Part shown: positions 1 through 64,000 of the stretch, piece after piece
Numbering within the stretch: the stretch's first letter is position 1
How the letters are laid out: every line of letters starts with the position of its first letter
From: an uncultured Opitutia bacterium
Lineage (GTDB): Bacteria; Verrucomicrobiota; Verrucomicrobiia; Opitutales; UBA953
NCBI GenBank assembly: GCA_903855995.1
Contig: CAIOAN010000001.1
Coordinates: 1-64,000 of the forward strand
Direction: 5' to 3'
Length of the DNA stretch: 64,000 nt
Notes under the pieces: generated by a model
Told to the model about the DNA's origin: nothing
Seen by the model: the letters and a program-made list of their open reading frames with translations, nothing else
The model's database searches: none
Translations under genes and position numbers: made by a program

Positions 1-34
1 GCGGGCCCGACCCTACCCATTGCCTCGGCAAATC

Positions 35-82
35 GATGCAGCCCTCGATGCAGTCATCGACGCTGTCCTCGATTCAGTCCTC
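35..82 (-). repeat. 12-bp tandem repeat array, copy A
   Basis: Four consecutive 12-bp units, read on the minus strand, are GAGGACTGAATC, GAGGACAGCGTC, GATGACTGCATC and GAGGGCTGCATC. They begin 7 bp after the stop codon of the methyltransferase gene. The first unit is identical to the first unit of a second array at 13398-13457. TGA triplets occur in the minus-strand reading, so it does not look like an extension of the gene. Function unknown. Confidence 0.7.
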
Positions 83-89
83 TATTCCT

Positions 90-1301
90 TTACGCAATCC
101 TACTCCAAAGCACCTTGAGGTAGCGTCCCTCGGGGTGGTTGGAGGCGTTGGGGTGGTCGCCGCCGGGGCCGGTGCGATCGAAGATCTGGAGGCGCTTCTG
201 GTAGCGGTGGGCGGCCTTGCTGACGAGGTCCTCGAAGGACTCGGGAGAGACCAAGCCGGAGCAGGAGCAGGTCACGAAAAGACCCCCTGGGGCCACGAGC
301 TGCATGGCGAGGACATTGAGATCGTTATATTTCTTAAGTCCTTCTGCCTCAAACTCTTCGTCGCGGCTATCGACGAACTTAGGGGGGTCGCAAAGGACCA
401 GATCCCAGGTCTTGCCGTTCTTCTGCATCTGGCGGATCCAAGTGAAGGCGTCGGCATGGACGAAGTCGATGCGGACGTTGTTCAGGTTCATGTTCCGCTT
501 GGCCATCTCGATGGCCTTCTCGTCGAGGTCGACCGCGGTGACTTCCGTGGCGCCGGCGAGCTTGGCGGCGATGGAGAAACCCCCCGAATAACAGCACAAA
601 TCGAGGACTTTCAGGCCTTTGGCGAGGGCGCCGAAGCGGCGGCGGTTATCCCGCTGGTCGCAGAAGAAGCCGGTCTTGTGGCCTTCGGCGAAGTCGACCT
701 CCTGAATCATGCCGAATTCCTTAATTTTGACGAAGCGGACGGCCGATTTCGGGATGTCCGTCGGCATAATCCCTTCAATACGAGCGACATGCGCATCTAC
801 TTGGACAATCTCGCGCTTGGTGCCCACGGCGTCGTGCAGGATGGGAATCCAGCGGGGGAGGCGGCGCATGACCGCATAAGAGGAGACTTCGATGGAAAGC
901 ACGTCGCCCAGTCGGTCGACGATTAAACCGGAGAGAAAATCGGCGTCGGCATTGACCACGCGGTAGGCGTCGGTGTTTTCGTCGAGCTTCAGGACGTCCT
1001 TACGGAGCGCGGCGGCGCGGCGGATGACCTGTTCGAACCAGACATCATCGGGCTTACCCGGCGTGGCCTTGAGGATGCGGAGGGCGATGGGGGCGCCGGC
1101 GTTCCAGAAGCCGTAGCCGATGAATGAGCCTTGCTTATCATAGGCGGCGACGACGTCGCCCTGGCGGGCATCCGGCGAGACTTCGCCGACCATCGAGCGG
1201 AAGATCGAGGGCTTGGACGTGAACGTCTTCAGCTGCACCCATGGCTTCTCGCGCGCGATGGGCGCGGGGATGTTGGGCAGCATGCTGGTCGGCTCGGACA
1301 T
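90..1301 (-). CDS. Class I SAM-dependent rRNA methyltransferase (RlmI-like)
   Basis: This 403-residue protein matches the RlmI/PUA-containing family that makes 5-methylcytosine in 23S rRNA. The N-terminal third (KPWVQLKTFTSKPSIF, then GDVVAAYD) looks like a PUA RNA-binding domain. The Rossmann methyltransferase domain follows, with the SAM-binding motif VLDLCCYSGGFS, the acidic AVDLDEKAIEMAKRN segment, the catalytic CDPPKF motif and a late TCSCS cysteine motif. The ATG at 1301 gives the usual family length of about 390-400 residues. It lies on the same strand as ppnP but 60 bp away. The exact rRNA position modified is inferred from the family only. Confidence 0.88.
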   Translation of the reverse strand: MSEPTSMLPNIPAPIAREKPWVQLKTFTSKPSIFRSMVGEVSPDARQGDVVAAYDKQGSFIGYGFWNAGAPIALRILKATPGKPDDVWFEQVIRRAAALRKDVLKLDENTDAYRVVNADADFLSGLIVDRLGDVLSIEVSSYAVMRRLPRWIPILHDAVGTKREIVQVDAHVARIEGIMPTDIPKSAVRFVKIKEFGMIQEVDFAEGHKTGFFCDQRDNRRRFGALAKGLKVLDLCCYSGGFSIAAKLAGATEVTAVDLDEKAIEMAKRNMNLNNVRIDFVHADAFTWIRQMQKNGKTWDLVLCDPPKFVDSRDEEFEAEGLKKYNDLNVLAMQLVAPGGLFVTCSCSGLVSPESFEDLVSKAAHRYQKRLQIFDRTGPGGDHPNASNHPEGRYLKVLWSRIA

Positions 1302-1360
1302 GCCGACAGGTTCGGGGAGGCGTCGCCCTTGGCAAGCCCCGGCCGCTCTTACCGGTCAGA

Positions 1361-1675
1361 TTAACCGATGAAGCTGCAGATATACTGGCAGATGCCGGAC
1401 TGCACCGTGATCGTGAAGCCGGACTTCGGGGCCACGTAGAAGTGGGTGCCCGCGCCGTAGGTCTTCTCTTCCTTGGAACCGTCCTGGACCACGACGCACG
1501 AGCCGTCGGTGATCTCCATGATCTCGGCCTTGTCGGTACCGAAGTGGTAGGTGCCGGCGTAGATCAGGCCGACGGTCTTCTTGGCGCCATCGGCGGTGAG
1601 GATCGTGTGGGAGACGACCTTGCCATCGAAGTAGACGTTGGCTTTGGCGACGGCGGTGACGTTTTTGAATTCCAT
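1361..1675 (-). CDS. ppnP: Pyrimidine/purine nucleoside phosphorylase PpnP
   Basis: The 104-residue protein has the PpnP (formerly DUF1255) cupin pattern: MEFKNVTAVAKANVYFDGKV at the start, TVGLIYAGTYHFGTDKAEIMEI in the middle and YGAGTHFYVAPKSGFTI near the end. The family phosphorolyses several nucleosides to free base and ribose-1-phosphate in the cytosol. The length is slightly above the roughly 94 residues of the E. coli protein. It stands alone between the methyltransferase and the nuo terminator, with a G-rich run just upstream on the opposite strand, so it probably has its own promoter. Confidence 0.9.
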   Translation of the reverse strand: MEFKNVTAVAKANVYFDGKVVSHTILTADGAKKTVGLIYAGTYHFGTDKAEIMEITDGSCVVVQDGSKEEKTYGAGTHFYVAPKSGFTITVQSGICQYICSFIG

Positions 1676-1691
1676 GGGGGTGTTTGGTAAA

Positions 1692-1715
1692 GGGAGGGGG
1701 AGGGAGGGTAAAGGG
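1692..1715 (+). other. Potential G-quadruplex upstream of ppnP
   Basis: The plus strand carries G-runs at 1692-1694, 1696-1700, 1702-1704, 1706-1708 and 1713-1715 with loops of 1-4 bases, which fits the usual G-quadruplex pattern. It starts 17 bp upstream of the ppnP start codon, with the G-run on the ppnP template strand. A perfect 8-bp hairpin (TTCGTCGC-GGA-GCGACGAA, 1722-1740) lies next to it. Any regulatory role is speculative. Confidence 0.45.
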
Positions 1716-1743
1716 AGAAAGTTCGTCGCGGAGCGACGAATCA

Positions 1744-1855
1744 GAGTATGGAGTATCGAGTATGGAGTATAGGGGTAGTGCTGAGGGTATGAAAAAGGAC
1801 CGCACGGTGTGCGGTCCCTATTCCCCGATACTCGATACTCGGGCCAACGATACTC
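1744..1855. repeat. Heptamer array GAGTAT(N) with facing inverted copies
   Basis: Four GAGTAT copies sit exactly 7 bp apart at 1744, 1751, 1758 and 1765. The reverse complement ATACTC occurs at 1828 and 1835 (again 7 bp apart) and at 1850. The two arms flank the rho-independent terminator of the nuo operon. The right arm ends 8 bp from the nuoF stop codon. The same architecture with another heptamer is found at 16411-16504. Confidence 0.75.
1792..1817 (-). terminator. Rho-independent terminator of the nuo operon
   Basis: A perfect 9-bp stem, GGACCGCAC / GTGCGGTCC (1797-1805 and 1809-1817), has a 3-base loop. On the minus strand it is followed by five T residues (A-tract 1792-1796 on the plus strand). 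It lies 46 bp after the nuoF stop codon, so it ends the nuoB-F transcript. Confidence 0.85.
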
Positions 1856-1862
1856 TCTTAGT

Positions 1863-3212
1863 TCAGATCAACTTCAGCGTGGGTACCGCTTCGCCCTTCT
1901 GGCGCTTACGGATGGACTCGAGGTACTCGTCCTTGAACTTCGGGACGGCGGACTGCACGGGCCACGCGACGGCTTCGCCGTGGGCGCAGATCGTGCGGCC
2001 GGCCACCTGGTTCGCGATGTCGAGCAGCAGCGGGACGTCGGTCTCGAGACCGCCGCCGGTCGTGATGCGCTTCGAGACGCGGGAGAGCCAGAGGGAACCT
2101 TCGCGGCACGGCGTGCACTGGCCGCAGGTCTCGTGGGCGTAGAAGGCGTTGAGGTTGGAGAGCGCCTGAATCATCTCGACGGAGTCGTCGATGACGATGG
2201 TGCCGCCGGTGCCGAGGCCCGTGCCGCACGCGGCGATGCTGTTGGAATCGAGCGGGATGTCTTCGAGCGCCCAGTCGAACTCGGTGCCGTTGGCGAGCAT
2301 GCCCTTGAAGCGTTCGCCAACCTTGAGGATCTTGGTGGAAGAACCGCCGGGGATGATCGCCTTGATCGTGCGTCCATCGAGCGGGCCACCGCAGAGGTCG
2401 TAGAGCAGTTCACCGAAGGTGGCCTTGCCGGCTTCGATCTCGTAGAGGCCCGGGCGCTTCACCAGGCCGCTGACGCCCCAGATGTGCGTACCGCTGTCGC
2501 CAGGGATGCCGATCTTGGCGAACTCCGCGCCGCCGAAGGCGAGCACGTGTTTCACCTGCGCCATCGTCTCCGCGTTGTTGACGATGGTCGGGCAGTTGTA
2601 GAGGCCGAGGACGGCCGGGAAATACGGGGGCTTGATGCGCGGGTAGCCACGCTTGCCTTCGAGTGATTCAATCAGGCCGGTCTCTTCGCCGCAGACGTAG
2701 CAACCTCCGCCGCGATGGATGACGACTTCGCAAGAATAGCCCGAGCCGAGGATGTTCTGGCCAAGGAAGCCTTTGGCCTTCGCTTCGGCGATCGCGCGCT
2801 CGAGGATCTTCGCGCCGTGGATGAACTCGCCGCGGATATAGATGAAGGCCTGCTTGGCCTGGATGGCCCACGCGGTGATCGCGATGCCTTCCAGCATCTG
2901 GTGCGGGTCCTTGTAGATGATCTGGCGGTCCTTGTAGGTGCCGGGTTCGGATTCGTCGGCGTTGACGACGAGGTAGGCGGGCTTGCCCGACTTGCGGTCG
3001 AGGAACTTCCACTTCATGCCAGTCGGGAAGCCGGCGCCGCCGCGGCCGCGCAGGCCAGAGACTTCGACTTCCTTGCAGACTTCGTCGGGCTTGAGGGCGA
3101 CGGCTTTCTTGAGGGCTTCGTAACCGCCGTTGCGCAGGTAGCAGTCGATATCGACCGTGTACCCCGGCTTGCGGAGGTTGGCGTAGATGAGAGGGCGTTC
3201 GACGGCGGGCAT
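1863..3212 (-). CDS. nuoF: NADH-quinone oxidoreductase subunit F
   Basis: This is the NADH-dehydrogenase subunit of complex I, which binds NADH, FMN and the N3 [4Fe-4S] cluster in the peripheral arm. The 449 residues contain the FMN/NADH motif GLRGRGGAGFPTGMKW near residue 55, the glycine-rich CYVCGEETGLIESLEG segment, and the cluster motif ETCGQCTPCREGSLW near residue 352, with a fourth cysteine in the later TICAHGE segment. It is the last gene of the minus-strand run nuoB-C-D-E-F. Subunit G does not follow; a terminator does. Confidence 0.97.
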   Translation of the reverse strand: MPAVERPLIYANLRKPGYTVDIDCYLRNGGYEALKKAVALKPDEVCKEVEVSGLRGRGGAGFPTGMKWKFLDRKSGKPAYLVVNADESEPGTYKDRQIIYKDPHQMLEGIAITAWAIQAKQAFIYIRGEFIHGAKILERAIAEAKAKGFLGQNILGSGYSCEVVIHRGGGCYVCGEETGLIESLEGKRGYPRIKPPYFPAVLGLYNCPTIVNNAETMAQVKHVLAFGGAEFAKIGIPGDSGTHIWGVSGLVKRPGLYEIEAGKATFGELLYDLCGGPLDGRTIKAIIPGGSSTKILKVGERFKGMLANGTEFDWALEDIPLDSNSIAACGTGLGTGGTIVIDDSVEMIQALSNLNAFYAHETCGQCTPCREGSLWLSRVSKRITTGGGLETDVPLLLDIANQVAGRTICAHGEAVAWPVQSAVPKFKDEYLESIRKRQKGEAVPTLKLI

Positions 3213-3231
3213 GTCGCTTAAGGTTTAGAGA

Positions 3232-3798
3232 TTAACCGTTCCACTCGGGCGTGCCGGGGACGGGAGGGTTCAGGCCGTAGGACGGATCCTTGAGCGTGGC
3301 CTTGAGCTGGGCGGCGAACTTACCGGCGTCTTCGGGCTTCACGTTCTCGTGCATCGAAGCGTCGACATGGACGACTGGTCCGCAGCCGCAGTCGGCGATG
3401 CATTCGACGAACTCCAGGGTGAAGTCGCCGTCGGGCGAAGTCTCGCCGCGCTTGCAGTTGAGGGACTGCTCGAGGTTCTCCATCAGCGCGTAGGAGCCGC
3501 GGAGGGCGCAGGACAGCGTGCGGCAGACGCGCACATGGCGGCGGCCGATCGGCGACTGGCGGTACATCGGATAGAACGTCACCACTTCGAGTACCTGCAT
3601 CGGGGTCACGCCGACGAGACTGGCGACCCAGGTCATGTCTTCTTTCGTGATGTAACCGCGGTCTTCCTGCACGAGGTGCAGGAGGGGCATCGTCGCGCTG
3701 CGCTGCTGCGGATACTGCGCGATGATGGCGGGAGCCTTCGCCAGCGTCTCAGGCTTGAGCGGGCGGGCGGGGGCGGAGGAAGAAGGAGAGTCGTGCAT
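3232..3798 (-). CDS. nuoE: NADH-quinone oxidoreductase subunit E
   Basis: NuoE is the thioredoxin-like subunit that carries the N1a [2Fe-2S] cluster next to NuoF. The cysteine ligands are visible as VCRTLSC and later CIADCGC, giving the C-x4-C and C-x3-C pairs of the family. The ATG at 3798 leaves a 5-bp gap after nuoD and yields 188 residues. An upstream in-frame ATG at 3816 would add six residues and overlap nuoD, so I prefer the shorter form. The N-terminus is Pro/Ala-rich before the conserved helical region. Confidence 0.93.
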   Translation of the reverse strand: MHDSPSSSAPARPLKPETLAKAPAIIAQYPQQRSATMPLLHLVQEDRGYITKEDMTWVASLVGVTPMQVLEVVTFYPMYRQSPIGRRHVRVCRTLSCALRGSYALMENLEQSLNCKRGETSPDGDFTLEFVECIADCGCGPVVHVDASMHENVKPEDAGKFAAQLKATLKDPSYGLNPPVPGTPEWNG

Positions 3799-3803
3799 GT
3801 TGT

Positions 3804-5030
3804 TTAGCGGTCGCATTCGCCCATGACGAAGTCGAGCGAACCGAGGATGGAAGCGACGTCGGTGAGGAAGTTGCCGGGGACGATGGCGGGAAGGATCGAG
3901 AGCGAGACGAAGCTCGGGCCGCGGATGCGCAGGCGATACGGGACGCCGCCGCCGTTGGAGACGACGTAGAAGCCGAGCGCGCCCTTCGGGTTCTCGGCCT
4001 CGAAGTAGACTTCGCCGGCCGGGATCTGCGGGCCTTCGGTCACCAGCATGAAGTTCTGGATGAGCTCTTCCATCTTCGTCATCACCTTCGCCTTGGGCGG
4101 GAGGAAGATCTTCTTCGCGTCTTCGGCGTACCAGGCGCCGCCGGGCATCGTCTTCACGACCTGGCGGATGATGCGCACGGACTGGCGGAGCTCTTCCATG
4201 CGGACGAGGTAGCGGTCGAAGCAGTCGCCCTTCACGCCGACGGGGACGTCGAAGTCATACTGCTCGTAGCCCGAGTAAGGCTTATCCTTGCGGAGGTCGA
4301 ACGGCACGCCGGAAGCACGGAGGTTCGGGCCGGTGAGGCCGTAGGCGAGGGCCATCTCCTTCGAGATGGTGGCGATGCCTTCGGTGCGCTCGAGGAAGAT
4401 GCCGTTACGAGTGAGCAGCTTGTCGACCTCGTCGATCGTGCGTTCGACGCCGTCGCAGAAGGCCGAGACCTTGGGGAGCCAGCCGTCCGGGATGTCGCGC
4501 GTCACGCCGCCGATGCGGGTGTAGCTCGTGGTGAAGCGGGCGCCGGTGAGTTCTTCGAAGAGCGTGTAGAGTTTCTCACGCTCGTTGAAGGTGTACATGA
4601 ACACCGTCCACGCGCCGGTATCCATCGCGTAGACGCCGATGCCGAGGAGATGGGACGAGATGCGGGCCATCTCGCAGGTGAGCACGCGGATCGCTTCGCA
4701 GCGGGCGGGCAGCTTGAGGCCGGCGAGTTTTTCGACGGCGATCGCGTAGGCGACGTTGTTGGCGAGCGGGGCGAGGTAATCCAGACGGTCCGTATACGGG
4801 ACGAACTGGTTATACGTCATGTTCTCGGCGATCTTCTCGTCGCCGCGGTGCAGGTAGCCGATGACCGGGTCGCACTTCACGACCTTATCGCCGTCGAGCT
4901 CGAGGCTCAGGCGGAGCACGCCGTGCGTGGCCGGGTGGGACGGACCCATGTTCAGGGTCATGTTCTCTCCGCGCAGTTCTTCCGAACGGGCGGCGACGTC
5001 GCCGATGGAGATTTCCTTGGTGATCTTCAC
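3804..5030 (-). CDS. nuoD: NADH-quinone oxidoreductase subunit D
   Basis: NuoD is the 49-kDa subunit of complex I and forms the quinone pocket with NuoB. The 408-residue protein begins its conserved part with MTLNMGPSHPATHGVLR, the family hallmark holding the quinone-binding His. Other family blocks are GYLHRGDEKIAE, TYNQFVPYTDRLDYL and, at the C-terminus, the SLDFVMGECDR ending. It follows nuoC by 6 bp. It is separate from NuoC, unlike the fused NuoCD of enterobacteria. Confidence 0.97.
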   Translation of the reverse strand: MKITKEISIGDVAARSEELRGENMTLNMGPSHPATHGVLRLSLELDGDKVVKCDPVIGYLHRGDEKIAENMTYNQFVPYTDRLDYLAPLANNVAYAIAVEKLAGLKLPARCEAIRVLTCEMARISSHLLGIGVYAMDTGAWTVFMYTFNEREKLYTLFEELTGARFTTSYTRIGGVTRDIPDGWLPKVSAFCDGVERTIDEVDKLLTRNGIFLERTEGIATISKEMALAYGLTGPNLRASGVPFDLRKDKPYSGYEQYDFDVPVGVKGDCFDRYLVRMEELRQSVRIIRQVVKTMPGGAWYAEDAKKIFLPPKAKVMTKMEELIQNFMLVTEGPQIPAGEVYFEAENPKGALGFYVVSNGGGVPYRLRIRGPSFVSLSILPAIVPGNFLTDVASILGSLDFVMGECDR

Positions 5031-5036
5031 GTTAAA

Positions 5037-5624
5037 TCAGGCTTTGGGTTTTTCCTCGGTCCAGGACTGGTCGAGCGCGGAAGGTTCGCCTTCGGAGAGC
5101 TTGCCGCCGTGCGAGACGAACGGTCCGCCCATCATCGGGGCGGGCTCGACCTTCTGGCCGGTGACCTCCGCGACGTCGGCGGCGGGGAAGGGGACTTCGA
5201 TGCCGGCGAGAGGGAAGTCCTTGCGGAGCGGGTGATACGGATACGAATCCCACATCAGGATGCGGCGCGGGTCCGGGTGGCCTTCGAAGACGATGCCGAA
5301 CATGTCGAACGCTTCACGCTCGTGCCAGTTGGCGCCGGGGTGGAGCGAAGAGACGCTCGGGACGCGGTCGTTGACGGCGTCGACGTGCAGGCGGACGTAT
5401 TCCTTGTGCGTCGTGCTCAGGAGATGGATGACGACGCCGAAGCGGACCGGACGGCCTTGCAGCTCGAGGCCGCAGAGGTCGGCGAGCAGGTCGAAGCCCT
5501 GTTCGTCGCGCAGCGCGCTGACGACGGCAAGGAGGTCGCTGCCGGCGACGCGGTAGGTCGGCATGTCCTTGCCGGCGAGGTCCTGCGTGGCAGGGAAACG
5601 GGAGGTCAGCGCGGCGGCGTCCAT
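5037..5624 (-). CDS. nuoC: NADH-quinone oxidoreductase subunit C
   Basis: NuoC is the 30-kDa peripheral-arm subunit of complex I. The 195-residue protein shows the signature WHEREAFDMFGIVFEGHPDPRRI in two adjoining blocks, followed by WDSYPYHPLRKDFPL, both typical of the family. It sits 8 bp after nuoB and 6 bp before nuoD. The C-terminal 40 residues (EPAPMMGGPFVSHGG onward) extend past the core and resemble the linker seen where NuoC and NuoD lie close together. Confidence 0.95.
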   Translation of the reverse strand: MDAAALTSRFPATQDLAGKDMPTYRVAGSDLLAVVSALRDEQGFDLLADLCGLELQGRPVRFGVVIHLLSTTHKEYVRLHVDAVNDRVPSVSSLHPGANWHEREAFDMFGIVFEGHPDPRRILMWDSYPYHPLRKDFPLAGIEVPFPAADVAEVTGQKVEPAPMMGGPFVSHGGKLSEGEPSALDQSWTEEKPKA

Positions 5625-5632
5625 GTCCGTGT

Positions 5633-6166
5633 TTAGCTGACGATCTTCGTTTCGACCGTGCGACCGCGGAACGTGCGACGCAAAGAGCCGCCTTCGTTAC
5701 GGATCTTTTCCTGGAGCAGCATCATGCCGTCGAGGAGGGCCTCGGGGCGGGGCGGGCAGCCGGAAATATAGATATCCACCGGGACGATATTATCGACACC
5801 CTGCAGCGTGGCGTAGGAGCGATACATGCCGCCCGTGGAAGCGCAGGCGCCCATGGCGACGACCCACTTCGGTTCGGCCATCTGGTCGTAGATGCGGCGG
5901 ACGACTTCGGCCATCTTGTAGGTGACTGTGCCGGCGACGATCATGCAGTCGGCTTGGCGGGGGGAGAAGCGCATCACCTCCATGCCGAAGCGGGAGATGT
6001 CGAAGCGGGAGCCGCCGGCGGCCATGAGCTCGATGGCGCAACAGGCGAGGCCCATCGGCATCGGCCAGACCGAGTTGCTGCGCACCCAGTTCACGACGGC
6101 ATCGGCGCGGGTCACGATGACCTCGCCCTCCACCTTGCTGTTATAACCGAAATCGGATTTGACCAT
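5633..6166 (-). CDS. nuoB: NADH-quinone oxidoreductase subunit B
   Basis: NuoB carries the N2 [4Fe-4S] cluster, which hands electrons to quinone. The tandem-cysteine motif [13 protein letters not shown] is present, with the further ligands in MGACASTGG and [15 protein letters not shown] chose the ATG at 6166 (177 residues), which gives a normal NuoB N-terminus. An in-frame ATG at 6199 would add an unusual [11 protein letters not shown] leader. No nuoA precedes it, although nuoA normally opens the operon: 173 bp upstream the sulfatase gene starts in the other direction. Confidence 0.95.
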
Positions 6167-6339
6167 GGTCGTTGGCCGCAAGTTAGGACAGCCCCCCATA
6201 GGAGCAAGCGGGAAGGGGCAAAAACGCCGTTTTTATCGCTTCTAATCGAGGTCGGTAGACCGAGCGTGGGTCCGTCGGGGTTTTACCTGCTTTCCTTGCA
6301 ACTCTGCCCTCTGGGCTTTGTTCTATGGGCATACCCCTG

Positions 6340-8256
6340 ATGAAAAATCCGCTTACCCTGCTGGTCGTGCTGTCGGCTGCCTTCTTGGCCGCCGCCCAAC
6401 CCGCTGCCCGAGCTCCGAACGTGGTGGTGATCTTTATTGATGACATGGGATACGGGGACATCGAGCCTTACGGGGCCACCAAGCAGCGGACCCCCCACCT
6501 TGTGCGCATGGCGAAAGAGGGGATGAAGCTCACCAGTTTCTACGCGGCCCCGGTTTGCTCCGTCTCCCGCGCCCAGATGATGACCGGCTGCTACGGCGCC
6601 CGGGTTTCCGTGCCCGGCGTCTATTTCCCCGGTGAGCGCTTCGGGCTCAATCCCGCCGAGTTCACGGTCGCGGAACGCTTGAAGGAGCGCGGGTATGCCA
6701 CCCAGGCGGTCGGCAAGTGGCATCTCGGCGACCAGCCAGAGTTCCTGCCGACCCGGCAGGGCTTCGACCATTATCTCGGGATTCCGTATTCGAATGACAT
6801 GCTGAAGAAGTTCGCCGACACCCAGGTGCCCGTGGTGCCGTTGCTGCGCGATGAGAAGGTGGTCGAACTGATCGACAACGACGGGCAGAGCAAGCTAGTC
6901 GAGGTCTACACGAAGGAATCCACTGATTTCATTGATCGAAATAAGGATCACCCGTTCTACCTCTACCTGGCGCATAACGCCGTGCACACGCCCATCCACC
7001 CCGGCGCGGCCTTCGCCGGCAAGTCGCAGAATGGTCGGTTTGGCGACTGGGTCGAAGAGGTCGACTGGAGCGTCGGGCGGATTCTCGACAAGCTTGTCGA
7101 ACTGAAGTTAGACCAGAACACGTTGGTGATCTTCACGAGTGATAACGGTCCGTGGCTAATCAAGGGGAGCGATGGCGGCAGTGCCGGTCCGCTCCGCGGC
7201 GGCAAAGGTTCGACCTGGGAGGGAGGTGTGCGCGAACCAACGATTGCCTGGTGGCCGGGCCATGTGCCTGCCGGTTCCGTCAACGACGCTGTCGCTGGCA
7301 CAATTGATCTTTTGCCGACGTTCGTTTCCCTCGCCGGCGGTAACCTGCCCGGGACGCCGGTGATCGATGGCCGTGACATCACGTCGCTTCTGCTGGGCCA
7401 GTCCAAGGAGTCGGCGCGTGAAGCGCATTATTATTTTTCCGGCTACGATCTGCAGGCCGTCCGCCAAGGGCGCTGGAAGCTCGCGATCGCGCCCCAGCCG
7501 GAAGGTAGCAACGTCAAGAAGAGTCCCAAAGTAGCCGCCGGCCTGCGTCTTTACGACCTCGACGCCGAGATCGGCGAGCAGACCGACGTCGCTGCGCAGC
7601 ACCCCGAAGTCGTCGCGAAACTCAAGGCGTTGGCCGACAAGATGTCGGCCGAGATCGGCGGCAAGACGCCGACGGCCCGCCGACCGGCCGGGGAGGTGAA
7701 GAATCCGCAGACCCTTTATCCGATGGTTGATTACGCCCCGGGCGCCAAGGCGGCGGCCAAGAAGGGCAAAGCTGAAAACAAGAAAGACGCGGCCAAGTCC
7801 GTGCCGCTGAGGGAGCTCAAACTCGGCGACAATCTATCCTCCGCTTCCGCGCCGCAGGTCAACGGCAAGGCTTTCAACATTGAGTGCAAGGTCGAGACCG
7901 AGCAGCGCGATGCCGTGATTCTTGCCCAAGGCGGCCTGATGGGGTATGCGCTCCATGTCCGCGCAGGCCATGTGGTCTTCACGGTGCGGCAGAGCGCCGA
8001 CCGCGTCACGGAAATCTCCTCGCCCGCCGAAGTGAAAGGGAAGTTCGGGGTCAGCGTCGGGCTCGCGGCTGATGGTACGATGAGCTTGTTGGTCGCGGGA
8101 CAGGAAACCGTCACGGGCAAGACCCAAGGGCTGTTTACCCGTCAGCCGGCCGAGGATTTCTGCCTAGGCGGCGACAACGGCAAGCCCGTCGGAATCTACG
8201 CGCCGTTGACGCCGCTGCAGGGTGCGATTTCGGAACTCTCCTTCACGTCTCGTTGA
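6340..8256 (+). CDS. Secreted sulfatase with C-terminal jelly-roll-like domain
   Basis: This is a type I (formylglycine) sulfatase likely acting on a sulfated glycan outside the cytoplasm. From the ATG at 6340 a signal peptide (KNPLTLLVVLSAAFLAAAQ) is followed by the metal-binding pair in FIDDMGYGD and the active-site motif CSVSR. Its first Cys would become formylglycine, but Val replaces the usual Pro or Ala. GKWHLGD, HNAVHTPIHPG and TSDNGPW complete the family pattern. After residue 470 a Lys/Ala linker leads to a roughly 140-residue beta-rich tail resembling a LamG-type domain. An ATG at 6325 is an alternative start. The lyase gene follows after 6 bp, so the two are probably cotranscribed. 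Confidence 0.93.
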   Translation: MKNPLTLLVVLSAAFLAAAQPAARAPNVVVIFIDDMGYGDIEPYGATKQRTPHLVRMAKEGMKLTSFYAAPVCSVSRAQMMTGCYGARVSVPGVYFPGERFGLNPAEFTVAERLKERGYATQAVGKWHLGDQPEFLPTRQGFDHYLGIPYSNDMLKKFADTQVPVVPLLRDEKVVELIDNDGQSKLVEVYTKESTDFIDRNKDHPFYLYLAHNAVHTPIHPGAAFAGKSQNGRFGDWVEEVDWSVGRILDKLVELKLDQNTLVIFTSDNGPWLIKGSDGGSAGPLRGGKGSTWEGGVREPTIAWWPGHVPAGSVNDAVAGTIDLLPTFVSLAGGNLPGTPVIDGRDITSLLLGQSKESAREAHYYFSGYDLQAVRQGRWKLAIAPQPEGSNVKKSPKVAAGLRLYDLDAEIGEQTDVAAQHPEVVAKLKALADKMSAEIGGKTPTARRPAGEVKNPQTLYPMVDYAPGAKAAAKKGKAENKKDAAKSVPLRELKLGDNLSSASAPQVNGKAFNIECKVETEQRDAVILAQGGLMGYALHVRAGHVVFTVRQSADRVTEISSPAEVKGKFGVSVGLAADGTMSLLVAGQETVTGKTQGLFTRQPAEDFCLGGDNGKPVGIYAPLTPLQGAISELSFTSR

Positions 8257-8262
8257 AATATC

Positions 8263-9465
8263 ATGCGTGCTTACGCCCTCTTGCTATTGGCCTTTATCTC
8301 GCTGGCGGGTTTCGCCGCCGAGCCGGCCCGCCCTTACTTCGGCGCCCGCCCAGGTGCGTTGGAGAAAGCCAAAGCCCAGGTCTCGGCGGGGGATGAGGTC
8401 GCCAAGAAGGCCCTGAAGAAACTGATCACCGATGCGGATAAGGCTCTCGCAGCGGCCCCGCCCTCGGTGATGGACAAGGGCAAGGTCCCGCCGAGTGGCG
8501 ACAAGCATGACTACATGAGCATCGCACCTTATTACTGGCCTAATCCGGCGTCCAAGGACGGCCTCCCCTATCAGCGCAAGGACGGCAAGGTGAACCCCGA
8601 GTCGCGCGATGAAGCCGCCAATGATACGCTGCGCGCCCGCGAGGTCGGCACGATTGTCGAATCCCTCGCCTTGGGTTATTACTTCACCCGCGAAGAAAAA
8701 TATGCCGAACACGCGGCCAAGGTTCTGCGCACTTGGTTCCTTGATCCCGCGACCAAGATGAATCCCAATTTCCGCTTCGCCCAAGCCGTCCCCGGGGTGA
8801 ACGACGGCCGGGGTACGGGCATTCTCGAAGCCCGTGAACTCGCCCAGGCGGCCGACGCCGCGAGCTTGCTCGCCGGCTCAATACATTGGCCGGCGGCCGA
8901 CCAGAAGGCCCTCGATGAATGGGGCAACATCTACCTGGACTGGTTGCTCAAGAGCAAGAACGGCCAGGACGAGCATGCCGCCAAGAACAACCATGGCACT
9001 TGGTATGACGTGCAGTCCGCGCATTGGGCGCTGATCCTCGGACGCAAGGACAAGGCCCGTGAGATCTGTCTCGCCGCCGGACCTGGCCGCATCGGCGTCC
9101 AGATTCAGGCCGACGGCAAGCAGCCGCTCGAACTCGCGCGTACAACCTCGTTCGGCTATTCCTGCTTTAACTTGCGCGCGCTCGCGACGCTCGCTGGCCT
9201 GAGCGAGCACGCCGGCTTTGATCTCTGGCATTATAAGACTTCGGACGGCCGCTCGATCCGGACCGCGCTCGATTTTCTCGTCCCGTATCTCGGCAAGAAT
9301 CCCAAACCTTGGACCATGCAGCAGATCCACGAAAGCAAGCCCGAGGAGGTCCTGCCGGCCTTGCGCGCGGCCGGCATCGCCTATGGTGATGAACGTTACG
9401 AGAGCCTCCTGAAGGAATACGCCGACAGCCCGACTAAGCGCCTACAGCTCCTCGCCCCGCGCTGA
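8263..9465 (+). CDS. Alginate-lyase-family polysaccharide lyase, secreted
   Basis: The 400-residue protein has a signal peptide ending near GFAA and the (alpha/alpha) toroid pattern of the alginate_lyase Pfam family, which includes PL5-like and glucuronan-type lyases. Visible blocks are YMSIAPYYWPNP, NNHGTWYDVQSAHWAL (likely catalytic Asn and His) and ARTTSFGYSCFNLRAL (likely catalytic Arg and Tyr). It would cleave uronic-acid polysaccharide by beta-elimination. Pairing with a sulfatase suggests a sulfated uronic-acid glycan such as ulvan or a glucuronan. The substrate cannot be fixed from sequence alone. Confidence 0.87.
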   Translation: MRAYALLLLAFISLAGFAAEPARPYFGARPGALEKAKAQVSAGDEVAKKALKKLITDADKALAAAPPSVMDKGKVPPSGDKHDYMSIAPYYWPNPASKDGLPYQRKDGKVNPESRDEAANDTLRAREVGTIVESLALGYYFTREEKYAEHAAKVLRTWFLDPATKMNPNFRFAQAVPGVNDGRGTGILEARELAQAADAASLLAGSIHWPAADQKALDEWGNIYLDWLLKSKNGQDEHAAKNNHGTWYDVQSAHWALILGRKDKAREICLAAGPGRIGVQIQADGKQPLELARTTSFGYSCFNLRALATLAGLSEHAGFDLWHYKTSDGRSIRTALDFLVPYLGKNPKPWTMQQIHESKPEEVLPALRAAGIAYGDERYESLLKEYADSPTKRLQLLAPR

Positions 9466-9472
9466 AGAGCAC

Positions 9473-10585
9473 TCAGCCAGCCCAGCCGATCATCAGGGCG
9501 CCGCGATAGAACAGGTAGCCGAGGGTGATGGTGATGGGCAACGTGAGGACCCAGGCCCAGACGATGCGGCCCACGAGGCCCCATTTCACGGCGTCAAAAC
9601 GCTTGGTTGCGCCGACCCCGAGGATGGAGGTCGAGATGACGTGCGTCGTGGAGACGGGCATGCCGATGAGAGAGGCTCCGCCGATGGTGAGCGCGGCGGC
9701 GGTTTCGGCGGCGAAGCCGTGCACGGGCTGGAGTTTGACCATCTTATGGCCGAGCGTGCGGATGATGCGCCAACCACCGGCGGCGGTTCCGGCGGCCATG
9801 GTCGCGGCGCAGAGGGCGATGATCCAGAAGGGGACATGTCCGTCCTTGGCGGGCTGCATGAACTGCATCCAGGTGGGCGCACTGTCAAAGGCGTGGTTCG
9901 CGGCGCCAGCCGTCAGCGCGAGCATGATGATGCCGACCGTCTTCTGAGAGTCGTTCATGCCGTGGGAGAAGCCCATCATGCCGGCCGAGATCAACTGCAG
10001 CTTGCCAAACCATTTCTGGACCTTGCTGGGACGGAAGGATAGGCGGACGATAATCGCGGTCAGCAGGGCCATGAAGATCACGCCCAGCGTGAAGCCGATC
10101 AGCGGCGAAAGCACCATGGGCTTGATGAGCTTCGGCCAGAGGCCGGTCGCATGGGCGTGGTCCAGGGTGCCGTCCGCGAGCTTGGGGATTTCGTTCCACA
10201 TGAGACGACCCCAGTTCATGTGGGTCTGGCCGAGTACGCCGCCGCAGAGGCCGCCAATGAGTGCATGCGAGGAGCTGGAGGGGATGCCGAACCACCAGGT
10301 GATCAGATTCCAGACGATTCCGCCCATCAGTCCGCAGGCGATGGCCATCTGGGTCACGCCGGAGGGGTCGTGGACGAATCCTTTCGCGATGGTGGCGGCG
10401 ACCGCAGTGCCATAGAAGGCGCCGAGAAGATTGGTGCAGGCCGCCAGCATGATCGCTTGCCGGGGCGTCAGGACACGGGTCGAGACGACGGTGGCGATCG
10501 CGTTGGCCGCATCATGGAAACCGTTGATGTATTCAAACACCACGGCCACCAGGATGACCACCAACATCAGGACGAATGGATCCAT
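9473..10585 (-). CDS. pit: PiT-family inorganic phosphate transporter
   Basis: A 370-residue integral membrane protein of the PiT family, which takes up phosphate (as a metal-phosphate complex) with protons or sodium. The family signature GFHDAANAIATVVST is at residues 22-36 and its second half-repeat GFSHGMNDSQKTVGII lies in the C-terminal half, as expected from the internal duplication. About ten hydrophobic segments are visible. It follows the DUF47 gene by 21 bp on the minus strand, the usual arrangement for a Pit transporter and its partner. It ends 7 bp from the convergent lyase gene. Confidence 0.95.
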   Translation of the reverse strand: MDPFVLMLVVILVAVVFEYINGFHDAANAIATVVSTRVLTPRQAIMLAACTNLLGAFYGTAVAATIAKGFVHDPSGVTQMAIACGLMGGIVWNLITWWFGIPSSSSHALIGGLCGGVLGQTHMNWGRLMWNEIPKLADGTLDHAHATGLWPKLIKPMVLSPLIGFTLGVIFMALLTAIIVRLSFRPSKVQKWFGKLQLISAGMMGFSHGMNDSQKTVGIIMLALTAGAANHAFDSAPTWMQFMQPAKDGHVPFWIIALCAATMAAGTAAGGWRIIRTLGHKMVKLQPVHGFAAETAAALTIGGASLIGMPVSTTHVISTSILGVGATKRFDAVKWGLVGRIVWAWVLTLPITITLGYLFYRGALMIGWAG

Positions 10586-10606
10586 AGCCGGGGTCGGGGC
10601 GCGGGC

Positions 10607-11248
10607 TTAGGCGTACTTGAGGGCGATCTGGAACACGACCTTGCCGGCATCGCGGCAGTGGTCGATCGCGCGCTCGAGGAGTTCATAGATGTCCTTGAGC
10701 ACGACGACTTCCTTGGCGTCGACGTTACCCTGATAGAGGTCGCGCAGAAGGCCCACCATGAGGCGGTCGGCGTCGCCTTCGATCGTCTGCAGGGTCTCGT
10801 AGTCATCCTGAATCTCCTCGACGTTCGACAGTTTGCGCAGCTTGCGGACGAGGCTGGCGGTGACTTCGGTGGCCTGCTCGAGCATGCGCACCTGCTTGTC
10901 GACGATGTCGGTCGAGAACTGGGAAGGGCAGATGGCGAGGCGTTCGCCGATCTTTTCGCAGGTCTTCGGAATCTTATAAAGGGCGTTGGCGAGGGCTTCG
11001 ATGTCTTCGCGCTCGAGCGGGGTCACGAAGGTCTTGCAGAGTTCCTGGGTGATCGAGAGGCCGATGCGCTTGTCGACGCGGCGCGCGACGACCAGTTCGG
11101 TGAAGCGCTGCTCGAAGTCCGGCTTGCCGACCTGGGCGTAGAGTTTGGATAGCGACTTGGCGCTCTTCGCGGCTTCGTCGGCGCTGGCTTCCAGCAGTTC
11201 GTAGAACTTTTCATCCTTACCGAGAACCTTCTTCAGGAAGTCTTTCAT
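10607..11248 (-). CDS. DUF47 (PhoU-like) Pit accessory protein
   Basis: The 213-residue all-helical protein belongs to the DUF47/TIGR00153 family, relatives of PhoU that are encoded with PiT transporters and thought to modulate them. The opening MKDFLKKVLGKDEKFYELLEAS and the central CEKIGERLAICP block fit the family. It is the first gene of the two-gene unit with pit. Its 5' side faces the dyad-symmetric element at 11306-11363, so it is the likely target of phosphate-responsive control. Confidence 0.9.
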   Translation of the reverse strand: MKDFLKKVLGKDEKFYELLEASADEAAKSAKSLSKLYAQVGKPDFEQRFTELVVARRVDKRIGLSITQELCKTFVTPLEREDIEALANALYKIPKTCEKIGERLAICPSQFSTDIVDKQVRMLEQATEVTASLVRKLRKLSNVEEIQDDYETLQTIEGDADRLMVGLLRDLYQGNVDAKEVVVLKDIYELLERAIDHCRDAGKVVFQIALKYA

Positions 11249-11305
11249 GGGTGTATTGGGTGATACGCTTCAAGGTTCGCTTGGAAGGGGGTGCAAGCCC
11301 AGTTC

Positions 11306-11363
11306 GACACATATCTGTAACATCCGTAACATCAAACCGTTACAATTGTTACGATTATGTGTC
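11306..11363. promoter_or_regulatory. 58-bp dyad-symmetric operator between divergent phosphate genes
   Basis: The element is symmetric about 11334.5. Outer arms are GACACATA (11306-11313) and TATGTGTC (11356-11363). Inside are GTAAC at 11317 and 11326, mirrored by GTTAC at 11339 and 11348. Each half therefore carries two direct GTAAC boxes 9 bp apart, and the halves face each other. It lies 57 bp from the DUF47 start and 80 bp from the PlcP-like start. The tandem boxes resemble sites of OmpR/PhoB-type regulators, but the spacing differs from the 11-bp E. coli Pho box. The regulator is unknown. Confidence 0.7.
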
Positions 11364-11443
11364 TAATCGGCGCGCCGGCTTGTTGCACTCTGGGGGCTAA
11401 TCTGACGCGGGACTGTCACGCGGAGGTGTTAATTTCCTGCTCC

Positions 11444-12310
11444 ATGGAAGAAACCACCAAGGTACCTGGGCAGCACAAGATTCATTTTCGGACGTTGATC
11501 CTCTCGGATCTCCATCTGGGCACCAAGGACGCCCAGGCGCGCGAGCTCCTCGACGTTCTCCGCGGCATCCGTTGCGATAAGCTGATCCTCAATGGAGACA
11601 TCATCGACCTCTGGTCGCTGCAGCGGAAGAATCACTGGAGCCCGGCGCACACGGCCGTGGTCCGCCGCATCATGAAGATGGCGGAGAAGGATGGCACGAA
11701 GGTGATCTACCTGCGCGGCAATCACGATGACTTCATCCGCCGCCTGATTCCGCTGGTCCTCGATCGCATCGAGCTCGCGGAAGAACACATCCACGTCGCC
11801 CAGGATGGGCGCAAGTATCTCTGCATCCATGGCGACGCGTTCGACACCGTGACGGTGAAGATGCGCTGGCTCGCCGTCATCGGTGATATCAGCTACCAGA
11901 TTCTCCTCGATCTGAATCGTTTCTACAACAAGTGGCGCGCGTGGCGCGGGAAGGAATACTTCTCCCTCTCGCAGGCCATCAAGGCCAAGGTGAAATCGGC
12001 GGTAAGTTTCATCTCAAGTTTCGAAGAGCACCTGCAGACCTTGGCCGCGCGCCGCGGTTGCGAGGGCGTGATGTGCGGGCACATCCACAAGGCGGAGGAC
12101 CGCATGATCGGCAATGTGCGCTATATCAATTCAGGGGACTGGGTCGAATCGCTGACCGCCGTCGTGGAGGAGGACGACGGACGCATCCGCGTGGTCGAGC
12201 GCCCCGAGCTCCTGCAGCGTATCGCCGAACGCCGCGCGGCTTTCGAGGCTGCCAAGGTGGCTGCGGTTCCCGCCGGCGAAGCCAACGCTACGATCTCTTT
12301 CGTCGCCTGA
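11444..12310 (+). CDS. PlcP-like metallophosphoesterase (UDP-2,3-diacylglucosamine diphosphatase family)
   Basis: This calcineurin-type phosphoesterase of 288 residues has all metal ligands: SDLHLG (21-26), NGDIID (50-55), GNHDD (92-96), HGD (129-131) and GHIH (212-215). The segment YFSLSQAIKAKVKSAVSFIS and the ending YINSGDWVESLTAVVE closely resemble PlcP, the phospholipase C that strips head groups from phospholipids in phosphate-starved bacteria. PlcP proteins are often annotated as LpxH-like. I place the start at 11444 because the earlier ATG at 11357 lies inside the operator. The stop overlaps the next start (ATGA). A true LpxH-type role remains possible. Confidence 0.82.
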   Translation: MEETTKVPGQHKIHFRTLILSDLHLGTKDAQARELLDVLRGIRCDKLILNGDIIDLWSLQRKNHWSPAHTAVVRRIMKMAEKDGTKVIYLRGNHDDFIRRLIPLVLDRIELAEEHIHVAQDGRKYLCIHGDAFDTVTVKMRWLAVIGDISYQILLDLNRFYNKWRAWRGKEYFSLSQAIKAKVKSAVSFISSFEEHLQTLAARRGCEGVMCGHIHKAEDRMIGNVRYINSGDWVESLTAVVEEDDGRIRVVERPELLQRIAERRAAFEAAKVAAVPAGEANATISFVA

Positions 12311-13398
12311 TGAGTGTCATCCCCGTCCTTACGGCCGGTTTTGGGGAAGGGCATAACGCCGCCGCACGCTCGATTATCGAGGCGCTCGCCGGGCGGCCGG
12401 GCCTGACCGGCGAACTGCACGACCTCTTCCTCGAGGCCTACGGTGCCGAGAAGGCTAGGAGCCAGCGCGACGGTTATATCGGAATCGCGAATAAGTATCC
12501 GCGGTTGTGGGGTTGCATGTATACCGCGCTCGACCGACTCCCGCTCGTCCGCGCCTCGCTCCCGTTCGTGCGTCCGGTGGAGACGGCCCTGAATGCGATG
12601 TTGGACGAAAAACGGCCGCCGGTGATTGTATCAGCTTACCCGCTTTATAACTATATGATGGCTCGGCGCTGGCACCGCGATGATCCTGCGCGTCCGCGCC
12701 TCATCACGATCGTCACCGACTCAATCTCCGTGAACCGCGCCTGGCATCGGGCGCATTCCGATTGGTATGTCACTCCGAACCAGGCCACGGCCGACGTCAT
12801 GATCCGCCAGGGCGTGCCAGCCGCGAAAGTCCTGCCTTATGGCTTTCCGGTCTCCGCCAAGCTCAGCCCGCGCTCATCGGCTCGGTTCGGCGAACGCCCG
12901 CGCGTTTTGCTGATGCTCAATCCCGGCAAGCGTGATGCCGTCGAACTGGCGACCGCGCTTTCTACTTTGGGACTCGAACTCACGATCACCGTGGGCAAGG
13001 ACGCCTCGTTTAAGGAAGCGGTCGAGCGGGCGGTCGACGGTCGGGCCGAAGTACTCGGCTGGACGGACCGAATTCCGCAGCTGATGCTCACCAGCCATCT
13101 CGTTGTCAGCAAGGCCGGCGGTGCGACCACGCATGAATGCGTCGCGGCGGGCGTGCCGATGGTCATTACGCAGGTGATACCCGGCCAGGAAGCCGGCAAT
13201 GGCCGCCTCATCGCCGAGCATCATGCCGGCGCCTACGGCCTGACGGTCGCCAAGGCACGCGCCACCATCGCGGAAGCTTTCGCGGGTGATTGGGCGGTAT
13301 GGAAACAATGGAAAGCCTCGGTCGACGGACTGGGCGACGCCGGCGGTGCCGGTCGCGTGGCCGAACTGGTGGACAGGGAGCTGGCGGTCAGGAGGTAG
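12310..13398 (+). CDS. MGDG-synthase-type glycosyltransferase (GT28)
   Basis: The 362-residue protein has the MGDG_synth N-terminus GFGEGHNAAARS, which binds the diacylglycerol acceptor. Its C-terminal GT-B half contains SKAGGATTHECVAAGVPMV, the nucleotide-sugar site typical of GT28 enzymes such as MurG, UgtP and plant MGD1. It would add a hexose to diacylglycerol at the membrane face. The start overlaps the stop of the PlcP-like gene, so the two are translationally coupled: one would release diacylglycerol and the other glycosylate it. Sugar donor and number of sugars added are unknown. Confidence 0.87.
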   Translation: MSVIPVLTAGFGEGHNAAARSIIEALAGRPGLTGELHDLFLEAYGAEKARSQRDGYIGIANKYPRLWGCMYTALDRLPLVRASLPFVRPVETALNAMLDEKRPPVIVSAYPLYNYMMARRWHRDDPARPRLITIVTDSISVNRAWHRAHSDWYVTPNQATADVMIRQGVPAAKVLPYGFPVSAKLSPRSSARFGERPRVLLMLNPGKRDAVELATALSTLGLELTITVGKDASFKEAVERAVDGRAEVLGWTDRIPQLMLTSHLVVSKAGGATTHECVAAGVPMVITQVIPGQEAGNGRLIAEHHAGAYGLTVAKARATIAEAFAGDWAVWKQWKASVDGLGDAGGAGRVAELVDRELAVRR

Positions 13399-13457
13399 AG
13401 GACTGAATCGATGGCTGAGTCGATGACTGCATGGAGGGCTGAATAGAGGGCTGAATT
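13398..13457 (+). repeat. 12-bp tandem repeat array, copy B
   Basis: Five contiguous 12-bp units follow directly on the glycosyltransferase stop codon: GAGGACTGAATC, GATGGCTGAGTC, GATGACTGCATG, GAGGGCTGAATA and GAGGGCTGAATT. The first unit equals a unit of the array at 35-82, and both arrays begin at a gene 3' end. No function can be assigned. Confidence 0.75.
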
Positions 13458-13501
13458 GAGCGATACAGAGTTAGGGGCGTTCGCCGGATGGTGAACGCTG
13501 A

Positions 13502-13553
13502 GGTAGGGGCGGGGCTACGCCACGCCCGGTCACGACGTAGTCATGACCCTACC
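13502..13553. repeat. GGTAGGG/CCCTACC imperfect hairpin
   Basis: GGTAGGG (13502-13508) pairs with CCCTACC (13547-13553) around a GC-rich interior. A related hairpin with the same arms lies at 62929-62972, and the first 18 bases of the window contain a lone right arm (GACCCTACCC). These look like members of a dispersed palindromic intergenic repeat family. It sits 31 bp downstream of the uvrC stop, between two convergent genes. Confidence 0.5.
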
Positions 13554-13584
13554 TACGGCCACCGTTCGGCGGCCGATCGAGGCA

Positions 13585-15054
13585 TTAACCTCTCGCCTCT
13601 AAATACGCTTTCACTTCGCCAGCGAGCTTGTCGCTGAGGCCGGCCACTTCGGCGATTTCCTCGGCGCTCGCCTTGCGCAGTTTCTGGATGCAGCCGAAGT
13701 GCGCGAGCAGGGCGTCCTTCCGCTTGGGCCCCAGGCCAGGCATCTCGTCGAGCAACGATTCGCGCAGTTTGCGGCTGCGGAGGTCGGCGTTGAAGTCGTT
13801 GGCGAAGCGATGTGCCTCGTCGCGGATGCGCATCAGCAGCGCGAGGCCGACATCGTGCCGCGGCAGCTTCAGTTCGCGGCCGTCGGGGAAGACGATCGTC
13901 TCCTCTCGCTTGGCGAGGCCGATGAGCGGGGGCGGGGCAAGGTCGTGTTCCTTGAAAGCTGCGAGGGCGGCGTGGACCTGGCCGAGTCCGCCGTCGATGA
14001 TGACGAGTTCGGGGAAGGCCCGGTGTTCCTCGTGCAGGCGGGTGTAGCGGCGGCCGACGACTTCCTGCATCGAGCGGAAGTCATCGTTGCCCTCGAAGGA
14101 CTTGATCTTGAACCGGCGGTAGCCGGATTTGTCGGCCTGGCCGTCGACGAAGCGCACCATCGAGGCGACGGCGAGGGTGCCGGAGATATGTGAAATATCG
14201 AAGCACTCCGCCGTGGCGGGTGGGCGTTCGAGGCCGAGCGCGGCGGCGAGCGAGGTGAGGGCGCCGGCTTCGTCGCGGCGGGGCAGGGGGTTATCGCGAA
14301 GGAACCGGCGGGATTTTTCCGTCGTGCGTTTCAGGGCATCGAGCAGATCGCGCAGGTTAGCGGCTTTTTCATAATCGCGCGCGTCGGCGGCTTTGCGCAT
14401 ATCGGCTTCGACCTGCTCCGTCCAAGAATCAACCTTGCCCTCGAGGAATTCACAGGCGGCGGCCACGCGTACGGCGTATTCTTCGGTCGTGACCACGTTG
14501 GCGTGCTTTTGGATCTCGGCCCGTGCGTCGTCGTAGAGTTTCCAGCCGCCTTCGGGTAGGGCGACCGGGGCGCTGTCCGCGAGGAGGATGCCGAACTTCT
14601 TCCGCATCTCGTTGAGCGTGCGGCGGACAGCCTGCTGATGGGGGAACGGGCCGAAGTAGCGGCAGGCGTCCGTCGTGCGGGCGCGGACGATGCGGAACCG
14701 CGGGAGCGGGTCGGCGAGGTCGACCCGAACCTGCGGGAATTGTTTGTCGTCGCGGAAGAGGATGTTCCAGCGCGGGCGCCAGCGTTTGATCAGTTTGCCT
14801 TCCAATAGGAGGGCTTCGGTCTCCGAGCGAACCTCGTGCCATTCCATGTCGGCGACCGTGTCCATCATCGCCGCGACCTTGGGGGTCAGGCGTTGGCGGG
14901 GCACGAAATAGGAGGCGAGGCGCTTTTTAAGGTCCTTGGCCTTGCCTACATAGACGACCAGGCCCGCGGCGTCCTTCATAAGGTAGACGCCCGGGGTGTG
15001 GGGGGCGCGCCTGGCCTTGGCCTTGGGCGAAAGTTCTTCCCGGTCGGTTTGCAT
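13585..15054 (-). CDS. uvrC: UvrABC excinuclease subunit C, short form
   Basis: UvrC makes both incisions in nucleotide excision repair. The N-terminal GIY-YIG domain is seen as GVYLMKDAAGLVVYVGKAKDL. A central UvrB-binding helix pair follows (ADMRKAADARDYEKAANLRDLL). The C-terminal RNase H-like nuclease has FDISHISG, IIDGGLGQV and RDEAHRFAN. A helix-hairpin-helix DNA-binding tail (MPGLGPKRKDALLAHFGC) ends the protein. At 489 residues it is about 120 shorter than E. coli UvrC. The cysteine-rich segment between the GIY-YIG and UVR domains, which binds an Fe-S cluster in E. coli, is missing. Confidence 0.94.
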   Translation of the reverse strand: MQTDREELSPKAKARRAPHTPGVYLMKDAAGLVVYVGKAKDLKKRLASYFVPRQRLTPKVAAMMDTVADMEWHEVRSETEALLLEGKLIKRWRPRWNILFRDDKQFPQVRVDLADPLPRFRIVRARTTDACRYFGPFPHQQAVRRTLNEMRKKFGILLADSAPVALPEGGWKLYDDARAEIQKHANVVTTEEYAVRVAAACEFLEGKVDSWTEQVEADMRKAADARDYEKAANLRDLLDALKRTTEKSRRFLRDNPLPRRDEAGALTSLAAALGLERPPATAECFDISHISGTLAVASMVRFVDGQADKSGYRRFKIKSFEGNDDFRSMQEVVGRRYTRLHEEHRAFPELVIIDGGLGQVHAALAAFKEHDLAPPPLIGLAKREETIVFPDGRELKLPRHDVGLALLMRIRDEAHRFANDFNADLRSRKLRESLLDEMPGLGPKRKDALLAHFGCIQKLRKASAEEIAEVAGLSDKLAGEVKAYLEARG

Positions 15055-15100
15055 TTTTGGCCTGGTCCATTAACCCTGCTCGGACACCCCGTTTCCGCAA

Positions 15101-16381
15101 ATGCTTTCCTGCAACAGCCAACCCCGTCAGGTCCTCGTTATCAACGTGGGCGACGAGCTCTTGGATGGCATCCGGGAAAACGGCCACTTGCTCTGGTTGG
15201 GCGAGCATCTTGCCCGCCGCGGTCTGCCGATCACCCGCTCGGTCGTCGTGCGGGATAATGCCGCCGAAATTGCCCGCGAGGTCGGGGCGGCCTGGGGCGC
15301 CTACGACCTCATCGTCACCACCGGCGGTCTGGGTCCGACTTCCGACGACCGGGTCCGTGCAGCGGTCGCGGCGGCGCTCGGTCTCGGCCTCGAACATGTG
15401 CCGGCGGCGGAAGCCGGGCTTCGTGAGCGTTTCAAACTGATCGGCCGCAAGGTTTCCTCGGCTGATCTCTCGCAGTGCTTTGTTCCCGCCGGCGCCGAAC
15501 CGCTGGCGAATGCGCGCGGGACCGCCCCGGGTGTCTTTCTGCATCGCGACGGCAAGGCCCTCGTGATGTTGCCCGGGCCCTCGCTCGAACTTCGCCCGAT
15601 GTTCGATGAAGAAGTTGTCCCGCGCCTGCGCGGCGTCGGCTGTGCCTGTCAGGGCGAGGCTTATGTCCAGGTGCGTACTTTCGGTATCGGCGCCGCTCCG
15701 CTGGAGGAGATCGTGCGGCCGTTGCTGGGCCCGGGTATGGCGCTTTCTTTCGGCACGCACACCGGCGTGGTCGATGCGCGGATCTCCTCCGCCGGCAGCG
15801 GCGTCACGGCCGAGCAGTTGTGTGATGTCGCGCGCAAGGTGCGTGACGCCGTGGGGCACGACTTCGTGTGCACCGGGCACTCTTGCCTCGCTTCGCTTGT
15901 GGTCGAACAACTCCACAGCCTCGAGAAAACGGTCGCCCTCGCCGAATCCTGCACGGGGGGCCTGCTATCCAATGCTTTCACCGACGTGCCGGGCGCCTCC
16001 AAGGTCTTTGCTGGCTCGGCGGTGTGTTATGCCAACGACGCCAAGATGAACCTACTCGGAATCCCCGAGTGCCTGATCGCCCAGCACGGGCCGGTCTCCG
16101 CCGAGTGCGCTGCCGCGATGGCCACAGGGGCCATCGAGAAATTCGGGTCGGACTACGCCCTGTCTGTCACGGGGTACGCCGGGCCGGGTGGCGGCACGGA
16201 GGCCGACCCTGTCGGCACGGTTTATCTCGGTTACGCCTCCCCGGCCGGGGTCTGGTCGCGTCGTGTTTTTATTCCGGGTGATCGCCGACAGGTGAAGCAG
16301 CGGGCCGTGAACACATCGCTCGACTGGATGCGCCGGCAGTTGAACAAGTATCGGGTCGAAGACTTGATTCACGGAGCCTGA
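15101..16381 (+). CDS. cinA: CinA-family protein (nicotinamide-nucleotide amidase)
   Basis: The 426-residue protein has the two CinA halves. An N-terminal molybdopterin-binding-like domain opens with VLVINVGDELLDG and has VTTGGLGPTSDD. The C-terminal amidase domain contains VALAESCTGGLLSNAFTD and SVTGYAGPGGGTEADPVGTV. The C-terminal domain deamidates nicotinamide mononucleotide in pyridine-nucleotide recycling; the N-terminal domain hydrolyses ADP-ribose in some homologues. It starts 46 bp from the divergent uvrC gene, so the two promoters must overlap. Confidence 0.92.
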   Translation: MLSCNSQPRQVLVINVGDELLDGIRENGHLLWLGEHLARRGLPITRSVVVRDNAAEIAREVGAAWGAYDLIVTTGGLGPTSDDRVRAAVAAALGLGLEHVPAAEAGLRERFKLIGRKVSSADLSQCFVPAGAEPLANARGTAPGVFLHRDGKALVMLPGPSLELRPMFDEEVVPRLRGVGCACQGEAYVQVRTFGIGAAPLEEIVRPLLGPGMALSFGTHTGVVDARISSAGSGVTAEQLCDVARKVRDAVGHDFVCTGHSCLASLVVEQLHSLEKTVALAESCTGGLLSNAFTDVPGASKVFAGSAVCYANDAKMNLLGIPECLIAQHGPVSAECAAAMATGAIEKFGSDYALSVTGYAGPGGGTEADPVGTVYLGYASPAGVWSRRVFIPGDRRQVKQRAVNTSLDWMRRQLNKYRVEDLIHGA

Positions 16382-16410
16382 CGGCAGGCACAGCCTACCG
16401 AGAGGTATTT

Positions 16411-16504
16411 GCGGTTAGCGGTTGGCGGCTAGATTGAGATAATAAGACAGGGGGTGAGCAGCCTCTCTCTCCCTTCTTCTTTCTATACTCCAACCGCTAA
16501 CCGC
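16411..16504. repeat. Heptamer array GCGGTT(R) with facing inverted copies
   Basis: Three heptamers lie head to tail on the left: GCGGTTA (16411), GCGGTTG (16418) and GCGGCTA (16425). CAACCGC (16491) and TAACCGC (16498) face them on the right. This gives a perfect 15-bp inverted repeat (16411-16425 with 16490-16504) around a 64-bp spacer. It lies 30 bp after cinA and 34 bp before holA. The heptamer differs from that at 1744-1855 but the design is the same. Confidence 0.75.
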
Positions 16505-16537
16505 AGACAGCTTGCAGGCCTGTCTTAGGGCCTGCGA

Positions 16538-17710
16538 ATGACAAAGGATTGCCAGAAGCGGGCGGGGAGGGAGATTAGGCGCGTGCCCGGCTATCTCGCC
16601 ATTGTCGCAGGAAAGGACGAATACCTCGTCGACCGGGACGGGCGTGCCTGTTTCGAGAAGGCCAAGAAGGCTGCCGGCCCTGACGCCGAGGCGGAAATTA
16701 TCTCGGGCGCGATCATCCAAGTCGCGGATGCCCGTACGATCGAGGTGCAGTTCGTGGATTCGGTGAAGACGCTATCGATGTTCGGCGGCAAGCGCGTCAT
16801 CTGGCTGCGTAATCTCAATTGGGTGTCCGACTCCGCTCAGGGTAAATCCGAAGACGTGAAGGATAGCCTCGCCGAGGTGCTGCACGCCGCCACGGAGGCC
16901 CCGGCGGAAATCTTCATCGTGATTTCAGCGACCCCCCATGACGGCCGCCGCAAGGATCTGACGAGCCTCAAGGCCAACGCCACGGATTTTATTTTGCACG
17001 CCTCGGCTTCGAAGAGCCCGTTCGGGGACGGCGGCGCCGACGCCGCCGACGCCCAACTGGGTCTGGCCGAAGAGCGCTTCAAATCTCTGGGGGTGAAGTT
17101 CGAGCGTGGCGTGCCGGAGACCATCGTGGGGCTGGTGGGTCAATCGACCCGCCTCGTCATCGGCGAATGCGAGAAGCTGGCGACCTACGTCGGCCCCGGC
17201 GGTACCGTCAAGCAGGGCGACGTCCATCTGCTCGTGCCGCCTTTCGGTGACGGTGATTTCTTCGAGCCGATCGAGGCGCTGGCCGCACGCGACCTCAAGT
17301 GGGCGCTCGAATCCCTTGATCGTTATTTCTTCAACGAGGACTCCAGCCGGCCGTTGCTGGCCGCCTTGCAGAATCGCCTCCGCCTGCTCATTCAGATTCG
17401 GACTTTGGTCGACTCCGGGGATTTTCGTGTGAGCGAAGCGGGTCTAGCCAAGGGCCAGTTTGAGACGGCGAGTTCCCGCCACGGCCCCACCTTCGGTTCC
17501 GCCGCCAAATCATCGGCCAACCTCTTCTCCCAGAACCCTTGGTATATCAATAATAAGGTCGCCCCCGCCGCCACGCGTTTCACCTTGGCCGAACTGGTCG
17601 ACCTCCAGCTGGCCTGCGCCGATTGTTTTGACGCCTCCAATCGAGGCCAGGACGAGTCTTCGGTGCGCGCGATGTTCCTCCGAGCGCTTGCCGTCAAGCG
17701 ATCGGCCTGA
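16538..17710 (+). CDS. holA: DNA polymerase III delta subunit
   Basis: Delta opens the sliding clamp as part of the clamp loader. The 390-residue protein begins its fold with PGYLAIVAGKDEYLVDRDG, typical of HolA, followed by FGGKRVIWLRNLNW and the delta-type segment LKWALESLDRYFFNEDSSRPLLAALQNRLRLLIQIR. The C-terminal collar helices end in LACADCFDASNRGQDESSVRAMFLRAL. The ATG at 16538 adds a basic 16-residue leader; a GTG at codon 16 (16583) is an alternative. purB follows after 20 bp. A delta' gene (holB) lies 5 kb further on. Confidence 0.83.
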   Translation: MTKDCQKRAGREIRRVPGYLAIVAGKDEYLVDRDGRACFEKAKKAAGPDAEAEIISGAIIQVADARTIEVQFVDSVKTLSMFGGKRVIWLRNLNWVSDSAQGKSEDVKDSLAEVLHAATEAPAEIFIVISATPHDGRRKDLTSLKANATDFILHASASKSPFGDGGADAADAQLGLAEERFKSLGVKFERGVPETIVGLVGQSTRLVIGECEKLATYVGPGGTVKQGDVHLLVPPFGDGDFFEPIEALAARDLKWALESLDRYFFNEDSSRPLLAALQNRLRLLIQIRTLVDSGDFRVSEAGLAKGQFETASSRHGPTFGSAAKSSANLFSQNPWYINNKVAPAATRFTLAELVDLQLACADCFDASNRGQDESSVRAMFLRALAVKRSA

Positions 17711-17730
17711 TACATATAAAATACTTTCCG

Positions 17731-19161
17731 ATGGATTCCGATAACGTCCCTAATGTCCTCGCCGATCGCTACGCCTCCCCGGCGATGAAGGCCGTCTGGT
17801 CCACCCGCGGCCGCGTGGTCCTTGAGCGCGAATATTGGATCGCCGTCATGAAGGCCCAGCGCGACCTCGGCCTGGACATCCCCGTCGCGGCAATTGCCGC
17901 TTACGAAAAGGTGAAAGACCAGGTGGATTTCGAATCCATCCGTAAGCGCGAGGAAGAGACCCGACACGACGTGAAGGCGCGCATCGATGAGTTCTGCGCC
18001 CTCGCCGGCCACCAGCATGTCCATAAGGGCCTGACCAGCCGCGACCTCACCGAATCGGTGGAGCAGCTGCAGGTCTTCCGTTCCTTGCAGTTGATCCGCG
18101 CGAAATCCGTCGCCGCCGCCGCCGCTCTGGCGCGCCGCGCGCAGACCGACCGCGACGTCCTCATCGCCGCGCGCACGCACAACGTCGCCGCGCAGCCTAC
18201 CACGGTCGGCAAGCGCTGGGCGATGTTCGGCGAAGATTGTCTCCGCGGAGTCGCCCAGGTCGACGCCGCCCTCGGTGCCTTCGCCGCCCGCGGTCTCAAG
18301 GGAGCCGTCGGTACGCAGCTCGATCAGCTCACGCTTTTCTCAGGTGATGTCGCCAAGGTCGCGCAGCTGGAAGGCCGCGTGCTGGTGCACCTCGGCATCC
18401 CGCACTCGCTCAACGCCGTCGGCCAGGTCTACCCGCGCTCGATGGATCTCGAAGTGGTCTCCGCGCTGCTTTCCGCCGCCTCGGGGCCGTCGTCGTTTGC
18501 CAAGACCCTGCGACTGATGGCCGGCCACGAACTGGCCAGCGAAGGCTTCCTACCTGGCCAGGTCGGTTCGTCCGCCATGCCGCACAAGATGAACGCCCGC
18601 ACCTGCGAGCGCATCAACGGCTTCCATGTGATCCTGCGCGGTCACCTCGCCATGGCTGCCTCGCTTTCCGGCGATCAGTGGAATGAAGGAGATGTCTCTT
18701 GTTCCGTCGTCCGTCGCGTGCTGCTGCCCGATGCGTTCATGGCGATCGACGGACTCTTCGAGGCTTTCCTCACCGTGCTTGGCCAGATGGAGGTCAATCG
18801 CCCCGTCGTCGAACGCGAGTCGCGTCATTATCTGCCGTTCCTGCTCACGACCACCTTCCTCATGGAGGCCGTCAAGGCCGGGGCGGGCCGTGAAGAGGCC
18901 CACGAGGCCATCAAGGAGCACGCCGTCGCGGTCGCCCGCGACCTGCGGGCTGGCAAGATCGAGCGTAACGACTTGGTGGATCGCTTGGCGGCGGACAGCC
19001 GTCTGCGCCTGCCCAAGGCCGTCTTGCTCGATGCTGTCACCAAGGCCGGGGAGCTGACGGGTTCGGCCGGGGTGCAGGTCGACGCTTTCGTGGCTCAGAC
19101 CGCAGCATGGTCCCAGCGGGTGCCGGAGTCGGCGAAAGTTAAGGCCGGACGCATTTTATAG
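17731..19161 (+). CDS. purB: Adenylosuccinate lyase
   Basis: This 476-residue enzyme of the fumarase/aspartase superfamily carries out the two fumarate-releasing steps of purine synthesis. The superfamily signature is PGQVGSSAMPHKMNARTCER, holding the mobile catalytic Ser. The conserved HKGLTSRDLTE (residues 95-105) and ARTHNVAAQPTTVGKRW (catalytic His) segments are intact. It lies 20 bp after holA on the same strand. The end of the gene forms an AAGGCC/GGCCTT stem without a clear T-tract. Confidence 0.95.
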   Translation: MDSDNVPNVLADRYASPAMKAVWSTRGRVVLEREYWIAVMKAQRDLGLDIPVAAIAAYEKVKDQVDFESIRKREEETRHDVKARIDEFCALAGHQHVHKGLTSRDLTESVEQLQVFRSLQLIRAKSVAAAAALARRAQTDRDVLIAARTHNVAAQPTTVGKRWAMFGEDCLRGVAQVDAALGAFAARGLKGAVGTQLDQLTLFSGDVAKVAQLEGRVLVHLGIPHSLNAVGQVYPRSMDLEVVSALLSAASGPSSFAKTLRLMAGHELASEGFLPGQVGSSAMPHKMNARTCERINGFHVILRGHLAMAASLSGDQWNEGDVSCSVVRRVLLPDAFMAIDGLFEAFLTVLGQMEVNRPVVERESRHYLPFLLTTTFLMEAVKAGAGREEAHEAIKEHAVAVARDLRAGKIERNDLVDRLAADSRLRLPKAVLLDAVTKAGELTGSAGVQVDAFVAQTAAWSQRVPESAKVKAGRIL

Positions 19162-19254
19162 GCCTTCCGAGGGGCGGGAGAGCAGGGGAGGGTTTTCCGT
19201 GTTGCCAAGGGGGGTGGGGCTTCCCACAACCCACTTTTCAACCTGTTCACTCCC

Positions 19255-20556
19255 ATGTCATCTCCTCTCATTGGCAACCTTCTCGTCGCGCAGAGCGGCG
19301 GCCCCACCCCCGTCATCAACGCCAGCCTCGCCGGGGTCATTGCGGAAGCCCTCAAGCATGAGGATGAGATCGTCGAGATCTACGGCGGACTGAATGGCAT
19401 CCAGGGTGTTCTCCATGAACAGCTCGTCGATCTGGCGGCTGAATCCCAGCAGACCCTGCGCGCTCTCCGCCACACCCCGGGCGCCGCGCTCGGCACCTGC
19501 CGCTACAAGGTCAAGAAGGCCGAAGACTTCGATCGCATCCTGCAGGTCTTCGAAGCCCACAACATCCGCTACTTCCATTACATCGGTGGCAACGATTCCC
19601 AGGACACCGCCGCTAAGATTTCGGACCTCGCCAAGGAGCGCGGCTACGAACTCCGCGTCGTCGGCGTGCCAAAGACCATCGATAACGATCTGCCTCTCAC
19701 CGATCACTGCCCTGGCTTCGGCTCCGTCGCCAAGCACATCGGCGTGACCATCCGCGAAACCGCTCTCGACAACGCCGCGATGGGCCAGAACGACTTCGTC
19801 TCGATTCTCGAAGTCATGGGCCGCAACGCCGGCTGGCTCGCCGCTTCCTCCGTCCTCGCGCAGCGCCGCGACAAGGGGGAAGACAAGTCCATCAAGAATA
19901 CGCACTACACCTGCACCGCCCCGCACATCGTGCTGCTGCCGGAAGTTGCCTTCAATGCCGATAACTTCATCCGTCGCGTCGAAGAAGTGCTGAAGTCCAA
20001 CGGTCATTGCTTTGTCGTTGTTTCGGAGGGCGTCCAGGATGCCACCGGTAACTACCTCGGCGCCGACACCTCCAGTACCGATGCTTTCGGCCACGCCGTC
20101 CTCGGCGGTGCCGGCGAATACCTCCGCAGCCTCGTTGAATCCCGTTTCGACGGCGTGAAGGCTCGCTCTTCGAAACTGGGCATCACCCAGCGTGCGGCTT
20201 CGCACAACGCTTCGAAGACCGACGTCGATGAAGCCGAACTCTGCGGTGGCGCCGCCGTTAAGGCCGCCCTCGCTGGCGAAACCGGCAAGATGGTCATCCT
20301 GACCCGCTCTGAAAAGGAGAACTACGCCGTCCAGACCATGCTGGCCCCGCTGAATGAAATCGCCAACGGCGTGAAGGCTTTCCCTGAGAAGTGGATCGGT
20401 GAAGACAAGATGTCGATTCACCCGGACTTTATCCGTTACGCCCTCCCTCTCATCCAGGGTGAGCTCCAACTTCCTTTTGATCAGGGACTTCCGAAATACG
20501 CCCAGCTCTCGGCCATCGCTGTTCAGCGCCGCCTTGAGAAGTACGTCACCGTTTGA
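19255..20556 (+). CDS. pfp: Pyrophosphate-type 6-phosphofructokinase
   Basis: The 433-residue protein is a phosphofructokinase of the PPi-using clade. AQSGGPTPVINAS forms the donor site. GGND at residues 111-114 and PKTIDND at 139-145 supply the Asp and Lys that mark PPi-dependent enzymes; ATP enzymes have Gly at both positions. MGRNAGWLAA is also present. The reaction is reversible and saves ATP in glycolysis. It stands alone, 93 bp after purB, and ends in a strong terminator. Confidence 0.9.
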   Translation: MSSPLIGNLLVAQSGGPTPVINASLAGVIAEALKHEDEIVEIYGGLNGIQGVLHEQLVDLAAESQQTLRALRHTPGAALGTCRYKVKKAEDFDRILQVFEAHNIRYFHYIGGNDSQDTAAKISDLAKERGYELRVVGVPKTIDNDLPLTDHCPGFGSVAKHIGVTIRETALDNAAMGQNDFVSILEVMGRNAGWLAASSVLAQRRDKGEDKSIKNTHYTCTAPHIVLLPEVAFNADNFIRRVEEVLKSNGHCFVVVSEGVQDATGNYLGADTSSTDAFGHAVLGGAGEYLRSLVESRFDGVKARSSKLGITQRAASHNASKTDVDEAELCGGAAVKAALAGETGKMVILTRSEKENYAVQTMLAPLNEIANGVKAFPEKWIGEDKMSIHPDFIRYALPLIQGELQLPFDQGLPKYAQLSAIAVQRRLEKYVTV

Positions 20557-20583
20557 GCAGGCTAGCCGAAGGCTAAATGTAAC

Positions 20584-20606
20584 AGACCCCCGAAAGGGGG
20601 TCTTTT
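20584..20606 (+). terminator. Rho-independent terminator after pfp
   Basis: An 8-bp stem AGACCCCC / GGGGGTCT (20584-20591 and 20596-20603) with a GAAA tetraloop is followed by TTT, G and TTT. It begins 28 bp after the pfp stop codon. Confidence 0.9.
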
Positions 20607-20663
20607 GTTTACGGGTTGCTACGCCCCGTGGGGGGCATAATTTTTGAGGTCCCCACAAGACCC

Positions 20664-21719
20664 ATGAGTTCTTTTTTTAAGCACCTAGGAATGGCTGCCC
20701 TTGCACTCCTTCCTGTCCTTTCTTCCGCCGCCCTCCAGCCTGGCAAGGTCGCGACGGGCAAGGTGCAGGGCACCGTGACCATCACCGAGGGCAAGTCCAA
20801 GCAAGTCGCCTTGAAGAGCGGGCATGTCTTCCAGGAAGGTTCCATCGTTGAGACCGCCGCCGGAGCCTCCACCGCTGAACTGATTCTCTCCAACGGTTCG
20901 ACCGTCTTGCTCAGCCCTGGCACGCGCCTCGAGGTCCGCACTTTCCGTCAGGTTGCTTCCGAACTCGTCGTCCCTGGTTCCTATCAGCAGTTGGAGAAGG
21001 AACCCAGCGCTTCCGTCACAGAAATCCAGATCATCCACGGCAAGGTCACCGGCGAAGTGCGCAAGCTCAACGCGATGTCTTCTTACATCGTGCGCACCCC
21101 GGCCGGCATGACCCGGATTCGCGGCACGATCTATACCGTGGAATATAAGCTAAATGCCAACGGCCTCGGTTTGCTCGTGGTCAGCTGCGTGCGCGGCTCG
21201 GTTGAGACCACGGTCAATGACTCTAATTACGGACCCGTCGCAGTCGAGCCGGGCATGGAGCTTTCCAGTGCGGTGCGCATCCTTGCGGTTGCTCCTGGTG
21301 TCGCCCCGAAGCCCGTGGCGGCCGCTCCCGTCGCCGCTGGCGCCGAGCCGACGTTGCTGATCCGCAATGTGATCCTTTCTCCGGTCAAGATTCTGCTGCT
21401 GCCGATCAGCTCTGAATTATTGGCCGAAGCCACCAGGGCCCTGGAGGGATCTTCCCTTTCTCCCGGGATCGCCAAGACGGTTGAGACCATGATTTCGACG
21501 GCGCCTCCTGAGGCGGCTTATGTCTGGAATGGCGTTGTCCTGCCGGCAGGCGTTTCGGTGCTCGATGGCTCGAAGACCCTGGTGGAGGCTGAGGGTAAGA
21601 ACCCTCCTGGCGCCCCCACCTCGACCACGACTGGTGGCGGCGGTACCCAGGGCGTGATGGACGCGGTTAACCGCACGGTAGAAGGCAAGCAGGTCATCGC
21701 CACTCCGACCGGCACCTAA
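20664..21719 (+). CDS. FecR-domain secreted protein
   Basis: From the ATG at 20664, preceded by a TGAGGT stretch, the 351-residue product has a signal peptide (FFKHLGMAALALLPVLSSAA). A FecR-type beta domain follows: VALKSGHVFQEGSIVETAAGASTAELILSNG in two blocks, then VRTPAGMTRIRGTIYTVEY, the usual FecR 'RGT' block. The C-terminal half is Ala/Pro-rich and ends in a Thr/Gly-rich tail. No sigma factor or TonB receptor is adjacent, so it is not a classical iron sensor. Stand-alone secreted FecR-domain proteins are common in Verrucomicrobiota, and their role is unknown. Confidence 0.82.
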   Translation: MSSFFKHLGMAALALLPVLSSAALQPGKVATGKVQGTVTITEGKSKQVALKSGHVFQEGSIVETAAGASTAELILSNGSTVLLSPGTRLEVRTFRQVASELVVPGSYQQLEKEPSASVTEIQIIHGKVTGEVRKLNAMSSYIVRTPAGMTRIRGTIYTVEYKLNANGLGLLVVSCVRGSVETTVNDSNYGPVAVEPGMELSSAVRILAVAPGVAPKPVAAAPVAAGAEPTLLIRNVILSPVKILLLPISSELLAEATRALEGSSLSPGIAKTVETMISTAPPEAAYVWNGVVLPAGVSVLDGSKTLVEAEGKNPPGAPTSTTTGGGGTQGVMDAVNRTVEGKQVIATPTGT

Positions 21720-21742
21720 ACGGCCTGTGAGTCAGTCTGTCC

Positions 21743-21769
21743 GGCCCGGTTTATCGCCGGGCCTTTTTT
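21743..21769 (+). terminator. Rho-independent terminator after the FecR-domain gene
   Basis: GGCCCGG (21743-21749) and CCGGGCC (21757-21763) form a 7-bp stem with a 7-base loop, followed directly by six T residues. It starts 23 bp after the stop codon. Confidence 0.88.
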
Positions 21770-21826
21770 ATGCGCCGGCTTTTCTCATCTCGCCTTGCGA
21801 TGGGCCCGGAGACAATTTGATACCGC

Positions 21827-22456
21827 ATGCCCATTGCTGGAAAATTCATCACTTTTGAAGGCGGCGAGGGCGCCGGTAAGTCGACGCAGCTGACCCGTCT
21901 CTCGGTGCGTCTGCAATCGCAGGGTGCGGCCGTGCTCGGGCTGCGCGAACCCGGCGGCACGGTCTTTGGGGAGAAGATGCGCGAGGTGCTCAAGCATCCA
22001 GGCTCGGCCATCCGGCCGGCCGCCGAGGCACTCCTTTTTGCCGCCTGCCGCGCTCAGTTGGTGGCCGAGGTCATCGAGCCCGCCCTCGCGGAGGGCAAGG
22101 TGGTGCTCTGTGATCGTTTCATCGATTCGACCGTCACCTATCAAGCGGGCGGCCGTGGACTGGATCGCGGGCTGATTGAGTCCGCCAACGCCTTGGCCTG
22201 CGGCCCGCTTCGCCCGCACCTCACCGTGTTGCTTGATCTCGATCCGACCCGCGGGTTGGGCCGCGCCTCCGTGCGCGATCAAGGGAACGCGGATCGCTTT
22301 GAGGCTCTCGGCGCGGAATTCCATCAGAAGGTCCGCACCCTTTACCACACGTTGGCCAAGGAGGAGCCCGCCCGCTTCTTCATCGTCGACGCCGCTCGCC
22401 CACCTGAAGCCATCGAGGAGGAAATCTGGAATGAAGTCGCCCGCCGCTTCCGCTGA
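21827..22456 (+). CDS. tmk: Thymidylate kinase
   Basis: The 209-residue protein phosphorylates dTMP to dTDP. It has the P-loop FEGGEGAGKSTQ near the N-terminus, the DRF motif in VVLCDRFIDSTVTYQAGGRG and the product-binding LLDLDPTRGLGRA. The stop lies 26 bp inside the holB gene, an overlap that suggests translational coupling. The tmk-holB pairing is common in bacteria. Confidence 0.95.
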   Translation: MPIAGKFITFEGGEGAGKSTQLTRLSVRLQSQGAAVLGLREPGGTVFGEKMREVLKHPGSAIRPAAEALLFAACRAQLVAEVIEPALAEGKVVLCDRFIDSTVTYQAGGRGLDRGLIESANALACGPLRPHLTVLLDLDPTRGLGRASVRDQGNADRFEALGAEFHQKVRTLYHTLAKEEPARFFIVDAARPPEAIEEEIWNEVARRFR

Positions 22457-23381
22457 TCTTTCATCCCTGCCGGCCCTGAAGGTCCTGATGCGCGCCCGCG
22501 CCGAAGGTCGCATGCCGCACGCCGTCCTGCTTACCGGGGACGACGGCGAACTGCTGGCCCGCGCGGCCGAGCAGCTGGCGGCGCTCCACCTCGGCGAGTC
22601 AGAAGCCCTCGCCCATGCGGATTGCTTCGTGCTCCGTCCCGCCAAGAAATCCCGAGTGATTGATATCAAGCAGGTGTGCCGCGTGGTCGGGTCGCTTAAG
22701 CTCACCTCAATCTCTCCGCGCCGGGTAGTGCTTGTCGCCGAGCCCGACCGCTTCAATGCCCCCGGAGCTAACGCCTTTCTGAAGACGCTGGAGGAACCGC
22801 CGGCCGGCACGCTCATCGTCCTGCACACGACGAAATATTATCAGGTGATACCGACGGTGTTGAGCCGCTGTCTGCGTTTTCATATCAAGGGCGAGCCCGC
22901 TTCCTTTGCCGATCCCTCGTGGCTCGATTGGCTGCGTGAATTCGAAAAACTGCTGGTACGCATGATTAAGGGGCCGGCCTCGCCCAATGCCCGCGTCTCG
23001 GAAGTCTTCATCCCGCTGTACGCCCTGTGCGCCCGCTTCGAGGTCCTCCTGGCTCTGTTTGGCGCGGAGGCCCTGAAGGTCGCGCCACCCCCTCCGCCTT
23101 CGGATGATGATGAGGATGAGGCTGGGGAGGCCCATGAGAGCTCCATCCTGCGCGCCGTCCGCACGCGCATGCTTTTCTCGGTCGAAGAAAAAATTAGGCA
23201 AGTCGGTCGGATGCATCCCGAATGCGGGCTGCAGGTCGCCCAGGCGATTGGTTACCTCGAGCAGGCCCGCGCCCGGCTGGAGCTCAGCTACCAGGTCGTC
23301 GCCGCCCTCGAGCAGTTTATGCTGCGCACTTTGCGGACCTTCGCCCAGCGCCCCCGCCCAGAGCCGGCGGCCCAGTCATGA
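22431..23381 (+). CDS. holB: DNA polymerase III delta' subunit
   Basis: The 316-residue product is the clamp-loader stator subunit delta'. After MPHAVLLTGDDGELL, where no functional Walker A lysine is present (as expected for delta'), come the Walker B-like segment RRVVLVAEPDRFNAPGANA, the LKTLEEPP motif and the SRC sensor motif in VLSRCLRFHI. The four zinc-binding cysteines seen in many homologues are not evident. The start at 22431 overlaps tmk. A long Pro- and Asp/Glu-rich insert (around PPPPPSDDDEDEAGE) precedes the C-terminal helices. Confidence 0.87.
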   Translation: MKSPAASADLSSLPALKVLMRARAEGRMPHAVLLTGDDGELLARAAEQLAALHLGESEALAHADCFVLRPAKKSRVIDIKQVCRVVGSLKLTSISPRRVVLVAEPDRFNAPGANAFLKTLEEPPAGTLIVLHTTKYYQVIPTVLSRCLRFHIKGEPASFADPSWLDWLREFEKLLVRMIKGPASPNARVSEVFIPLYALCARFEVLLALFGAEALKVAPPPPPSDDDEDEAGEAHESSILRAVRTRMLFSVEEKIRQVGRMHPECGLQVAQAIGYLEQARARLELSYQVVAALEQFMLRTLRTFAQRPRPEPAAQS

Positions 23382-23400
23382 GCCAGTTCGGTGCCTCGGC

Positions 23401-23429
23401 TGTAACTTCGGCCGGTCCCGGGAGTTTAA
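23401..23429 (+). promoter_or_regulatory. Putative ECF-type promoter upstream of the sigma gene
   Basis: TGTAACT (23401-23407), a 16-bp spacer and GTTTAA (23424-23429, extended to GTTTAAACTAA) form an ECF-like -35/-10 pair with an AAC core. The same motif with identical spacing lies before the next gene (24013-24041). If used, transcription would start near the first ATG (23436), which supports translation from 23454. Confidence 0.6.
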
Positions 23430-23453
23430 ACTAAGATGGCTCAGGAAGAGACC

Positions 23454-24008
23454 ATGCTCCCCGATGACGAGGACGACAAGCGACTCATGGCGCTCGTCGC
23501 CGACGGGGATGACGACGCCCTGCGCCTGCTCGTCCACCGCCACCATGCGCGGCTGGTCGGCTACCTGCGGGGTGAGGTCGGCTCCCAGGCGACCGCCGAG
23601 GAGCTCGCCATGGAGGTTTTTATCCGCCTCCACCGCGCCGCTGGCCGCTGGCGCCCGGAGGCCAAACTGAGCACATATATCATTCATATCGCGCGCAATC
23701 TGGTCCTGAACGAATGGCGCCGCCGCGGTCGCAAGCCGACCACGGCCCTGGAGTTCGCCGCCGAGCCCGGCGATCAGTCGCAGGATTCCGCCCGCCGGGT
23801 GACCGAGCTGGACGAGGCCTTCCAGCGGGCCATTGCCCAGCTGCCGCCCGAGCAGCGCACGGCCATCCTGTTGGTCGTGCAGCAGGAACTGCCCTACGAG
23901 GACATCGCCCAGATCATGGAGGTGCCGGTTTCCTCCGTGAAAACTTGGATTCACCGCGCCCGCAGCCGCCTTCGCGAGCTACTCAAAGACTTTTATGGAC
24001 CTGCCTAA
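23454..24008 (+). CDS. ECF-type RNA polymerase sigma factor
   Basis: The 184-residue protein has sigma region 2 (DDDALRLLVHRHHARLVGYL to IIHIARNLVLNEWRRRGRK) and region 4 (LPPEQRTAILLVVQQELPYE, then VPVSSVKTWIHRARSRLRELL), with no region 3, as in ECF factors. I prefer the ATG at 23454 because AGGAAGAG lies 3 bp before it and the putative promoter reaches 23429-23434. The ATG at 23436 would add six residues. The two genes that follow resemble an anti-sigma factor and a periplasmic sensor. A putative autoregulatory promoter precedes the gene. Confidence 0.92.
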   Translation: MLPDDEDDKRLMALVADGDDDALRLLVHRHHARLVGYLRGEVGSQATAEELAMEVFIRLHRAAGRWRPEAKLSTYIIHIARNLVLNEWRRRGRKPTTALEFAAEPGDQSQDSARRVTELDEAFQRAIAQLPPEQRTAILLVVQQELPYEDIAQIMEVPVSSVKTWIHRARSRLRELLKDFYGPA

Positions 24009-24012
24009 AACC

Positions 24013-24041
24013 TGCAACTCACACCGCCTCTCGGTGTTTAA
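24013..24041 (+). promoter_or_regulatory. Second putative ECF-type promoter, before the anti-sigma-like gene
   Basis: TGCAACT (24013-24019), a 16-bp spacer and GTTTAA (24036-24041, extended to GTTTAACCTAA) repeat the motif found before the sigma gene with one change in each half. It starts just after the sigma stop codon and ends 16 bp before the next ATG. Confidence 0.58.
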
Positions 24042-24057
24042 CCTAATGAACTGAGCC

Positions 24058-24420
24058 ATGGATAACGCCAATCGCCCATCTTTCGAACGAGACCTCGACG
24101 CATCGCTCAGCCGCGGCCGGGAAGTCCCGGTCGTCGGTTTTGCCGAGCGCGTGGTCACGGCCGTCCGGGCCGACCGCCACCGCCGGAAACTCATTCGCTG
24201 GAGCTCCTTCGCGACCGCTGCTGCCGCGTGCGTCGTTACGATTCTCCTGGTCCAGTCTCCCTCCGAGGAGACGCTCAACCGCCAGACGGTCGCCCTCGTA
24301 GCCCGCGAGGAATCTACCCAGCTCGCCGATTTGCTCGGCATCGTGGACGACCTTTCCCTGCTCGCTCCGGTCGCGGAGAAATCCAGCATCGTCGACGTCC
24401 TGGCTACGCCCGGCTCCTGA
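24058..24420 (+). CDS. Small single-pass membrane protein, probable anti-sigma factor
   Basis: The 120-residue protein has an Arg/Glu-rich cytoplasmic N-terminus (about 45 residues, ending RADRHRRKLIRW), one membrane segment (SSFATAAAACVVTILLV) and an extracytoplasmic tail of about 55 residues with acidic and Leu-rich stretches. No named domain is recognised. Size, topology and position right after an ECF sigma gene match small anti-sigma factors such as CnrY, which hold the sigma factor through the cytoplasmic part. This role is inferred from context. Confidence 0.68.
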   Translation: MDNANRPSFERDLDASLSRGREVPVVGFAERVVTAVRADRHRRKLIRWSSFATAAAACVVTILLVQSPSEETLNRQTVALVAREESTQLADLLGIVDDLSLLAPVAEKSSIVDVLATPGS

Positions 24421-24424
24421 TCCG

Positions 24425-24949
24425 ATGAAGCTTCTCACCCTACTATGCGCCTTCGGTTGCTGGGCTTTCGCCGCCGCCGCGGAGACGAAGTCCGACGCCA
24501 CCCGCGCCGACAAGGAGCCTTCCGCTGAGGAGATCCAGACAATCCGCAAGATCCTGGAGCTTCCGCCGGAGCGGCTATCACGCATCCGTGCCGCCATCGA
24601 GAAGATGGAACGGATGACGCCGGAGGCTCGTAAGGATTTTGCGGCCAGTCTGGCCAAGTTCGAAACCGCAACGCCCGAAGAGCGCCGCAAACTGGTGAAA
24701 GAGATGCGTGAGCACGGTCCGGGCTCTCGCGCCCTCGAACATTATCTGAAGACGCTTCCCGCCGAAAAAGCGAAGGAGGAACGCGCCCGCATCAACGCCT
24801 TGTCCCCGGAGCAGCGCCAGGAATTCATTCACGGGCTGGTGGAGAAATTCGGTCCGGAACTCGGCAAGGAGAAGGGCAAGAAAGAAGGCGGAAAGGCGCG
24901 CAAGACCGAGGGTGACGCCCCCGCTGCGCCACCGGCGGCAGGTATCTAA
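24425..24949 (+). CDS. CpxP/DUF3106-like periplasmic protein
   Basis: The 174-residue protein has a signal peptide (KLLTLLCAFGCWAFAAAA) and a helical, highly charged body. It contains four spaced copies of a (L/M/A)xPExR pattern: LPPERLSRI, MTPEARKDF, ATPEERRKL and LSPEQRQEF. This layout resembles DUF3106 and the CpxP/CnrX heavy-metal-resistance families, helical hairpins that sense envelope stress or metal. The Lys/Gly-rich tail is low-complexity. It begins 4 bp after the anti-sigma-like gene and likely forms one operon with it. No clear metal site is visible. Confidence 0.68.
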   Translation: MKLLTLLCAFGCWAFAAAAETKSDATRADKEPSAEEIQTIRKILELPPERLSRIRAAIEKMERMTPEARKDFAASLAKFETATPEERRKLVKEMREHGPGSRALEHYLKTLPAEKAKEERARINALSPEQRQEFIHGLVEKFGPELGKEKGKKEGGKARKTEGDAPAAPPAAGI

Positions 24950-25818
24950 CGCAGGTCCTTGATGTAGTCCTTGAGGCCGTGCTTCCAGCGGTCGTGCGCC
25001 CAGAGCCAGTTGGCGCAGGCTTCCTCGTCGCTGCGCAATTGACGTTCGAGCCAGGCGTTTGATTCGACGGTGAGTCCGGCGGAGTCCGCTCCCTGCAAGG
25101 ACTCCATGCGCAGCCGACAGCGCCAGAAGGCCGTACGCTCAGCCCAGAAGACGCGTGCCGGCGCATGGAAACGCTGGGCGATGATGCCTGGTAAATCCGT
25201 CGCGGCGGCCGGTCGGCCCATGAACTCCAGCCGCGATCCGCTCTGGGTGCTCTGGTCGAAAAGAATCGCCGCGATGTGTCCGTCTTTGACGGCCTTCATC
25301 GAGCGGCCGACGCCGTCGCGGCGCGAGACCAGCTTCATGCCGAAACGTTCGCGTGATTCCTTCACCCAGCGGTCGGCGCTCGCCTGATCGAGCGGGCGGT
25401 ACATCACGATCCATTCGCGACGCGCCAGTTCGGGTCGCAGGAGACACGTCGCGGTCATCATCTCCATCAGCGAGAAGTGCGGGACGAACAGCACGGTGCC
25501 GGTGCCTTCGGGCGGCAGGCAGTGCGGGCCTGCGGTCACTCCGGGGTCAAGTTTGATGCGATCCTGTACCTCGGCCTCCGAGAGCAACGGCGAGGCGATT
25601 GAATACAGTGCCATCTCCGCGGTGCGGCGGCAGGAGGTCCGGCCGATGCGTCGCACCCAGGTGGCATCGCGTTCGGGGAAGGCGGCGGAGAGGTTTCGGC
25701 GGATGAGTTTGCCTCGCAGCATCCACAGTACCTGGCCCCACAGGCCGGCGTTCAGTTTCGCGAAGCTCTCTGGCAGGCGCGCGAGCAGCCAGGCGTAGAG
25801 TGCGATGAACGGCCTCAT
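24946..25818 (-). CDS. LpxL/HtrB-family lipid A acyltransferase
   Basis: The 290-residue protein fits the lysophospholipid acyltransferase LABLAT group that adds secondary acyl chains to lipid A. An N-terminal membrane segment (MRPFIALYAWLLARLPESF) is followed by the H-x4-E catalytic motif in VPHFSLMEMM, as in LpxL where Glu replaces Asp. Further blocks are YRPLDQASADRWV and AAILFDQSTQSGSRLEFMGR (normally DQ...G..V.FFG). I use the ATG at 25818; an upstream in-frame start would enter the next gene. Its stop codon overlaps that of the convergent CpxP-like gene. Confidence 0.85.
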   Translation of the reverse strand: MRPFIALYAWLLARLPESFAKLNAGLWGQVLWMLRGKLIRRNLSAAFPERDATWVRRIGRTSCRRTAEMALYSIASPLLSEAEVQDRIKLDPGVTAGPHCLPPEGTGTVLFVPHFSLMEMMTATCLLRPELARREWIVMYRPLDQASADRWVKESRERFGMKLVSRRDGVGRSMKAVKDGHIAAILFDQSTQSGSRLEFMGRPAAATDLPGIIAQRFHAPARVFWAERTAFWRCRLRMESLQGADSAGLTVESNAWLERQLRSDEEACANWLWAHDRWKHGLKDYIKDLR

Positions 25819-25825
25819 GGGGTGT

Positions 25826-26557
25826 TCAGCAACGGCCTTCCTGGCGGAGCAGGTCGCCGATTTCGGGGACGAGGAAATTGCGTCGGCCAAGTTCGTCGCG
25901 GGCGAAATACTTATCGACCTGGCGCACGAGGTCGAACGGCTCATCGGGCAGGTTGTCTTCGTCGAACTCCATCTCGTCGACGGCGTCGATGTCGTCGAAG
26001 ATATGCGTGAGGCGGAGGGGCTCGCCGTCGATCACCGCGGGCGGATTCGCAATCACCCCGATCTTGGTGAGGTTGAAGAAGAGGCAGGGATAGAATGCCT
26101 TCTCATACGGCTCGAGGAATTTGCTCACCCACTGGCCGGGGACTTCCCAGCGGCGGTTGATGATGGCGGCGTCGGAGAAGTGGATGCACGGGCCGTACCA
26201 CGCTTCGACGGCCTTGTGTTTCTCGGCGAGTGGGCAGTCGATGACGGTGATGATGCGGACGACGCGCCAGACGGCGTCGGGGTGCAGTGGCTTCACCGTG
26301 CGATGGATGGATTCCATCTGCTCGATGAGCGCCAGCGAACCGTTGGTGACGAGGATTGCCGCATCCTCGTCGAGCGGGGCAGGGATGACGGCCTGATTGT
26401 CCTGGAAGCTCCACTGTTCGATGCCTTCACCCGCCTCGCGCGTTTCGCGGAGGACGCGGATTTTCTTGCCTTCGGGCCAGGCGTTTTCGACGAGTTCCTT
26501 CACGACGGCGGCGCGGCCGGAGCCCGTGGCGCCGAGGACGATGATGAGCGGGGTCAT
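25826..26557 (-). CDS. Degenerate G3E (CobW-like) P-loop protein
   Basis: The 243-residue protein starts like a CobW/G3E GTPase with [20 protein letters not shown], but the Walker A Lys is replaced by Arg. Later [12 protein letters not shown] and [14 protein letters not shown] align with the CobW pattern 'vitvvDa ... aDvillNKxDl', with the NKxD guanine motif changed to NRRW. The C-terminal third is acidic. CobW proteins are metal chaperone GTPases; here GTP use is doubtful. It overlaps aroC by 4 bp and precedes the acyltransferase by 7 bp, so the three are probably one transcript. Family membership is my inference. Confidence 0.6.
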
Positions 26558-27663
26558 GCCTTGCGTCCGCAGCGGCCGAAGGAGGCGTTCTGTCCGCGGT
26601 CACGGATCCAATGGTCGACGGCCACCAAGGCCGCCATGGCTTCGACGATGGGTACGGCTCGCGGGAGCACGCACGGATCGTGGCGCCCTTTGGCGCTCAG
26701 TTCGGTGGCCTTGCCGTCCGGGCGCACGGTCTTCTGGGGTTTGAGCACGGTGGCGGTGGGCTTGAAGGCGATGCGGAACACGACGTCTTCGCCGTTGGTG
26801 ATGCCGCCTTGAGTGCCGCCCGAGCGATTGGTCTTGGTGCGGATACGGCCGTCCTTGCGGACGAACTCATCGTTATGGGCACTGCCGCGTTGGAGCGTTC
26901 CGGCGAACCCGCTGCCGATTTCGAATCCTTTGGTGGCGGGTAGCGAGAGCATCGCTTTGGCGAGGTCGGCTTCGAAACGATCGAACACCGGCGAGCCGAG
27001 TCCGGCGGGGAGATTTTCAATCACGCAGCAGATGACGCCGCCCACGGAGTCGCCGTCGGCGCGGGCCGCGCGGATGAGCGCGTCAATCTTGGCGGCGGTG
27101 GTCGGGTGAGGGCAGCGCGTCGGGGTGGCTTCGACTTGCTTCAGCGAAGGGGTCTTGGCCGGCGCGGGCATGCGCAGTTCGCCGACGCTCTCGACCCACG
27201 CGATGATGCGGGCACCGCAGGCGTGGTGCAGGACGGTCTTGGCGACGGCACCGGCGGCGACGCGCGCGGCGGTCTCGCGGGCGGAGGAACGGCCGCCGCC
27301 TTCGACGGCACGGATACCGTACTTGGCATCGTAGGTGAAGTCGGCGTGCGAAGGACGATAGGCTGCCTTCATTTCAGCGTAGGCCTGCGGGCGTTGGTCG
27401 CTGTTGCGGATGACGATGGCGATGGGCGAGCCGAGCGTGAGCCCGTCGGGGGAGATGCCGGAAAGGATTTCCGGTGCGTCTTCTTCTTTGCGCTGGGTCG
27501 TCAGGGCGCTCTGTCCGGGTCGGCGTCGGGCGAGTTCGCTCCGGAGGAAGGCCGGATCAAAGGGGACGCGGGGAGGGCAGCCGTCGATGATGACGCCCAG
27601 CGCCGGGCCGTGGCTTTCGCCGAAGGTCGTGATGCGGAAACTATGTCCGTGGATGTTGCCCAT
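26554..27663 (-). CDS. aroC: Chorismate synthase
   Basis: The 369-residue enzyme catalyses the last shikimate step, converting EPSP to chorismate with reduced FMN. Signatures are [17 protein letters not shown] at the start, [35 protein letters not shown] and the C-terminal [18 protein letters not shown], which holds a flavin- and substrate-contacting Arg and His. It is the first gene of the minus-strand unit with the P-loop protein and acyltransferase. A terminator lies immediately upstream, so it must have its own promoter within about 15 bp or accept read-through. Confidence 0.96.
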
Positions 27664-27677
27664 GTAGAGAAGGTGTT

Positions 27678-27718
27678 AAAAAAAGCGACGCCGCCGAGCC
27701 GGGTGGCAGGGCGGCGTC
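27678..27718 (-). terminator. Rho-independent terminator of the DUF3568-like lipoprotein gene
   Basis: On the minus strand GACGCCGCC (27710-27718) pairs with GGCGGCGTC (27687-27695), and after a GC step seven T residues follow (27678-27684 as A on the plus strand). It lies 26 bp after the lipoprotein stop codon and only 15 bp before the aroC start. Confidence 0.85.
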
Positions 27719-27743
27719 CGTTTGGCGGTTCCGCCCCGGTCGC

Positions 27744-28172
27744 TTAGCGGCGGAGATTGGAGGAGATTTTGGAGACGATCTGCTGGCTCTCAGGAAGGTT
27801 ACCGAAGAAGCCGTACTTGACGGTGACCTGAGTGAAGTTGGCCTTGGTGATTTCGTCCTGGGCCTTGACTACGTCGATTTTGATTTCGAGGTCGCCCACG
27901 GTGCGGGCATAGGCGGTGACGCTGAGGAGCTCCTTATTGGCGCCACGTTCGTCGGTTTCGCCGGTGCGAAGGGTGCCCTTCATGGAGTCGAGGGTGCGCT
28001 TGACGGCGTTGAAGACGGCTTCGGGGTCGGCGTTGTAGCGGGTGACTAGGGCGCCGGTCACGTTGGAGAACTGACCCTCATGGGTGTCGGTGTTGTCCAC
28101 GCCGACCATGGTGTTACAGCCCGAAAGGACGAAGGCGGAGGCGAGGAGGGCGAGAGCGAGGGCTTTTTTCAT
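27744..28172 (-). CDS. DUF3568-like lipoprotein
   Basis: From the ATG at 28172 the 142-residue product has a lipoprotein signal peptide with lipobox LSGC at residues 17-20. The mature part has alternating strands and helices: VFNAVKRTLDSMKGTLRTGETD, then LLSVTAYARTVGDLEIKIDVVKAQDE. This is the pattern of the small DUF3568/BON-like lipoproteins that evaluate paired charged strands. It is transcribed alone and ends at its own terminator. Function unknown; it is probably anchored at the outer membrane. Confidence 0.75.
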   Translation of the reverse strand: MKKALALALLASAFVLSGCNTMVGVDNTDTHEGQFSNVTGALVTRYNADPEAVFNAVKRTLDSMKGTLRTGETDERGANKELLSVTAYARTVGDLEIKIDVVKAQDEITKANFTQVTVKYGFFGNLPESQQIVSKISSNLRR

Positions 28173-28238
28173 GATCAAGAGTCGTGGTTGAGTGGGTTCA
28201 GACAAAGCACAGCCGGGGCCTGTTGGCAAACAGTTTCG

Positions 28239-28271
28239 ACCCCGCCCGGCGGCCTCACGGGGCGGGGTTTT
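28239..28271 (+). terminator. Terminator-like hairpin with no plus-strand gene upstream
   Basis: ACCCCGCCC (28239-28247) and GGGCGGGGT (28260-28268) make a 9-bp stem with a 12-base loop, followed by TTT on the plus strand. No plus-strand gene precedes it for 4 kb. It may end a small RNA or an antisense transcript of the lipoprotein gene, or shield mraZ from read-through. Confidence 0.45.
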
Positions 28272-28495
28272 GTAATGATAAAACAACTACAATCTCACGG
28301 GCGCGGCCCGGCGGGGGCCGGATCGACCATGACCAGGGGAGGCAGAGCAGGGTGGTTCGGGTCTAAAATGGCAGGTTTTGTAACTTAAATAACTGACAGA
28401 TAGTAACTTAACCTATTTAACGACTAAAATCAGTCATAAGCCTACCCTGGGCTGCGCTGTGAATAAGAAAAAGGGGGCGATCGGGGGGTAATTTC
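28272..28495. other. Non-coding AT-rich spacer before the dcw cluster
   Basis: This part of the 381-bp gap between the lipoprotein gene and mraZ has no credible gene. It contains two GTAACTTAA copies 23 bp apart (28380 and 28403) in an AT-rich patch, and a small GACT/AGTC stem at 28422-28435. It probably holds the promoters for the divergent lipoprotein gene and for mraZ. A TTGACC hexamer at 28496-28501 is a -35 candidate next to the MraZ boxes. Confidence 0.4.
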
Positions 28496-28501
28496 TTGAC
28501 C

Positions 28502-28538
28502 AGTGGTGGAGAGTGGGGAAAAGTGGGCGAACTGGGGG
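28502..28538 (+). promoter_or_regulatory. MraZ operator: helically phased TGGG boxes
   Basis: GTGG(G) boxes occur with T at 28504 (TGGT, imperfect), 28514, 28524 and 28533, so the spacing is 10, 10 and 9 bp. This matches the TGGGN repeats separated by 5 bp that E. coli MraZ binds to repress its own operon. The last box is also the left arm of a TGGGGG-CATT-CCCCCA hairpin (28533-28548) that ends 5 bp before the mraZ ATG. Confidence 0.75.
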
Positions 28539-28553
28539 CATTCCCCCATCCAC

Positions 28554-29006
28554 ATGTCTATTGGCGCTAACAACGGTCTCTTCACAGGCATCCACAACGG
28601 AAAGTTGGATGAGAAGAATCGCGTCACGATTCCGGCGGCCTGGCGCTTCGACGGCGAAGCGACGTTTCTTGCGATGTTCCACCCGGCGCTCGCCGCGATT
28701 GTGGTGTTCCCGCCCAGCATGGCCGAACGCATCCGCGATGCCGCGCTGCAAGTTACGGTCAGCGATCCCGTCAAGATGGACGCGCTGAGCTTACTCGGCG
28801 CGAACAGCATCCAAGTGACGTGTGATAAAGCCGGACGCATCACGCTGAATGAACACGTGGTGAAGGAAGCCTGCCTCGAGCGCGACGTCGTCTTCCGCGG
28901 CGGCTTCACGACGTTCCAGATCGCCGCCCCCGTGCCCCCGAAGGCCGACCGCGATTCCGAGCACGCCCGCGCCACGCTCCGCGCCTTGAAAGAACTGGGA
29001 CTCTAA
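28554..29006 (+). CDS. mraZ: Transcriptional regulator MraZ
   Basis: MraZ is an AbrB-like DNA-binding protein that forms a ring and represses the dcw operon. The 150-residue product has the two half-repeats of the family: GIHNGKLDEKNRVTIPAAWR near residue 12 and SIQVTCDKAGRITLNEHVVK near residue 84. The ATG at 28554 is chosen because the earlier in-frame start at 28503 lies inside the operator. It opens the division and cell-wall cluster, and rsmH follows as usual after 54 bp. Confidence 0.93.
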   Translation: MSIGANNGLFTGIHNGKLDEKNRVTIPAAWRFDGEATFLAMFHPALAAIVVFPPSMAERIRDAALQVTVSDPVKMDALSLLGANSIQVTCDKAGRITLNEHVVKEACLERDVVFRGGFTTFQIAAPVPPKADRDSEHARATLRALKELGL

Positions 29007-29060
29007 ACTGTATCCAGAAGTTACTTACACTACTCACACCTTATTCACAGCCCGCTTGCC

Positions 29061-29978
29061 ATGACTAGCCACGTTCCAGTCCTGCTCGAGGAGTGCCTGT
29101 CACTCCTCGCTCCGCAGGACGGCCGTGCCTATCTGGATTGTACGTTCGGCGGCGGCGGTCATTCTTCCGCGATCCTCGCGCGCGCGCCGCACTGCAGCCT
29201 CGACGTCATGGATCGCGATCCCGCGGCCCTGCCGCGTTTCGCCGAGCTGGCCGCGCGCCACGCCGGCCAGTGCCGCTTCCATTCTGAAAATTTCCGCCAC
29301 CTTGACCGCGTTCCGGGGCGATTCGACGGTGTTCTGATGGACATTGGGGTGTCCTCGTACCAGTTGGATGTCCCGGAACGCGGTTTCTCCTTCCGCTTCG
29401 ACGCCCCGAACGACATGCGCATGGATACGCGCGTCGGTCGGAGCGCCGCCGAATTCCTCGAGCGTGCGGAGCGCACGGAGATCGAACGCGCCGTCCGCGA
29501 CTTCGGCGAAGAGCCCCGCTGGTTCCGCGTCGTCAACGCGATCATCGCCGCCCGCGGCACCGGTCGCCTTGCCCGCACGACTTCTTTCGCCGAACTGGTC
29601 GCCGAAGCCGCCCCGCCCGCGCCGGGTCCCCGCGGCCCGCACCCGGCGACCCGTACTTTCCAAGGTGTCCGTATCGCGGTCAACGACGAGCTCGGCGCCC
29701 TGGCCGAGGCGCTCCCTCTGGCCTTCGGCAAACTTAACGCCGGTGGCGTGCTCGCCGTCATCTCCTTCCATTCCCTCGAGGATCGGTTGGTGAAGCGTTA
29801 TATGAACGACGTCTCCGGCCGCCCGGTGGACCGCGACGACTCCCGCAATCAGGATGATCGCGTGAAGCGAGCCGACCTGCTCACCCGCAAGGCCTTGCAG
29901 CCTTCGGAAGACGAACAAGCAAAGAACCCCCGCAGCCGCTCCGCGCGCCTGCGAGCCGTCCGGAGGCTGACCGCATGA
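29061..29978 (+). CDS. rsmH: 16S rRNA m4C1402 methyltransferase RsmH
   Basis: RsmH (MraW) methylates N4 of C1402 in 16S rRNA. The 305-residue protein opens with HVPVLLEECLSLL and the SAM motif LDCTFGGGGHSSAIL, then has VLMDIGVSSYQLD, GFSFRFDAPNDMRMD and AVISFHSLEDRLVKRYM, all conserved in the family. The C-terminal NPRSRSARLRAVRR block is typical. Its stop overlaps the next start (ATGA), showing translational coupling with the FtsL-like gene. Confidence 0.96.
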   Translation: MTSHVPVLLEECLSLLAPQDGRAYLDCTFGGGGHSSAILARAPHCSLDVMDRDPAALPRFAELAARHAGQCRFHSENFRHLDRVPGRFDGVLMDIGVSSYQLDVPERGFSFRFDAPNDMRMDTRVGRSAAEFLERAERTEIERAVRDFGEEPRWFRVVNAIIAARGTGRLARTTSFAELVAEAAPPAPGPRGPHPATRTFQGVRIAVNDELGALAEALPLAFGKLNAGGVLAVISFHSLEDRLVKRYMNDVSGRPVDRDDSRNQDDRVKRADLLTRKALQPSEDEQAKNPRSRSARLRAVRRLTA

Positions 29979-30355
29979 GCCCGCGCTTCCTCACCGTCAC
30001 CTTCCTGCTGGCGACTCTGGCCGCCGCCGCTGTCGGCGTGATCAATATTATGAAGCTCCGCATGGAGGCCGATGTCATCGGCAGCCACATCCAGCGGATC
30101 GAACGCTCGATGGCCGACTCCAAGAAGGAGCTCGACGCCACCCGCCGCCAGCGCGACCAGGCCGTCGACACGCTGCAACTGCAGATGCGCATCGGCGACG
30201 CCCTCAAACCCCCGGCGCCTGAACAGGTCGTCTGGGTTCGTTATTTCCCCGCGGTCCCATCTCCGACCCCTCATTCAACAGCGAGCCCCCGGATGACGGC
30301 TCGTGAAATCGCCTTCCTCCAAACAGGGGGGCAGGGAGGCGGAAGTTCGCGATGA
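29975..30355 (+). CDS. ftsL: FtsL-like divisome protein
   Basis: The 126-residue protein has one N-terminal membrane segment (FLTVTFLLATLAAAAVGVINI). A coiled-coil region then runs from about residue 30 to 75 (HIQRIERSMADSKKELDATR onward) and a Pro-rich tail ends the protein. Sequence conservation of FtsL is poor; size, topology and position between rsmH and ftsI make this the FtsL equivalent, which links FtsB/FtsQ to FtsWI in the septal complex. It overlaps both neighbours by 4 bp. Confidence 0.78.
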   Translation: MSPRFLTVTFLLATLAAAAVGVINIMKLRMEADVIGSHIQRIERSMADSKKELDATRRQRDQAVDTLQLQMRIGDALKPPAPEQVVWVRYFPAVPSPTPHSTASPRMTAREIAFLQTGGQGGGSSR

Positions 30356-32151
30356 CACTCCCCCATGCCAGGCGAATGCGCTACCGTTCGCTGGCTTGGG
30401 TCGTGTCCTTTTGCTTCCTAGCCGTGTTTTCACGGCTGGTCTGGTTGCATTGGATCGACGCCCCGCGCCTCCGCGCCGAAGCCGCCCAGGCCCGGCGCGT
30501 GCTCCGCAGTCAACCTTGCCGACGCGGCGAGATCCGCGATGCGCAGGATAACCTACTGGCCGTCTCCGAGGACGTCTGGGATATCGGCGTCGACCCGGAT
30601 TCCCTAGTGAAGGGTGAGAACGCCCGCGCCCTCGAAGTCGCGACGGCCCTCGGCGTCCCCGTCACGAAAGTAATCCAAGCTTTCAACACCACCACCCGCG
30701 TCGACAGCGACGGTGAGGAGAAAGACATCCGCTGGACGGTCCTCGCCCACGAAGTCGACGAAGCGACGGTGAAGCGCATGAAGGCGCTCGGCATCAAGGC
30801 GCTGCGGGCGGAACTGAAGTATCACCGTAACTACCCGAAGGGCCAACTGGCCGCCCACGTCCTGGGTTATGTGAACAAGGAAGGCGAACCGGCCTCGGGT
30901 ATCGAACGGGTGATGAACTCGCTGCTGATCGGCCAGAACGGCTGGATCGAATCTGAGCGCGATGGGCGCCACCGCGAACTGACGAGCAACCGCCTTCGCG
31001 AAGTCGCTCCGGTCGACGGCAGCACGGTCGTGCTCACGATCAACAGCCTCGTGCAGAAGACTTGCGAAGACGCCCTCGCCGCCGCCGCCTCCCGCTATAC
31101 GCCCAAGAGCGGCATCATCATCGTCAGCGATCCGCGCACGGGCCGCATCCTCGGCCTGGCCAACTGGCCGACGTTCGACCTCAATCTTTTCTTCGATCCG
31201 AAGGCGGCGCCGATGGACAGCCAGCGCAATCGCGCGGTGTCTGATATCTATGAGCCGGGCTCGGTCTTTAAGATCGTCTCGATCTCCGGTGCGCTTGAAG
31301 AGCATCTCATCACGCCGAACTCCGTCTTCGACTGCGGAGCCACGAACGTGCCGTATCGCGGCCGCATGGTCTCGATGCCCGGCGATTCGCATCCGATCGG
31401 CGTCGCCGACATCCGGCACATCGTCCGCGAGTCTTCCAATCGCGGCACGGTGCAGGTCGGGATGCAGTATGCCGAACGCCTCGGCGAGGAGAAGTTCTAC
31501 TCCCTCATCAAGTCTTTCGGCTTCGGCGCCAACACGGGGTTGATCACGGGCGCAGAAGTGCCGGGTCTGCTCCTGCCGCCCAAGCGCTGGGACGGGATGA
31601 CGATTTCCCGCGTACCGATGGGGCACTCGGTCAGCGTGACGGCGATGCAGATGCATTTCGCGATGTCCGTCATCGCCGCCGAAGGCCTGCTGATGCAGCC
31701 GCAGCTGGTCCTGCGCGTCGAAGACCCGAAGACTAAGCTCACCGTCCTGAATTATCCGCCCCGCTCGCGCGGACGCGCAATCACCGCGGCCACCGCGGCG
31801 GAGACGGCAACGCTACTCCGCGCTGTCTGCGGCAAGGGCGGCACCGCACCCATCGCGGATATTCCCGGCTTCGAGGTCGCCGGCAAGACGGGCACGACGC
31901 AGAAGATCATCAACGGGCATTACTCCACGACGCACCACGTGGCCTCCTTCGCCGGATTCTTCCCGGTCGGTGATCCGAAACTCGCGATTACGGTCATCAT
32001 CGATGAGCCCCACGGTGAAGGCGTCGCCTACGGGGGCAAGGTCTCCGCCCCGATTTTCCGCGAAGTCGCCGAGAAGTGCATCCGCTGGCTCGACATCGCT
32101 CCCGTCACCACCGTCCCGCGCGGACACGTCGCCGATCTCGGACCGCGATGA
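30352..32151 (+). CDS. ftsI: Septal peptidoglycan transpeptidase FtsI (PBP3 class)
   Basis: The 599-residue class B penicillin-binding protein has one N-terminal membrane helix and a dimerisation/pedestal region beginning PCRRGEIRDAQDNLLAVSED. The transpeptidase domain follows, with the active-site serine in GSVFK (Ser about 304), SSN (about 361) and KTGTTQK (Lys about 511). No PASTA domains are present. It cross-links septal wall together with FtsW, encoded further down the cluster. ATGA overlaps join it to ftsL and murE. Confidence 0.94.
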   Translation: MTLPHARRMRYRSLAWVVSFCFLAVFSRLVWLHWIDAPRLRAEAAQARRVLRSQPCRRGEIRDAQDNLLAVSEDVWDIGVDPDSLVKGENARALEVATALGVPVTKVIQAFNTTTRVDSDGEEKDIRWTVLAHEVDEATVKRMKALGIKALRAELKYHRNYPKGQLAAHVLGYVNKEGEPASGIERVMNSLLIGQNGWIESERDGRHRELTSNRLREVAPVDGSTVVLTINSLVQKTCEDALAAAASRYTPKSGIIIVSDPRTGRILGLANWPTFDLNLFFDPKAAPMDSQRNRAVSDIYEPGSVFKIVSISGALEEHLITPNSVFDCGATNVPYRGRMVSMPGDSHPIGVADIRHIVRESSNRGTVQVGMQYAERLGEEKFYSLIKSFGFGANTGLITGAEVPGLLLPPKRWDGMTISRVPMGHSVSVTAMQMHFAMSVIAAEGLLMQPQLVLRVEDPKTKLTVLNYPPRSRGRAITAATAAETATLLRAVCGKGGTAPIADIPGFEVAGKTGTTQKIINGHYSTTHHVASFAGFFPVGDPKLAITVIIDEPHGEGVAYGGKVSAPIFREVAEKCIRWLDIAPVTTVPRGHVADLGPR

Positions 32152-33668
32152 CCCCTCCGCCCACGATGATGCCCGCCGCCATGGAGCGCCCCACTTTCAA
32201 CACGCTGATGCAGGGGCTGCCCGTGCTCGACCGCACGGGGGAATGGTCGACGCGCATCTCCTGTATCGTGACCGACAGTCGCCGTATCATCCCGGGTGCG
32301 CTGTTCTTCGCTTTGCCAGGCCTGCGTGCCAACGGCCACGCCTTTTTGGATGATGCGATCTCCCGCGGAGCCGCCGCGGTCATCTCCGGCGAGCCGGTCG
32401 GCGGCTTGCCTGCTGTCGCCGCCGCGCAGGTTCCCGATCCGCGCCGCGTGCTCGCTGAAATCGCCCGCCGCTTTTTCGGCCACCCCGAAGCCGCTCTGCA
32501 ACTGGTCGGCGTTACGGGGACCAACGGCAAGACGACGGTGTCGACGTTGCTCCGCCATCTGCTGCAGGCCGACGGCGAACAATGGGGCTTGGTCGGTACG
32601 GTCCGTTACCATTTGGGTCGCCGCTCGATCCCTTCTTATAAGACGACGCCGGAGTCGGCGGATCTCGCGGGCTTCTTCCGCCAAATGGGCGAGGCGGGCT
32701 GCGTCGGGGCCTGTCTGGAAGTGAGTTCGCACGCGCTGCATCAGGATCGCGTCCACGGGTTTCATTTCCGGGTGGCCGCCTTCACGAATCTGACCCGCGA
32801 TCACGTCGACTACCACGGCGACCTGGCTTCCTATCTCGACGCGAAGACGGCGTTGTTCGATGGCCGCAATGGTTCGGTCCCCGATGTCTGCGTGATCAAT
32901 CTCGACGATCCGAGCGGCCGCGTCCTCGCTGAGGCCTGCCGCCGTCGCGGGCCGGTGCTCACTTTCGGCACCGCTCCCGACGCGGATGTGCGCGCGACCG
33001 ATCTCGCCCTCGACACGGGCGGGGCGATCTTCACCGTCCGCCACGCGGGCCGCTTAGCGATTTTCAAGACGAACCTGCCCGGTGGCTATAACGTCTCCAA
33101 CGTGCTCTGCGCGCTCGCGATGGCGGCCGGCTTGGGCCGTGATCCGCTCGCGCTCGCGCCCGCGCTGGCCTCCTTCCCCGGCGTCTCCGGTCGCATGGAG
33201 CGCGTCGAAGCCGGTCAGGCCTTCCCGGTGTTCGTTGACTACGCCCACACGGATGACGCCCTGCGCAACGCCCTGCGCATGCTGCGCGACATCACGCCCG
33301 GGCGCGTGCTCTGCGTCTTCGGGTGCGGCGGTAACCGCGATCGTGGCAAGCGTCCGGCGATGACGAAAGCCGTCGCGGAACTTGCGCATCTTTCCTGGGC
33401 CACCGCCGACAACCCCCGCAAGGAATCCGTCGAACATATCTTTGCCGACATGCGCGAAGGTCTCGGCGCTCTGCCGGGAGTGTCATTCGTTGCCGACCGT
33501 CGCGAAGCCATCGGCCGCGCCCTCGCCGCCGCCCAGTCGGGTGATTGCGTCGTCATCGCGGGCAAGGGACACGAGACGACCCAGGAATTCGCTGACACAG
33601 TGGTGCCTTTTGATGACCGTCAGATCGTCCGGGAAATTCTCGAGCTACGGAGGGGCGCGCAGTCGTGA
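32148..33668 (+). CDS. murE: UDP-MurNAc-L-Ala-D-Glu:meso-DAP ligase MurE
   Basis: MurE adds the third amino acid of the stem peptide. The 506-residue protein contains the ATP site VGVTGTNGKTTV, the substrate motif YKTTPESADL, EVSSHALHQDRV and DYAHTDDAL. The specificity motif DNPRKE (near residue 421) is the DNPR form that recognises meso-diaminopimelate, so the wall is of the DAP type. The start at 32148 gives an ATGA overlap with ftsI; an ATG at 32181 is an alternative. Confidence 0.95.
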   Translation: MTPPPTMMPAAMERPTFNTLMQGLPVLDRTGEWSTRISCIVTDSRRIIPGALFFALPGLRANGHAFLDDAISRGAAAVISGEPVGGLPAVAAAQVPDPRRVLAEIARRFFGHPEAALQLVGVTGTNGKTTVSTLLRHLLQADGEQWGLVGTVRYHLGRRSIPSYKTTPESADLAGFFRQMGEAGCVGACLEVSSHALHQDRVHGFHFRVAAFTNLTRDHVDYHGDLASYLDAKTALFDGRNGSVPDVCVINLDDPSGRVLAEACRRRGPVLTFGTAPDADVRATDLALDTGGAIFTVRHAGRLAIFKTNLPGGYNVSNVLCALAMAAGLGRDPLALAPALASFPGVSGRMERVEAGQAFPVFVDYAHTDDALRNALRMLRDITPGRVLCVFGCGGNRDRGKRPAMTKAVAELAHLSWATADNPRKESVEHIFADMREGLGALPGVSFVADRREAIGRALAAAQSGDCVVIAGKGHETTQEFADTVVPFDDRQIVREILELRRGAQS

Positions 33669-35041
33669 TGCCTACTTTCTCCTCGAGCGATCTGGCCACC
33701 TGGTCCGCCGGTCAGTGGACGGCGGTGCCGCGCGCCAGCCTGACGGGCTTCGGCACGGATACCCGGGCGCTCCGCACCGGCGACGTCTTCGTGGCCGTGC
33801 GCACGGAGCGCCGCGACGGGCATGACTTCCTCGCCGACGCCCGGGCGCGCGGCGCCGCCTGCGCCTTGGTTTCCCGCCGCGTGGCCGATGATCTGCCGCA
33901 GCTCGTGGTCGATGATTCCCTCGCGGCGCTGCGCCGCCTCGCCGCCGAATGGCGTCGCCGGTTCAAGGGCCGCGTCGTCGGCGTCACGGGCAGCGTGGGT
34001 AAGACTTCGACGAAGGAACTGCTCGCGGCTCTGCTGGGGGCGGAGGCTTTCGTCACCGAGGCCAATCTTAATAATCTTATCGGTGTGCCGCTGATGCTGT
34101 TGCGCGTCGAACCCGGGCGCCACCGTTTCGCCGTCATCGAGGCCGGCATGAGCGTGCCGGGCGAGCTGGGGATCTCCGCCCGCGTGATCCGTCCGGACCT
34201 CGTCATCGTCACCGCCGTGACGCCGGTGCACCTCGAAGGGGTCGGCTCTCTGGCCGCCGTCGCCCATGAGAAGGCCGAACTGGTCGCCGCACTGGCCGAC
34301 GGTGGTCAAGCGGTCCTCCCGTCTTCGCTTCTGGCTTGGCCGGACTTCGCCGCGCTCGCCAGCCGCTGCATCGCGGTGCAGTTCCCGGGTGACCCGACCC
34401 CCGCCGCGACGCCGGCCCGTCTCGTGTGCGCCAGTTTCCTTCAGGATGCGCAGGGCCGACGTTCCCTGGTGCTCGATGGACAGGCTTTCCCGCTCGCTCC
34501 GATCTCCGACGGACTTGCCCGTAACGCCGCGCTGGCGCTTGTCGCCGCTCGCGAATTGGGCCGGACTGATGCGGAGCTGGCCGTGGCCTTGGGCTCCTGG
34601 ATGCCGCCGGCCGGTCGCGGTAGCGTGCATGTCGTCGGCGACCAGACTTTCACGATCGATTGTTATAATTCCAGCCCGGCTTCGCTCCTGGATTCCGCCG
34701 CGAGTTTCGACCGTCTCAGCCGCGGTTCGGTGGCGGCCCGTCTTTTCGTGCTCGGCGGCATGGCCGAGCTCGGCCCCACCTCCGCGCAACTCCACCGCGA
34801 CTGCGGATCGCAGCTGCCTCTCCGAACGGGCGACCAAGTCGTCGCCTTCGGCGGGGAGGCTCCGGCTTTCCTGCAGGGAGTTGCGCAAATGGGGGTGGAC
34901 CTTTTCGCCGCCGCCTCGCTCGACGAGGTGGCCGCCCGAATCCGCGCGCACCGTGGCCACGTCTTCCTGAAAGGAAGCCGATCCTTCGCGCTCGAACGCG
35001 CGCTCCCTTTCACCCTGCGCGACGCGCTCTCTTTCCACTAG
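33668..35041 (+). CDS. murF: UDP-MurNAc-tripeptide:D-Ala-D-Ala ligase MurF
   Basis: MurF attaches D-Ala-D-Ala to the UDP-MurNAc-tripeptide. The 457-residue protein shows the N-terminal substrate domain (GTDTRALRTGDVFVAVRTE), the P-loop VGVTGSVGKTSTKELLAALL, the NNLIGVPLMLL segment and VIEAGMSVPGELG. Its ATG overlaps the murE stop (TGATG). The C-terminal domain includes the mur-ligase motif NSSPASLLDSA and a closing KGSRSFALERAL, which is common in MurF. Confidence 0.94.
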   Translation: MPTFSSSDLATWSAGQWTAVPRASLTGFGTDTRALRTGDVFVAVRTERRDGHDFLADARARGAACALVSRRVADDLPQLVVDDSLAALRRLAAEWRRRFKGRVVGVTGSVGKTSTKELLAALLGAEAFVTEANLNNLIGVPLMLLRVEPGRHRFAVIEAGMSVPGELGISARVIRPDLVIVTAVTPVHLEGVGSLAAVAHEKAELVAALADGGQAVLPSSLLAWPDFAALASRCIAVQFPGDPTPAATPARLVCASFLQDAQGRRSLVLDGQAFPLAPISDGLARNAALALVAARELGRTDAELAVALGSWMPPAGRGSVHVVGDQTFTIDCYNSSPASLLDSAASFDRLSRGSVAARLFVLGGMAELGPTSAQLHRDCGSQLPLRTGDQVVAFGGEAPAFLQGVAQMGVDLFAAASLDEVAARIRAHRGHVFLKGSRSFALERALPFTLRDALSFH

Positions 35042-35042
35042 G

Positions 35043-36155
35043 ATGCTTTACCGTCTCAGCGAACTCGTCCACACCTGGGGGCCTTTCCGCCTTTTCGAGT
35101 ATATTTCCGTCCGGGCGATCTTGGCCGGCTTCACATCGCTCGCCCTCGGGATGTTCTTCTCCGGCCGCCTGATCGCGATGCTCTCGCGCCTGCGCCAGCC
35201 GGAGCGTTCGGCGCAGCTGATGGGTGAGCTTGCGAAAGAGGGAGGCAAGGTGCCCACGATGGGCGGCCTCATCATCGCCGTCGCAATGATTCCTTCGGTG
35301 CTGCTCTGGGCGCGGCTCAACGTCCTGGTGCTGGCCGCGCTCTGGTGCCTGATCGGCATGGGGGCCGTGGGGCTTTATGATGACTGGCTGAAGGTTCGTC
35401 ACGGCAGCGCCGACGGTATCTCGGCGCGCATGAAGCTGGCCGGGCAGGGGCTCGTCGCGCTGCTTGCGTTGGGTATTGTGCTGCTTGATCCCGCCTACCG
35501 GACGAGTCTGAGCGAAGTGTGGCTGCCGATCTTGAACGGTCCGTTCTGGTCAGATCACTCGCTGGGCCTTCCTTATGGGATCTGCCTCGGCGTGGCCGGT
35601 GCGTTCTTCATTTTAGTCTGCGTTGGTTGCTCCAACGCGGTGAACCTGACCGACGGTCTCGACGGCCTGGCCATCGGCTGCGTGCTGATCACGACCATGA
35701 TCCTGGGCAGCGTCGCCTATCTGGTCGGCCACCATGATTTCTCGGCCTACCTGCGTATCAGTTACGTACCTGGTGCCGGCGAGCTGGCGGTGTTCTGCTC
35801 CGCGCTGGTCGGTGGAAGTCTCGTCTTCCTGTGGCACAACGCGGCTCCGGCCGAGATCTACATGGGCGATGTCGGTGCGCTCGGGCTCGGCGGCGGCCTC
35901 GGGGCAGTGGCCTGCCTGATGCACCAGCCGTTCCTGCTGGCGATTGTCGGCGGTGTCTTCGTCTTCGAAGCGGTCTCGGTGATTCTGCAAGTTGCTTATT
36001 TCAAGCGGACGGGCGGCAAGCGCCTGTTCTTGATGACGCCCATTCATCATCACTTCCAGAAAAAGGGCTGGCCGGCGACGAAGGTCGTGGCGCGCTTCTG
36101 GATTCTCTCGTTCCTCTGCGGCCTGCTCGGCCTGCTGTCCCTGAAACTGCGATGA
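35043..36155 (+). CDS. mraY: Phospho-MurNAc-pentapeptide translocase MraY
   Basis: MraY moves phospho-MurNAc-pentapeptide onto undecaprenyl phosphate, giving lipid I. The 370-residue protein has about ten membrane helices and the family motifs KVPTMGGLII, the Asp pair in GLYDDWLKV, NLTDGLDGLA, IYMGDVGALGLGG and the HHH motif in PIHHHFQKKGW. It starts 1 bp after the murF stop and overlaps murD by 4 bp. Confidence 0.97.
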   Translation: MLYRLSELVHTWGPFRLFEYISVRAILAGFTSLALGMFFSGRLIAMLSRLRQPERSAQLMGELAKEGGKVPTMGGLIIAVAMIPSVLLWARLNVLVLAALWCLIGMGAVGLYDDWLKVRHGSADGISARMKLAGQGLVALLALGIVLLDPAYRTSLSEVWLPILNGPFWSDHSLGLPYGICLGVAGAFFILVCVGCSNAVNLTDGLDGLAIGCVLITTMILGSVAYLVGHHDFSAYLRISYVPGAGELAVFCSALVGGSLVFLWHNAAPAEIYMGDVGALGLGGGLGAVACLMHQPFLLAIVGGVFVFEAVSVILQVAYFKRTGGKRLFLMTPIHHHFQKKGWPATKVVARFWILSFLCGLLGLLSLKLR

Positions 36156-37426
36156 GCGAATTCCCTGAAGCCCTCCGCCGCCACCTGACCCGCCCCGCCG
36201 CCATCTTCGGTGAAGGCGTGAGCGGTCGTTCCGTCGCGGAATCGCTCGCGAGTGCTGGCTTCGCTTCCGTTATTTATGACGAGCGCGGGGAGAACCGGCA
36301 TTTCGGTCCTGAAGAAGCCGCGCGCCATGACTTATTGGTCTACAGTCCAGGCTTCGCCCAGTCCCATCCGTGGATCCTCGCTGCGCGCCGCGCCGGACTC
36401 CACTGCTTGGCCGAACTTGATTTCGGGGCGCTGCTGTGGACAGGGCCGGCCATCGCCATCACGGGAACCAATGGAAAGACGACGATTACGGAGTTTCTTT
36501 CCTTTGCGTTCAAGCGGTCCGGACTCGACGCCATCGCCTGCGGCAACGTCGGCTTACCCCTCACCTCGCTGCACCGCACGGTTTCCAGTGGCTCTTTCTT
36601 GGCGGTCGTCGAAGTCAGTTCTTTCCAAGCCGAGGACCTGCGTCACTTCACCCCCGAGGCGGTGCTCTGGACGAATTTCGACGAAGATCACCTCGACCGT
36701 CATGGGGACTTGGAGAGTTACTTCCGCGCCAAGTTCAAGCTGATCGAGCGCATGATGCCCGGCGGTATTCTCGTCGTGGGTGAATCCGTCATCGAGGCCG
36801 CGTGCACCTTCGGCATCGAGTTTCCCGTCGAGGCGCTGGTCGCGACCCGCGCCGAAGTCGTCGACACCGTGCCGACGGGCTCCGTCTTTGATTCCTGGCC
36901 GCAACGCGAGAATTGGGCGATTCTGGTGAAGTATTGGCAGGCGCGGGGCATCCCGATGCGCCATCTTGAAGAGGCCGCCCGGCTGTTCCGTTCACCTCCC
37001 CATCGCCTCCGCAAGATCGCCGAGAACAAGGGCGTCGAATTCTGGAACGACTCGAAGGGCACGAATTTCCACGCCGTGCAGGCTGCGCTCTCGGAGTTCA
37101 GTATCCCGGTCCGCTGGATCGGCGGCGGTAAATGGAAGGGTGGCGATCTCGGGCGTTTCGCTCGCCGCATCGCCCCGCTCATCGATGGGGCGTATCTGAT
37201 CGGCGAGACCGCCCCGGAGTTGCATCGCCATTTCGAGGAGGCCGGCAAGCCGAGCCGCTGTTTCCCTTCGCTGCAGGATGCCGTCGTCGCCGCCGCCAAG
37301 GATGCGCACGGCCCGATGGCCATTCTGCTGAGCCCCGGTTTCTCCAGTTTCGACCAGTTCCGCGGCTATGCGGAGCGCGGCATGGTCTTCGAGCGCGCCG
37401 CCACGGCCCTCGCGAACCGCACCTGA
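36152..37426 (+). CDS. murD: UDP-MurNAc-L-alanine:D-glutamate ligase MurD
   Basis: MurD adds D-glutamate to UDP-MurNAc-L-Ala. The 424-residue protein has an N-terminal Rossmann domain (AAIFGEGVSGRSVAESLA), the ATP motif AITGTNGKTTITEFLS, VEVSSFQAED and WTNFDEDHLDRHGD, then WNDSKGTNFHAVQAAL and LLSPGFSSFDQF at the C-terminus. The ATG overlaps the mraY stop. A 41-bp leader made only of C/A-rich repeats separates it from the LysM gene. Confidence 0.94.
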   Translation: MSEFPEALRRHLTRPAAIFGEGVSGRSVAESLASAGFASVIYDERGENRHFGPEEAARHDLLVYSPGFAQSHPWILAARRAGLHCLAELDFGALLWTGPAIAITGTNGKTTITEFLSFAFKRSGLDAIACGNVGLPLTSLHRTVSSGSFLAVVEVSSFQAEDLRHFTPEAVLWTNFDEDHLDRHGDLESYFRAKFKLIERMMPGGILVVGESVIEAACTFGIEFPVEALVATRAEVVDTVPTGSVFDSWPQRENWAILVKYWQARGIPMRHLEEAARLFRSPPHRLRKIAENKGVEFWNDSKGTNFHAVQAALSEFSIPVRWIGGGKWKGGDLGRFARRIAPLIDGAYLIGETAPELHRHFEEAGKPSRCFPSLQDAVVAAAKDAHGPMAILLSPGFSSFDQFRGYAERGMVFERAATALANRT

Positions 37427-37467
37427 TTTCCACACACCACCACCCAGTCCTAACACCACACACCACC

Positions 37468-38040
37468 ATGCGTCCCATCATCACCGTCACTGCCGTCGTG
37501 CTCTTGCACCTCTGCGTCGTCGCCGTCCTCGTCGGCGTCAATGGCTGCCGAAGCACCAGCGGCTTCGAGCCAGAGCCTGACCTCGCGACCTTCTCCGCCG
37601 GAGCTCGTCCGGCGGGCGGCGCCTCCACCTTGCCGGTGGTCGACACCAGCACGCGTATTCCGACTCCGGCTCCTACCAAGGTCGCCCCGATTGTGAAGAC
37701 CGGCGCCGGCGGCAAGTACACCTGCGTCAAGGGCGACACGTTGGTGACGGTTGCCGCGCGCGAGAAAGTTTCGCCTCAATCCCTCGCCAAGGCCAACGGT
37801 ATTTCGGCCAACGCGACACTCAAGGCTGGCCAGATCCTGACCATTCCGGCCGCCTCCACCGCCCCCGCAAAGAAGGCTGGCACGAAGTCGACGGGTTCGG
37901 CCTCCGCCGCCGCTAAATCCACGTCGACCAACGCTGCGCCCGCCGCGCCTGCGCCGACCTTCGCTCCGTTGAAGATCATCTCACTGACGAATCCTATGGG
38001 CGACGCCAAGCCGGCAGACGCGGCTCCGGCGACCAAGTAA
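37468..38040 (+). CDS. LysM-domain lipoprotein inside the dcw cluster
   Basis: The 190-residue product has a hydrophobic N-terminus with a lipobox-like VNGC near residue 24, a Pro/Thr linker and one LysM peptidoglycan-binding domain (YTCVKGDTLVTVAAREKVSP to LKAGQILTIPA, roughly residues 88-131). A long Ala/Ser/Thr-rich tail follows. It should be tethered to a membrane and bind septal or general peptidoglycan. It replaces no canonical dcw gene. The 11-bp sequence CACACACCACC occurs twice in its leader (37431 and 37457), and no Shine-Dalgarno is visible. Confidence 0.82.
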   Translation: MRPIITVTAVVLLHLCVVAVLVGVNGCRSTSGFEPEPDLATFSAGARPAGGASTLPVVDTSTRIPTPAPTKVAPIVKTGAGGKYTCVKGDTLVTVAAREKVSPQSLAKANGISANATLKAGQILTIPAASTAPAKKAGTKSTGSASAAAKSTSTNAAPAAPAPTFAPLKIISLTNPMGDAKPADAAPATK

Positions 38041-38058
38041 GCCGTTCCGTTCGTCGCC

Positions 38059-39273
38059 ATGGTCATCAAGGTCAAGTCGGAGAGTCCGGGGTCCCTGAGC
38101 GGGTGCTCCCTGGGCATCCTCGTGCTGACCTTGGGCCTAGCGGTGTTCGGTCTGGTGGTCCAATACAGCGCGGGTATCTCGCTTTCCTCGAGCAACCGCA
38201 CCGGCGCGTTTTATCGCCAGCTGGTCTATCTGCCGATCGCGATCGGGGCCGGCTTCGCCTTCTATCGCCTGAATCTTGAACGTGTCCGCGAATACCGAAT
38301 GTGGATCTTCTGGGTGGCTGTGGTGGCCATGGTGCTGGCCCGCATTCCTGGTATCGGCGTGACGGTCAACGGTTCCTGGCGCTGGATTGACTTCGGTTTC
38401 TTCCGCCTGCAGGCCTCCGACCTCGGTAAGATCGCCCTGGTGGTGGTGCTCTCTGATTGGTTGGCGCGCATGCAGCGGCACACGTTGCGGGCGAAGTTCC
38501 GGCGTATCCGGTTCAGCGACCGCGCGCCGTATGTCTTCACGCCAGCTGGTTGGATCGATCTGCGCGATGGCTTCCTGCGTCCCGCGGCGATCATCATGGC
38601 GATCGCGGCCTGCATCGCGCTCGGGCCCGATCTCGGCACGATTCTGCTCTGCTGCGCCGTGGGTGGCACGATGATGCTCCTCTCCGGCGTGCGCTGGAGT
38701 TATGTGGTGCCTACGGTTCTCATGGGCGTGGGCGGCCTCACGGTGCTGATTCTCAACTGGCCCACGCGCCTGCGACGTTTCACGTCGTTCATCGACCCGT
38801 GGGCGCACCGCGGCGACGAGGCCTACCAGCTCTTCGAGGGCATGGTGGCCTTCGGCGTCGGCGGCTTGACGGGGAAGGGCGCCGCCAACGGCATCCAGGG
38901 ACGAGCTTATCTCCCGGAAGCACACACGGATTTCGTCTTCTCGGTCATCGGCGAGGAATACGGGCTAATCGCGACGAGTCTCGTGGCTCTGGCGTATTTA
39001 GGTATCTTCTATTGTTCGTATCGGGCGATGCTGCGTTGCCACGATCTCTTCCGTTTCAACGTCTGCCTCGGGGCGACGCTCTTCCTGATCTACCAGGCTC
39101 TGATCAACATGGGCGTGGTCACGGGCCTGTTGCCGACCAAAGGCATCTCGCTCCCGTTTATCAGCTACGGCGGCACGAATCTCGTGATTATGGGCTGCAT
39201 GGTCGGACTCGTCCTCAATTGCATCCGTGATTCGGCGCAACCCGCGTTCGCGCCCAAGGAGGCTCGCGCATGA
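38059..39273 (+). CDS. ftsW: Septal peptidoglycan glycosyltransferase FtsW
   Basis: FtsW polymerises lipid II at the septum as partner of FtsI. The 404-residue SEDS protein has about ten membrane helices. Typical blocks are VNGSWRWIDFGFFRLQASDLGKIA, split by the amphipathic loop, then ALGPDLGTILL, FIDPWAHR, and EAHTDFVFSVIGEEYGL, which holds the Asp needed for polymerase activity. GISLPFISYGGTNL near the end is a hallmark. It overlaps murG by 4 bp. Confidence 0.95.
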   Translation: MVIKVKSESPGSLSGCSLGILVLTLGLAVFGLVVQYSAGISLSSSNRTGAFYRQLVYLPIAIGAGFAFYRLNLERVREYRMWIFWVAVVAMVLARIPGIGVTVNGSWRWIDFGFFRLQASDLGKIALVVVLSDWLARMQRHTLRAKFRRIRFSDRAPYVFTPAGWIDLRDGFLRPAAIIMAIAACIALGPDLGTILLCCAVGGTMMLLSGVRWSYVVPTVLMGVGGLTVLILNWPTRLRRFTSFIDPWAHRGDEAYQLFEGMVAFGVGGLTGKGAANGIQGRAYLPEAHTDFVFSVIGEEYGLIATSLVALAYLGIFYCSYRAMLRCHDLFRFNVCLGATLFLIYQALINMGVVTGLLPTKGISLPFISYGGTNLVIMGCMVGLVLNCIRDSAQPAFAPKEARA

Positions 39274-40361
39274 GTCGCGTGCTGCTTGCGTGCGGAGGTA
39301 CCGGCGGCCATCTCGCCCCGGGTATCGCGCTCGCTCAGCGGCTCAACGAAGAGGGTCATGAGTGCCTGCTGATCGTCAGCAGCAAGGTGGTGGATGCGCG
39401 CATGACTTCGAACTATCCGCGACTGACCTTCGTCCCGGGCAAGGGGCGCGGTTTCGGTCCGGGGCTGCTCGCCAAACTCCTTTTCTTCCCGGCCTTGCTG
39501 GGGGCGGTCTGGTCGGCTTGGCGCCTGCTCCGCCGTTTCCGGCCGGACGCCTTGGTCTGCTTCGGCGGGTTCATGAGCCTGGGGCCGGCCATCGCCTGTT
39601 TTTTGACAGGCATTCCGGTCGTGGTGCATGAGGCCAATCGCCGTCCGGGCAAGGCCGTCCGGCTCATCGCCCGATTCGCGACTTCCGTGCACCTGCCGAA
39701 CGGTGTGCGCATCGCGGGCATCGCCGCCGCCCGCCAGCACGACTCAGGTTATCCGGTGCGCGCGGAGATCCGTCCGCTCGCCCGCGACGCCGCCCGCCGT
39801 GCGCTCGGCCTGCCGCCTTCGGGTCGCCTATTGCTTGTCACAGGTGGCAGCCAAGGCGCGGGTTCGCTGAATCGCTGGGTCGAGCAACATGTCGCGGACT
39901 TCAGCGAACGTTCCGTGCATGTGCTCTGCCTGACGGGTCCTGGCGGCCGCGAAGAGGAGCTCCGCTCTCCGCAGTCGATCGTGAAGTTCGTGCCATTCTG
40001 CCATCAGATGGCCGCCGCTTATTCCGCCGCCGATCTTGCCGTGACGCGCGCCGGTGCCGGCACGCTCGCCGAACTGGCCACCTGCCGCACCCCGGCGGTG
40101 CTCTTGCCCTATCCGCGCGCCGCCGATGATCACCAGACGGCGAACGCGGTGGAGAGCTCGAAGACGGGCGCGGCCCTTTTGCTACTGGAATCCGACATCG
40201 CTCAGCTTGCGGCCACCGTGTTCAAACGCATCGGAGATAATGCGGCTCTCGCCTCGATGCGCGATGCACTGGCTTTGGCCGATGCGGCTAATCGCTGGGA
40301 AGAACTCGCGACGGAAACCCTTTCCCTGGCCGGCCGGAAACACCGGCCCGCGCGCGCATGA
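39270..40361 (+). CDS. murG: Lipid II synthase MurG
   Basis: MurG adds GlcNAc to lipid I on the cytoplasmic face. The 363-residue GT-B enzyme shows the two glycine-rich motifs LACGGTGGHLAPGIALAQRL and LLVTGGSQGAGSLNRWVE, and the nucleotide-binding AVTRAGAGTLAELATCRTPAV with the proline-rich PYPRAADDHQTANA loop. It is coupled to ftsW and to the murC-murB fusion by ATGA overlaps. Confidence 0.95.
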   Translation: MSRVLLACGGTGGHLAPGIALAQRLNEEGHECLLIVSSKVVDARMTSNYPRLTFVPGKGRGFGPGLLAKLLFFPALLGAVWSAWRLLRRFRPDALVCFGGFMSLGPAIACFLTGIPVVVHEANRRPGKAVRLIARFATSVHLPNGVRIAGIAAARQHDSGYPVRAEIRPLARDAARRALGLPPSGRLLLVTGGSQGAGSLNRWVEQHVADFSERSVHVLCLTGPGGREEELRSPQSIVKFVPFCHQMAAAYSAADLAVTRAGAGTLAELATCRTPAVLLPYPRAADDHQTANAVESSKTGAALLLLESDIAQLAATVFKRIGDNAALASMRDALALADAANRWEELATETLSLAGRKHRPARA

Positions 40362-42640
40362 GTAATCTCGGCTCAGCCTGGTTGCTTGGTGCCTGCGGCA
40401 TGGGCGTAGGGCCTCTGGCGATTTATCTTAAAGGGGAGGGCTGGGAGGTCTCGGGTTGGGATGATGCTACGGGCAGCCCGATGGAACTCCAGCTGGCCAA
40501 CGCGGAGGTGCCGCTTTTGCGCGACCCCTGGGCCGCGGGCCGCTCGCCTGCGGTCGTCGGTCGTTCCAGTGCGGTGAAGCCGGGCCACATGGCCCTCGAA
40601 CTCGCCAACAGCCACGAGGTGCGCGTGCTCCGCCGCGGCGAATTGCTCGCTGAGCGTGTCGCCAATCGCCGTTTCGTCGCCGTCTGCGGAAGTCACGGCA
40701 AGACCACGACCTGCGGCCTGCTTGTCGCCGCGCTCGCCAGCGCCGAAGCCGATTTCGGCTATGTGCTCGGCGGCTTGTTCCGTGATCCGAATTTCCCGCC
40801 TGCGCGCGCGACTTCCACCTCGCCGTGGGTCATCGCGGAAGTCGACGAAAGCGACGGCACCATTGGCGCCTTCTCGCCCGACGTGACCGTGGCCGTGAAT
40901 CTCGACTGGGATCATCCGGATTATTATCGCGACGAGGCGGCCCTGGAGGGCGTCTTCCGCGCATTATTCGAGCGCACACGTTCGGCGGTAATCATTCCTT
41001 CTGGCAACGAACGCCTCGAGCGTTTGACCGCCGGCTTAAAAGTCCCGGTGATCCGGGTCGGCGCCGACGGCGATTACGCCTACCGCCTCATTCAAGGCGG
41101 GCATTCGACCTCCGTGATGGCCATGTCGGGACGCTTCCCCTCCCAGCAGTTGAACCTGCCGGTGGCTGGCACGTTCAATCGTTCCAATGCCGCGCTCGCC
41201 CTGGCGGTGACCCATTTCATCACCGGCAGCCTCGCCGCCGAGCCGCTGGCCCGCTGGCGCGGCATCCGCCGGCGGCAGGATGTCCTCTTCGAACGCACGG
41301 GCTTACGCGTGCTCGCCGATTACGCCCACCATCCCACGGAGATCGCCGCGCTTTTGCAGTGGATTCGCGAGACGCAGACGGGCCGGTTGATCGTTGTCTT
41401 CCAGCCGCACCGACACACGCGGACACGTCAGTATGCCGCGGAGTTTCGCACCGCGCTGGCGGTCGCCGACCATGCTTTCGTGTTGCCGGTCTATGCTGCC
41501 GGCGAATCTGCCATGGAAGGCGGCCGATCGGATTCCGTGGTCGCCGGTTCCGCACATCGTCTGGTCGAACATCGCCAGGATTTGCCGGCGCTACTCGCCC
41601 CGCTAATTGGCGACGGGGATACCGTCGTCGCTTTCGTGGGGGCAGGCGACATCGAGCGCGACGCCGAGGCTTACGCCAAGATTCTGCGCCGCGAAGGAGA
41701 AGGCGTCATCTCGCTCGACCTCCCTGATCTAGTCGCCGGCCGACTTTCAACCGACTGCATGCTGCGCGCGAACGAGCCGCTGGCACGTCGCACGACCCTC
41801 GGCCTGGGCGGCGCCGCCCGCTGGTACGCGGAGCCTGCGACGGTGGATGATGTAGTGGGGTTGCTGCGCGCGGCGGCGGAACTCGATCTCCGTTATTTCA
41901 TCGTCGGCCGGGGGTCGAACCTACTCGTGCCTGATGAAGGGTATGACGGTCTGGTCGTCCACCTGGCTCCGGAACACTGGGGCGCGATCACCGATCTCGG
42001 CGAGGGTCGCCTGCGTGTCGGCGGAGGCACGCGCCTCAAGGAGCTCTGCGGTTTCGCCGCTCGGGAAGGGTGGAAGGGTTTCGAATTTCTCGAAGGGATT
42101 CCCGGCACGGTTGGCGGTTCGCTCCGCATGAACGCCGGCGCGATGGGCGGCTGGATCTTTGATGTCATCGAATCCATCGAGTGGCTGACGCCGTATGGCC
42201 GGGTCCGCGCCGCCCGCCGGGATTGTTTCGACGCCCTCTATCGCGACTGCCCGCAGCTCCACGGCGCCGTGGTGCTTTCCGCGGTGCTCCGCTCGGCCGG
42301 CCGCGACGAGCCTGCCGCCATCCGCGCGCGCATGGACGACATGGCCGCGCGGCGGCGGGCTTCTCAGCCGCGCGAGGCCAGCGCCGGCTGTGTGTTCAAG
42401 AACCCCGCCGGCGACAAGGCCGGACGTCTCATCGATCTCAGCGGGCTCAAGGGACGCTCCGTCGGGCCGGTGTCGGTCTCGCCGGTGCACGCGAATTTCC
42501 TGGTCAACGGCGGCGACGCTCATGCCGCGGATTTCATTGCCCTCATGCGCGAAGTGCGCGCTGAGGTAAAGGCCCGGCAGGGCGTCGAACTGCAACCCGA
42601 AATCATCGCCTTGGGGCGCGAATGGAAGGACCTGCTATGA
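40358..42640 (+). CDS. murC-murB: MurC-MurB fusion (UDP-MurNAc:L-Ala ligase / enolpyruvyl reductase)
   Basis: One 760-residue polypeptide joins two enzymes of precursor synthesis. Residues 1 to about 455 are MurC: GACGMGVGPLAIYL, the P-loop VCGSHGKTTTCGLL, EVDESDGTIGAF and VLADYAHHPTEI. From about 465 on it is MurB: RTTLGLGGAARWYAEP, the FAD site VGRGSNLLVPDEG, GIPGTVGGSLRMNAGAMG and SAGCVFKNP. In the last motif Cys occupies the place of the catalytic Ser found in E. coli MurB. The reading frame is continuous and overlaps both neighbours by 4 bp, so the fusion is real and not an assembly slip. Confidence 0.94.
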   Translation: MSNLGSAWLLGACGMGVGPLAIYLKGEGWEVSGWDDATGSPMELQLANAEVPLLRDPWAAGRSPAVVGRSSAVKPGHMALELANSHEVRVLRRGELLAERVANRRFVAVCGSHGKTTTCGLLVAALASAEADFGYVLGGLFRDPNFPPARATSTSPWVIAEVDESDGTIGAFSPDVTVAVNLDWDHPDYYRDEAALEGVFRALFERTRSAVIIPSGNERLERLTAGLKVPVIRVGADGDYAYRLIQGGHSTSVMAMSGRFPSQQLNLPVAGTFNRSNAALALAVTHFITGSLAAEPLARWRGIRRRQDVLFERTGLRVLADYAHHPTEIAALLQWIRETQTGRLIVVFQPHRHTRTRQYAAEFRTALAVADHAFVLPVYAAGESAMEGGRSDSVVAGSAHRLVEHRQDLPALLAPLIGDGDTVVAFVGAGDIERDAEAYAKILRREGEGVISLDLPDLVAGRLSTDCMLRANEPLARRTTLGLGGAARWYAEPATVDDVVGLLRAAAELDLRYFIVGRGSNLLVPDEGYDGLVVHLAPEHWGAITDLGEGRLRVGGGTRLKELCGFAAREGWKGFEFLEGIPGTVGGSLRMNAGAMGGWIFDVIESIEWLTPYGRVRAARRDCFDALYRDCPQLHGAVVLSAVLRSAGRDEPAAIRARMDDMAARRRASQPREASAGCVFKNPAGDKAGRLIDLSGLKGRSVGPVSVSPVHANFLVNGGDAHAADFIALMREVRAEVKARQGVELQPEIIALGREWKDLL

Positions 42641-43560
42641 GCGACCCTCTGCAAATCGTGGTTCTGTGCGGGGCCGTCTCCCCTGAACGCGAGGTCTCTC
42701 TGCGTTCCGGCCTCGCCGTGGCCTCGGTCCTGCCAGGTTCGCGGCTCATCGAGCTCGAGACTAACGAGCTGCCTGACTGGATTTCCGCCGGCCAGCACGT
42801 GGTCCTCCCGGTCATCCATGGCGACTACGGCGAGGATGGCCGCGTGCAGGCCGAGCTCGAAGCCCGCGGCGTCGCTTTCGCCGGATGTTCCGCCGCGGCC
42901 AGCCGCGTGTGCATCGACAAGGTCGCCACCAAGCAGCGCATGCGGGCGGCGGGCGTGCCGGTCGTCCCCGAGATCACCTTCGCCGGCACGGCCAAGCCGA
43001 CCGCCGAACGACTCATCACCGAGCTGGGTGAGGAGCTCGTGATCAAGCCGGCCGACAAAGGCAGCAGCGTCGGGCTCTATGTCTTGCAAGGGCGGGCGCA
43101 GGTCGCCGCGGCCCTGGCGGAGATTCCCGCCGCGGGACAGTGGATGGCTGAACGCCGCCTGCGGGGGCGCGAGATGTCCATCGGTCTGCTCGAGGGCCAG
43201 GCCATGGGGCTCGTAGAAATCGTCCCCCTATCCGGCGTCTACGATTATAAGACCAAATATACCAAGGGCTCCTCGGAGTATCGTTTCCCCGCCCCGGTGG
43301 AGCCGGCCTTGACCGCCGCCATCGCCGCCGCGGCGGAAAAACTGTTCGCCGCCTGCGGATGCCGCGATTTCGCGCGAGCCGATGTCTTTCTTGAGCCCGA
43401 CGGCCGGTTCTATTTCCTCGAGATCAACACGATGCCCGGCATGACCGAAACCAGTTTGATGCCCAAGAGCGCCTCGTGCGTCGGCCTCGACTTCCCCTCG
43501 CTGGTGCGACGCATGGCGGCTCCCGCCCTGGCCCGCGCCGCCCAACCCGCCCGCCGCTGA
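42637..43560 (+). CDS. ddl: D-alanine--D-alanine ligase
   Basis: Ddl makes the D-Ala-D-Ala dipeptide used by MurF. The 307-residue ATP-grasp protein has VLCGAVSPEREVSLRSG (usually GG.S.EREVS), LPVIHGDYGEDG, the ATP-site VIKPADKGSSVGLY and the metal/product motif EINTMPGMTETSLMPKSA. It begins with an ATGA overlap at the end of the murC-murB fusion. The Tyr that marks D-Ala specificity is plausible in YDYKTKYTKG. Confidence 0.95.
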   Translation: MSDPLQIVVLCGAVSPEREVSLRSGLAVASVLPGSRLIELETNELPDWISAGQHVVLPVIHGDYGEDGRVQAELEARGVAFAGCSAAASRVCIDKVATKQRMRAAGVPVVPEITFAGTAKPTAERLITELGEELVIKPADKGSSVGLYVLQGRAQVAAALAEIPAAGQWMAERRLRGREMSIGLLEGQAMGLVEIVPLSGVYDYKTKYTKGSSEYRFPAPVEPALTAAIAAAAEKLFAACGCRDFARADVFLEPDGRFYFLEINTMPGMTETSLMPKSASCVGLDFPSLVRRMAAPALARAAQPARR

Positions 43561-43562
43561 TC

Positions 43563-44534
43563 ATGGGATTCTTCGACCGCTTTCTTGGCAGACGCCGCGA
43601 CTCCTTCATGGGGCCGGCCGATCGCGACTGGCGCACACTCGTGCCGCAAGAGGTCAGCCGGGTCCCGGAGGGCAACATCGGCCGCAAGCGCGCGGTTCGT
43701 TCGAAACTTCCCGCGGTGCTCAGCCTGCTTTTCTTTGCGGCGGTGATCTGGTTGCTCGTCTGGTCGGTGGAGAATTCCTCCCCCGGCACGCCAGCCACGG
43801 GTAAACTCAGTTTCAAGACGGATGGTTTCCTTAACGCCGGTTTCGTGCAGAAGGTGATCGCCAACAGTCCGGAGGGTTTTTCACGCGACGTGCGTTCGAT
43901 CAAACTCGAACTCGAGTCCGATAACCAGGTGACCACGGCGAACGTCCAGCGCCGCCAGGACGGCACCGTCGACGTGCTGCTGCGCGAACGCGTCGCCGTC
44001 GCCAAGATCGTGACGACTCCGGCGAAAGGTTCGGCGATGGTCGTGCGCCTCGTGGGTTCCGACGGGCAGACTTTCGCCGGCACGGGCTATCCGGAGCAAG
44101 CCATCCGTAATCTGCCGGAGATCCAGGATTTCCGTTCTACGGGTTCCGATGACCGCATGGCCATCGAGGGCGTCGAGATCGCGGCGCCCTTCCTCTATGC
44201 GGCGCGTACGGGTTATCCGAATCTGTACAAGCAGTGGTCTGCGGTTTCGTTGCGCGATTGTTTCGGTGCGCAGGAAGATTCGCCGGGCTCTAATCTGCGC
44301 ATCACGGTGCGCCCCGGTTCGCAGCCGCTGGACCGCCCCTCGCTGGTCGAGATTGTCTTCTCCACTGCGAACTGGCGCAATGAACTCTCGTTGCTCGCGC
44401 GCATCAACGTCGACGAACTCCTCCGCCGACCGGGTGCCACGGCGCCGGCCTACGTGCTGAAACTCTCGATTCAGAACCGCACTTCCTCCCAACCCATTCC
44501 CGAACCCCGTCTCGTTCCCGCCACCCCCCGATGA
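43563..44534 (+). CDS. ftsQ: FtsQ/DivIB-like cell division protein
   Basis: The 323-residue protein has a basic cytoplasmic N-terminus, one membrane helix (VLSLLFFAAVIWLLVWSV, about residues 54-71) and a large extracytoplasmic part. The segment after the membrane (KTDGFLNAGFVQKVIAN, then VTTANVQRRQDGTVDVLLRERVAVAKI) resembles the POTRA-to-beta transition of FtsQ, where this 'vxRR...l.v.v.Er.PvA' pattern is diagnostic. Overall identity to well-known FtsQ is low. Its place between ddl and ftsA is canonical. It overlaps ftsA by 4 bp. Confidence 0.84.
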   Translation: MGFFDRFLGRRRDSFMGPADRDWRTLVPQEVSRVPEGNIGRKRAVRSKLPAVLSLLFFAAVIWLLVWSVENSSPGTPATGKLSFKTDGFLNAGFVQKVIANSPEGFSRDVRSIKLELESDNQVTTANVQRRQDGTVDVLLRERVAVAKIVTTPAKGSAMVVRLVGSDGQTFAGTGYPEQAIRNLPEIQDFRSTGSDDRMAIEGVEIAAPFLYAARTGYPNLYKQWSAVSLRDCFGAQEDSPGSNLRITVRPGSQPLDRPSLVEIVFSTANWRNELSLLARINVDELLRRPGATAPAYVLKLSIQNRTSSQPIPEPRLVPATPR

Positions 44535-45766
44535 CCCCCAAGCCTCTTCCTTCCCTGATCGCCGTCATCGATATCGGCACCCACAAGACCGTCAGCCTCC
44601 TCGGGCAGGTCATCGACGGCAAGGCGCGCATGCTCAGTTTCAGCGAGCGCCGCACGGATGGCGTGGTGAAGGGCACGGTCACGGATCTTGAAAAACTTTC
44701 GCAATGCGTGCACGAGGTCGTGAACGACATCGAACGCGGTTCCAATCGCGCGGTGGAGCAGGTCTACCTGTCGCTTTCCGGACCCGCTGCCGAAGGCGAG
44801 CGCGTGAAGGGCATCATCGCCGTGCCCGCGCATGACGGCAAGGTCACCGCGAAGGATGTGGCCGACGCGGTGAGCTCCGCAAAGCGTCTCGAGCCGCCGG
44901 CCGGCCGCGCCACGCTCCTTTACATGCGTCAGCCGACGATTCTCGACGGCCGTGCGGTCAGCAATCCCGTCGGCATGGCGGGCCGCCGGCTCGAGGTGAG
45001 TTTCTGGCGTGTCACGATGGAGGAAGGTAACATGCGCATGCGCGTGGGGATGGTGAATGGCATGAGCATCCGCGTCCGTGATTTCATCCTGGCCTCGCAC
45101 GCCGCGGCCTGCGCAACCGCGGGTGAAGCCGATAAGCAGGGCGGGGTGCTGGTGATCGACATCGGGGCGGGTACGACCGATTGGATTCTTTACTACAAGG
45201 AGCACATCCTCTGCGCCGGCTCGATCCCCGTGGGCGGCGAGCACATGACGAACGACCTCAGCGTCGCCCTCCGCATCAGCCGTGAGACCGCCGAGGACTT
45301 GAAGGTCCGCTTCGGGTCCGCCGTCCATCGCGACGCCGATGTCAACCAGACCATCTGGAAAGACGGCGACAAAGGTGTCGGCGACCAGCAGTTCAACCGC
45401 GGTACGATCACCAAGGTGATTTCGCTGCGCTACCAGGAGACGCTGGAATTCGTCCGCAAGGATGTTCTCCGCCATCTGGAGCATATTTTCCCAGGACACG
45501 CCGTGAAGATTGACCAGCAGATGCTGCCTTCAGGGGTGATTCTGACCGGCGGTTCGGCGAACCTTGCCGATGCGCCCGAAGCGGTGCAAGTGGTGCTGGG
45601 TCTGCCGGCCCGCGTCGGTATCCCGAGCTTTGAGAACGAGTCGCTCCGCAAGCCGGAGTATGCCGGCGTGGTCGGCCTGATGGCCGCCGCGATCATCGAT
45701 GCGCCGCCCGTGGTGCGCCGCCCGCGCGGTTTCATCGCGGTCCTCAAAGATCTGTTCCGCTTCTAA
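44531..45766 (+). CDS. ftsA: Cell division protein FtsA
   Basis: FtsA is the actin-like protein that tethers FtsZ to the membrane. The 411-residue protein has the phosphate-1 motif VIDIGTHKTVSLL, the phosphate-2 motif LVIDIGAGTTDWILY, the adenosine motif VILTGGSANLADAPEAV and the 1C-domain between them. It ends in a short amphipathic helix (RGFIAVLKDLFRF) suited to membrane binding. ftsZ starts 1 bp after its stop. Confidence 0.93.
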   Translation: MTPKPLPSLIAVIDIGTHKTVSLLGQVIDGKARMLSFSERRTDGVVKGTVTDLEKLSQCVHEVVNDIERGSNRAVEQVYLSLSGPAAEGERVKGIIAVPAHDGKVTAKDVADAVSSAKRLEPPAGRATLLYMRQPTILDGRAVSNPVGMAGRRLEVSFWRVTMEEGNMRMRVGMVNGMSIRVRDFILASHAAACATAGEADKQGGVLVIDIGAGTTDWILYYKEHILCAGSIPVGGEHMTNDLSVALRISRETAEDLKVRFGSAVHRDADVNQTIWKDGDKGVGDQQFNRGTITKVISLRYQETLEFVRKDVLRHLEHIFPGHAVKIDQQMLPSGVILTGGSANLADAPEAVQVVLGLPARVGIPSFENESLRKPEYAGVVGLMAAAIIDAPPVVRRPRGFIAVLKDLFRF

Positions 45767-45767
45767 G

Positions 45768-46898
45768 ATGTCCACCGCCTCCTCCATTCTGCTCGTGGGT
45801 CTCGGCGGTGCTGGTTGCTCGATGGTGACGCGCATCGCGCCGCAGCTGCCTGGCGAGGTCGCCGTGGCGTTGATCGACACCGACGCGCGTTCGCTCAACA
45901 CGGCGCCTAACACGAGCCTCCTGCAGATTGGACGCGCGCAGACGCGTGGCATGGGCACGGGGGGCGAGGCCGCGCTGGGGCTTGCTTCTGCCGAATCCGA
46001 AGAGGCCGCCTTGCGCCGACTTTTTACGGGCGTGCCGCTGGTCGTCTTGGTCACGGGCCTGGGCGGCGGCACGGGCAGTGGCGGGGCCGCCGCCGTCGCG
46101 GGCATCGCCGCTGAAATGGGTGCGACGACTTTGGCATTTGCGACGATGCCTTTCTCGCATGAAGGCGAACGTCGGATGCGCCAGGCTAATGAGGCGACTA
46201 TCACGCTCGCCCAGAAGTGCCACGGCTTCGTCGTCGTGCATAACGACCTTTTGCTCCAGCAGGTGGCCTCGGATGCGCCGCTCTCGGAATCGTTCGCCGC
46301 GGCTGACACTTGGGTGGGTGGGGCGATCCGCGGTATCGCGAGCGCGTTCGCGCCTGGTGCCCTCATCGCGGCCGACCCCTCGGCGCTTCGTTCGATCCTC
46401 GCCAATCCGGGTTCACCGACGCTCTGCGCCTACGGAGTAGGCGAGGGTGAGGGTGCGGCGATGAAAGCCGCCCGCGCGGCCTGCGAATGTCCGCTGGCCC
46501 ATGGTCCGGGTGCGGTCACCAAAGTCGCTTCACTCTTTGTGTATGTCGCTGGCGGACCGGCCCTCACCACGACGGAGGCTTTCGAAGCGGTGGCGGCGGT
46601 GCGCACCCGTTTCGGCGGCGAGACCTCGACGATTCTCTGCGCCCGGATTGATCCGACCCTCGGCGCCCGCATCGAAGTTTCTGTGATCGGCGCCTCGTTG
46701 CCCGCGCCCAAGTCGCCCGTCAAGGCGAAGAAGGGCGCCAAGGAAGCCGATCCTTCGCAGCCGGTCTTTGAGTTCGCGACAGAAGAGTCGATGCGCCGCG
46801 GTCTTTTCGGCGGCACTCCGATGACGTTCATTGATGGCCAAGATGTCGACGTACCGGCCTATATCCGCAAGGCCGTACGTCTGCCTTCGGCGCCCTAA
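45768..46898 (+). CDS. ftsZ: Divergent FtsZ with altered T7 loop
   Basis: The 376-residue protein is FtsZ by position, by the tubulin signature GLGGGTGSG (98-105), by MPFSHEGERRMRQA with the Glu and Arg that contact GTP, by VHNDLLL, and by a C-terminal DVPAYIRK that matches the FtsA-binding peptide of FtsZ. The T7 loop, normally NVDFADV, reads AADPSAL (201-207). The conserved Asn and second Asp are Ala and only the first Asp remains. These residues activate GTP hydrolysis in the adjacent subunit. The N-terminal GGGGCNAV is also altered to GLGGAGCSMV. A Lys-rich linker joins core and tail. Confidence 0.88.
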   Translation: MSTASSILLVGLGGAGCSMVTRIAPQLPGEVAVALIDTDARSLNTAPNTSLLQIGRAQTRGMGTGGEAALGLASAESEEAALRRLFTGVPLVVLVTGLGGGTGSGGAAAVAGIAAEMGATTLAFATMPFSHEGERRMRQANEATITLAQKCHGFVVVHNDLLLQQVASDAPLSESFAAADTWVGGAIRGIASAFAPGALIAADPSALRSILANPGSPTLCAYGVGEGEGAAMKAARAACECPLAHGPGAVTKVASLFVYVAGGPALTTTEAFEAVAAVRTRFGGETSTILCARIDPTLGARIEVSVIGASLPAPKSPVKAKKGAKEADPSQPVFEFATEESMRRGLFGGTPMTFIDGQDVDVPAYIRKAVRLPSAP

Positions 46899-46946
46899 TT
46901 TCTCTTCCCGGTTGCGCCCCGGCCCCGGTCGCTTACGTTCGACTTC

Positions 46947-48167
46947 ATGCCCGTGTTCGACGTCGCCGCCCTCCGCAAGGACTTCCCGATTTTGGGACGT
47001 TCCGTGCGCGGCCGTCCGCTGACCTACCTTGATAACGCGGCGACCTCCCAGAAGCCCTTGGCGGTCATCCAGTCGCTGGAGCGCTATTACTCCGAGCAGA
47101 ACGCCAACGTCCACCGTGGCGTCCACCTCCTGAGCGAGGAGGCCACTACCGCTTATGAGTGCGCCCGCACGTCAGTCGCGAAGTTCCTCGGTCTCAAGGA
47201 TGCCCGCGGCTGCGTCTTCGTACGTGGAGCCACCGAGGGCATCAACCTCGTCGCCGAATGCTGGGGCCGCACGAATCTGCGGGCCGGGGATGAGATCCTG
47301 CTCACGCACCTCGAACACCACGCCAACATCGTGCCTTGGCAGGTGATCGCCGAGCGCACGGGTGCGAAGGTCGTCGTCACGCCCGTCACGCCCCGCGGTG
47401 AGGTGGACCTCGTCGCCTTCAAGGGGCTGCTTTCTGCCCGTACCAGGCTTGTCGCCTTCGCGCACGTCTCCAACGCCCTCGGTACGGTCAATCCCGCCGC
47501 CGAGATGACGCGCCTCGCCAAGGCCGCCGGCGCCCTCGTGCTCATCGACGGCTGCCAGGCTGCCGCTCACTTTAAGGTCGACGTTCCCGCGCTCGGTTGC
47601 GACTTCTTCACCTTCTCCGGCCACAAGACCTTCGGCCCGACCGGCATCGGCGTCCTCTGGGGCCGCCCCGAACTGCTCGACGCCATGCCGCCGTATCAGT
47701 TCGGTGGCGACATGATCCGCAAGGTCGACTTCGCCGGTACCACTTTCCGCGAAGCCCCAGAGCGTTTCGAAGCCGGCACGCCGGATATCTCCGGCGCCAT
47801 CGCCCTCGGCGTTGCGCTGGAATACGTCATGCCTATCCAGACGGCCGCGCATGCGCATGAGCAGACGTTGCTCGCCGCCGCCACCGAGCGCCTCAAGGCG
47901 ATCAAGGGCCTGACCATCGTGGGCGAAGCGCCCGAGAAGGTCGCCGTAATCTCCTTCAACATCGAGGGCGGGCACCCGCACGACATCGGCACGCTGCTGG
48001 ACGCGGACGGCATCGCCATCCGCACCGGCCACCATTGCTGCATGCCGCTCATGAAGCATTACGGTCTGAGCGGCACCGCCCGCGCCTCGTTTGCGTTCTA
48101 CAATACGCTCGAGGAAGTCGACCGCCTCGCCGTCTCGTTGGAGAAGGCGCGGAAGATGATGGCCTGA
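46947..48167 (+). CDS. sufS: SufS-type cysteine desulfurase
   Basis: The 406-residue PLP enzyme takes sulfur from cysteine for Fe-S cluster assembly. Type II features are TYLDNAATSQKP at the start, NVHRGVHLLSEEAT, the PLP lysine in FFTFSGHKTFGPTG and the catalytic cysteine in RTGHHCCMPLM, inside the short loop typical of SufS rather than IscS. No other suf gene is adjacent. It starts 48 bp after ftsZ and ends before a bidirectional terminator. Confidence 0.93.
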   Translation: MPVFDVAALRKDFPILGRSVRGRPLTYLDNAATSQKPLAVIQSLERYYSEQNANVHRGVHLLSEEATTAYECARTSVAKFLGLKDARGCVFVRGATEGINLVAECWGRTNLRAGDEILLTHLEHHANIVPWQVIAERTGAKVVVTPVTPRGEVDLVAFKGLLSARTRLVAFAHVSNALGTVNPAAEMTRLAKAAGALVLIDGCQAAAHFKVDVPALGCDFFTFSGHKTFGPTGIGVLWGRPELLDAMPPYQFGGDMIRKVDFAGTTFREAPERFEAGTPDISGAIALGVALEYVMPIQTAAHAHEQTLLAAATERLKAIKGLTIVGEAPEKVAVISFNIEGGHPHDIGTLLDADGIAIRTGHHCCMPLMKHYGLSGTARASFAFYNTLEEVDRLAVSLEKARKMMA

Positions 48168-48190
48168 GTCCGAACTTCTTCCCCAAAGAA

Positions 48191-48213
48191 AAAGGCCCCG
48201 GAGAGGGGCCTTT
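48191..48213. terminator. Bidirectional terminator between sufS and a convergent gene
   Basis: AAAGGCCCC (48191-48199) and GGGGCCTTT (48205-48213) form a perfect 9-bp stem with a 5-base loop. A-rich sequence on the left gives a T-tract for the minus-strand gene, and TTTGGGTT follows on the plus strand. It serves both convergent transcripts. Confidence 0.85.
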
Positions 48214-48234
48214 GGGTTGAGCAGGTAAGGCTGC

Positions 48235-48882
48235 TTACTTCTTGCGCTTGGGCGGGGTCGGGGCGCTGGCGGCGGCGGCACCGTTGGCCTTGCCGGCAGC
48301 CTTGATCTTTTCGTCGCCTTCGCCTGGGTCTTCGTCTTCGTTCAGGCGGTCGGCCTTTTTGATGGCTTCGAGCGCGGCGGCGATGCTTTCACCCGTCTTG
48401 GTGCGATTATTGGTCTGGAGGGCGCCGATGGCCTCCTGGACGAGCTGGATGGCGTTCTTCTCCTGCTTGATGATTTCCTCGTGGTCTTCCTTCACGTGGC
48501 GCGGGCGGGAGGAGGTCGGCTTGCGGGGGCCAGAACTACTGCGAGGTCCCTTGTGCTCACGCGGGTGGATTTCCTCTTCTTCCATGTCTTCGGCGACGGA
48601 GAGGTCCTTGATGGCCTCCTTCAGGTCCTTGACCGTCGGGGCGACTTCGGCGACTTCGAGTAGTTTGATCGCTTGGTCAAGCAGGGTGTCTTCCTGTTCA
48701 TCCCAGTCATCGACCACGCCGTTGTCGGCACCAGGTCCGGATGGGCCGCCAGGGCCGTTGCCGCCTCCGGTGGTGTGGCCGCCCAGGATGTGGGCGGTGG
48801 GGTCGCCGGCACTGGCGGCGGCGCCGTGGGCGGACAGGGAGAGGCCTAACGCCACTAGGACGAGAGTGAGCTTGGGGTTCAT
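48235..48882 (-). CDS. Secreted charged low-complexity protein, unknown
   Basis: The 215-residue product from the ATG at 48882 has a signal peptide (KLTLVLVALGLSLSAHGAAA), a Gly/Pro-rich stretch and two helical, strongly charged segments (LLDQAIKLLEVAEVAPTVKD and KQEKNAIQLVQEAIGALQ) joined by an Arg/Ser/Pro linker. An Ala/Lys-rich tail closes it. No family is recognised. It probably works in the periplasm or outside the cell. It is transcribed on its own, 72 bp from the DUF2851 stop. Confidence 0.65.
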   Translation of the reverse strand: MNPKLTLVLVALGLSLSAHGAAASAGDPTAHILGGHTTGGGNGPGGPSGPGADNGVVDDWDEQEDTLLDQAIKLLEVAEVAPTVKDLKEAIKDLSVAEDMEEEEIHPREHKGPRSSSGPRKPTSSRPRHVKEDHEEIIKQEKNAIQLVQEAIGALQTNNRTKTGESIAAALEAIKKADRLNEDEDPGEGDEKIKAAGKANGAAAASAPTPPKRKK

Positions 48883-48953
48883 TGTAATAATATGAATATA
48901 CGGGGCCACGGCGTCAATCTGTACGTGGTTTCGGGGGGTGTAGGGAGTATGCC

Positions 48954-50120
48954 TCACTCGCCTTTTCCTGCGATTTTGGGCGGGGCCTGCTGGGCGGTGC
49001 GGCGCAGCACGTCGAGGATCCCCTGGATTTCCCAGTTGCGCGAACCGCCCGCAAGCCCGAGCAGTGCCCGGGCTTCTTGGATGTCTTCAGGGTGATTGCC
49101 TGGCGGCCATTCAAGCCAGCACTTCTCCAGGGCAGTCCGCGGATCCTGCAGGAGCGGGAGTAAAGCATTGATACAGAGCGTGTCGGCGCGACCGTCGGGC
49201 AGGATGCAGCAGAAAGTCTCGTCGATGAGACGGCGGCGGCACGAGGGCAGAGGATTGAGCGCGAGCGACGCGGCCCAAGTGCGCACGTGGGCGCGCCAAT
49301 CCGGTCGTCGACGATTCAGTTCGAGGTATTGGGCGAGCCGTCGGTATGGGTGGCCCGCGGGGCGGAGTCCGCGCAGGCGCCATCGTCCGCATTTCTCCAT
49401 GTAGATCGCATCGAGTCCCAGCACCAGCATCTGCTCGGGCGAATGGGCGCGGGCGAGTTCCGACATCGGCGCGCGGTTACCGCCGAGGCCGAGTGATTCC
49501 ACGAACAGCTCGTGGCAGGCGGCGTCCCAGCCGACTTCTTTGACGCGGGCGCGGGCGTGTTTGGTCTTCGAGCGGAAGCGTTCGAGCGCGCGGCGTTTGA
49601 GACCCAGCGCCAAGTTGCTTTCGGCGGCGAGTACGCGGCGGGCCACTTCACCCGCGCGCCCGCGCAGTTCCAGTAGCGCGTCCTCTTCCGCCAGATCCTC
49701 CAGGTCGCGTGGTAGATAAGGCAGTAGTACCACTGTCTCCGGATGATGGCCAGAGGCGGTCGTCACGTCTTTCGTGCCCGGCAGCAGCACTGCGTGCAGA
49801 ATCACGCCCGCGAAGTGCGGATCTTGTTCGTGGCCGTGGGCGTGCCAGTCGGCGCAGCGCAGATGGATCTCGATATCGCCGCGCAGGCGCCGTCCGTCGA
49901 CGATGATTTCGGCGCCCAGGAAATCCGGCCCAGCGCCGCGGTTCCAATCGCCCGGGTGGATGATCTCGATCGTCGCGCCCGAAGCCGCAGCCATCGGACC
50001 GCGGACCTCGCCCGAGGCCCATAGTCGTTGGATCGCGCGTTCGCCGATGGCGAAAGGGCCGTAGGGGCCGTCGATTTCTTCGACACGTTCGCAGGTGCTC
50101 ATCCGGCAGGCATGAGCCAT
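48954..50120 (-). CDS. DUF2851 family protein
   Basis: The 388-residue protein matches DUF2851, a family of unknown function. Conserved blocks seen here are HPGDWNRGAGPDFLGAEIIV, GDIEIHLRCADWHAHGHEQD and VILHAVLLPGT in the N-terminal half; the His/Asp-rich blocks look like a nuclease-type core. The C-terminal half is helical with Cys residues. It starts with an ATG at 50120; a second ATG at 50102 is equally plausible. The tRNA-Ser gene is divergent, 92 bp upstream. Confidence 0.82.
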   Translation of the reverse strand: MAHACRMSTCERVEEIDGPYGPFAIGERAIQRLWASGEVRGPMAAASGATIEIIHPGDWNRGAGPDFLGAEIIVDGRRLRGDIEIHLRCADWHAHGHEQDPHFAGVILHAVLLPGTKDVTTASGHHPETVVLLPYLPRDLEDLAEEDALLELRGRAGEVARRVLAAESNLALGLKRRALERFRSKTKHARARVKEVGWDAACHELFVESLGLGGNRAPMSELARAHSPEQMLVLGLDAIYMEKCGRWRLRGLRPAGHPYRRLAQYLELNRRRPDWRAHVRTWAASLALNPLPSCRRRLIDETFCCILPDGRADTLCINALLPLLQDPRTALEKCWLEWPPGNHPEDIQEARALLGLAGGSRNWEIQGILDVLRRTAQQAPPKIAGKGE

Positions 50121-50212
50121 TTACCGTTAACTGTGAAAACAGGATAACGCCCAAGGGGAAGACACCGAAAGGGCTTGAGGGAAGACCCTAGGCGGATTTG
50201 ACTCCTCTTTAC

Positions 50213-50300
50213 GGAGAGGTGGCAGAGTGGTCGATTGCACCTGACTTGAAATCAGGCGTACCGCAAGGTACCGGGGGTTCGAATCCCTTCCTCTCCGCCA
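50213..50300 (+). tRNA. tRNA-Ser (anticodon UGA)
   Basis: An 88-base class II tRNA can be folded by eye. The acceptor GGAGAGG (50213-50219) pairs with CCTCTCC (50290-50296), then come discriminator G and encoded CCA (50298-50300). The anticodon stem CCTGACT..AATCAGG frames TGA. A long variable arm (GTACCGCAAGGTAC) and the GGTTCGAATCC T-arm complete it. The long variable arm confirms serine identity. Confidence 0.95.
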
Positions 50301-50460
50301 TTTTAATTCCCGTCCAAAGACTTGCCTATCCGGTTAAGTGAAGGTGCTGGAAAAACGCCGCTCGAGGGGATGAGAACCCGCGGGTTCGGCGAAGGCCGTT
50401 AGGCCGAGCAGGCGATGCCGCAGGCATCGGGCCGGAGGCCTGAAGCGCAGCGGAATCAAC

Positions 50461-50476
50461 CCCTTCCTCTCCGCCA
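50461..50476 (+). repeat. Duplicate of the tRNA-Ser 3' end
   Basis: The last 16 bases of the tRNA including CCA (50285-50300) recur exactly at 50461-50476, 176 bp downstream. The DNA between holds three small palindromes around GGCCGTTAGGCC, GATGCC-GCA-GGCATC and GGCCGGAGGCC, and no gene. The layout resembles either an att-site pair left by a tRNA-targeted element or the tRNA-tail repeats known from the E. coli tyrT operon. The rest of the gap up to 50577 shows nothing recognisable. Confidence 0.7.
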
Positions 50477-50577
50477 ATTTGATATCAGCTGAAAGGGCCC
50501 TTCAGCTTAGTCTATTTATCGCATGGAGGAGCGGACATCGCTTGCCGTGGCGGATTAGGATGGCAAGATACCAGGTA

Positions 50578-51054
50578 ATGAAGCCCTTCCTGAAATTCTG
50601 TACGATGGCGATTTTTTTGATAATGGGGCTGTTGCCGGTGGCCCGCGCGGAGGGCGATGGGTTGAAGTTGTTCAGTCTGGATCAGTTCAACGATCATCGC
50701 CGGAAGGTATGCTCGGCGTGGCAGGTCGCGCAGGCGCCGCTTTATGCGAAGGGCGACATGGCGACGGCGGCGCAGGTGGCCGCTTATCAGGCGGCGACGG
50801 AAGACATCCTGACGCTGCAGAAATACCTGGCTGGACAGGGTGGCAATCACCTGGCGCTGGATGTCACGGGCTATGGTAGTGACCAGCCCCGGATGAAGGT
50901 GCAGAAGGCGAAACTGGCCGAGCTATTCGAACGTATGAGCGGGGCCAGAATCAAGACGCAGCCGCCGTTCGCGCGAGAGGATCTGAACCAGGTCCAGATC
51001 TTCATCAACGCACTGGGCAACGTGATGTCGAACCGAATCGTGTTCAGTAAATAA
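50578..51054 (+). CDS. Small secreted protein, unknown
   Basis: From the ATG at 50578 the 158-residue product has a signal peptide (FLKFCTMAIFLIMGLLPVARA) and a helical mature part with the segments QFNDHRRKVCSAWQVAQAPL and AAYQAATEDILTLQKYLAGQ. The latter resembles the helical hairpins of small periplasmic proteins, but I recognise no family. An ATG at 50560 is possible. It is a single gene downstream of the tRNA repeat and converges on the Sel1-repeat gene. Confidence 0.65.
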   Translation: MKPFLKFCTMAIFLIMGLLPVARAEGDGLKLFSLDQFNDHRRKVCSAWQVAQAPLYAKGDMATAAQVAAYQAATEDILTLQKYLAGQGGNHLALDVTGYGSDQPRMKVQKAKLAELFERMSGARIKTQPPFAREDLNQVQIFINALGNVMSNRIVFSK

Positions 51055-51063
51055 AGCTCTCGC

Positions 51064-51507
51064 CTAGTCCGGATCCTCGATGCCTTTACGGCCTTCGGAT
51101 TTGCGCAGCCACTTCCTGGCTTCGACGGCGTCCGCGGGCACGCCGCGACCGTGCGCATACGCATACGCGAGATTGAATTGGGCGTCGGCGTGGCCTTGTT
51201 CGGCCGCTCGGCGATACCAGCGGACGGCTTCCGCGTGGTCTTCGGGGACGCCTTCGCCGCGCGAGTAGGCGAGGCCGAGACAGAACTGGGCCTCGCTATT
51301 TCCATTGGCGGCGGCCTTGCCGAACCAGCGTGCGGCTTCGACGAGATTGAGCGGAACGCCGTCGCCGGCCGCATAGGCCGAGCCAAGTTCATATTGCGCC
51401 CGCACGTCGCCGGCATCGGCGGCTTCCAGCAGATCGCGCGTGCAGCCGGGAAGGGCGAAGACGGCGAGGAGCAGGGCAAGGGGGCGGATTGCGAGAGCGG
51501 GGGACAT
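51064..51507 (-). CDS. Sel1-repeat lipoprotein
   Basis: The 147-residue protein has a signal peptide with lipobox-like ALPGC near residue 22, followed by three Sel1-like TPR repeats: AGDVRAQYELGSAYAAGDGV, NGNSEAQFCLGLAYSRGEGV and QGHADAQFNLAYAYAHGRGV. These form an alpha-solenoid for protein contacts. It is probably anchored in a membrane. It is one of three Sel1-type proteins within 8 kb. Partner unknown. Confidence 0.83.
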   Translation of the reverse strand: MSPALAIRPLALLLAVFALPGCTRDLLEAADAGDVRAQYELGSAYAAGDGVPLNLVEAARWFGKAAANGNSEAQFCLGLAYSRGEGVPEDHAEAVRWYRRAAEQGHADAQFNLAYAYAHGRGVPADAVEARKWLRKSEGRKGIEDPD

Positions 51508-51549
51508 GGTGCGCTGAACAGACCCAAGGTCGTTTTATCTTCGTCCCAC

Positions 51550-51579
51550 TGCAACTCCTGTTCCGCCCCCGGGGTTCTA
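51550..51579 (+). promoter_or_regulatory. Putative ECF-type promoter of the His-rich protein gene
   Basis: TGCAACT (51550-51556), a 17-bp spacer and GTTCTA (51574-51579) resemble the sites before the ECF sigma and anti-sigma-like genes. The surrounding GGGGTTCTATC (51571-51581) is repeated exactly before the small secreted gene at 53758. Confidence 0.5.
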
Positions 51580-51597
51580 TCTATGAACCCCACGAAC

Positions 51598-51900
51598 ATG
51601 AAACTCCCCCTCCTCCTCGCCTTGGCCGCCCTGTTGGTCGCCACCGCGCGCGCCGCCGACGCGACCACCACGGCTGGCACCACCACGACGGGTACCGCCA
51701 CCGGCGGCACGCCCGCTCCGAAACCCGACGGGGATGATGTCGGCCGCCCTCACAAGCATCACAAGCACAAGAAGCATCACCATCACAAGAAAGGTGAGGC
51801 CGCTGAAGAAGCCGCGGAAAAGGCCGGCGCGAAGAAGACGAGCGTGACGGATAACGAGGGCCTGACCAAGCCCGCGGTTATTCCGGCCGCCGCCGCTTGA
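51598..51900 (+). CDS. Small secreted His/Lys-rich protein
   Basis: The 100-residue product has a signal peptide (KLPLLLALAALLVATARAA), a Thr/Gly-rich segment and then a cluster of ten His residues among Lys (HKHHKHKKHHHHKK), with an acidic helix after it. Such His clusters often bind Ni, Zn, Cu or Co, which is an inference. An ATG at 51583 would add five residues. An ECF-like promoter motif precedes the gene and a strong bidirectional terminator follows. Leader and signal peptide start resemble those of the gene at 53758. Confidence 0.7.
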   Translation: MKLPLLLALAALLVATARAADATTTAGTTTTGTATGGTPAPKPDGDDVGRPHKHHKHKKHHHHKKGEAAEEAAEKAGAKKTSVTDNEGLTKPAVIPAAAA

Positions 51901-51917
51901 GCGGCGCGATCGTCAGC

Positions 51918-51953
51918 ACACAAAAGGCCGGCAATTTTGCCGGCCTTTTGTGT
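51918..51953. terminator. Bidirectional terminator
   Basis: A 17-bp perfect stem (51918-51934 with 51937-51953) has a TT loop, a CCGGC-rich core and AAAA/TTTT flanks. It lies 18 bp after the His-rich gene and 17 bp from the convergent Sel1 gene, ending both. Confidence 0.9.
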
Positions 51954-51969
51954 CGGCGGGGTGCGCCGG

Positions 51970-52578
51970 CTATTTATTTACCGCTCTCGGCTTGGGCGTG
52001 CTGTTCGCGGCCAGCTGCTTCTCGAGTTCGGCCAAGCGCTTCTGGGCGGCCGCGAGCATGAGTTTATCGACAAGTTGGTTGTCGATCGACTTCACGAAGG
52101 ACTCGTGGCGGACGGAGCGGGCTTCCTTGGGCGCCGTCTTTGCGAATAAGTGTGCCCAGGCGTAGGCCTCGATATATTTTGAATTCACGTATTGCAGCCC
52201 GTCGCCGTAATACTCGGCCAGCTCGAACTGCGCATTGGCGCGGCCTTGCAGCGCCGCCTTCTCCAGCCACTTGACCGCTTCCGTGTGCTCGACCGCGACG
52301 CCTTCGCCGTGAAGATAGGCCTCGCCGAGCGATTCTTGGGAGGGGGCATGGCCAAGTTCGGCGGCACGGCGATACCAGCGGACCGATTCGGGGAGATTGC
52401 GATTGGTGCCGAAGCCATGCTCGAAGCACCAGCCGAGTTTGTGAATGGCCTCGAGGTCGCCTTTCTCAGCTTCGACTTTGTATTGCTGGAACGTTCGTTC
52501 CGTCGCCGGCGTCTCCGGTTCCGCCTCGCGGGCGTGGGCGGTCAGGAGAGCGAGGCAGAGCAGCAGGGGGGAGCGCAT
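51970..52578 (-). CDS. Secreted Sel1-repeat protein
   Basis: The 202-residue protein has a signal peptide (RSPLLLCLALLTAHA) and at least three Sel1/TPR repeats: KGDLEAIHKLGWCFEHGFGT, LGHAPSQESLGEAYLHGEGV and QGRANAQFELAEYYGDGLQY. A helical C-terminal region follows (DKLMLAAAQKRLAELEKQLA). It is likely periplasmic. It begins 4 bp after the stop of the next minus-strand gene (52583-52996), so the two form a small operon. Role unknown. Confidence 0.82.
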   Translation of the reverse strand: MRSPLLLCLALLTAHAREAEPETPATERTFQQYKVEAEKGDLEAIHKLGWCFEHGFGTNRNLPESVRWYRRAAELGHAPSQESLGEAYLHGEGVAVEHTEAVKWLEKAALQGRANAQFELAEYYGDGLQYVNSKYIEAYAWAHLFAKTAPKEARSVRHESFVKSIDNQLVDKLMLAAAQKRLAELEKQLAANSTPKPRAVNK

Positions 52579-52582
52579 CGGT

Positions 52583-52996
52583 TCAGGACTTGGTGGATTC
52601 TGCGAGCATCTTGATCAGGAGCTCGAGGGCGGCCTTGCCCTTGGCGGCGTTATATTTGCTGCTGCGCAGGGCGGAGATCGCCTTGTCGAGGGTCTTGTCG
52701 ATCGCCGTCCAGCGCTTCTCGTCGCGGGGCTTGAGGTCCTTCTCCTTGTCGTCCCAGGCGGTCTCGAGGTCCGTGAGCTTAGCGACCATGATATCTTTCT
52801 TCTCGGTCGCGAGGGCTTCGAGGGTGGCTTTGGCCAGCCCGGTGAATTCGGCGGCTTCCTTTTGCGTGTAGATCGGCTTGATGGCCGGCGCGGCGGCCGG
52901 GGCCTTGGTATCCTCGGCGTGCGTGGCGGGCGTGAGGCCGAGCAGGGCGACAAGGGCGATGGCGGCGGCAGGAAGAAGGCGGCGGGGTAGGGGCAT
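52583..52996 (-). CDS. Small secreted helical protein, unknown
   Basis: The 137-residue product has a signal peptide (RLLPAAAIALVALLGLTPATHA) and a charged helical body: FTGLAKATLEALATEKKDIM, LETAWDDKEKDLKPRDEKRW, then DKTLDKAISALRSSKYNAAKG. No family is recognised. It is the first gene of a minus-strand pair with the Sel1 protein, which suggests a shared envelope role. Its start is 83 bp from the divergent PlsC gene. Confidence 0.68.
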   Translation of the reverse strand: MPLPRRLLPAAAIALVALLGLTPATHAEDTKAPAAAPAIKPIYTQKEAAEFTGLAKATLEALATEKKDIMVAKLTDLETAWDDKEKDLKPRDEKRWTAIDKTLDKAISALRSSKYNAAKGKAALELLIKMLAESTKS

Positions 52997-53079
52997 GACA
53001 GTTTTTTAAGGTTCATATAAAATCAGTCGAGGCGAATACGGCGGATTGCCAGCGACTCCCCGGGCCGCAGGCTGTCCCC

Positions 53080-53697
53080 ATGAGCCAGCTGCCCCGTTGC
53101 ATCCCCCGGCCGGCCCGTTTTCTGGCCTGGTTGGTGATCGGCAAGGTGAAGGTCGTGGGCCAGGTTCCCGCCAGCGGGGTGCTGCTCTGCGCCAACCACG
53201 CGAGCTACCGCGACGTCTTCCTCTTTGGTCTGATCAATCCTGCAGTCCGCCTGTTGGTGCACCCGCTCGTCTTCACTTTTTTCAAACGCTGGGCGACCCA
53301 GAAGGGCTTTGTGGAAATTTCCATCGATTCGGCGGTGGCTTTGCTCCGTCGCGGCGAACCGGTGGCGATTTGCCCGACGGGTCTGGTCGAGGCGACGGGC
53401 CTGGCGGAGCTCCCCTTCAAGACCGGTGCCGTGCGCATCGCGCAGCAGGCAGGTGCGCCGGTGGTGCCGGTGTTCTTCCGGTACGGCAATTACCCCGGCC
53501 CCTGGGTCAATCGTTTCTCCATCACCGTGCAGAATTTTCTATTGTTCGGGCTCTGGCCGTTTTACCGCCGCGGGGCGACGATTTATATCGGCGCGGCATA
53601 TGAGGCGAAGGACGAAGTCCGGGTGGAGACGACGGCCTTGAAGGCAAAAGTTTGTGCGCTGGGCGCGGGTGGTGACGGGCCGGGCCGCGGAGATTGA
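53080..53697 (+). CDS. PlsC-type lysophospholipid acyltransferase
   Basis: The 205-residue protein belongs to the 1-acyl-glycerol-3-phosphate acyltransferase family. The catalytic H-x4-D is in LLCANHASYRDVFL. The FPEG-like motif appears as AICPTGLVEATG, where Thr-Gly replaces Glu-Gly and the Arg usual after it is absent. VPVFFRYGNYPGPW follows. At 205 residues it is short, and the GGDGPGRGD tail looks unconstrained. It may acylate a lysophospholipid or another lipid at the membrane. No lipid genes adjoin it. Confidence 0.8.
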   Translation: MSQLPRCIPRPARFLAWLVIGKVKVVGQVPASGVLLCANHASYRDVFLFGLINPAVRLLVHPLVFTFFKRWATQKGFVEISIDSAVALLRRGEPVAICPTGLVEATGLAELPFKTGAVRIAQQAGAPVVPVFFRYGNYPGPWVNRFSITVQNFLLFGLWPFYRRGATIYIGAAYEAKDEVRVETTALKAKVCALGAGGDGPGRGD

Positions 53698-53706
53698 GAA
53701 GTTAGG

Positions 53707-53735
53707 TGAAACTCGTGATTGATCGCGGGGTTCTA
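53707..53735 (+). promoter_or_regulatory. Putative ECF-type promoter of the small secreted gene
   Basis: TGAAACT (53707-53713), a 16-bp spacer and GTTCTA (53730-53735) match the sigma-cluster motif. The local context GGGGTTCTATC (53727-53737) is identical to that before the His-rich gene at 51598. Confidence 0.5.
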
Positions 53736-53757
53736 TCCAGTGAAGCCCATTACCCGC

Positions 53758-53955
53758 ATGAAACTCCGCAGCCTATTCGTCTTTGCTCTCGTAGTGGCCG
53801 CGGTCTCGGCCTTTGCGGTGGTGACGGTGCCTTCGGCCCCGGCGAAGAAGCCCGGCGAAGGCCTGGGCTTCAGTCCGGAGCGCCAGGAGCGCCTGCTCGA
53901 GCAGACGCTGCATGGTCGCGTCCACGGCCATACGATCCATCGCCATAAGAAGTAA
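53758..53955 (+). CDS. Very small secreted basic protein
   Basis: The 65-residue product has a signal peptide (LRSLFVFALVVAAVSAFAV) and a mature part of about 40 residues: SPERQERLLEQTLHGRVHGH, then TIHRHKK. It is basic and has four His near the C-terminus. It resembles the His-rich protein at 51598 in leader sequence, ATGAAACTCC start, size and His/Lys content, but not in detailed alignment. No terminator is evident; the cytochrome gene follows after 165 bp. Too small for a firm family call. Confidence 0.6.
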   Translation: MKLRSLFVFALVVAAVSAFAVVTVPSAPAKKPGEGLGFSPERQERLLEQTLHGRVHGHTIHRHKK

Positions 53956-54120
53956 GCGGACGAGCGGGACTGCACTTGTTGCGGTCTTTGATCGGGGAAG
54001 GTGGGGCAGGGGGCGTCATTCCTAATCAATTAATAATAAAGAGAGACCTCAAGTGCGGGGTGGGGAAACGCTTTGCCACCTGCTGAGGGATTGGTTCATT
54101 CGACCTATCCCCTCCGACCC

Positions 54121-57100
54121 ATGCGTTCCCTCCTTCGTTTGCTTGCTGTTCTGATGACCGCCGTTTTGGCGGCCGCAACGTCGCCGCTCGTCCTCCAGCC
54201 GGGCGACAATATCGCAATCGTCGGCAGCGGCCTCGCCGACCGTCAGCAGTTGTTCGGCCATTTGGAGACGCTCATCCAGCAGGCCCACCCTGACCATCAC
54301 CTCGTGATCCGTAATCTGGCGTTCTCGGGCGACGAAGTCGATCTGCGCCACCGTTCCGACGAAGTGCCCACGCTGGAATACTTCCTGGATATGAAGCCCG
54401 GTGAACTGACGGTCGAGGCGGGCAATGACCACGGCGGCAAAGCGACAGTCACCTACCACGCCGGCGCACCTTTCCACGCCAACGTGATCTTCGCCTACTG
54501 GGGTTTCAACGAATCCTTCAAAGGCCCGGCGGGCCTGCCGGACTTCAAGGCCGCCCTGGACGCCTATCTCAAGAAGCAGTTCGCGGCCGACTACGGCAAG
54601 GGTAAGCCCCGCGTGGTGCTGTTCTCGCCGATCGCGCACGAAGTGATTGCCTCGCCGCATTTCGAGGCTGCCGTCGCCGTCGCCAATAATCAGAACCTAG
54701 CTGCCTACGCCGTGGCCATGGCGGAAGTCGCGTCCGCTAATGGCGTCCCCTTTATCGACCTTTTCAGCGCCTCCCGGAAGCTTTTCAGCGCTGCCGCCGG
54801 CCATCCGCTTACCTTCAATGGCATCCACCTCACCGAGGCGGGTGACCGCCAGCTCGCACCGTTACAGTATGCCGCACTTTTCGGACAGCCCGCCCCCGTA
54901 CTCGATGAGAAGCTGCGTGTGCTGGTGAATGATAAGTGCAACGAGTGGCGCCATCGCTACCGCACTGTCGACCAGTTCAATATCTTCGGCGGACGTTCGC
55001 GCATCAAATACGAAGGCGTCGACAACTCCATCGTGCTCGGCAAGGAACTCGCGAGCCGCGACATCAAGACCGCCAACCGCGACCTGGCGATCTGGGCCGC
55101 GCTTGCGGGGAACTCGTTGGTGGTGAAGGATGATAATCTCCTGCCGGCCGTGCCGGTGCCTCCGAATCGCAAACAGCCCGTGCCGTATCTTCCGGGCGAA
55201 GAGCAGCTTAAATATCTTTCCGTCCCGGAAGGCTGCAAAGTCGAGTTCGTCGCCGACGAGACCGCGATCCCGGAACTCATCAATCCGGTGCAGATGAACT
55301 TCGACACCAAGGGCCGACTATGGGTGTCCGTGTGGCCGAATTATCCCGAGACCACGCCCGCCGCTAAGAATTTCGACAAGCTTCTCGTCCTCGACCTCGA
55401 CCCGAAGACCGGCAAGGTCGCCAAGTCGCACGTCTTCCTTGATGGCTTAAATTGCCCGACCGGTTTCCAGTTCTACAAAGACGGCGTCATCCTGATCCAG
55501 TCGCCCGACATGTGGTTCGTGCGTGATTCGTCGGGTAAGATGGAGAAGGCCGACACCAAGGAGCGCATCCTCACCGGCATGGATGCGGCCGATTCGCACC
55601 ATGAGACCAACGCCATCTGCTATGAGCCCGGAGGCGCGCTCTATTTCTCTGACGGCGTGTTCCTGCGCAGTGAGGTCGAGACGCCGTTTGGTGCCGTCCG
55701 CAACTTCAACGGCGCAATCTATCGCTTCGAGCCGGAGACCTATAAGTTCGAACGCTACATCCCGTATGATTTCGCCAACCCGCACGGCCGCCTCTTCACC
55801 TATTGGGGTGACGACCTGATTTCCGATGCCTCGGGTAACCGCAATTACTTCGGGCCCGGTATCAGCTCGCACCTCGACGTCGGCTTCCACCCCGGCGAAG
55901 GCCCGGCTTGGAGCGGACGTCTCGACGGCGGCCTGCCTGGTTATCCTGATTTCTGGAAGCGTCCGGCCCGGCCTGTCTCCGGTACCGGCATCATCAGCTC
56001 ACGGCACTTCCCTGATGACTGGCAGGGCACGTTCCTGAATGCGAACGTCATCACCTACCAAGGCATCTTCCGTGTGAAGATGACCGAGGGCACCGTCGAA
56101 GGCAAAGACGCCTCGGGCGTGCACGGCGAGACCCTCGAACCAGGCTTGATTCGCACCGACGTCGAGAAGGCCGGCAATTTCCGTCCAGCCGCCATGGCTG
56201 TGGCCCCCGACGGCTCGATCTATGTCCTTGATTGGTCGCAGATGCTGATCGGCCATCTCCAGCATCACCTGCGGGATCCGAACCGCGACCATCAGCATGG
56301 TCGCATCTATCGCATCACCTACCCCGGTCGTCCTTTGCTTACGCCCAAGGCGATCGACGGCCAGCCCATCGAGGCGCTGCTGGACCTCCTAAAAGAGCCC
56401 GAGGATAATGTCCGTAATCGTGCGAAGATCGAATTGCACAAGCACGCCAGTGCGGAGGTCATCGCCGCCACGCAGAAGTGGGTGCGGCAGTTCGACGCCG
56501 CCAAGCCCGACGAGGTCCACCACGTGCTCGAAGCCCTCTGGGTCCATCAGTGGCACAACGTCGTGAACGTCGATCTCGTCCGTTCGCTGCTGAAGTCGCC
56601 CGAGTATCATGCACGCGCCCAGGCAATCCGCGTCGTCTGTTATCAGCGTGACCGTATTCCTGAGGCGCTTGCGATGGTCGAAGCCGCTACGAAGGACCCG
56701 CATCCCCGCGTCCAACTCGAGGCCCTACGTGCCCTCAGTTTCTTCCACGGGGCCGACACCCGTCGTGCCATCGCCGCTGCGATGACCTTTAAGGATTCGT
56801 CGGATCAGTATATCTCCTATTGTTTCCGCGAGGTCATCCGCCAGCTCATCTCCCTGCCCGAAGGGAAGGGCGTCGTGGACCCCAAGACCTTCGTGAAGCC
56901 CTCGCTGCTCACGTTCGGCCCGACCAACAAGAAGCTCAAGAAGGAGGAGCTCGCCGCCTATCAGCTCGGGAAAGAAATCTTCTCCCGGGAAGGCATGTGC
57001 GCCACCTGCCACCAGCAGGATGGGCAGGGGGCCGACATGCCGTTGGAGAAGGGCAAGGCGCTCCGCGGTGCTTATCCGAGCCTCGTGGACAGCGATTGGA

Positions 57101-57408
57101 TCAAGGGCGACCCGACCCGGGTCATCAAAATCGTCCTTAATGGCATGTACGGTTCCATGGAGTTCAACGGCAAGCAGTATGGTGATATCGCCACGGGCCA
57201 GCCGGCGATGACGCCGCTCGGTCAGATGCTGAACGACGAGGAGCTAGCTGGAGCGCTCACCTATGTACGCCAGTCCTGGAAAAACAATCAGTCTCCCGTG
57301 ACCGCCGCCCAGGTGAAGAAGGTGCGCGACGCCATTAAGGATAAGCAGCCCAGCATCTACACCCCGGCGGAAATTCTGAAGGAGCATCCGCTCCCGGCGA
57401 AGAAGTAA
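54121..57408 (+). CDS. PVC-type multidomain protein: SGNH hydrolase, dehydrogenase propeller, CxxCH cytochrome
   Basis: The 1095-residue secreted protein has a signal peptide, then an SGNH/GDSL-like esterase domain to about residue 260 (PGDNIAIVGSGLADRQ; the closing block NGIHLTEAGDRQLAP holds the catalytic His). A beta-propeller of the PVC membrane-bound dehydrogenase type follows (about 370-740). Helical HEAT-like repeats run from about 760 to 910. A terminal cytochrome c domain has the haem motif CATCH (near residue 960) and a distal Met in QPAMTP. The family is a Planctomycetes/Verrucomicrobia speciality linked to polysaccharide breakdown. The electron donor is unknown. A terminator closes the gene. 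Confidence 0.87.
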   Translation: MRSLLRLLAVLMTAVLAAATSPLVLQPGDNIAIVGSGLADRQQLFGHLETLIQQAHPDHHLVIRNLAFSGDEVDLRHRSDEVPTLEYFLDMKPGELTVEAGNDHGGKATVTYHAGAPFHANVIFAYWGFNESFKGPAGLPDFKAALDAYLKKQFAADYGKGKPRVVLFSPIAHEVIASPHFEAAVAVANNQNLAAYAVAMAEVASANGVPFIDLFSASRKLFSAAAGHPLTFNGIHLTEAGDRQLAPLQYAALFGQPAPVLDEKLRVLVNDKCNEWRHRYRTVDQFNIFGGRSRIKYEGVDNSIVLGKELASRDIKTANRDLAIWAALAGNSLVVKDDNLLPAVPVPPNRKQPVPYLPGEEQLKYLSVPEGCKVEFVADETAIPELINPVQMNFDTKGRLWVSVWPNYPETTPAAKNFDKLLVLDLDPKTGKVAKSHVFLDGLNCPTGFQFYKDGVILIQSPDMWFVRDSSGKMEKADTKERILTGMDAADSHHETNAICYEPGGALYFSDGVFLRSEVETPFGAVRNFNGAIYRFEPETYKFERYIPYDFANPHGRLFTYWGDDLISDASGNRNYFGPGISSHLDVGFHPGEGPAWSGRLDGGLPGYPDFWKRPARPVSGTGIISSRHFPDDWQGTFLNANVITYQGIFRVKMTEGTVEGKDASGVHGETLEPGLIRTDVEKAGNFRPAAMAVAPDGSIYVLDWSQMLIGHLQHHLRDPNRDHQHGRIYRITYPGRPLLTPKAIDGQPIEALLDLLKEPEDNVRNRAKIELHKHASAEVIAATQKWVRQFDAAKPDEVHHVLEALWVHQWHNVVNVDLVRSLLKSPEYHARAQAIRVVCYQRDRIPEALAMVEAATKDPHPRVQLEALRALSFFHGADTRRAIAAAMTFKDSSDQYISYCFREVIRQLISLPEGKGVVDPKTFVKPSLLTFGPTNKKLKKEELAAYQLGKEIFSREGMCATCHQQDGQGADMPLEKGKALRGAYPSLVDSDWIKGDPTRVIKIVLNGMYGSMEFNGKQYGDIATGQPAMTPLGQMLNDEELAGALTYVRQSWKNNQSPVTAAQVKKVRDAIKDKQPSIYTPAEILKEHPLPAKK

Positions 57409-57428
57409 CCTCCACAGACCTGCCAAAT

Positions 57429-57460
57429 AAAAAGGCCCCGGCGGATGCGGGGGCCTTTTT
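57429..57460. terminator. Bidirectional terminator after the cytochrome gene
   Basis: AAAAAGGCCCC (57429-57439) and GGGGCCTTTTT (57450-57460) form an 11-bp stem with a 10-base loop. It ends the cytochrome gene and, on the other strand, the small gene at 57478. Confidence 0.88.
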
Positions 57461-57477
57461 ATTCCACGAATGAAACT

Positions 57478-57711
57478 TCAGACCTTGCGCAGCTCGAGCG
57501 GCGCCGCTTCGAAGGTATCCACCGGTGCAAAGATCGGCCGCCCATGGGCGCTCGTCACGGAGACCACCGTATCGTCCTGCGGCAACAAGTGCCAGAGCTC
57601 GGAACTGAGGAAATAACTGCGACCTGATTTCATTTTCACGCAGAGCAGGCGGGCGTAAGGGCGACCGACGGAAAGACGAGGGAGGCGTTCGGCGAGAGGA
57701 CGGAGAGACAT
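57478..57711 (-). CDS. Small hypothetical protein
   Basis: The 77-residue product has a mostly beta pattern (YARLLCVKMKSGRSYFLSSE, then DTVVSVTSAHGRPIFAPVD) and no signal peptide or membrane helix. I do not recognise a family. An ATG start, a fitting spacer and a shared terminator support it as a real gene. It could be a small regulator or a protein-protein adaptor. Its neighbour on the same strand is 58 bp upstream. Confidence 0.55.
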   Translation of the reverse strand: MSLRPLAERLPRLSVGRPYARLLCVKMKSGRSYFLSSELWHLLPQDDTVVSVTSAHGRPIFAPVDTFEAAPLELRKV

Positions 57712-57769
57712 GACCGCAATCGTTGCGGCGGAATCAGCGGAGTCAAAAACTCAGCCCTAGGGTGTTTTC

Positions 57770-58648
57770 CTAGGGTGTTTCCTTCTTCGGCTTAAAGGCC
57801 GCCGCGCGCTTCTTTGCCTCGGCCATCTCCGCGGCATTCACCAGGCCTTCCGGGATATAATGATGCCCGCCCGCCGGAGTTTTAGCCGTGTGCATCGAAC
57901 CCGTGTCATCCATGTAACGGTTGCTGTGAATCAGGCCCGTGGCGTCGACATACATGGCTTCGGAAAGCAGATACCACTTCAATGCTTCGGTGAGGTCGTA
58001 ATGCGGACCTGTGAAGGAACACTCACGGGCCAGTTCTACTTGGGCGGCGCCGTGGCCTTGCAGCGCGGCGCGCAGGAACCAGCGGTGTGCCGCCGCTTCG
58101 TCTGGCGGAAGATCGGGGAGATCGACGAACAGGAGGCCAGAGGGTTTAGGCCGACTCAGGTTTTCGCCGAGGACAGGGTAGAGCGTCTGTGGATAGAGTG
58201 CGTTCGGCGTACCGTCCGCATTGAAAGTACCCATTGCCCCGAGGCCAGAGCGGCTGAGGACGCCCGCGAGGTATTGTGCTTCGGGGTCGCCGTGTTCCGC
58301 TCTGCTGAACAGGGACTGTACGGCCGGCTTGACGGAGATCCGGCGGCGGCTTGCAAGGTCGGCCTGACGGGCGGCGTTTGATTTCTCCAGCTGGGCTGCG
58401 GCTTCCGCCTTGCGTGTCTCGTTCTCGCGGAGACGCCGGGCATTCTCCTGCAGGCTTTTCTCCTGCTGTTCCCTGCGGAGGGCTTCCATCTCTTGCATGC
58501 GCTGCTTTGCGGCCTCCTGCCGCTGCACATTTTGACGCTCCATCTCCTGGGCTTCCAGGATCAGCCGGCGGACGGCCATGGTGCCCAGGAGTAGACCGAG
58601 CATGATTGCCATGCTGATGACCAACGGACGCAGCGGGTTCGGTTTCAC
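57770..58648 (-). CDS. Membrane-anchored coiled-coil protein with Sel1-like repeats
   Basis: The 292-residue protein has one N-terminal membrane helix (PLVISMAIMLGLLLGTMAV). A long Glu/Gln/Arg-rich coiled coil follows (about residues 30-95, EMERQNVQRQEAAKQRMQEM onward), then a C-terminal part with Sel1-like blocks: RAEHGDPEAQYLAGVLSRSG, and LRAALQGHGAAQVELARECS. The design suggests a periplasmic scaffold held off the membrane by a stalk. It is the third Sel1-type protein in this region. Function unknown. Confidence 0.75.
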   Translation of the reverse strand: MKPNPLRPLVISMAIMLGLLLGTMAVRRLILEAQEMERQNVQRQEAAKQRMQEMEALRREQQEKSLQENARRLRENETRKAEAAAQLEKSNAARQADLASRRRISVKPAVQSLFSRAEHGDPEAQYLAGVLSRSGLGAMGTFNADGTPNALYPQTLYPVLGENLSRPKPSGLLFVDLPDLPPDEAAAHRWFLRAALQGHGAAQVELARECSFTGPHYDLTEALKWYLLSEAMYVDATGLIHSNRYMDDTGSMHTAKTPAGGHHYIPEGLVNAAEMAEAKKRAAAFKPKKETP

Positions 58649-58738
58649 GAGGAGAGTCAGCAGGTTTTATTTTAGTTTTCTACCCTAAACCGTTGCCCGG
58701 GGGCTTGCGGGCGACTGGCAACGGCTTAGGCTGTCGGG

Positions 58739-59668
58739 GTGTTGCGACTGGCCGTTATTTGTCTGCTCGTCTTCGGGGCGGCACTGCGAGCCGCCGCGCC
58801 TGGGCCGGCGGTCCCGATCGAGCCTTTCTTCCTGGCCAAGTTGTCGCCCACAGGCGCTTATAATCCCAAGGATTTCGCCGTGCTTTGGTCGGCGTTCCGT
58901 CAGCAATACCGAGTGGGGGTCGACGGCAGCCTCATTCAGCAAGGCTATGCGCGGGAACTCATCCGTAAGGTCGAAACTAACAGCCCGTTCGCGTTCTCCG
59001 AGATGACGATGCTGTTCGGCGACAACAAATCAGGAAAAAATGCCGTGATGCACGTCGAGGGAGAGGCATTACAGAAAGCGCCCGCGAAGGTATTGCGGAC
59101 GCCGAAGGAGGCTGCGGATTACGTGCTTGATGCCTCGTGTCGGGGGGTGGAGATGCAGGTCGGCAAGGAACTCACGAGGAAGATGGCGGGCGCCCACGAG
59201 GTGCTTTTCATTCGTAAGGTCGTCAATGAGTTCGACCGTACGTTGCAGGTGCCGGATTTCGAAGGGTCGTTCCGGAATAATCCCACGGTCATTTTCCTGA
59301 CCGATCCTGACGTCGTGCCTTTCGGGGCGGTCACGGCGCACGTGGAACCCACCGAAGGGGGCTTTAATGAAGTGGGTGTCCTGGCGGATTCGAAGCCGAA
59401 CCAGGATCGTTTCATGCAGGCACTCAAAGCCGGTGCGGGCTTCAAGGTTTTCTGGTTCAAGGAGGGGCTTTGTTATGAGTGCAAGGGGTCCGGTATGGTC
59501 CCGGGGAAATTCGACAAGGTCGGCAAGAACGTGAAATCCTTTCAGCTCAGCGGCGGCTCGCTCGCCGTGGATGAGAAATGCAAGACCTGCGCCGGGTCCG
59601 GCCGCTTGCCGCGCGGACATGTTTCCTGCCTGGTCGGGGAGATCTACCCGCCGCCCTCGGAGAAATAA
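58739..59668 (+). CDS. Secreted protein with two CxxCxGxG zinc motifs
   Basis: The 309-residue product starts with GTG and has a signal peptide (LRLAVICLLVFGAALRAAA). The middle part has no recognised family. The C-terminal 75 residues carry two DnaJ-type motifs, CYECKGSGM and CKTCAGSGR, about 47 residues apart, which would bind one zinc as in the DnaJ/BSD2 zinc finger. Such a module in an exported protein might act as a thiol- or folding-related chaperone. It is monocistronic. Confidence 0.72.
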   Translation: MLRLAVICLLVFGAALRAAAPGPAVPIEPFFLAKLSPTGAYNPKDFAVLWSAFRQQYRVGVDGSLIQQGYARELIRKVETNSPFAFSEMTMLFGDNKSGKNAVMHVEGEALQKAPAKVLRTPKEAADYVLDASCRGVEMQVGKELTRKMAGAHEVLFIRKVVNEFDRTLQVPDFEGSFRNNPTVIFLTDPDVVPFGAVTAHVEPTEGGFNEVGVLADSKPNQDRFMQALKAGAGFKVFWFKEGLCYECKGSGMVPGKFDKVGKNVKSFQLSGGSLAVDEKCKTCAGSGRLPRGHVSCLVGEIYPPPSEK

Positions 59669-59685
59669 GAAATCTTGGAACCCTT

Positions 59686-59715
59686 CAATTGGTCATAATT
59701 GCACTGAATTGGACG
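59686..59715 (+). promoter_or_regulatory. Three AATTG boxes in helical phase
   Basis: AATTG occurs at 59687, 59697 and 59707, exactly 10 bp apart, in the otherwise GC-rich spacer 77 bp before the phosphatase gene. Such phased direct repeats are typical of a cooperative regulator site. The regulator is unknown. Confidence 0.5.
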
Positions 59716-59787
59716 CTGACACCTGATGGTCACAGTCTCCGGGCAATTAAAGGGTAGTCATGGCTTGGGTATGGGGTAGGGTGCGGC

Positions 59788-60390
59788 ATGGGCAGGCATC
59801 CCGTCGCACGCACGTTTATATGGCTTGGGAAAGCCACGAGTATCGTGCTGTTCGGACTGCTCGCGGGCGTGGTCTACCGCTATGTTTTAGTTCATTCGAA
59901 CTTCAATCTGCACGCGGTGGAGAATGGTATGATCTATCGCTCGGGGCAGATGCCCGCCGATGAGCTCGCGCGTTTAGTTAAGACGGCGGGAATCCGCACC
60001 GTTATCAATCTGAGGGGGGAGCATGTGGGGCAGGATTGGTATGATGAAGAGAGTCAACGCGCGCGGATCATGGGCGTGTCCTTGGTCAATTATCCGATCA
60101 GTTCCCAATCCCAGCTGACCGATCTTCAGATGAACGAGATTTCCGCCGCCATCCGCAAGGCCGAGAAGCCTGTGCTGATTCACTGCCTCGCGGGCTCCGA
60201 TCGCACGGGTCTCGCCTGCGCTCTCTATTGCGTCGACGCCGGCCTGCCCGTCAGTTTCGCCCAGGAGCAGCTCTCTTCTTATTACGGTCACTTTCCCCAT
60301 CTTTTATGGCAGGACTCCGCGGCGATGGACGTGAGCCTGGGGCGCTATCTTGAGCAGGCGTCGGTCCGCGGAGCGAACGGATCGAAGTAG
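59788..60390 (+). CDS. Membrane-anchored protein tyrosine phosphatase-like protein
   Basis: The 200-residue protein has one N-terminal membrane helix (TSIVLFGLLAGVVYRYVLV) and a cysteine-based phosphatase domain. AVENGMIYRSGQMPADELARL and TVINLRGE match the dual-specificity/DSP-like family. The P-loop HCLAGSDRTG carries catalytic Cys133 and Arg139. The general acid is probably an Asp in the preceding loop. The domain lies on the outer side of the inner membrane if the helix points inward. Possible substrates are phosphoproteins or lipid or sugar phosphates. It begins 7 bp before lptF, so the two are likely coexpressed. Confidence 0.84.
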   Translation: MGRHPVARTFIWLGKATSIVLFGLLAGVVYRYVLVHSNFNLHAVENGMIYRSGQMPADELARLVKTAGIRTVINLRGEHVGQDWYDEESQRARIMGVSLVNYPISSQSQLTDLQMNEISAAIRKAEKPVLIHCLAGSDRTGLACALYCVDAGLPVSFAQEQLSSYYGHFPHLLWQDSAAMDVSLGRYLEQASVRGANGSK

Positions 60391-60396
60391 GCTGCC

Positions 60397-61536
60397 GTGC
60401 GCATCCTTGACCGACATGTCCTGCGCGAGTGTGGCGTGGCTTCAGCCTTGGCCACCTCAGCCTTCATCTTTGTGCTCGTTGCCGGTAACGTGGCCCAGCA
60501 GGTGATCGGCGCGGTCTCGGCCGGCCGCGTGGATGTCTGGCAGGCGCTGGAAATGGTGGGGCTGCTTTTCCCGACCGTGATCCCCTACGCTTTGCCGATG
60601 GGCGTGCTCACCGGAGTCCTGCTCACCTTCGGCCGCATGGGCGCGGAAGGTGAGATCACCGCGATGAAGGCGGCGGGGTTGAGTCTCCGGCGCATCGCCA
60701 TGCCGGTCTGGATTGCGGTCGTGTTTCTGGCGGCTGTCTCCGCCTGGCTTAATCTCGAAGCCGGCCCAGAGTCGGAAGACGGTTTCCAGCGCATCTTGGT
60801 CGGGGCCGCGAGCGGCAACCCCGCTGGTTTGATCATTCCGGGAAAATTAAACCGTCAGTTCAAGGGTCTGCTGATCCGGGCCGAGGAGAAGGACGGCGAC
60901 GTCCTGAAGGAGTTCCGCCTCTGGCAGGTCGATGAGAAGGGCATCATCCGCCAATCGCTGTATGCCACCGAGGCCAGGCTGGCGGCTACTTTTGACGCCA
61001 AAGGCGCGGCGGTGCTGCGCGTACGGTTGACGCGGGCGAAGCTGACGACGCGAGATCCGCACGATGATCTCGATATGCAGCCAGGGAGTTTTTCCTCGGC
61101 GAACGAGGCCACCCTGGATTTTCCACGCGACGATTCCGGGCGAATCGCTTATGTGAAGCGTCTCCGCATGATGACGGCTGGTGAGCTGGTGGCCGCCATG
61201 AAGACCGGCTGGCAGTTGCCGCCGGATGCGCCGGTGGCTGACAAGGCCAGGGAGGTCATGCAGCTCAAGGTGCAGCTGATGTTCCGCGTGGCCACCGCGC
61301 TTTCCGTCTTCTCGCTCGCGCTGCTGGCCGTGCCGCTGGCGGTCTCCGTCGGTCGCGCGGAGACGAACGTGAACGCCGCGCTGGCCCTCGGCGTGGCGCT
61401 CAGTTACTACCTCATGACGTCGATGGCCAGTTGGGTCAAAGTGCCGACGATGCACCCCGAAATACTCGTCCTGCTCCCCAACTTCGTCGTGATGGGCATC
61501 GCGTGGTGGTTGTTGCATCGGTCGGGCCGGAACTAA
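60397..61536 (+). CDS. lptF: LptF/LptG-family LPS export permease
   Basis: The 379-residue protein is a YjgP/YjgQ-type permease of the Lpt ABC transporter, which lifts lipopolysaccharide from the inner membrane. It starts with GTG. Three N-terminal membrane helices (opening RILDRHVLRECGVASALATS, then LLFPTVIPYALPMGVLTGVL), a periplasmic beta-jellyroll from about 130 to 260, and three C-terminal helices give the family topology. The coupling-helix motif GAEGEITAMKAAGLS is intact. Only one of the usual LptF/LptG pair is present here. Confidence 0.9.
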   Translation: MRILDRHVLRECGVASALATSAFIFVLVAGNVAQQVIGAVSAGRVDVWQALEMVGLLFPTVIPYALPMGVLTGVLLTFGRMGAEGEITAMKAAGLSLRRIAMPVWIAVVFLAAVSAWLNLEAGPESEDGFQRILVGAASGNPAGLIIPGKLNRQFKGLLIRAEEKDGDVLKEFRLWQVDEKGIIRQSLYATEARLAATFDAKGAAVLRVRLTRAKLTTRDPHDDLDMQPGSFSSANEATLDFPRDDSGRIAYVKRLRMMTAGELVAAMKTGWQLPPDAPVADKAREVMQLKVQLMFRVATALSVFSLALLAVPLAVSVGRAETNVNAALALGVALSYYLMTSMASWVKVPTMHPEILVLLPNFVVMGIAWWLLHRSGRN

Positions 61537-61558
61537 GCCCGCAGGGTTGGTCTACTGC

Positions 61559-61574
61559 TCGGCGGCGCCGCCGA
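61559..61574. repeat. 16-bp perfect palindrome after lptF
   Basis: TCGGCGGCGCCGCCGA is a perfect 16-bp palindrome 23 bp after the lptF stop. It is GC-only in its core and has no T-tract, so it is a weak terminator candidate or a protein-binding site. The remaining 147 bp up to 61721 shows no further structure that I can support. Confidence 0.4.
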
Positions 61575-61721
61575 CCGGATCAAGGGAGGTCGCGTGCTGG
61601 ACTAAAAAGGAAAGCCCGACCGGCAACTGTGCCGTCTGTTCATGTCGATCGCGCCAACGTCTGTCGTTCTGTCACTATGGCTTTGGTTTGCCTCGGGCGG
61701 GCGGGCGGGGAGGATAGGTTC

Positions 61722-62921
61722 ATGCGCGCCCCTGCCTTTGCCCTGACTCTCTTGCTTGCCGTCGCCGGCTTCGCCGCCACGCCCCCTCACGCCACTCCCG
61801 AGGAAGTTCTCGCGCCTTTCGTGCAGCATGAGGAACTCGCTGGCGCCGTCGCACTCGTCGCCGATCGCGAGAAGGTCCTTTCCGTCACCGCTGTCGGCTT
61901 CGCGGATATCGCAGCCAAGAAGCCCATGCAGGCGGATTCGCTCTTCTGGATTGCTTCGCAGTCGAAGGGGATGACCGCCGTCGCCGTCCTGATGTTGGTC
62001 GACGAAGGCAAAATCGCACTCGACGACCCCGTCGAGAAATACCTCCCCGAATTTAAGGGCCAGCGCGTCGCCCCGCCGAAGCCGGATCCGAAAGCCGAAG
62101 CTAAGGGCAAGAAGAAGGATCTTCCGTCTAAGGCCGTCCTGACGCCTGAGCCCGAGCCGCAGCCCGCCGTGCATCCGATCACCATCCGCGAAGTGCTTTC
62201 GCACGTGAGCGGTTTGCCGTTCAAGTCCGATGAAGAAAAGCCCACACTCGACGGTCTGCCGTTGGCTGATGCGGTCAAGACATACGCCAAGGCTCCGCTC
62301 GCGACGCAACCCGGCACGCATTACCAGTATTCCAACGCCGGCATCAACACCGCCGCCCGTGTCCTCGAGGTCGTCAGCGGCATGCCTTACGAAACCTTCA
62401 TGCAGAAGCGTCTCTTCGATCCCCTGGGCATGAAGGACACCACCTTCTGGCCGAACGCCGAACAGGTCTCTCGGCTTGCCCTGACTTATAAGCCTGACGC
62501 CACCAAAAAGAAGCTCGAGCGCGGCTCACTGGGACAGCTTCAGGCGGACCTCACCGATCATGAGCACCGTTTCCCGATGCCAGCCGGCGGGCTTTTTTCC
62601 ACCGCCAAGGACGTCGCGCAGTTCTGTCGGATGCTCCTCAATCGCGGTGAGCTCGATGGCCATCGTTATCTCAGCATGAAATCCTTCGAAGCGCTTTCCG
62701 TGCGTCAGACTCCGCCCAACATCAAGGAGAGCTACAGCTTCGGTCTCGCGGTCAGCCCGGATGGTTTCGGGCACGGCGGTGCTCAGGCTACCAGCATGGA
62801 TGTCCGCACGAAAAACGGGATCATCATCGTCTGGATGGTGCAGCACCAAGGCTTCCCGGGTGCAGGCGGCAAGGCGCAGGGCGAGTTCAAGAACTGGGCC
62901 GTAAAAGAATTTGGGAAGTAA
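61722..62921 (+). CDS. Class C beta-lactamase-family serine hydrolase, secreted
   Basis: The 399-residue protein from the ATG at 61722 has a signal peptide (APAFALTLLLAVAGFAA) and the three motifs of the beta-lactamase/esterase fold: S79-Q-S-K82 in ASQSKGM, YSNAG as the Y-x-N motif, and GHGG as the third box. A Lys/Pro-rich insert (about 125-150) separates the first two. Family members are mostly esterases or D-amino-acid peptidases; a true beta-lactamase is unlikely without the specific loops. It follows lptF by 185 bp. Confidence 0.88.
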   Translation: MRAPAFALTLLLAVAGFAATPPHATPEEVLAPFVQHEELAGAVALVADREKVLSVTAVGFADIAAKKPMQADSLFWIASQSKGMTAVAVLMLVDEGKIALDDPVEKYLPEFKGQRVAPPKPDPKAEAKGKKKDLPSKAVLTPEPEPQPAVHPITIREVLSHVSGLPFKSDEEKPTLDGLPLADAVKTYAKAPLATQPGTHYQYSNAGINTAARVLEVVSGMPYETFMQKRLFDPLGMKDTTFWPNAEQVSRLALTYKPDATKKKLERGSLGQLQADLTDHEHRFPMPAGGLFSTAKDVAQFCRMLLNRGELDGHRYLSMKSFEALSVRQTPPNIKESYSFGLAVSPDGFGHGGAQATSMDVRTKNGIIIVWMVQHQGFPGAGGKAQGEFKNWAVKEFGK

Positions 62922-62928
62922 GAGGGAG

Positions 62929-62972
62929 GGTAGGGTGGGCAATCGCGGCCGACTAAGGGAGGTCGCCCTACC
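62929..62972. repeat. GGTAGGG/CCCTACC hairpin, second copy
   Basis: GGTAGGG (62929-62935) pairs with CCCTACC (62966-62972) 8 bp after the hydrolase stop codon. Arms and position at a 3' end match the element at 13502-13553. Confidence 0.5.
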
Positions 62973-63060
62973 ATCAGCGGCTGCGCCTTCTCCTATTTCG
63001 CTCTGATAATGACATATTCCGCTCAATAGAGGCGAATGTGTTGAAGTAGCGACGGCGGGT

Positions 63061-63090
63061 GGGAACATAGCCGCCCGCCCTCAGTCTCTA
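63061..63090 (+). promoter_or_regulatory. Weak ECF-like promoter candidate before the DUF1080 gene
   Basis: GGGAAC (63061-63066), a 17-bp spacer and GTCTCTA (63084-63090) have the AAC core and GTYY -10 of the sigma-cluster motif with matching spacing, but differ at several positions. It ends 9 bp before the ATG. It may be coincidental. Confidence 0.3.
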
Positions 63091-63099
63091 TCTTTCCCC

Positions 63100-64000
63100 A
63101 TGAACACCCCAACCCTCGCCGTCTTCGCGTCAGCGCTGCTTTCCGTCACCGGATTGTTTGCCGCCGACAAAGAGCCGGTCGCTAAGATTGTTCTGCCGCC
63201 CGAGCCGGTAGCGCAGACGGTCACTCAGAAGATCAACCTCCTCGATCTTATCCGCGCCGGTAAGATGGAGTATCACATCAACCCCAAGGCCGATGTGCAT
63301 GATGACGCTAAGAATGTCTTCAAGTTCGACGCCGACGGCATGTTCCACGTCAGCGGCAATGGCTACGGCGGCATGACGACGCTGGACAGCTACAAGGACT
63401 ACCACCTCGTCATGGAGTTCAAGTGGGGCACCCAGACCTGGGGAAAGCGCGAAAAAGCTTCACGCGACAACGGCCTGCTCATTCACTGCTGGGGCCCGCA
63501 GGGCGCCGTGGGTGGCAGCTGGATGGCCAGTTTCGAAGCGCAGATTATCGAGGGCGGCGTGGGCGACATTCTCGTCCTTTCGCCCAAACTCGCCGACGGC
63601 ACGTCGCTGACCTGTTCCTTGAGTGCCGAAGTTGCGATCGATGCCAACAAGCAGACCATCTGGTCGCCCGGCGCGCCGCGTCGCACCATGACCGGGGGCC
63701 GCTTGAACTGGCAGCATCGCGCCGCCAACTGGAAGGACGTCAAAGGCTTCCGCGGCAAGGATGACGTCGAATCGCCTTCGGGTGAATGGACGCGCTACGA
63801 GGTTATCGCCAAAGGTGACACCCTCCAGTACTTCGTGAATGGCGTTAAGGTGAACGAAGCGTTCGAGTGCAAGCCCAGCCAGGGTCGCATTCTGTTGCAG
63901 GTCGAGGCCGCGGAGATGTTCGTGCGCCGTTACGAACTCTTCCCCATCGGCGGCTTTAAGGAGAAGTGGGGGGCCGCCAAGCCCGCCGCCCATCAGCATG
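63100..64000 (+). CDS. DUF1080 (3-keto-disaccharide hydrolase-like) secreted protein, 3' end cut by the window
   Basis: The 300 residues visible start with a signal peptide (NTPTLAVFASALLSVTGLFA). A concanavalin-like DUF1080 domain follows: SYKDYHLVMEFKWG, DNGLLIHCWGPQG, ASFEAQIIEGGVGDI, WTRYEVIAKGDTLQYFVNG and GRILLQVEAAEMFVRRYELFP, all typical of the family. DUF1080 proteins are abundant in PVC bacteria; some hydrolyse 3-keto-glycosides. No stop codon is reached before position 64000, but the C-terminal block suggests that little is missing. Confidence 0.87.
   Translation, partial: MNTPTLAVFASALLSVTGLFAADKEPVAKIVLPPEPVAQTVTQKINLLDLIRAGKMEYHINPKADVHDDAKNVFKFDADGMFHVSGNGYGGMTTLDSYKDYHLVMEFKWGTQTWGKREKASRDNGLLIHCWGPQGAVGGSWMASFEAQIIEGGVGDILVLSPKLADGTSLTCSLSAEVAIDANKQTIWSPGAPRRTMTGGRLNWQHRAANWKDVKGFRGKDDVESPSGEWTRYEVIAKGDTLQYFVNGVKVNEAFECKPSQGRILLQVEAAEMFVRRYELFPIGGFKEKWGAAKPAAHQH

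Follow-up and report, generated by a model that had tools for sequence, protein, structure and literature searches.

A predicted phosphate-starvation lipid-remodelling locus in Verrucomicrobiota, with a PlcP-GT28 gene pair facing PiT-DUF47 across a palindromic site

The locus described here lies in a window of 64,000 nucleotides, the whole stretch of DNA analysed, from an uncultured Opitutia bacterium, and comprises two gene pairs that diverge from a common intergenic region. On the minus strand are a PiT-type inorganic phosphate transporter (9473..10585; PF01384 (PHO4), E 2.3e-94), which is the sole PF01384 match across the organism's own genome, and its DUF47/PhoU_div partner (10607..11248; PF01865, E 6.5e-10), whose copy in a relative, G098, is 96% identical. 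On the plus strand are a PlcP-type metallophosphoesterase (11444..12310; PF00149 (Metallophos), 8.1e-13), predicted to act as a phospholipase C releasing diacylglycerol, and a GT28 glycosyltransferase of the MGDG-synthase/UgtP type (12310..13398; PF06925), a putative diacylglycerol glycosyltransferase. Open reading frame and Pfam checks found the four genes at the positions and in the divergent arrangement given by the first-pass annotation. The ATGA overlap that it had reported between the phosphoesterase and the glycosyltransferase was incorrect, the junction being TGATG with an overlap of 1 base (stop codon TGA at 12308-12310, ATG at 12310). This junction was present in 12 of 13 loci from the genus and its close kin, the exception being G098. 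All 13 loci have PlcP directly before GT28, as do 19 of 20 regions in an overlapping set from the genus; the remaining region is cut by a contig end inside the glycosyltransferase gene. The phosphoesterase has an in-frame upstream ATG at 11357, inside the palindrome described below; the start at 11444 was preferred.

The calcineurin-type metal-binding motifs (D-x-H, GD, GNH, H and GHxH) are all present and conserved in the phosphoesterase (D22, H24, D52, N93, H94, H129, H213 and H215). Several observations point to the lipid A enzyme LpxH (UDP-2,3-diacylglucosamine hydrolase), which would make the neighbourhood unrelated to phosphate starvation: public records label relatives of the protein UDP-2,3-diacylglucosamine diphosphatase, the NCBIfam LpxH models TIGR01854 (27.7 of 190.35 bits) and NF003743 (38.8 of 134 bits) touch it below cut-off, and the nearest solved fold to its predicted model (pLDDT 78.4) is LpxH. 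The structural comparison with PlcP and LpxH had been suggested in the first-pass annotation, but the fold search is unable to separate the two because no PlcP structure was among the matches, and a placement within LpxH is contradicted by the tree. Here, 34 phosphoesterase rows, including a P. aeruginosa plasmid protein, were split from 6 LpxH or LpxH-like rows with a support of 100/100. The plasmid protein, which is 47.8% identical to the window phosphoesterase, is the tree's one PlcP reference, the S. meliloti chromosomal, MED193 and HTCC7211 PlcP having been left out; judged by its gene neighbours, it was taken as PA3219, a characterised PlcP. E. coli LpxH gave no blastp match to the window phosphoesterase at 1e-3. 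Both GNHD and GDW[VL] occur in all 34 PlcP-side rows, whereas GDW[VL] occurs in none of the 6 LpxH or LpxH-like rows; the window protein carries GNHD and not the GNRD of the four proteobacterial LpxH, the other two of the six rows being Bacteroidota LpxH-like proteins with GNHD. LpxI was found in 111 of 113 class genomes, the window genome included, and an LpxH model scored above cut-off in none of the 113 and below cut-off in 26. Lipid A in the window organism is served by LpxI, not LpxH. The presence of LpxI, the tree and the motifs led us to reject an assignment to LpxH, and the comparisons of sequence assign the enzyme to the PlcP type, as had been claimed.

The glycosyltransferase had been proposed to be of the GT28/UgtP kind, a family other than that of Agt, and Pfam, profile and fold agree on this. 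Cut-offs were exceeded for MGDG_synth (1.3e-14, 55 vs 25 bits) and Glyco_tran_28_C (1.2e-6, 29 vs 22 bits), and the GT4 domains of Agt were not found in it. The profile search returned MGD1 (7.2e-47) and UgtP (2.2e-44), with other enzymes far behind (3.4e-5), and the best PDB fold for the predicted model (pLDDT 90.8) was MGD1 (Foldseek 4wyi, E 6.4e-16, TM 0.79 by target). Identity to MGD1 is 18% over the structural alignment, and the N-terminal GxGH stretch and the nucleotide-sugar stretch align with both MGD1 and UgtP.

The region between DUF47 and plcP contains an inverted repeat (11303-11330/11339-11366) with arms of 28 nt that are 75% complementary, one directed towards each operon. From the window arms and those of three relatives we built the pattern TGTTACN3TGTTACN5TGTGAC, which the left arm (11306..11331, minus strand) matches with 1 mismatch and the right arm (11338..11363, plus strand) with 2. 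This pattern had 2 matches in the window vs 0 in 100 shuffles, and at up to 3 mismatches it matched only the 2 window arms in the 2.66-Mb genome, compared to 1 match for the reversed control. The arms are kept in the window, G098, L103 and L104. The right arm also contains a core, TTGTTACN6GTGWC, that is common to pstS: 35 matches were found in 31 genus genomes vs 1 for the reversed control, 6 of the 31 having none. Among 30 core loci fetched, 19 were at pstS (one, at a contig end, recognised by its SGNH neighbour alone), 9 at the PlcP locus (in 2 of which DUF47-PiT alone is visible), 1 in front of a Porin_O_P gene and 1 inside a long open frame; the core at pstS runs in the direction opposite to the plcP-nearest arm. 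With up to 3 mismatches allowed, no canonical Pho box (CTGTCATN4CTGTCAT) was found between DUF47 and plcP, a single 4-mismatch site lying at 11402, and a stricter pattern, TGTNACN5TGTNAC, had no match in the organism's own genome. The single shared operator postulated earlier is supported by a palindrome beyond chance, its conservation, and the recurrence of its core before pstS and a phosphate-selective porin gene; we regard the site as real and predict that it is an operator shared by DUF47 and plcP.

A survey of gene neighbourhoods, also suggested at the outset, gave a divided result: among 19 further genus regions with PlcP-GT28, the arrangement recurred in 12, with DUF47 beside PlcP, and DUF47 was missing from this position in 7. 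In the 12 loci bearing DUF47, the better arm had 0-3 mismatches, compared to 4-8 for the best reversed control. In 6 of the 7 loci without DUF47, the 400 bp preceding PlcP held no arm better than 7 mismatches, and four of these six lie behind a gene that, judged by eye, resembles a sulfatase. One locus, L251, retains the plcP-side arm at 1 mismatch although DUF47 and the greater part of PiT are gone. The four-gene arrangement with its site is not universal in the genus. A homologue of the GT4 enzyme of the order's PlcP clusters was found at E<=1e-15 in none of four genus genomes, including that of the window, and in all four non-genus genomes, one of them the query's own. Since the Agt-like GT4 was not found in the four genus genomes, GT28 seems to be its substitute in the genus.

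Relatives carry GT4, GT28, diacylglycerol kinase (DAGK) and PlcP in various sets, the kinase being an addition. In four relatives of the order, the PlcP cluster lies in a phosphate island of pst genes, a PhoB/PhoR-type pair and PiT-DUF47 (recognised by Pfam in G015 and by eye in G058, G064 and G093), and an Agt-like GT4 is found beside PlcP. Akkermansiaceae-type relatives have a GT4-PlcP fusion, which accounted for 8 of 80 loci in a contig survey and for 9 of 30 class loci; in one more class locus, the glycosyltransferase half of the fusion is degenerate. In G053 (genus g16), the fusion and a GT28 homologue lie far apart. GT28-PlcP fusions were suspected from long open frames around GT28 in other families, and the idea was rejected: the three that were checked by Pfam were GT28-PHP fusions, and a 695-aa frame in G058 was open by accident, its GT28 and DAGK forming two distinct genes. 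No tested glycosyltransferase was found at 26 of the 80 surveyed PlcP loci (14 Pseudomonas/Pseudomonadaceae, 9 Verrucomicrobiota and 3 Bacteroidota) or in the region read in order members G033 and G051, and a distant phosphoesterase group had no GT4, GT28 or DAGK match in 5 of 5 regions. We propose, at about an even chance, that PlcP and the glycosylation of diacylglycerol are coupled in Verrucomicrobiota by several interchangeable routes: a GT4-GT28-DAGK-PlcP cluster with pst and a PhoB/PhoR-type pair as its neighbours (Opitutaceae-type), a bifunctional GT4-PlcP polypeptide that may pass diacylglycerol directly from lipase to glycosyltransferase (Akkermansiaceae-type), and, in the window genus, a reduced unit with GT28 replacing GT4 and a palindromic phosphate site whose core is common to pst and the porin.

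It is highly likely that the locus is a phosphate-starvation membrane-remodelling unit, in which the gene pair very probably strips phosphate from membrane lipids and substitutes sugar when phosphate is scarce. This reading, put forward in the first-pass annotation, is supported by a phosphoesterase outside LpxH, a glycosyltransferase of the MGD1/UgtP kind, a site core common to pstS and the linkage in relatives. Against it stand the seven further genus regions without DUF47 beside PlcP, six of them also without the arms, the missing canonical Pho box, the opposite direction of the pstS core, the LpxH-like fold of the phosphoesterase, the PlcP loci at which no tested glycosyltransferase was found and the remote GT28 homologue of G053. 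At low phosphate, a phosphate-responsive regulator would act at the DUF47/plcP palindrome, the most likely candidate being a response regulator of the PhoB type; PlcP would remove the phospholipid head group to give diacylglycerol and a phosphate-bearing head group, and GT28 would glycosylate the diacylglycerol with a UDP-sugar as donor, so that the resulting glycolipid contains no phosphate. The same palindrome would govern PiT-DUF47, and by analogy with the orfA-pit operon of S. meliloti, whose OrfA we take to be a DUF47 protein, the PiT arm may be repressed rather than induced in starvation.

The excerpt of PMC3131613 that cites Bardin et al. gives orfA-pit as repressed on phosphate starvation. 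This report and the presence of one compact symmetric site between two operons favour a sub-case of the remodelling explanation, in which, at low phosphate, plcP-GT28 is activated and the low-affinity PiT-DUF47 repressed, both by the regulator; however, a near-symmetric site alone predicts no opposite effects, and we regard such opposite switching as plausible, if a little short of evenly balanced. It is unlikely that GT28 and the phosphoesterase instead constitutively make or trim another glycolipid, for instance a polyprenyl-linked sugar or an outer-membrane glycolipid, with the site serving PiT-DUF47 only. Acceptor and sugar are unreadable from sequence, several genus genomes have PlcP-GT28 but neither DUF47 nor the site, and promoter-like hexamers overlapping the palindrome on the plus strand fit repression as well as activation, all of which would suit this alternative; on the other hand, the profile leads to two diacylglycerol enzymes, the palindrome has one arm per operon, L251 retains its plcP-side arm, and relatives add a diacylglycerol kinase. 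The LpxH reading is very unlikely, and the linkage to the phosphate site and the phosphate island also argues against it.

The remodelling unit, its activity, sugar and induction being predictions, is a variant of the known PlcP-glycosyltransferase pathway that is new in form. It would extend the phosphate-driven exchange of phospholipid for glycolipid, known mainly from Proteobacteria, to Verrucomicrobiota, with PlcP constant and its glycosyltransferase partner swapped between unrelated families. The GT4-PlcP fusion offers one protein in which coupling is testable, and the shared site a handle for listing the phosphate regulon of the genus. PlcP-Agt lipid remodelling is described for P. aeruginosa, SAR11, Agrobacterium and Methylosinus in excerpts of PMC8528852, PMC4796936, PMC8231724 and PMC9239053. 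As in those systems, a PlcP-clade phosphoesterase is directly followed by a lipid glycosyltransferase and has a putative phosphate-linked promoter site; unlike them as excerpted, the glycosyltransferase is an MGD1/UgtP-like GT28 rather than a GT4 Agt, PiT-DUF47 faces the pair across a single palindrome, and the site is not a canonical Pho box. A lipid glycosyltransferase beside PlcP is common but not universal according to an excerpt of PMC4796936 (Sebastian et al.), which also records a homologue of PlcP from the single-cell genome of a verrucomicrobium, of the same phylum as the window, and describes neither an arrangement with a glycosyltransferase nor a fusion or phosphate island for the phylum. 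We found no description of a PlcP-glycosyltransferase fusion in the open-licence PMC literature, and PlcP is given as absent from verrucomicrobial methanotrophs in part of PMC9239053. The window GT28 shares its fold, Pfam family and aligned stretches with plant MGD1 and Bacillus UgtP/YpfP, and differs from MGD1 in its low identity. In the relevant passages of PMC9239053, type Ia methanotrophs, which belong to the Proteobacteria and for which neither PiT-DUF47 nor a shared operator is mentioned there, have, next to plcP, a DAG glucosyltransferase of the B. subtilis YpfP type that is proposed for glycolipid synthesis, and the window resembles them in pairing PlcP with a UgtP-type enzyme.

Four genes with Pfam matches form the locus, at the positions proposed by the first-pass annotation: PiT (9473-10585) and DUF47 (10607-11248) on the minus strand, and a phosphoesterase (11444-12310) and a glycosyltransferase (12310-13398) on the plus strand. 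The last two had been described as overlapping by a four-base ATGA; the junction is in fact TGATG, with one base common to both genes, and 12 of 13 loci from the genus and its close kin share it, the exception (G098, a relative's genome) having a short gap instead. Adjoining the 3′ end of PiT, positions 6325-9465 hold open reading frames that by eye resemble a sulfatase and an alginate-lyase-type protein.

On sequence grounds the phosphoesterase is PlcP-type, as first annotated, and not the lipid A enzyme LpxH, to which its closest solved fold belongs (fold search with a mediocre model, pLDDT 78.4). In a tree of 40 rows it fell outside LpxH, with 34 PlcP-type rows split from 6 LpxH or LpxH-like rows at 100/100, the program warning of long branches for the Piscirickettsia LpxH and a Pannonibacter row. 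The GDW[VL] motif was present in 34/34 PlcP-type rows versus 0/6 of the others; GNHD was also found in 34/34, as well as in two Bacteroidota LpxH-like rows, while the four proteobacterial LpxH rows carry GNRD. The full set of metal ligands is present, and the NCBIfam LpxH models match the protein far below their cut-offs. Across the class sample, the LpxH cut-off was reached in none of 113 genomes (26 match below it), and the alternative enzyme LpxI was found in 111 of the 113, the window's genome included.

The phosphoesterase is 47.8% identical to a protein encoded on a P. aeruginosa plasmid. A plcP-type gene occurs on three such plasmids; in CP075839.1 (L095), where we read the neighbourhood, it is directly followed by a glycosyltransferase gene (annotated as family 1) and then cyaB, presumably PA3217, in a chromosomal-looking stretch. 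Because of these neighbours, we infer that the plasmid gene is PA3219. PA3219 is described as PlcP, with PA3218 just downstream as Agt1, and as 46-47% identical to PlcP of S. meliloti and MED193 (PMC8528852).

The glycosyltransferase belongs to GT28, the UgtP kind named in the first-pass annotation. A GT28 family profile reached plant MGD1 (7.2e-47) and UgtP (2.2e-44) well ahead of other glycosyltransferases (3.4e-5) and MurG (4.5e-5), and alignments with MGD1 and UgtP place the N-terminal GxGH at G12-x-G14-H15. The best match to the predicted structure (pLDDT 90.8) was MGD1 (TM 0.79 by target). In other families of the class, the GT28 homologue carries a PHP phosphoesterase-type domain fused at its C-terminus (L008, L012 and L017, with L020 read by eye), perhaps a parallel case of a phosphoesterase paired with a lipid glycosyltransferase.

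Where a shared operator was predicted, between DUF47 and plcP, lies a palindrome with a left arm at 11306-11331 (minus strand) and a right arm at 11338-11363 (plus strand), each containing three TGTTAC/TGTGAC-like units spaced 9 and 11 bases; it stands out in an alignment of the window, G098 and two close-kin loci (L103 and L104). Genome-wide, the full arm pattern (TGTTACN3TGTTACN5TGTGAC) occurred at ≤3 mismatches only at these two arms, with one place for the reversed control, and the canonical Pho box had no match at ≤3 mismatches between DUF47 and plcP. In the same genome, pstSCAB-phoU lies on another contig (PstS by Pfam, the rest by eye), and the region upstream of pstS (contig 2) contains ACAATTGTTACAACCCCGTGTC, which resembles the right arm ACAATTGTTACGATTATGTGTC; the core there is oriented opposite to the plcP-nearest arm. 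A core written from these sites, TTGTTACN6GTGWC, gave 35 matches in 25 of 31 genus genomes and none in the other six, the reversed control giving one. Among the 30 matches whose loci were fetched, 19 lay at pstS (one placed only through the SGNH gene next to it, where the contig stops) and nine at the PlcP-GT28/DUF47 locus (two being both arms of one genome, and two with only DUF47-PiT visible); one lay upstream of a Porin_O_P gene and one within a long open frame. Two of the 30 come from the window's own genome, which had itself contributed to the pattern, and matches in related genomes do not count as independent. In the porin case (L203:1501-2815, genus genome G140), about 125 bp separate the core from the phosphate-selective porin O/P gene downstream of it, and G136 holds the same motif letters.

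In the genus, the PlcP-GT28 pair is more conserved than its link to PiT-DUF47 and the palindrome, since the pair is present at loci where DUF47 and the arms are missing. In 20 further genus regions sampled with GT28, PlcP lay directly upstream of GT28 in 19, the twentieth stopping at a contig end inside the glycosyltransferase gene. The divergent arrangement with DUF47 held in 12 of the 19 (in L243 only 38 DUF47 residues match, at 59%); the better arm had 0-3 mismatches in 12/12 of these and both arms ≤4 in 11/12, against a reversed-control best of 4-8. The other seven regions had no DUF47 beside PlcP. One (L251) retains a 39-residue piece of PiT, and its plcP-side arm has 1 mismatch. The remaining six had at least 7 mismatches in any arm within the 400 bp upstream, and these loci fall outside our evidence for phosphate control. 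In four of them (L237-L240), PlcP-GT28 sits behind a sulfatase-looking gene (by eye), without DUF47 or palindrome. The palindrome's place in these four is held by a different, well-conserved stretch.

Within the class sample, GT28 was matched in 92 of the 113 genomes (E≤0.001) and the phosphoesterase in 50 (E≤1e-12). In the order, PlcP clusters with the Agt-like GT4 and, in varying sets, with GT28 and a YegS-type diacylglycerol kinase (DAGK): GT4-GT28-DAGK-PlcP (L081, L082), GT4-PlcP-GT28 (L083), GT4-GT28-PlcP (L084), GT4-DAGK-PlcP (L076, L078-L080), GT4-PlcP (L074), or none of these partners (L075, L077). The joint increase of PlcP and DagK reported for P. putida BIRD-1 under phosphate stress (PMC5082522) fits the presence of DAGK in such clusters. 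The order's GT4 (G064 query, E≤1e-15) was matched in 0/4 genus genomes versus 4/4 others, G064 itself among the latter; GT28 therefore looks, from these searches, like the surviving partner of PlcP in the genus.

In Akkermansiaceae/Verrucomicrobiaceae-type genomes, GT4 and PlcP share a single open frame, about 650 aa long. This fusion, Pfam-checked in two cases, was found in 9/30 class loci, with no stop between the halves, and in 8/80 named genome loci, whose titles include Prosthecobacter, Rubritalea and Persicirhabdus (together L035, L042-L045, L047-L050, L107, L109-L112, L114, L115 and L120). In a tenth class locus (L053:358-2304; G087, family f5), the GT4 half is apparently strongly degenerate and the PlcP half has its motifs intact. 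In one fusion-type genome (G053), a GT28 homologue is present as well, unlinked to the fusion gene. Such natural fusion is strong evidence that GT4 and PlcP act on one pathway. Of the 80 named loci, 54 had a tested glycosyltransferase and 26 did not (14 of these Pseudomonas or Pseudomonadaceae); GT28 was present in 16, all Verrucomicrobiota by title, and PiT-DUF47 in two, L103 and L104. In many Bacteroidota loci the gene after PlcP encodes a glycosyltransferase of another type (PF13528 in a Parabacteroides case).

In order relatives, PlcP also lies near a phosphate island. In G015, the genes after PlcP encode a porin, PstS, two Pst-type permeases, PstB, PhoU, a PhoB-type regulator, a PAS-HisKA kinase and PiT-DUF47 (Pfam, except PstB by eye). 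In G058, G064 and G093, a stretch of about 20 kb contains the porin, PstS, permeases, regulator, kinase and PiT (translated starts, by eye), with other genes separating them from PlcP; our script picked up PhoU and PstB only in G093. A post hoc observation in the regions of four order relatives was of five core matches (≤1 mismatch) near porin or pst gene starts, versus none for the reversed control.

Given the observed protein families, site sharing and linkage, the remodelling unit probably works from a regulator through PlcP to GT28: under low phosphate a putative regulator would bind the palindrome, PlcP would yield diacylglycerol, and GT28 would cap it with a presumed sugar. PiT control may run in the other direction: orfA-pit of S. 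meliloti is reported to be repressed on phosphate starvation (PMC3131613), and by this analogy opposite switching of PlcP-GT28 and PiT-DUF47 is a live option. According to the first-pass annotation, the exact four-gene arrangement was not known to have been described in Verrucomicrobiota. Our searches of open-licence papers, as far as their text could be seen, turned up no earlier account of the PiT-DUF47/PlcP-GT28 unit, of the phosphate island or of the GT4-PlcP fusion. Remodelling by PlcP and a glycosyltransferase is in general already known. PlcP has been noted in a verrucomicrobium (PMC4796936); PMC9239053 reports its absence from the searches of verrucomicrobial methanotrophs, and notes PlcP beside a YpfP-type enzyme in type Ia methanotrophs.
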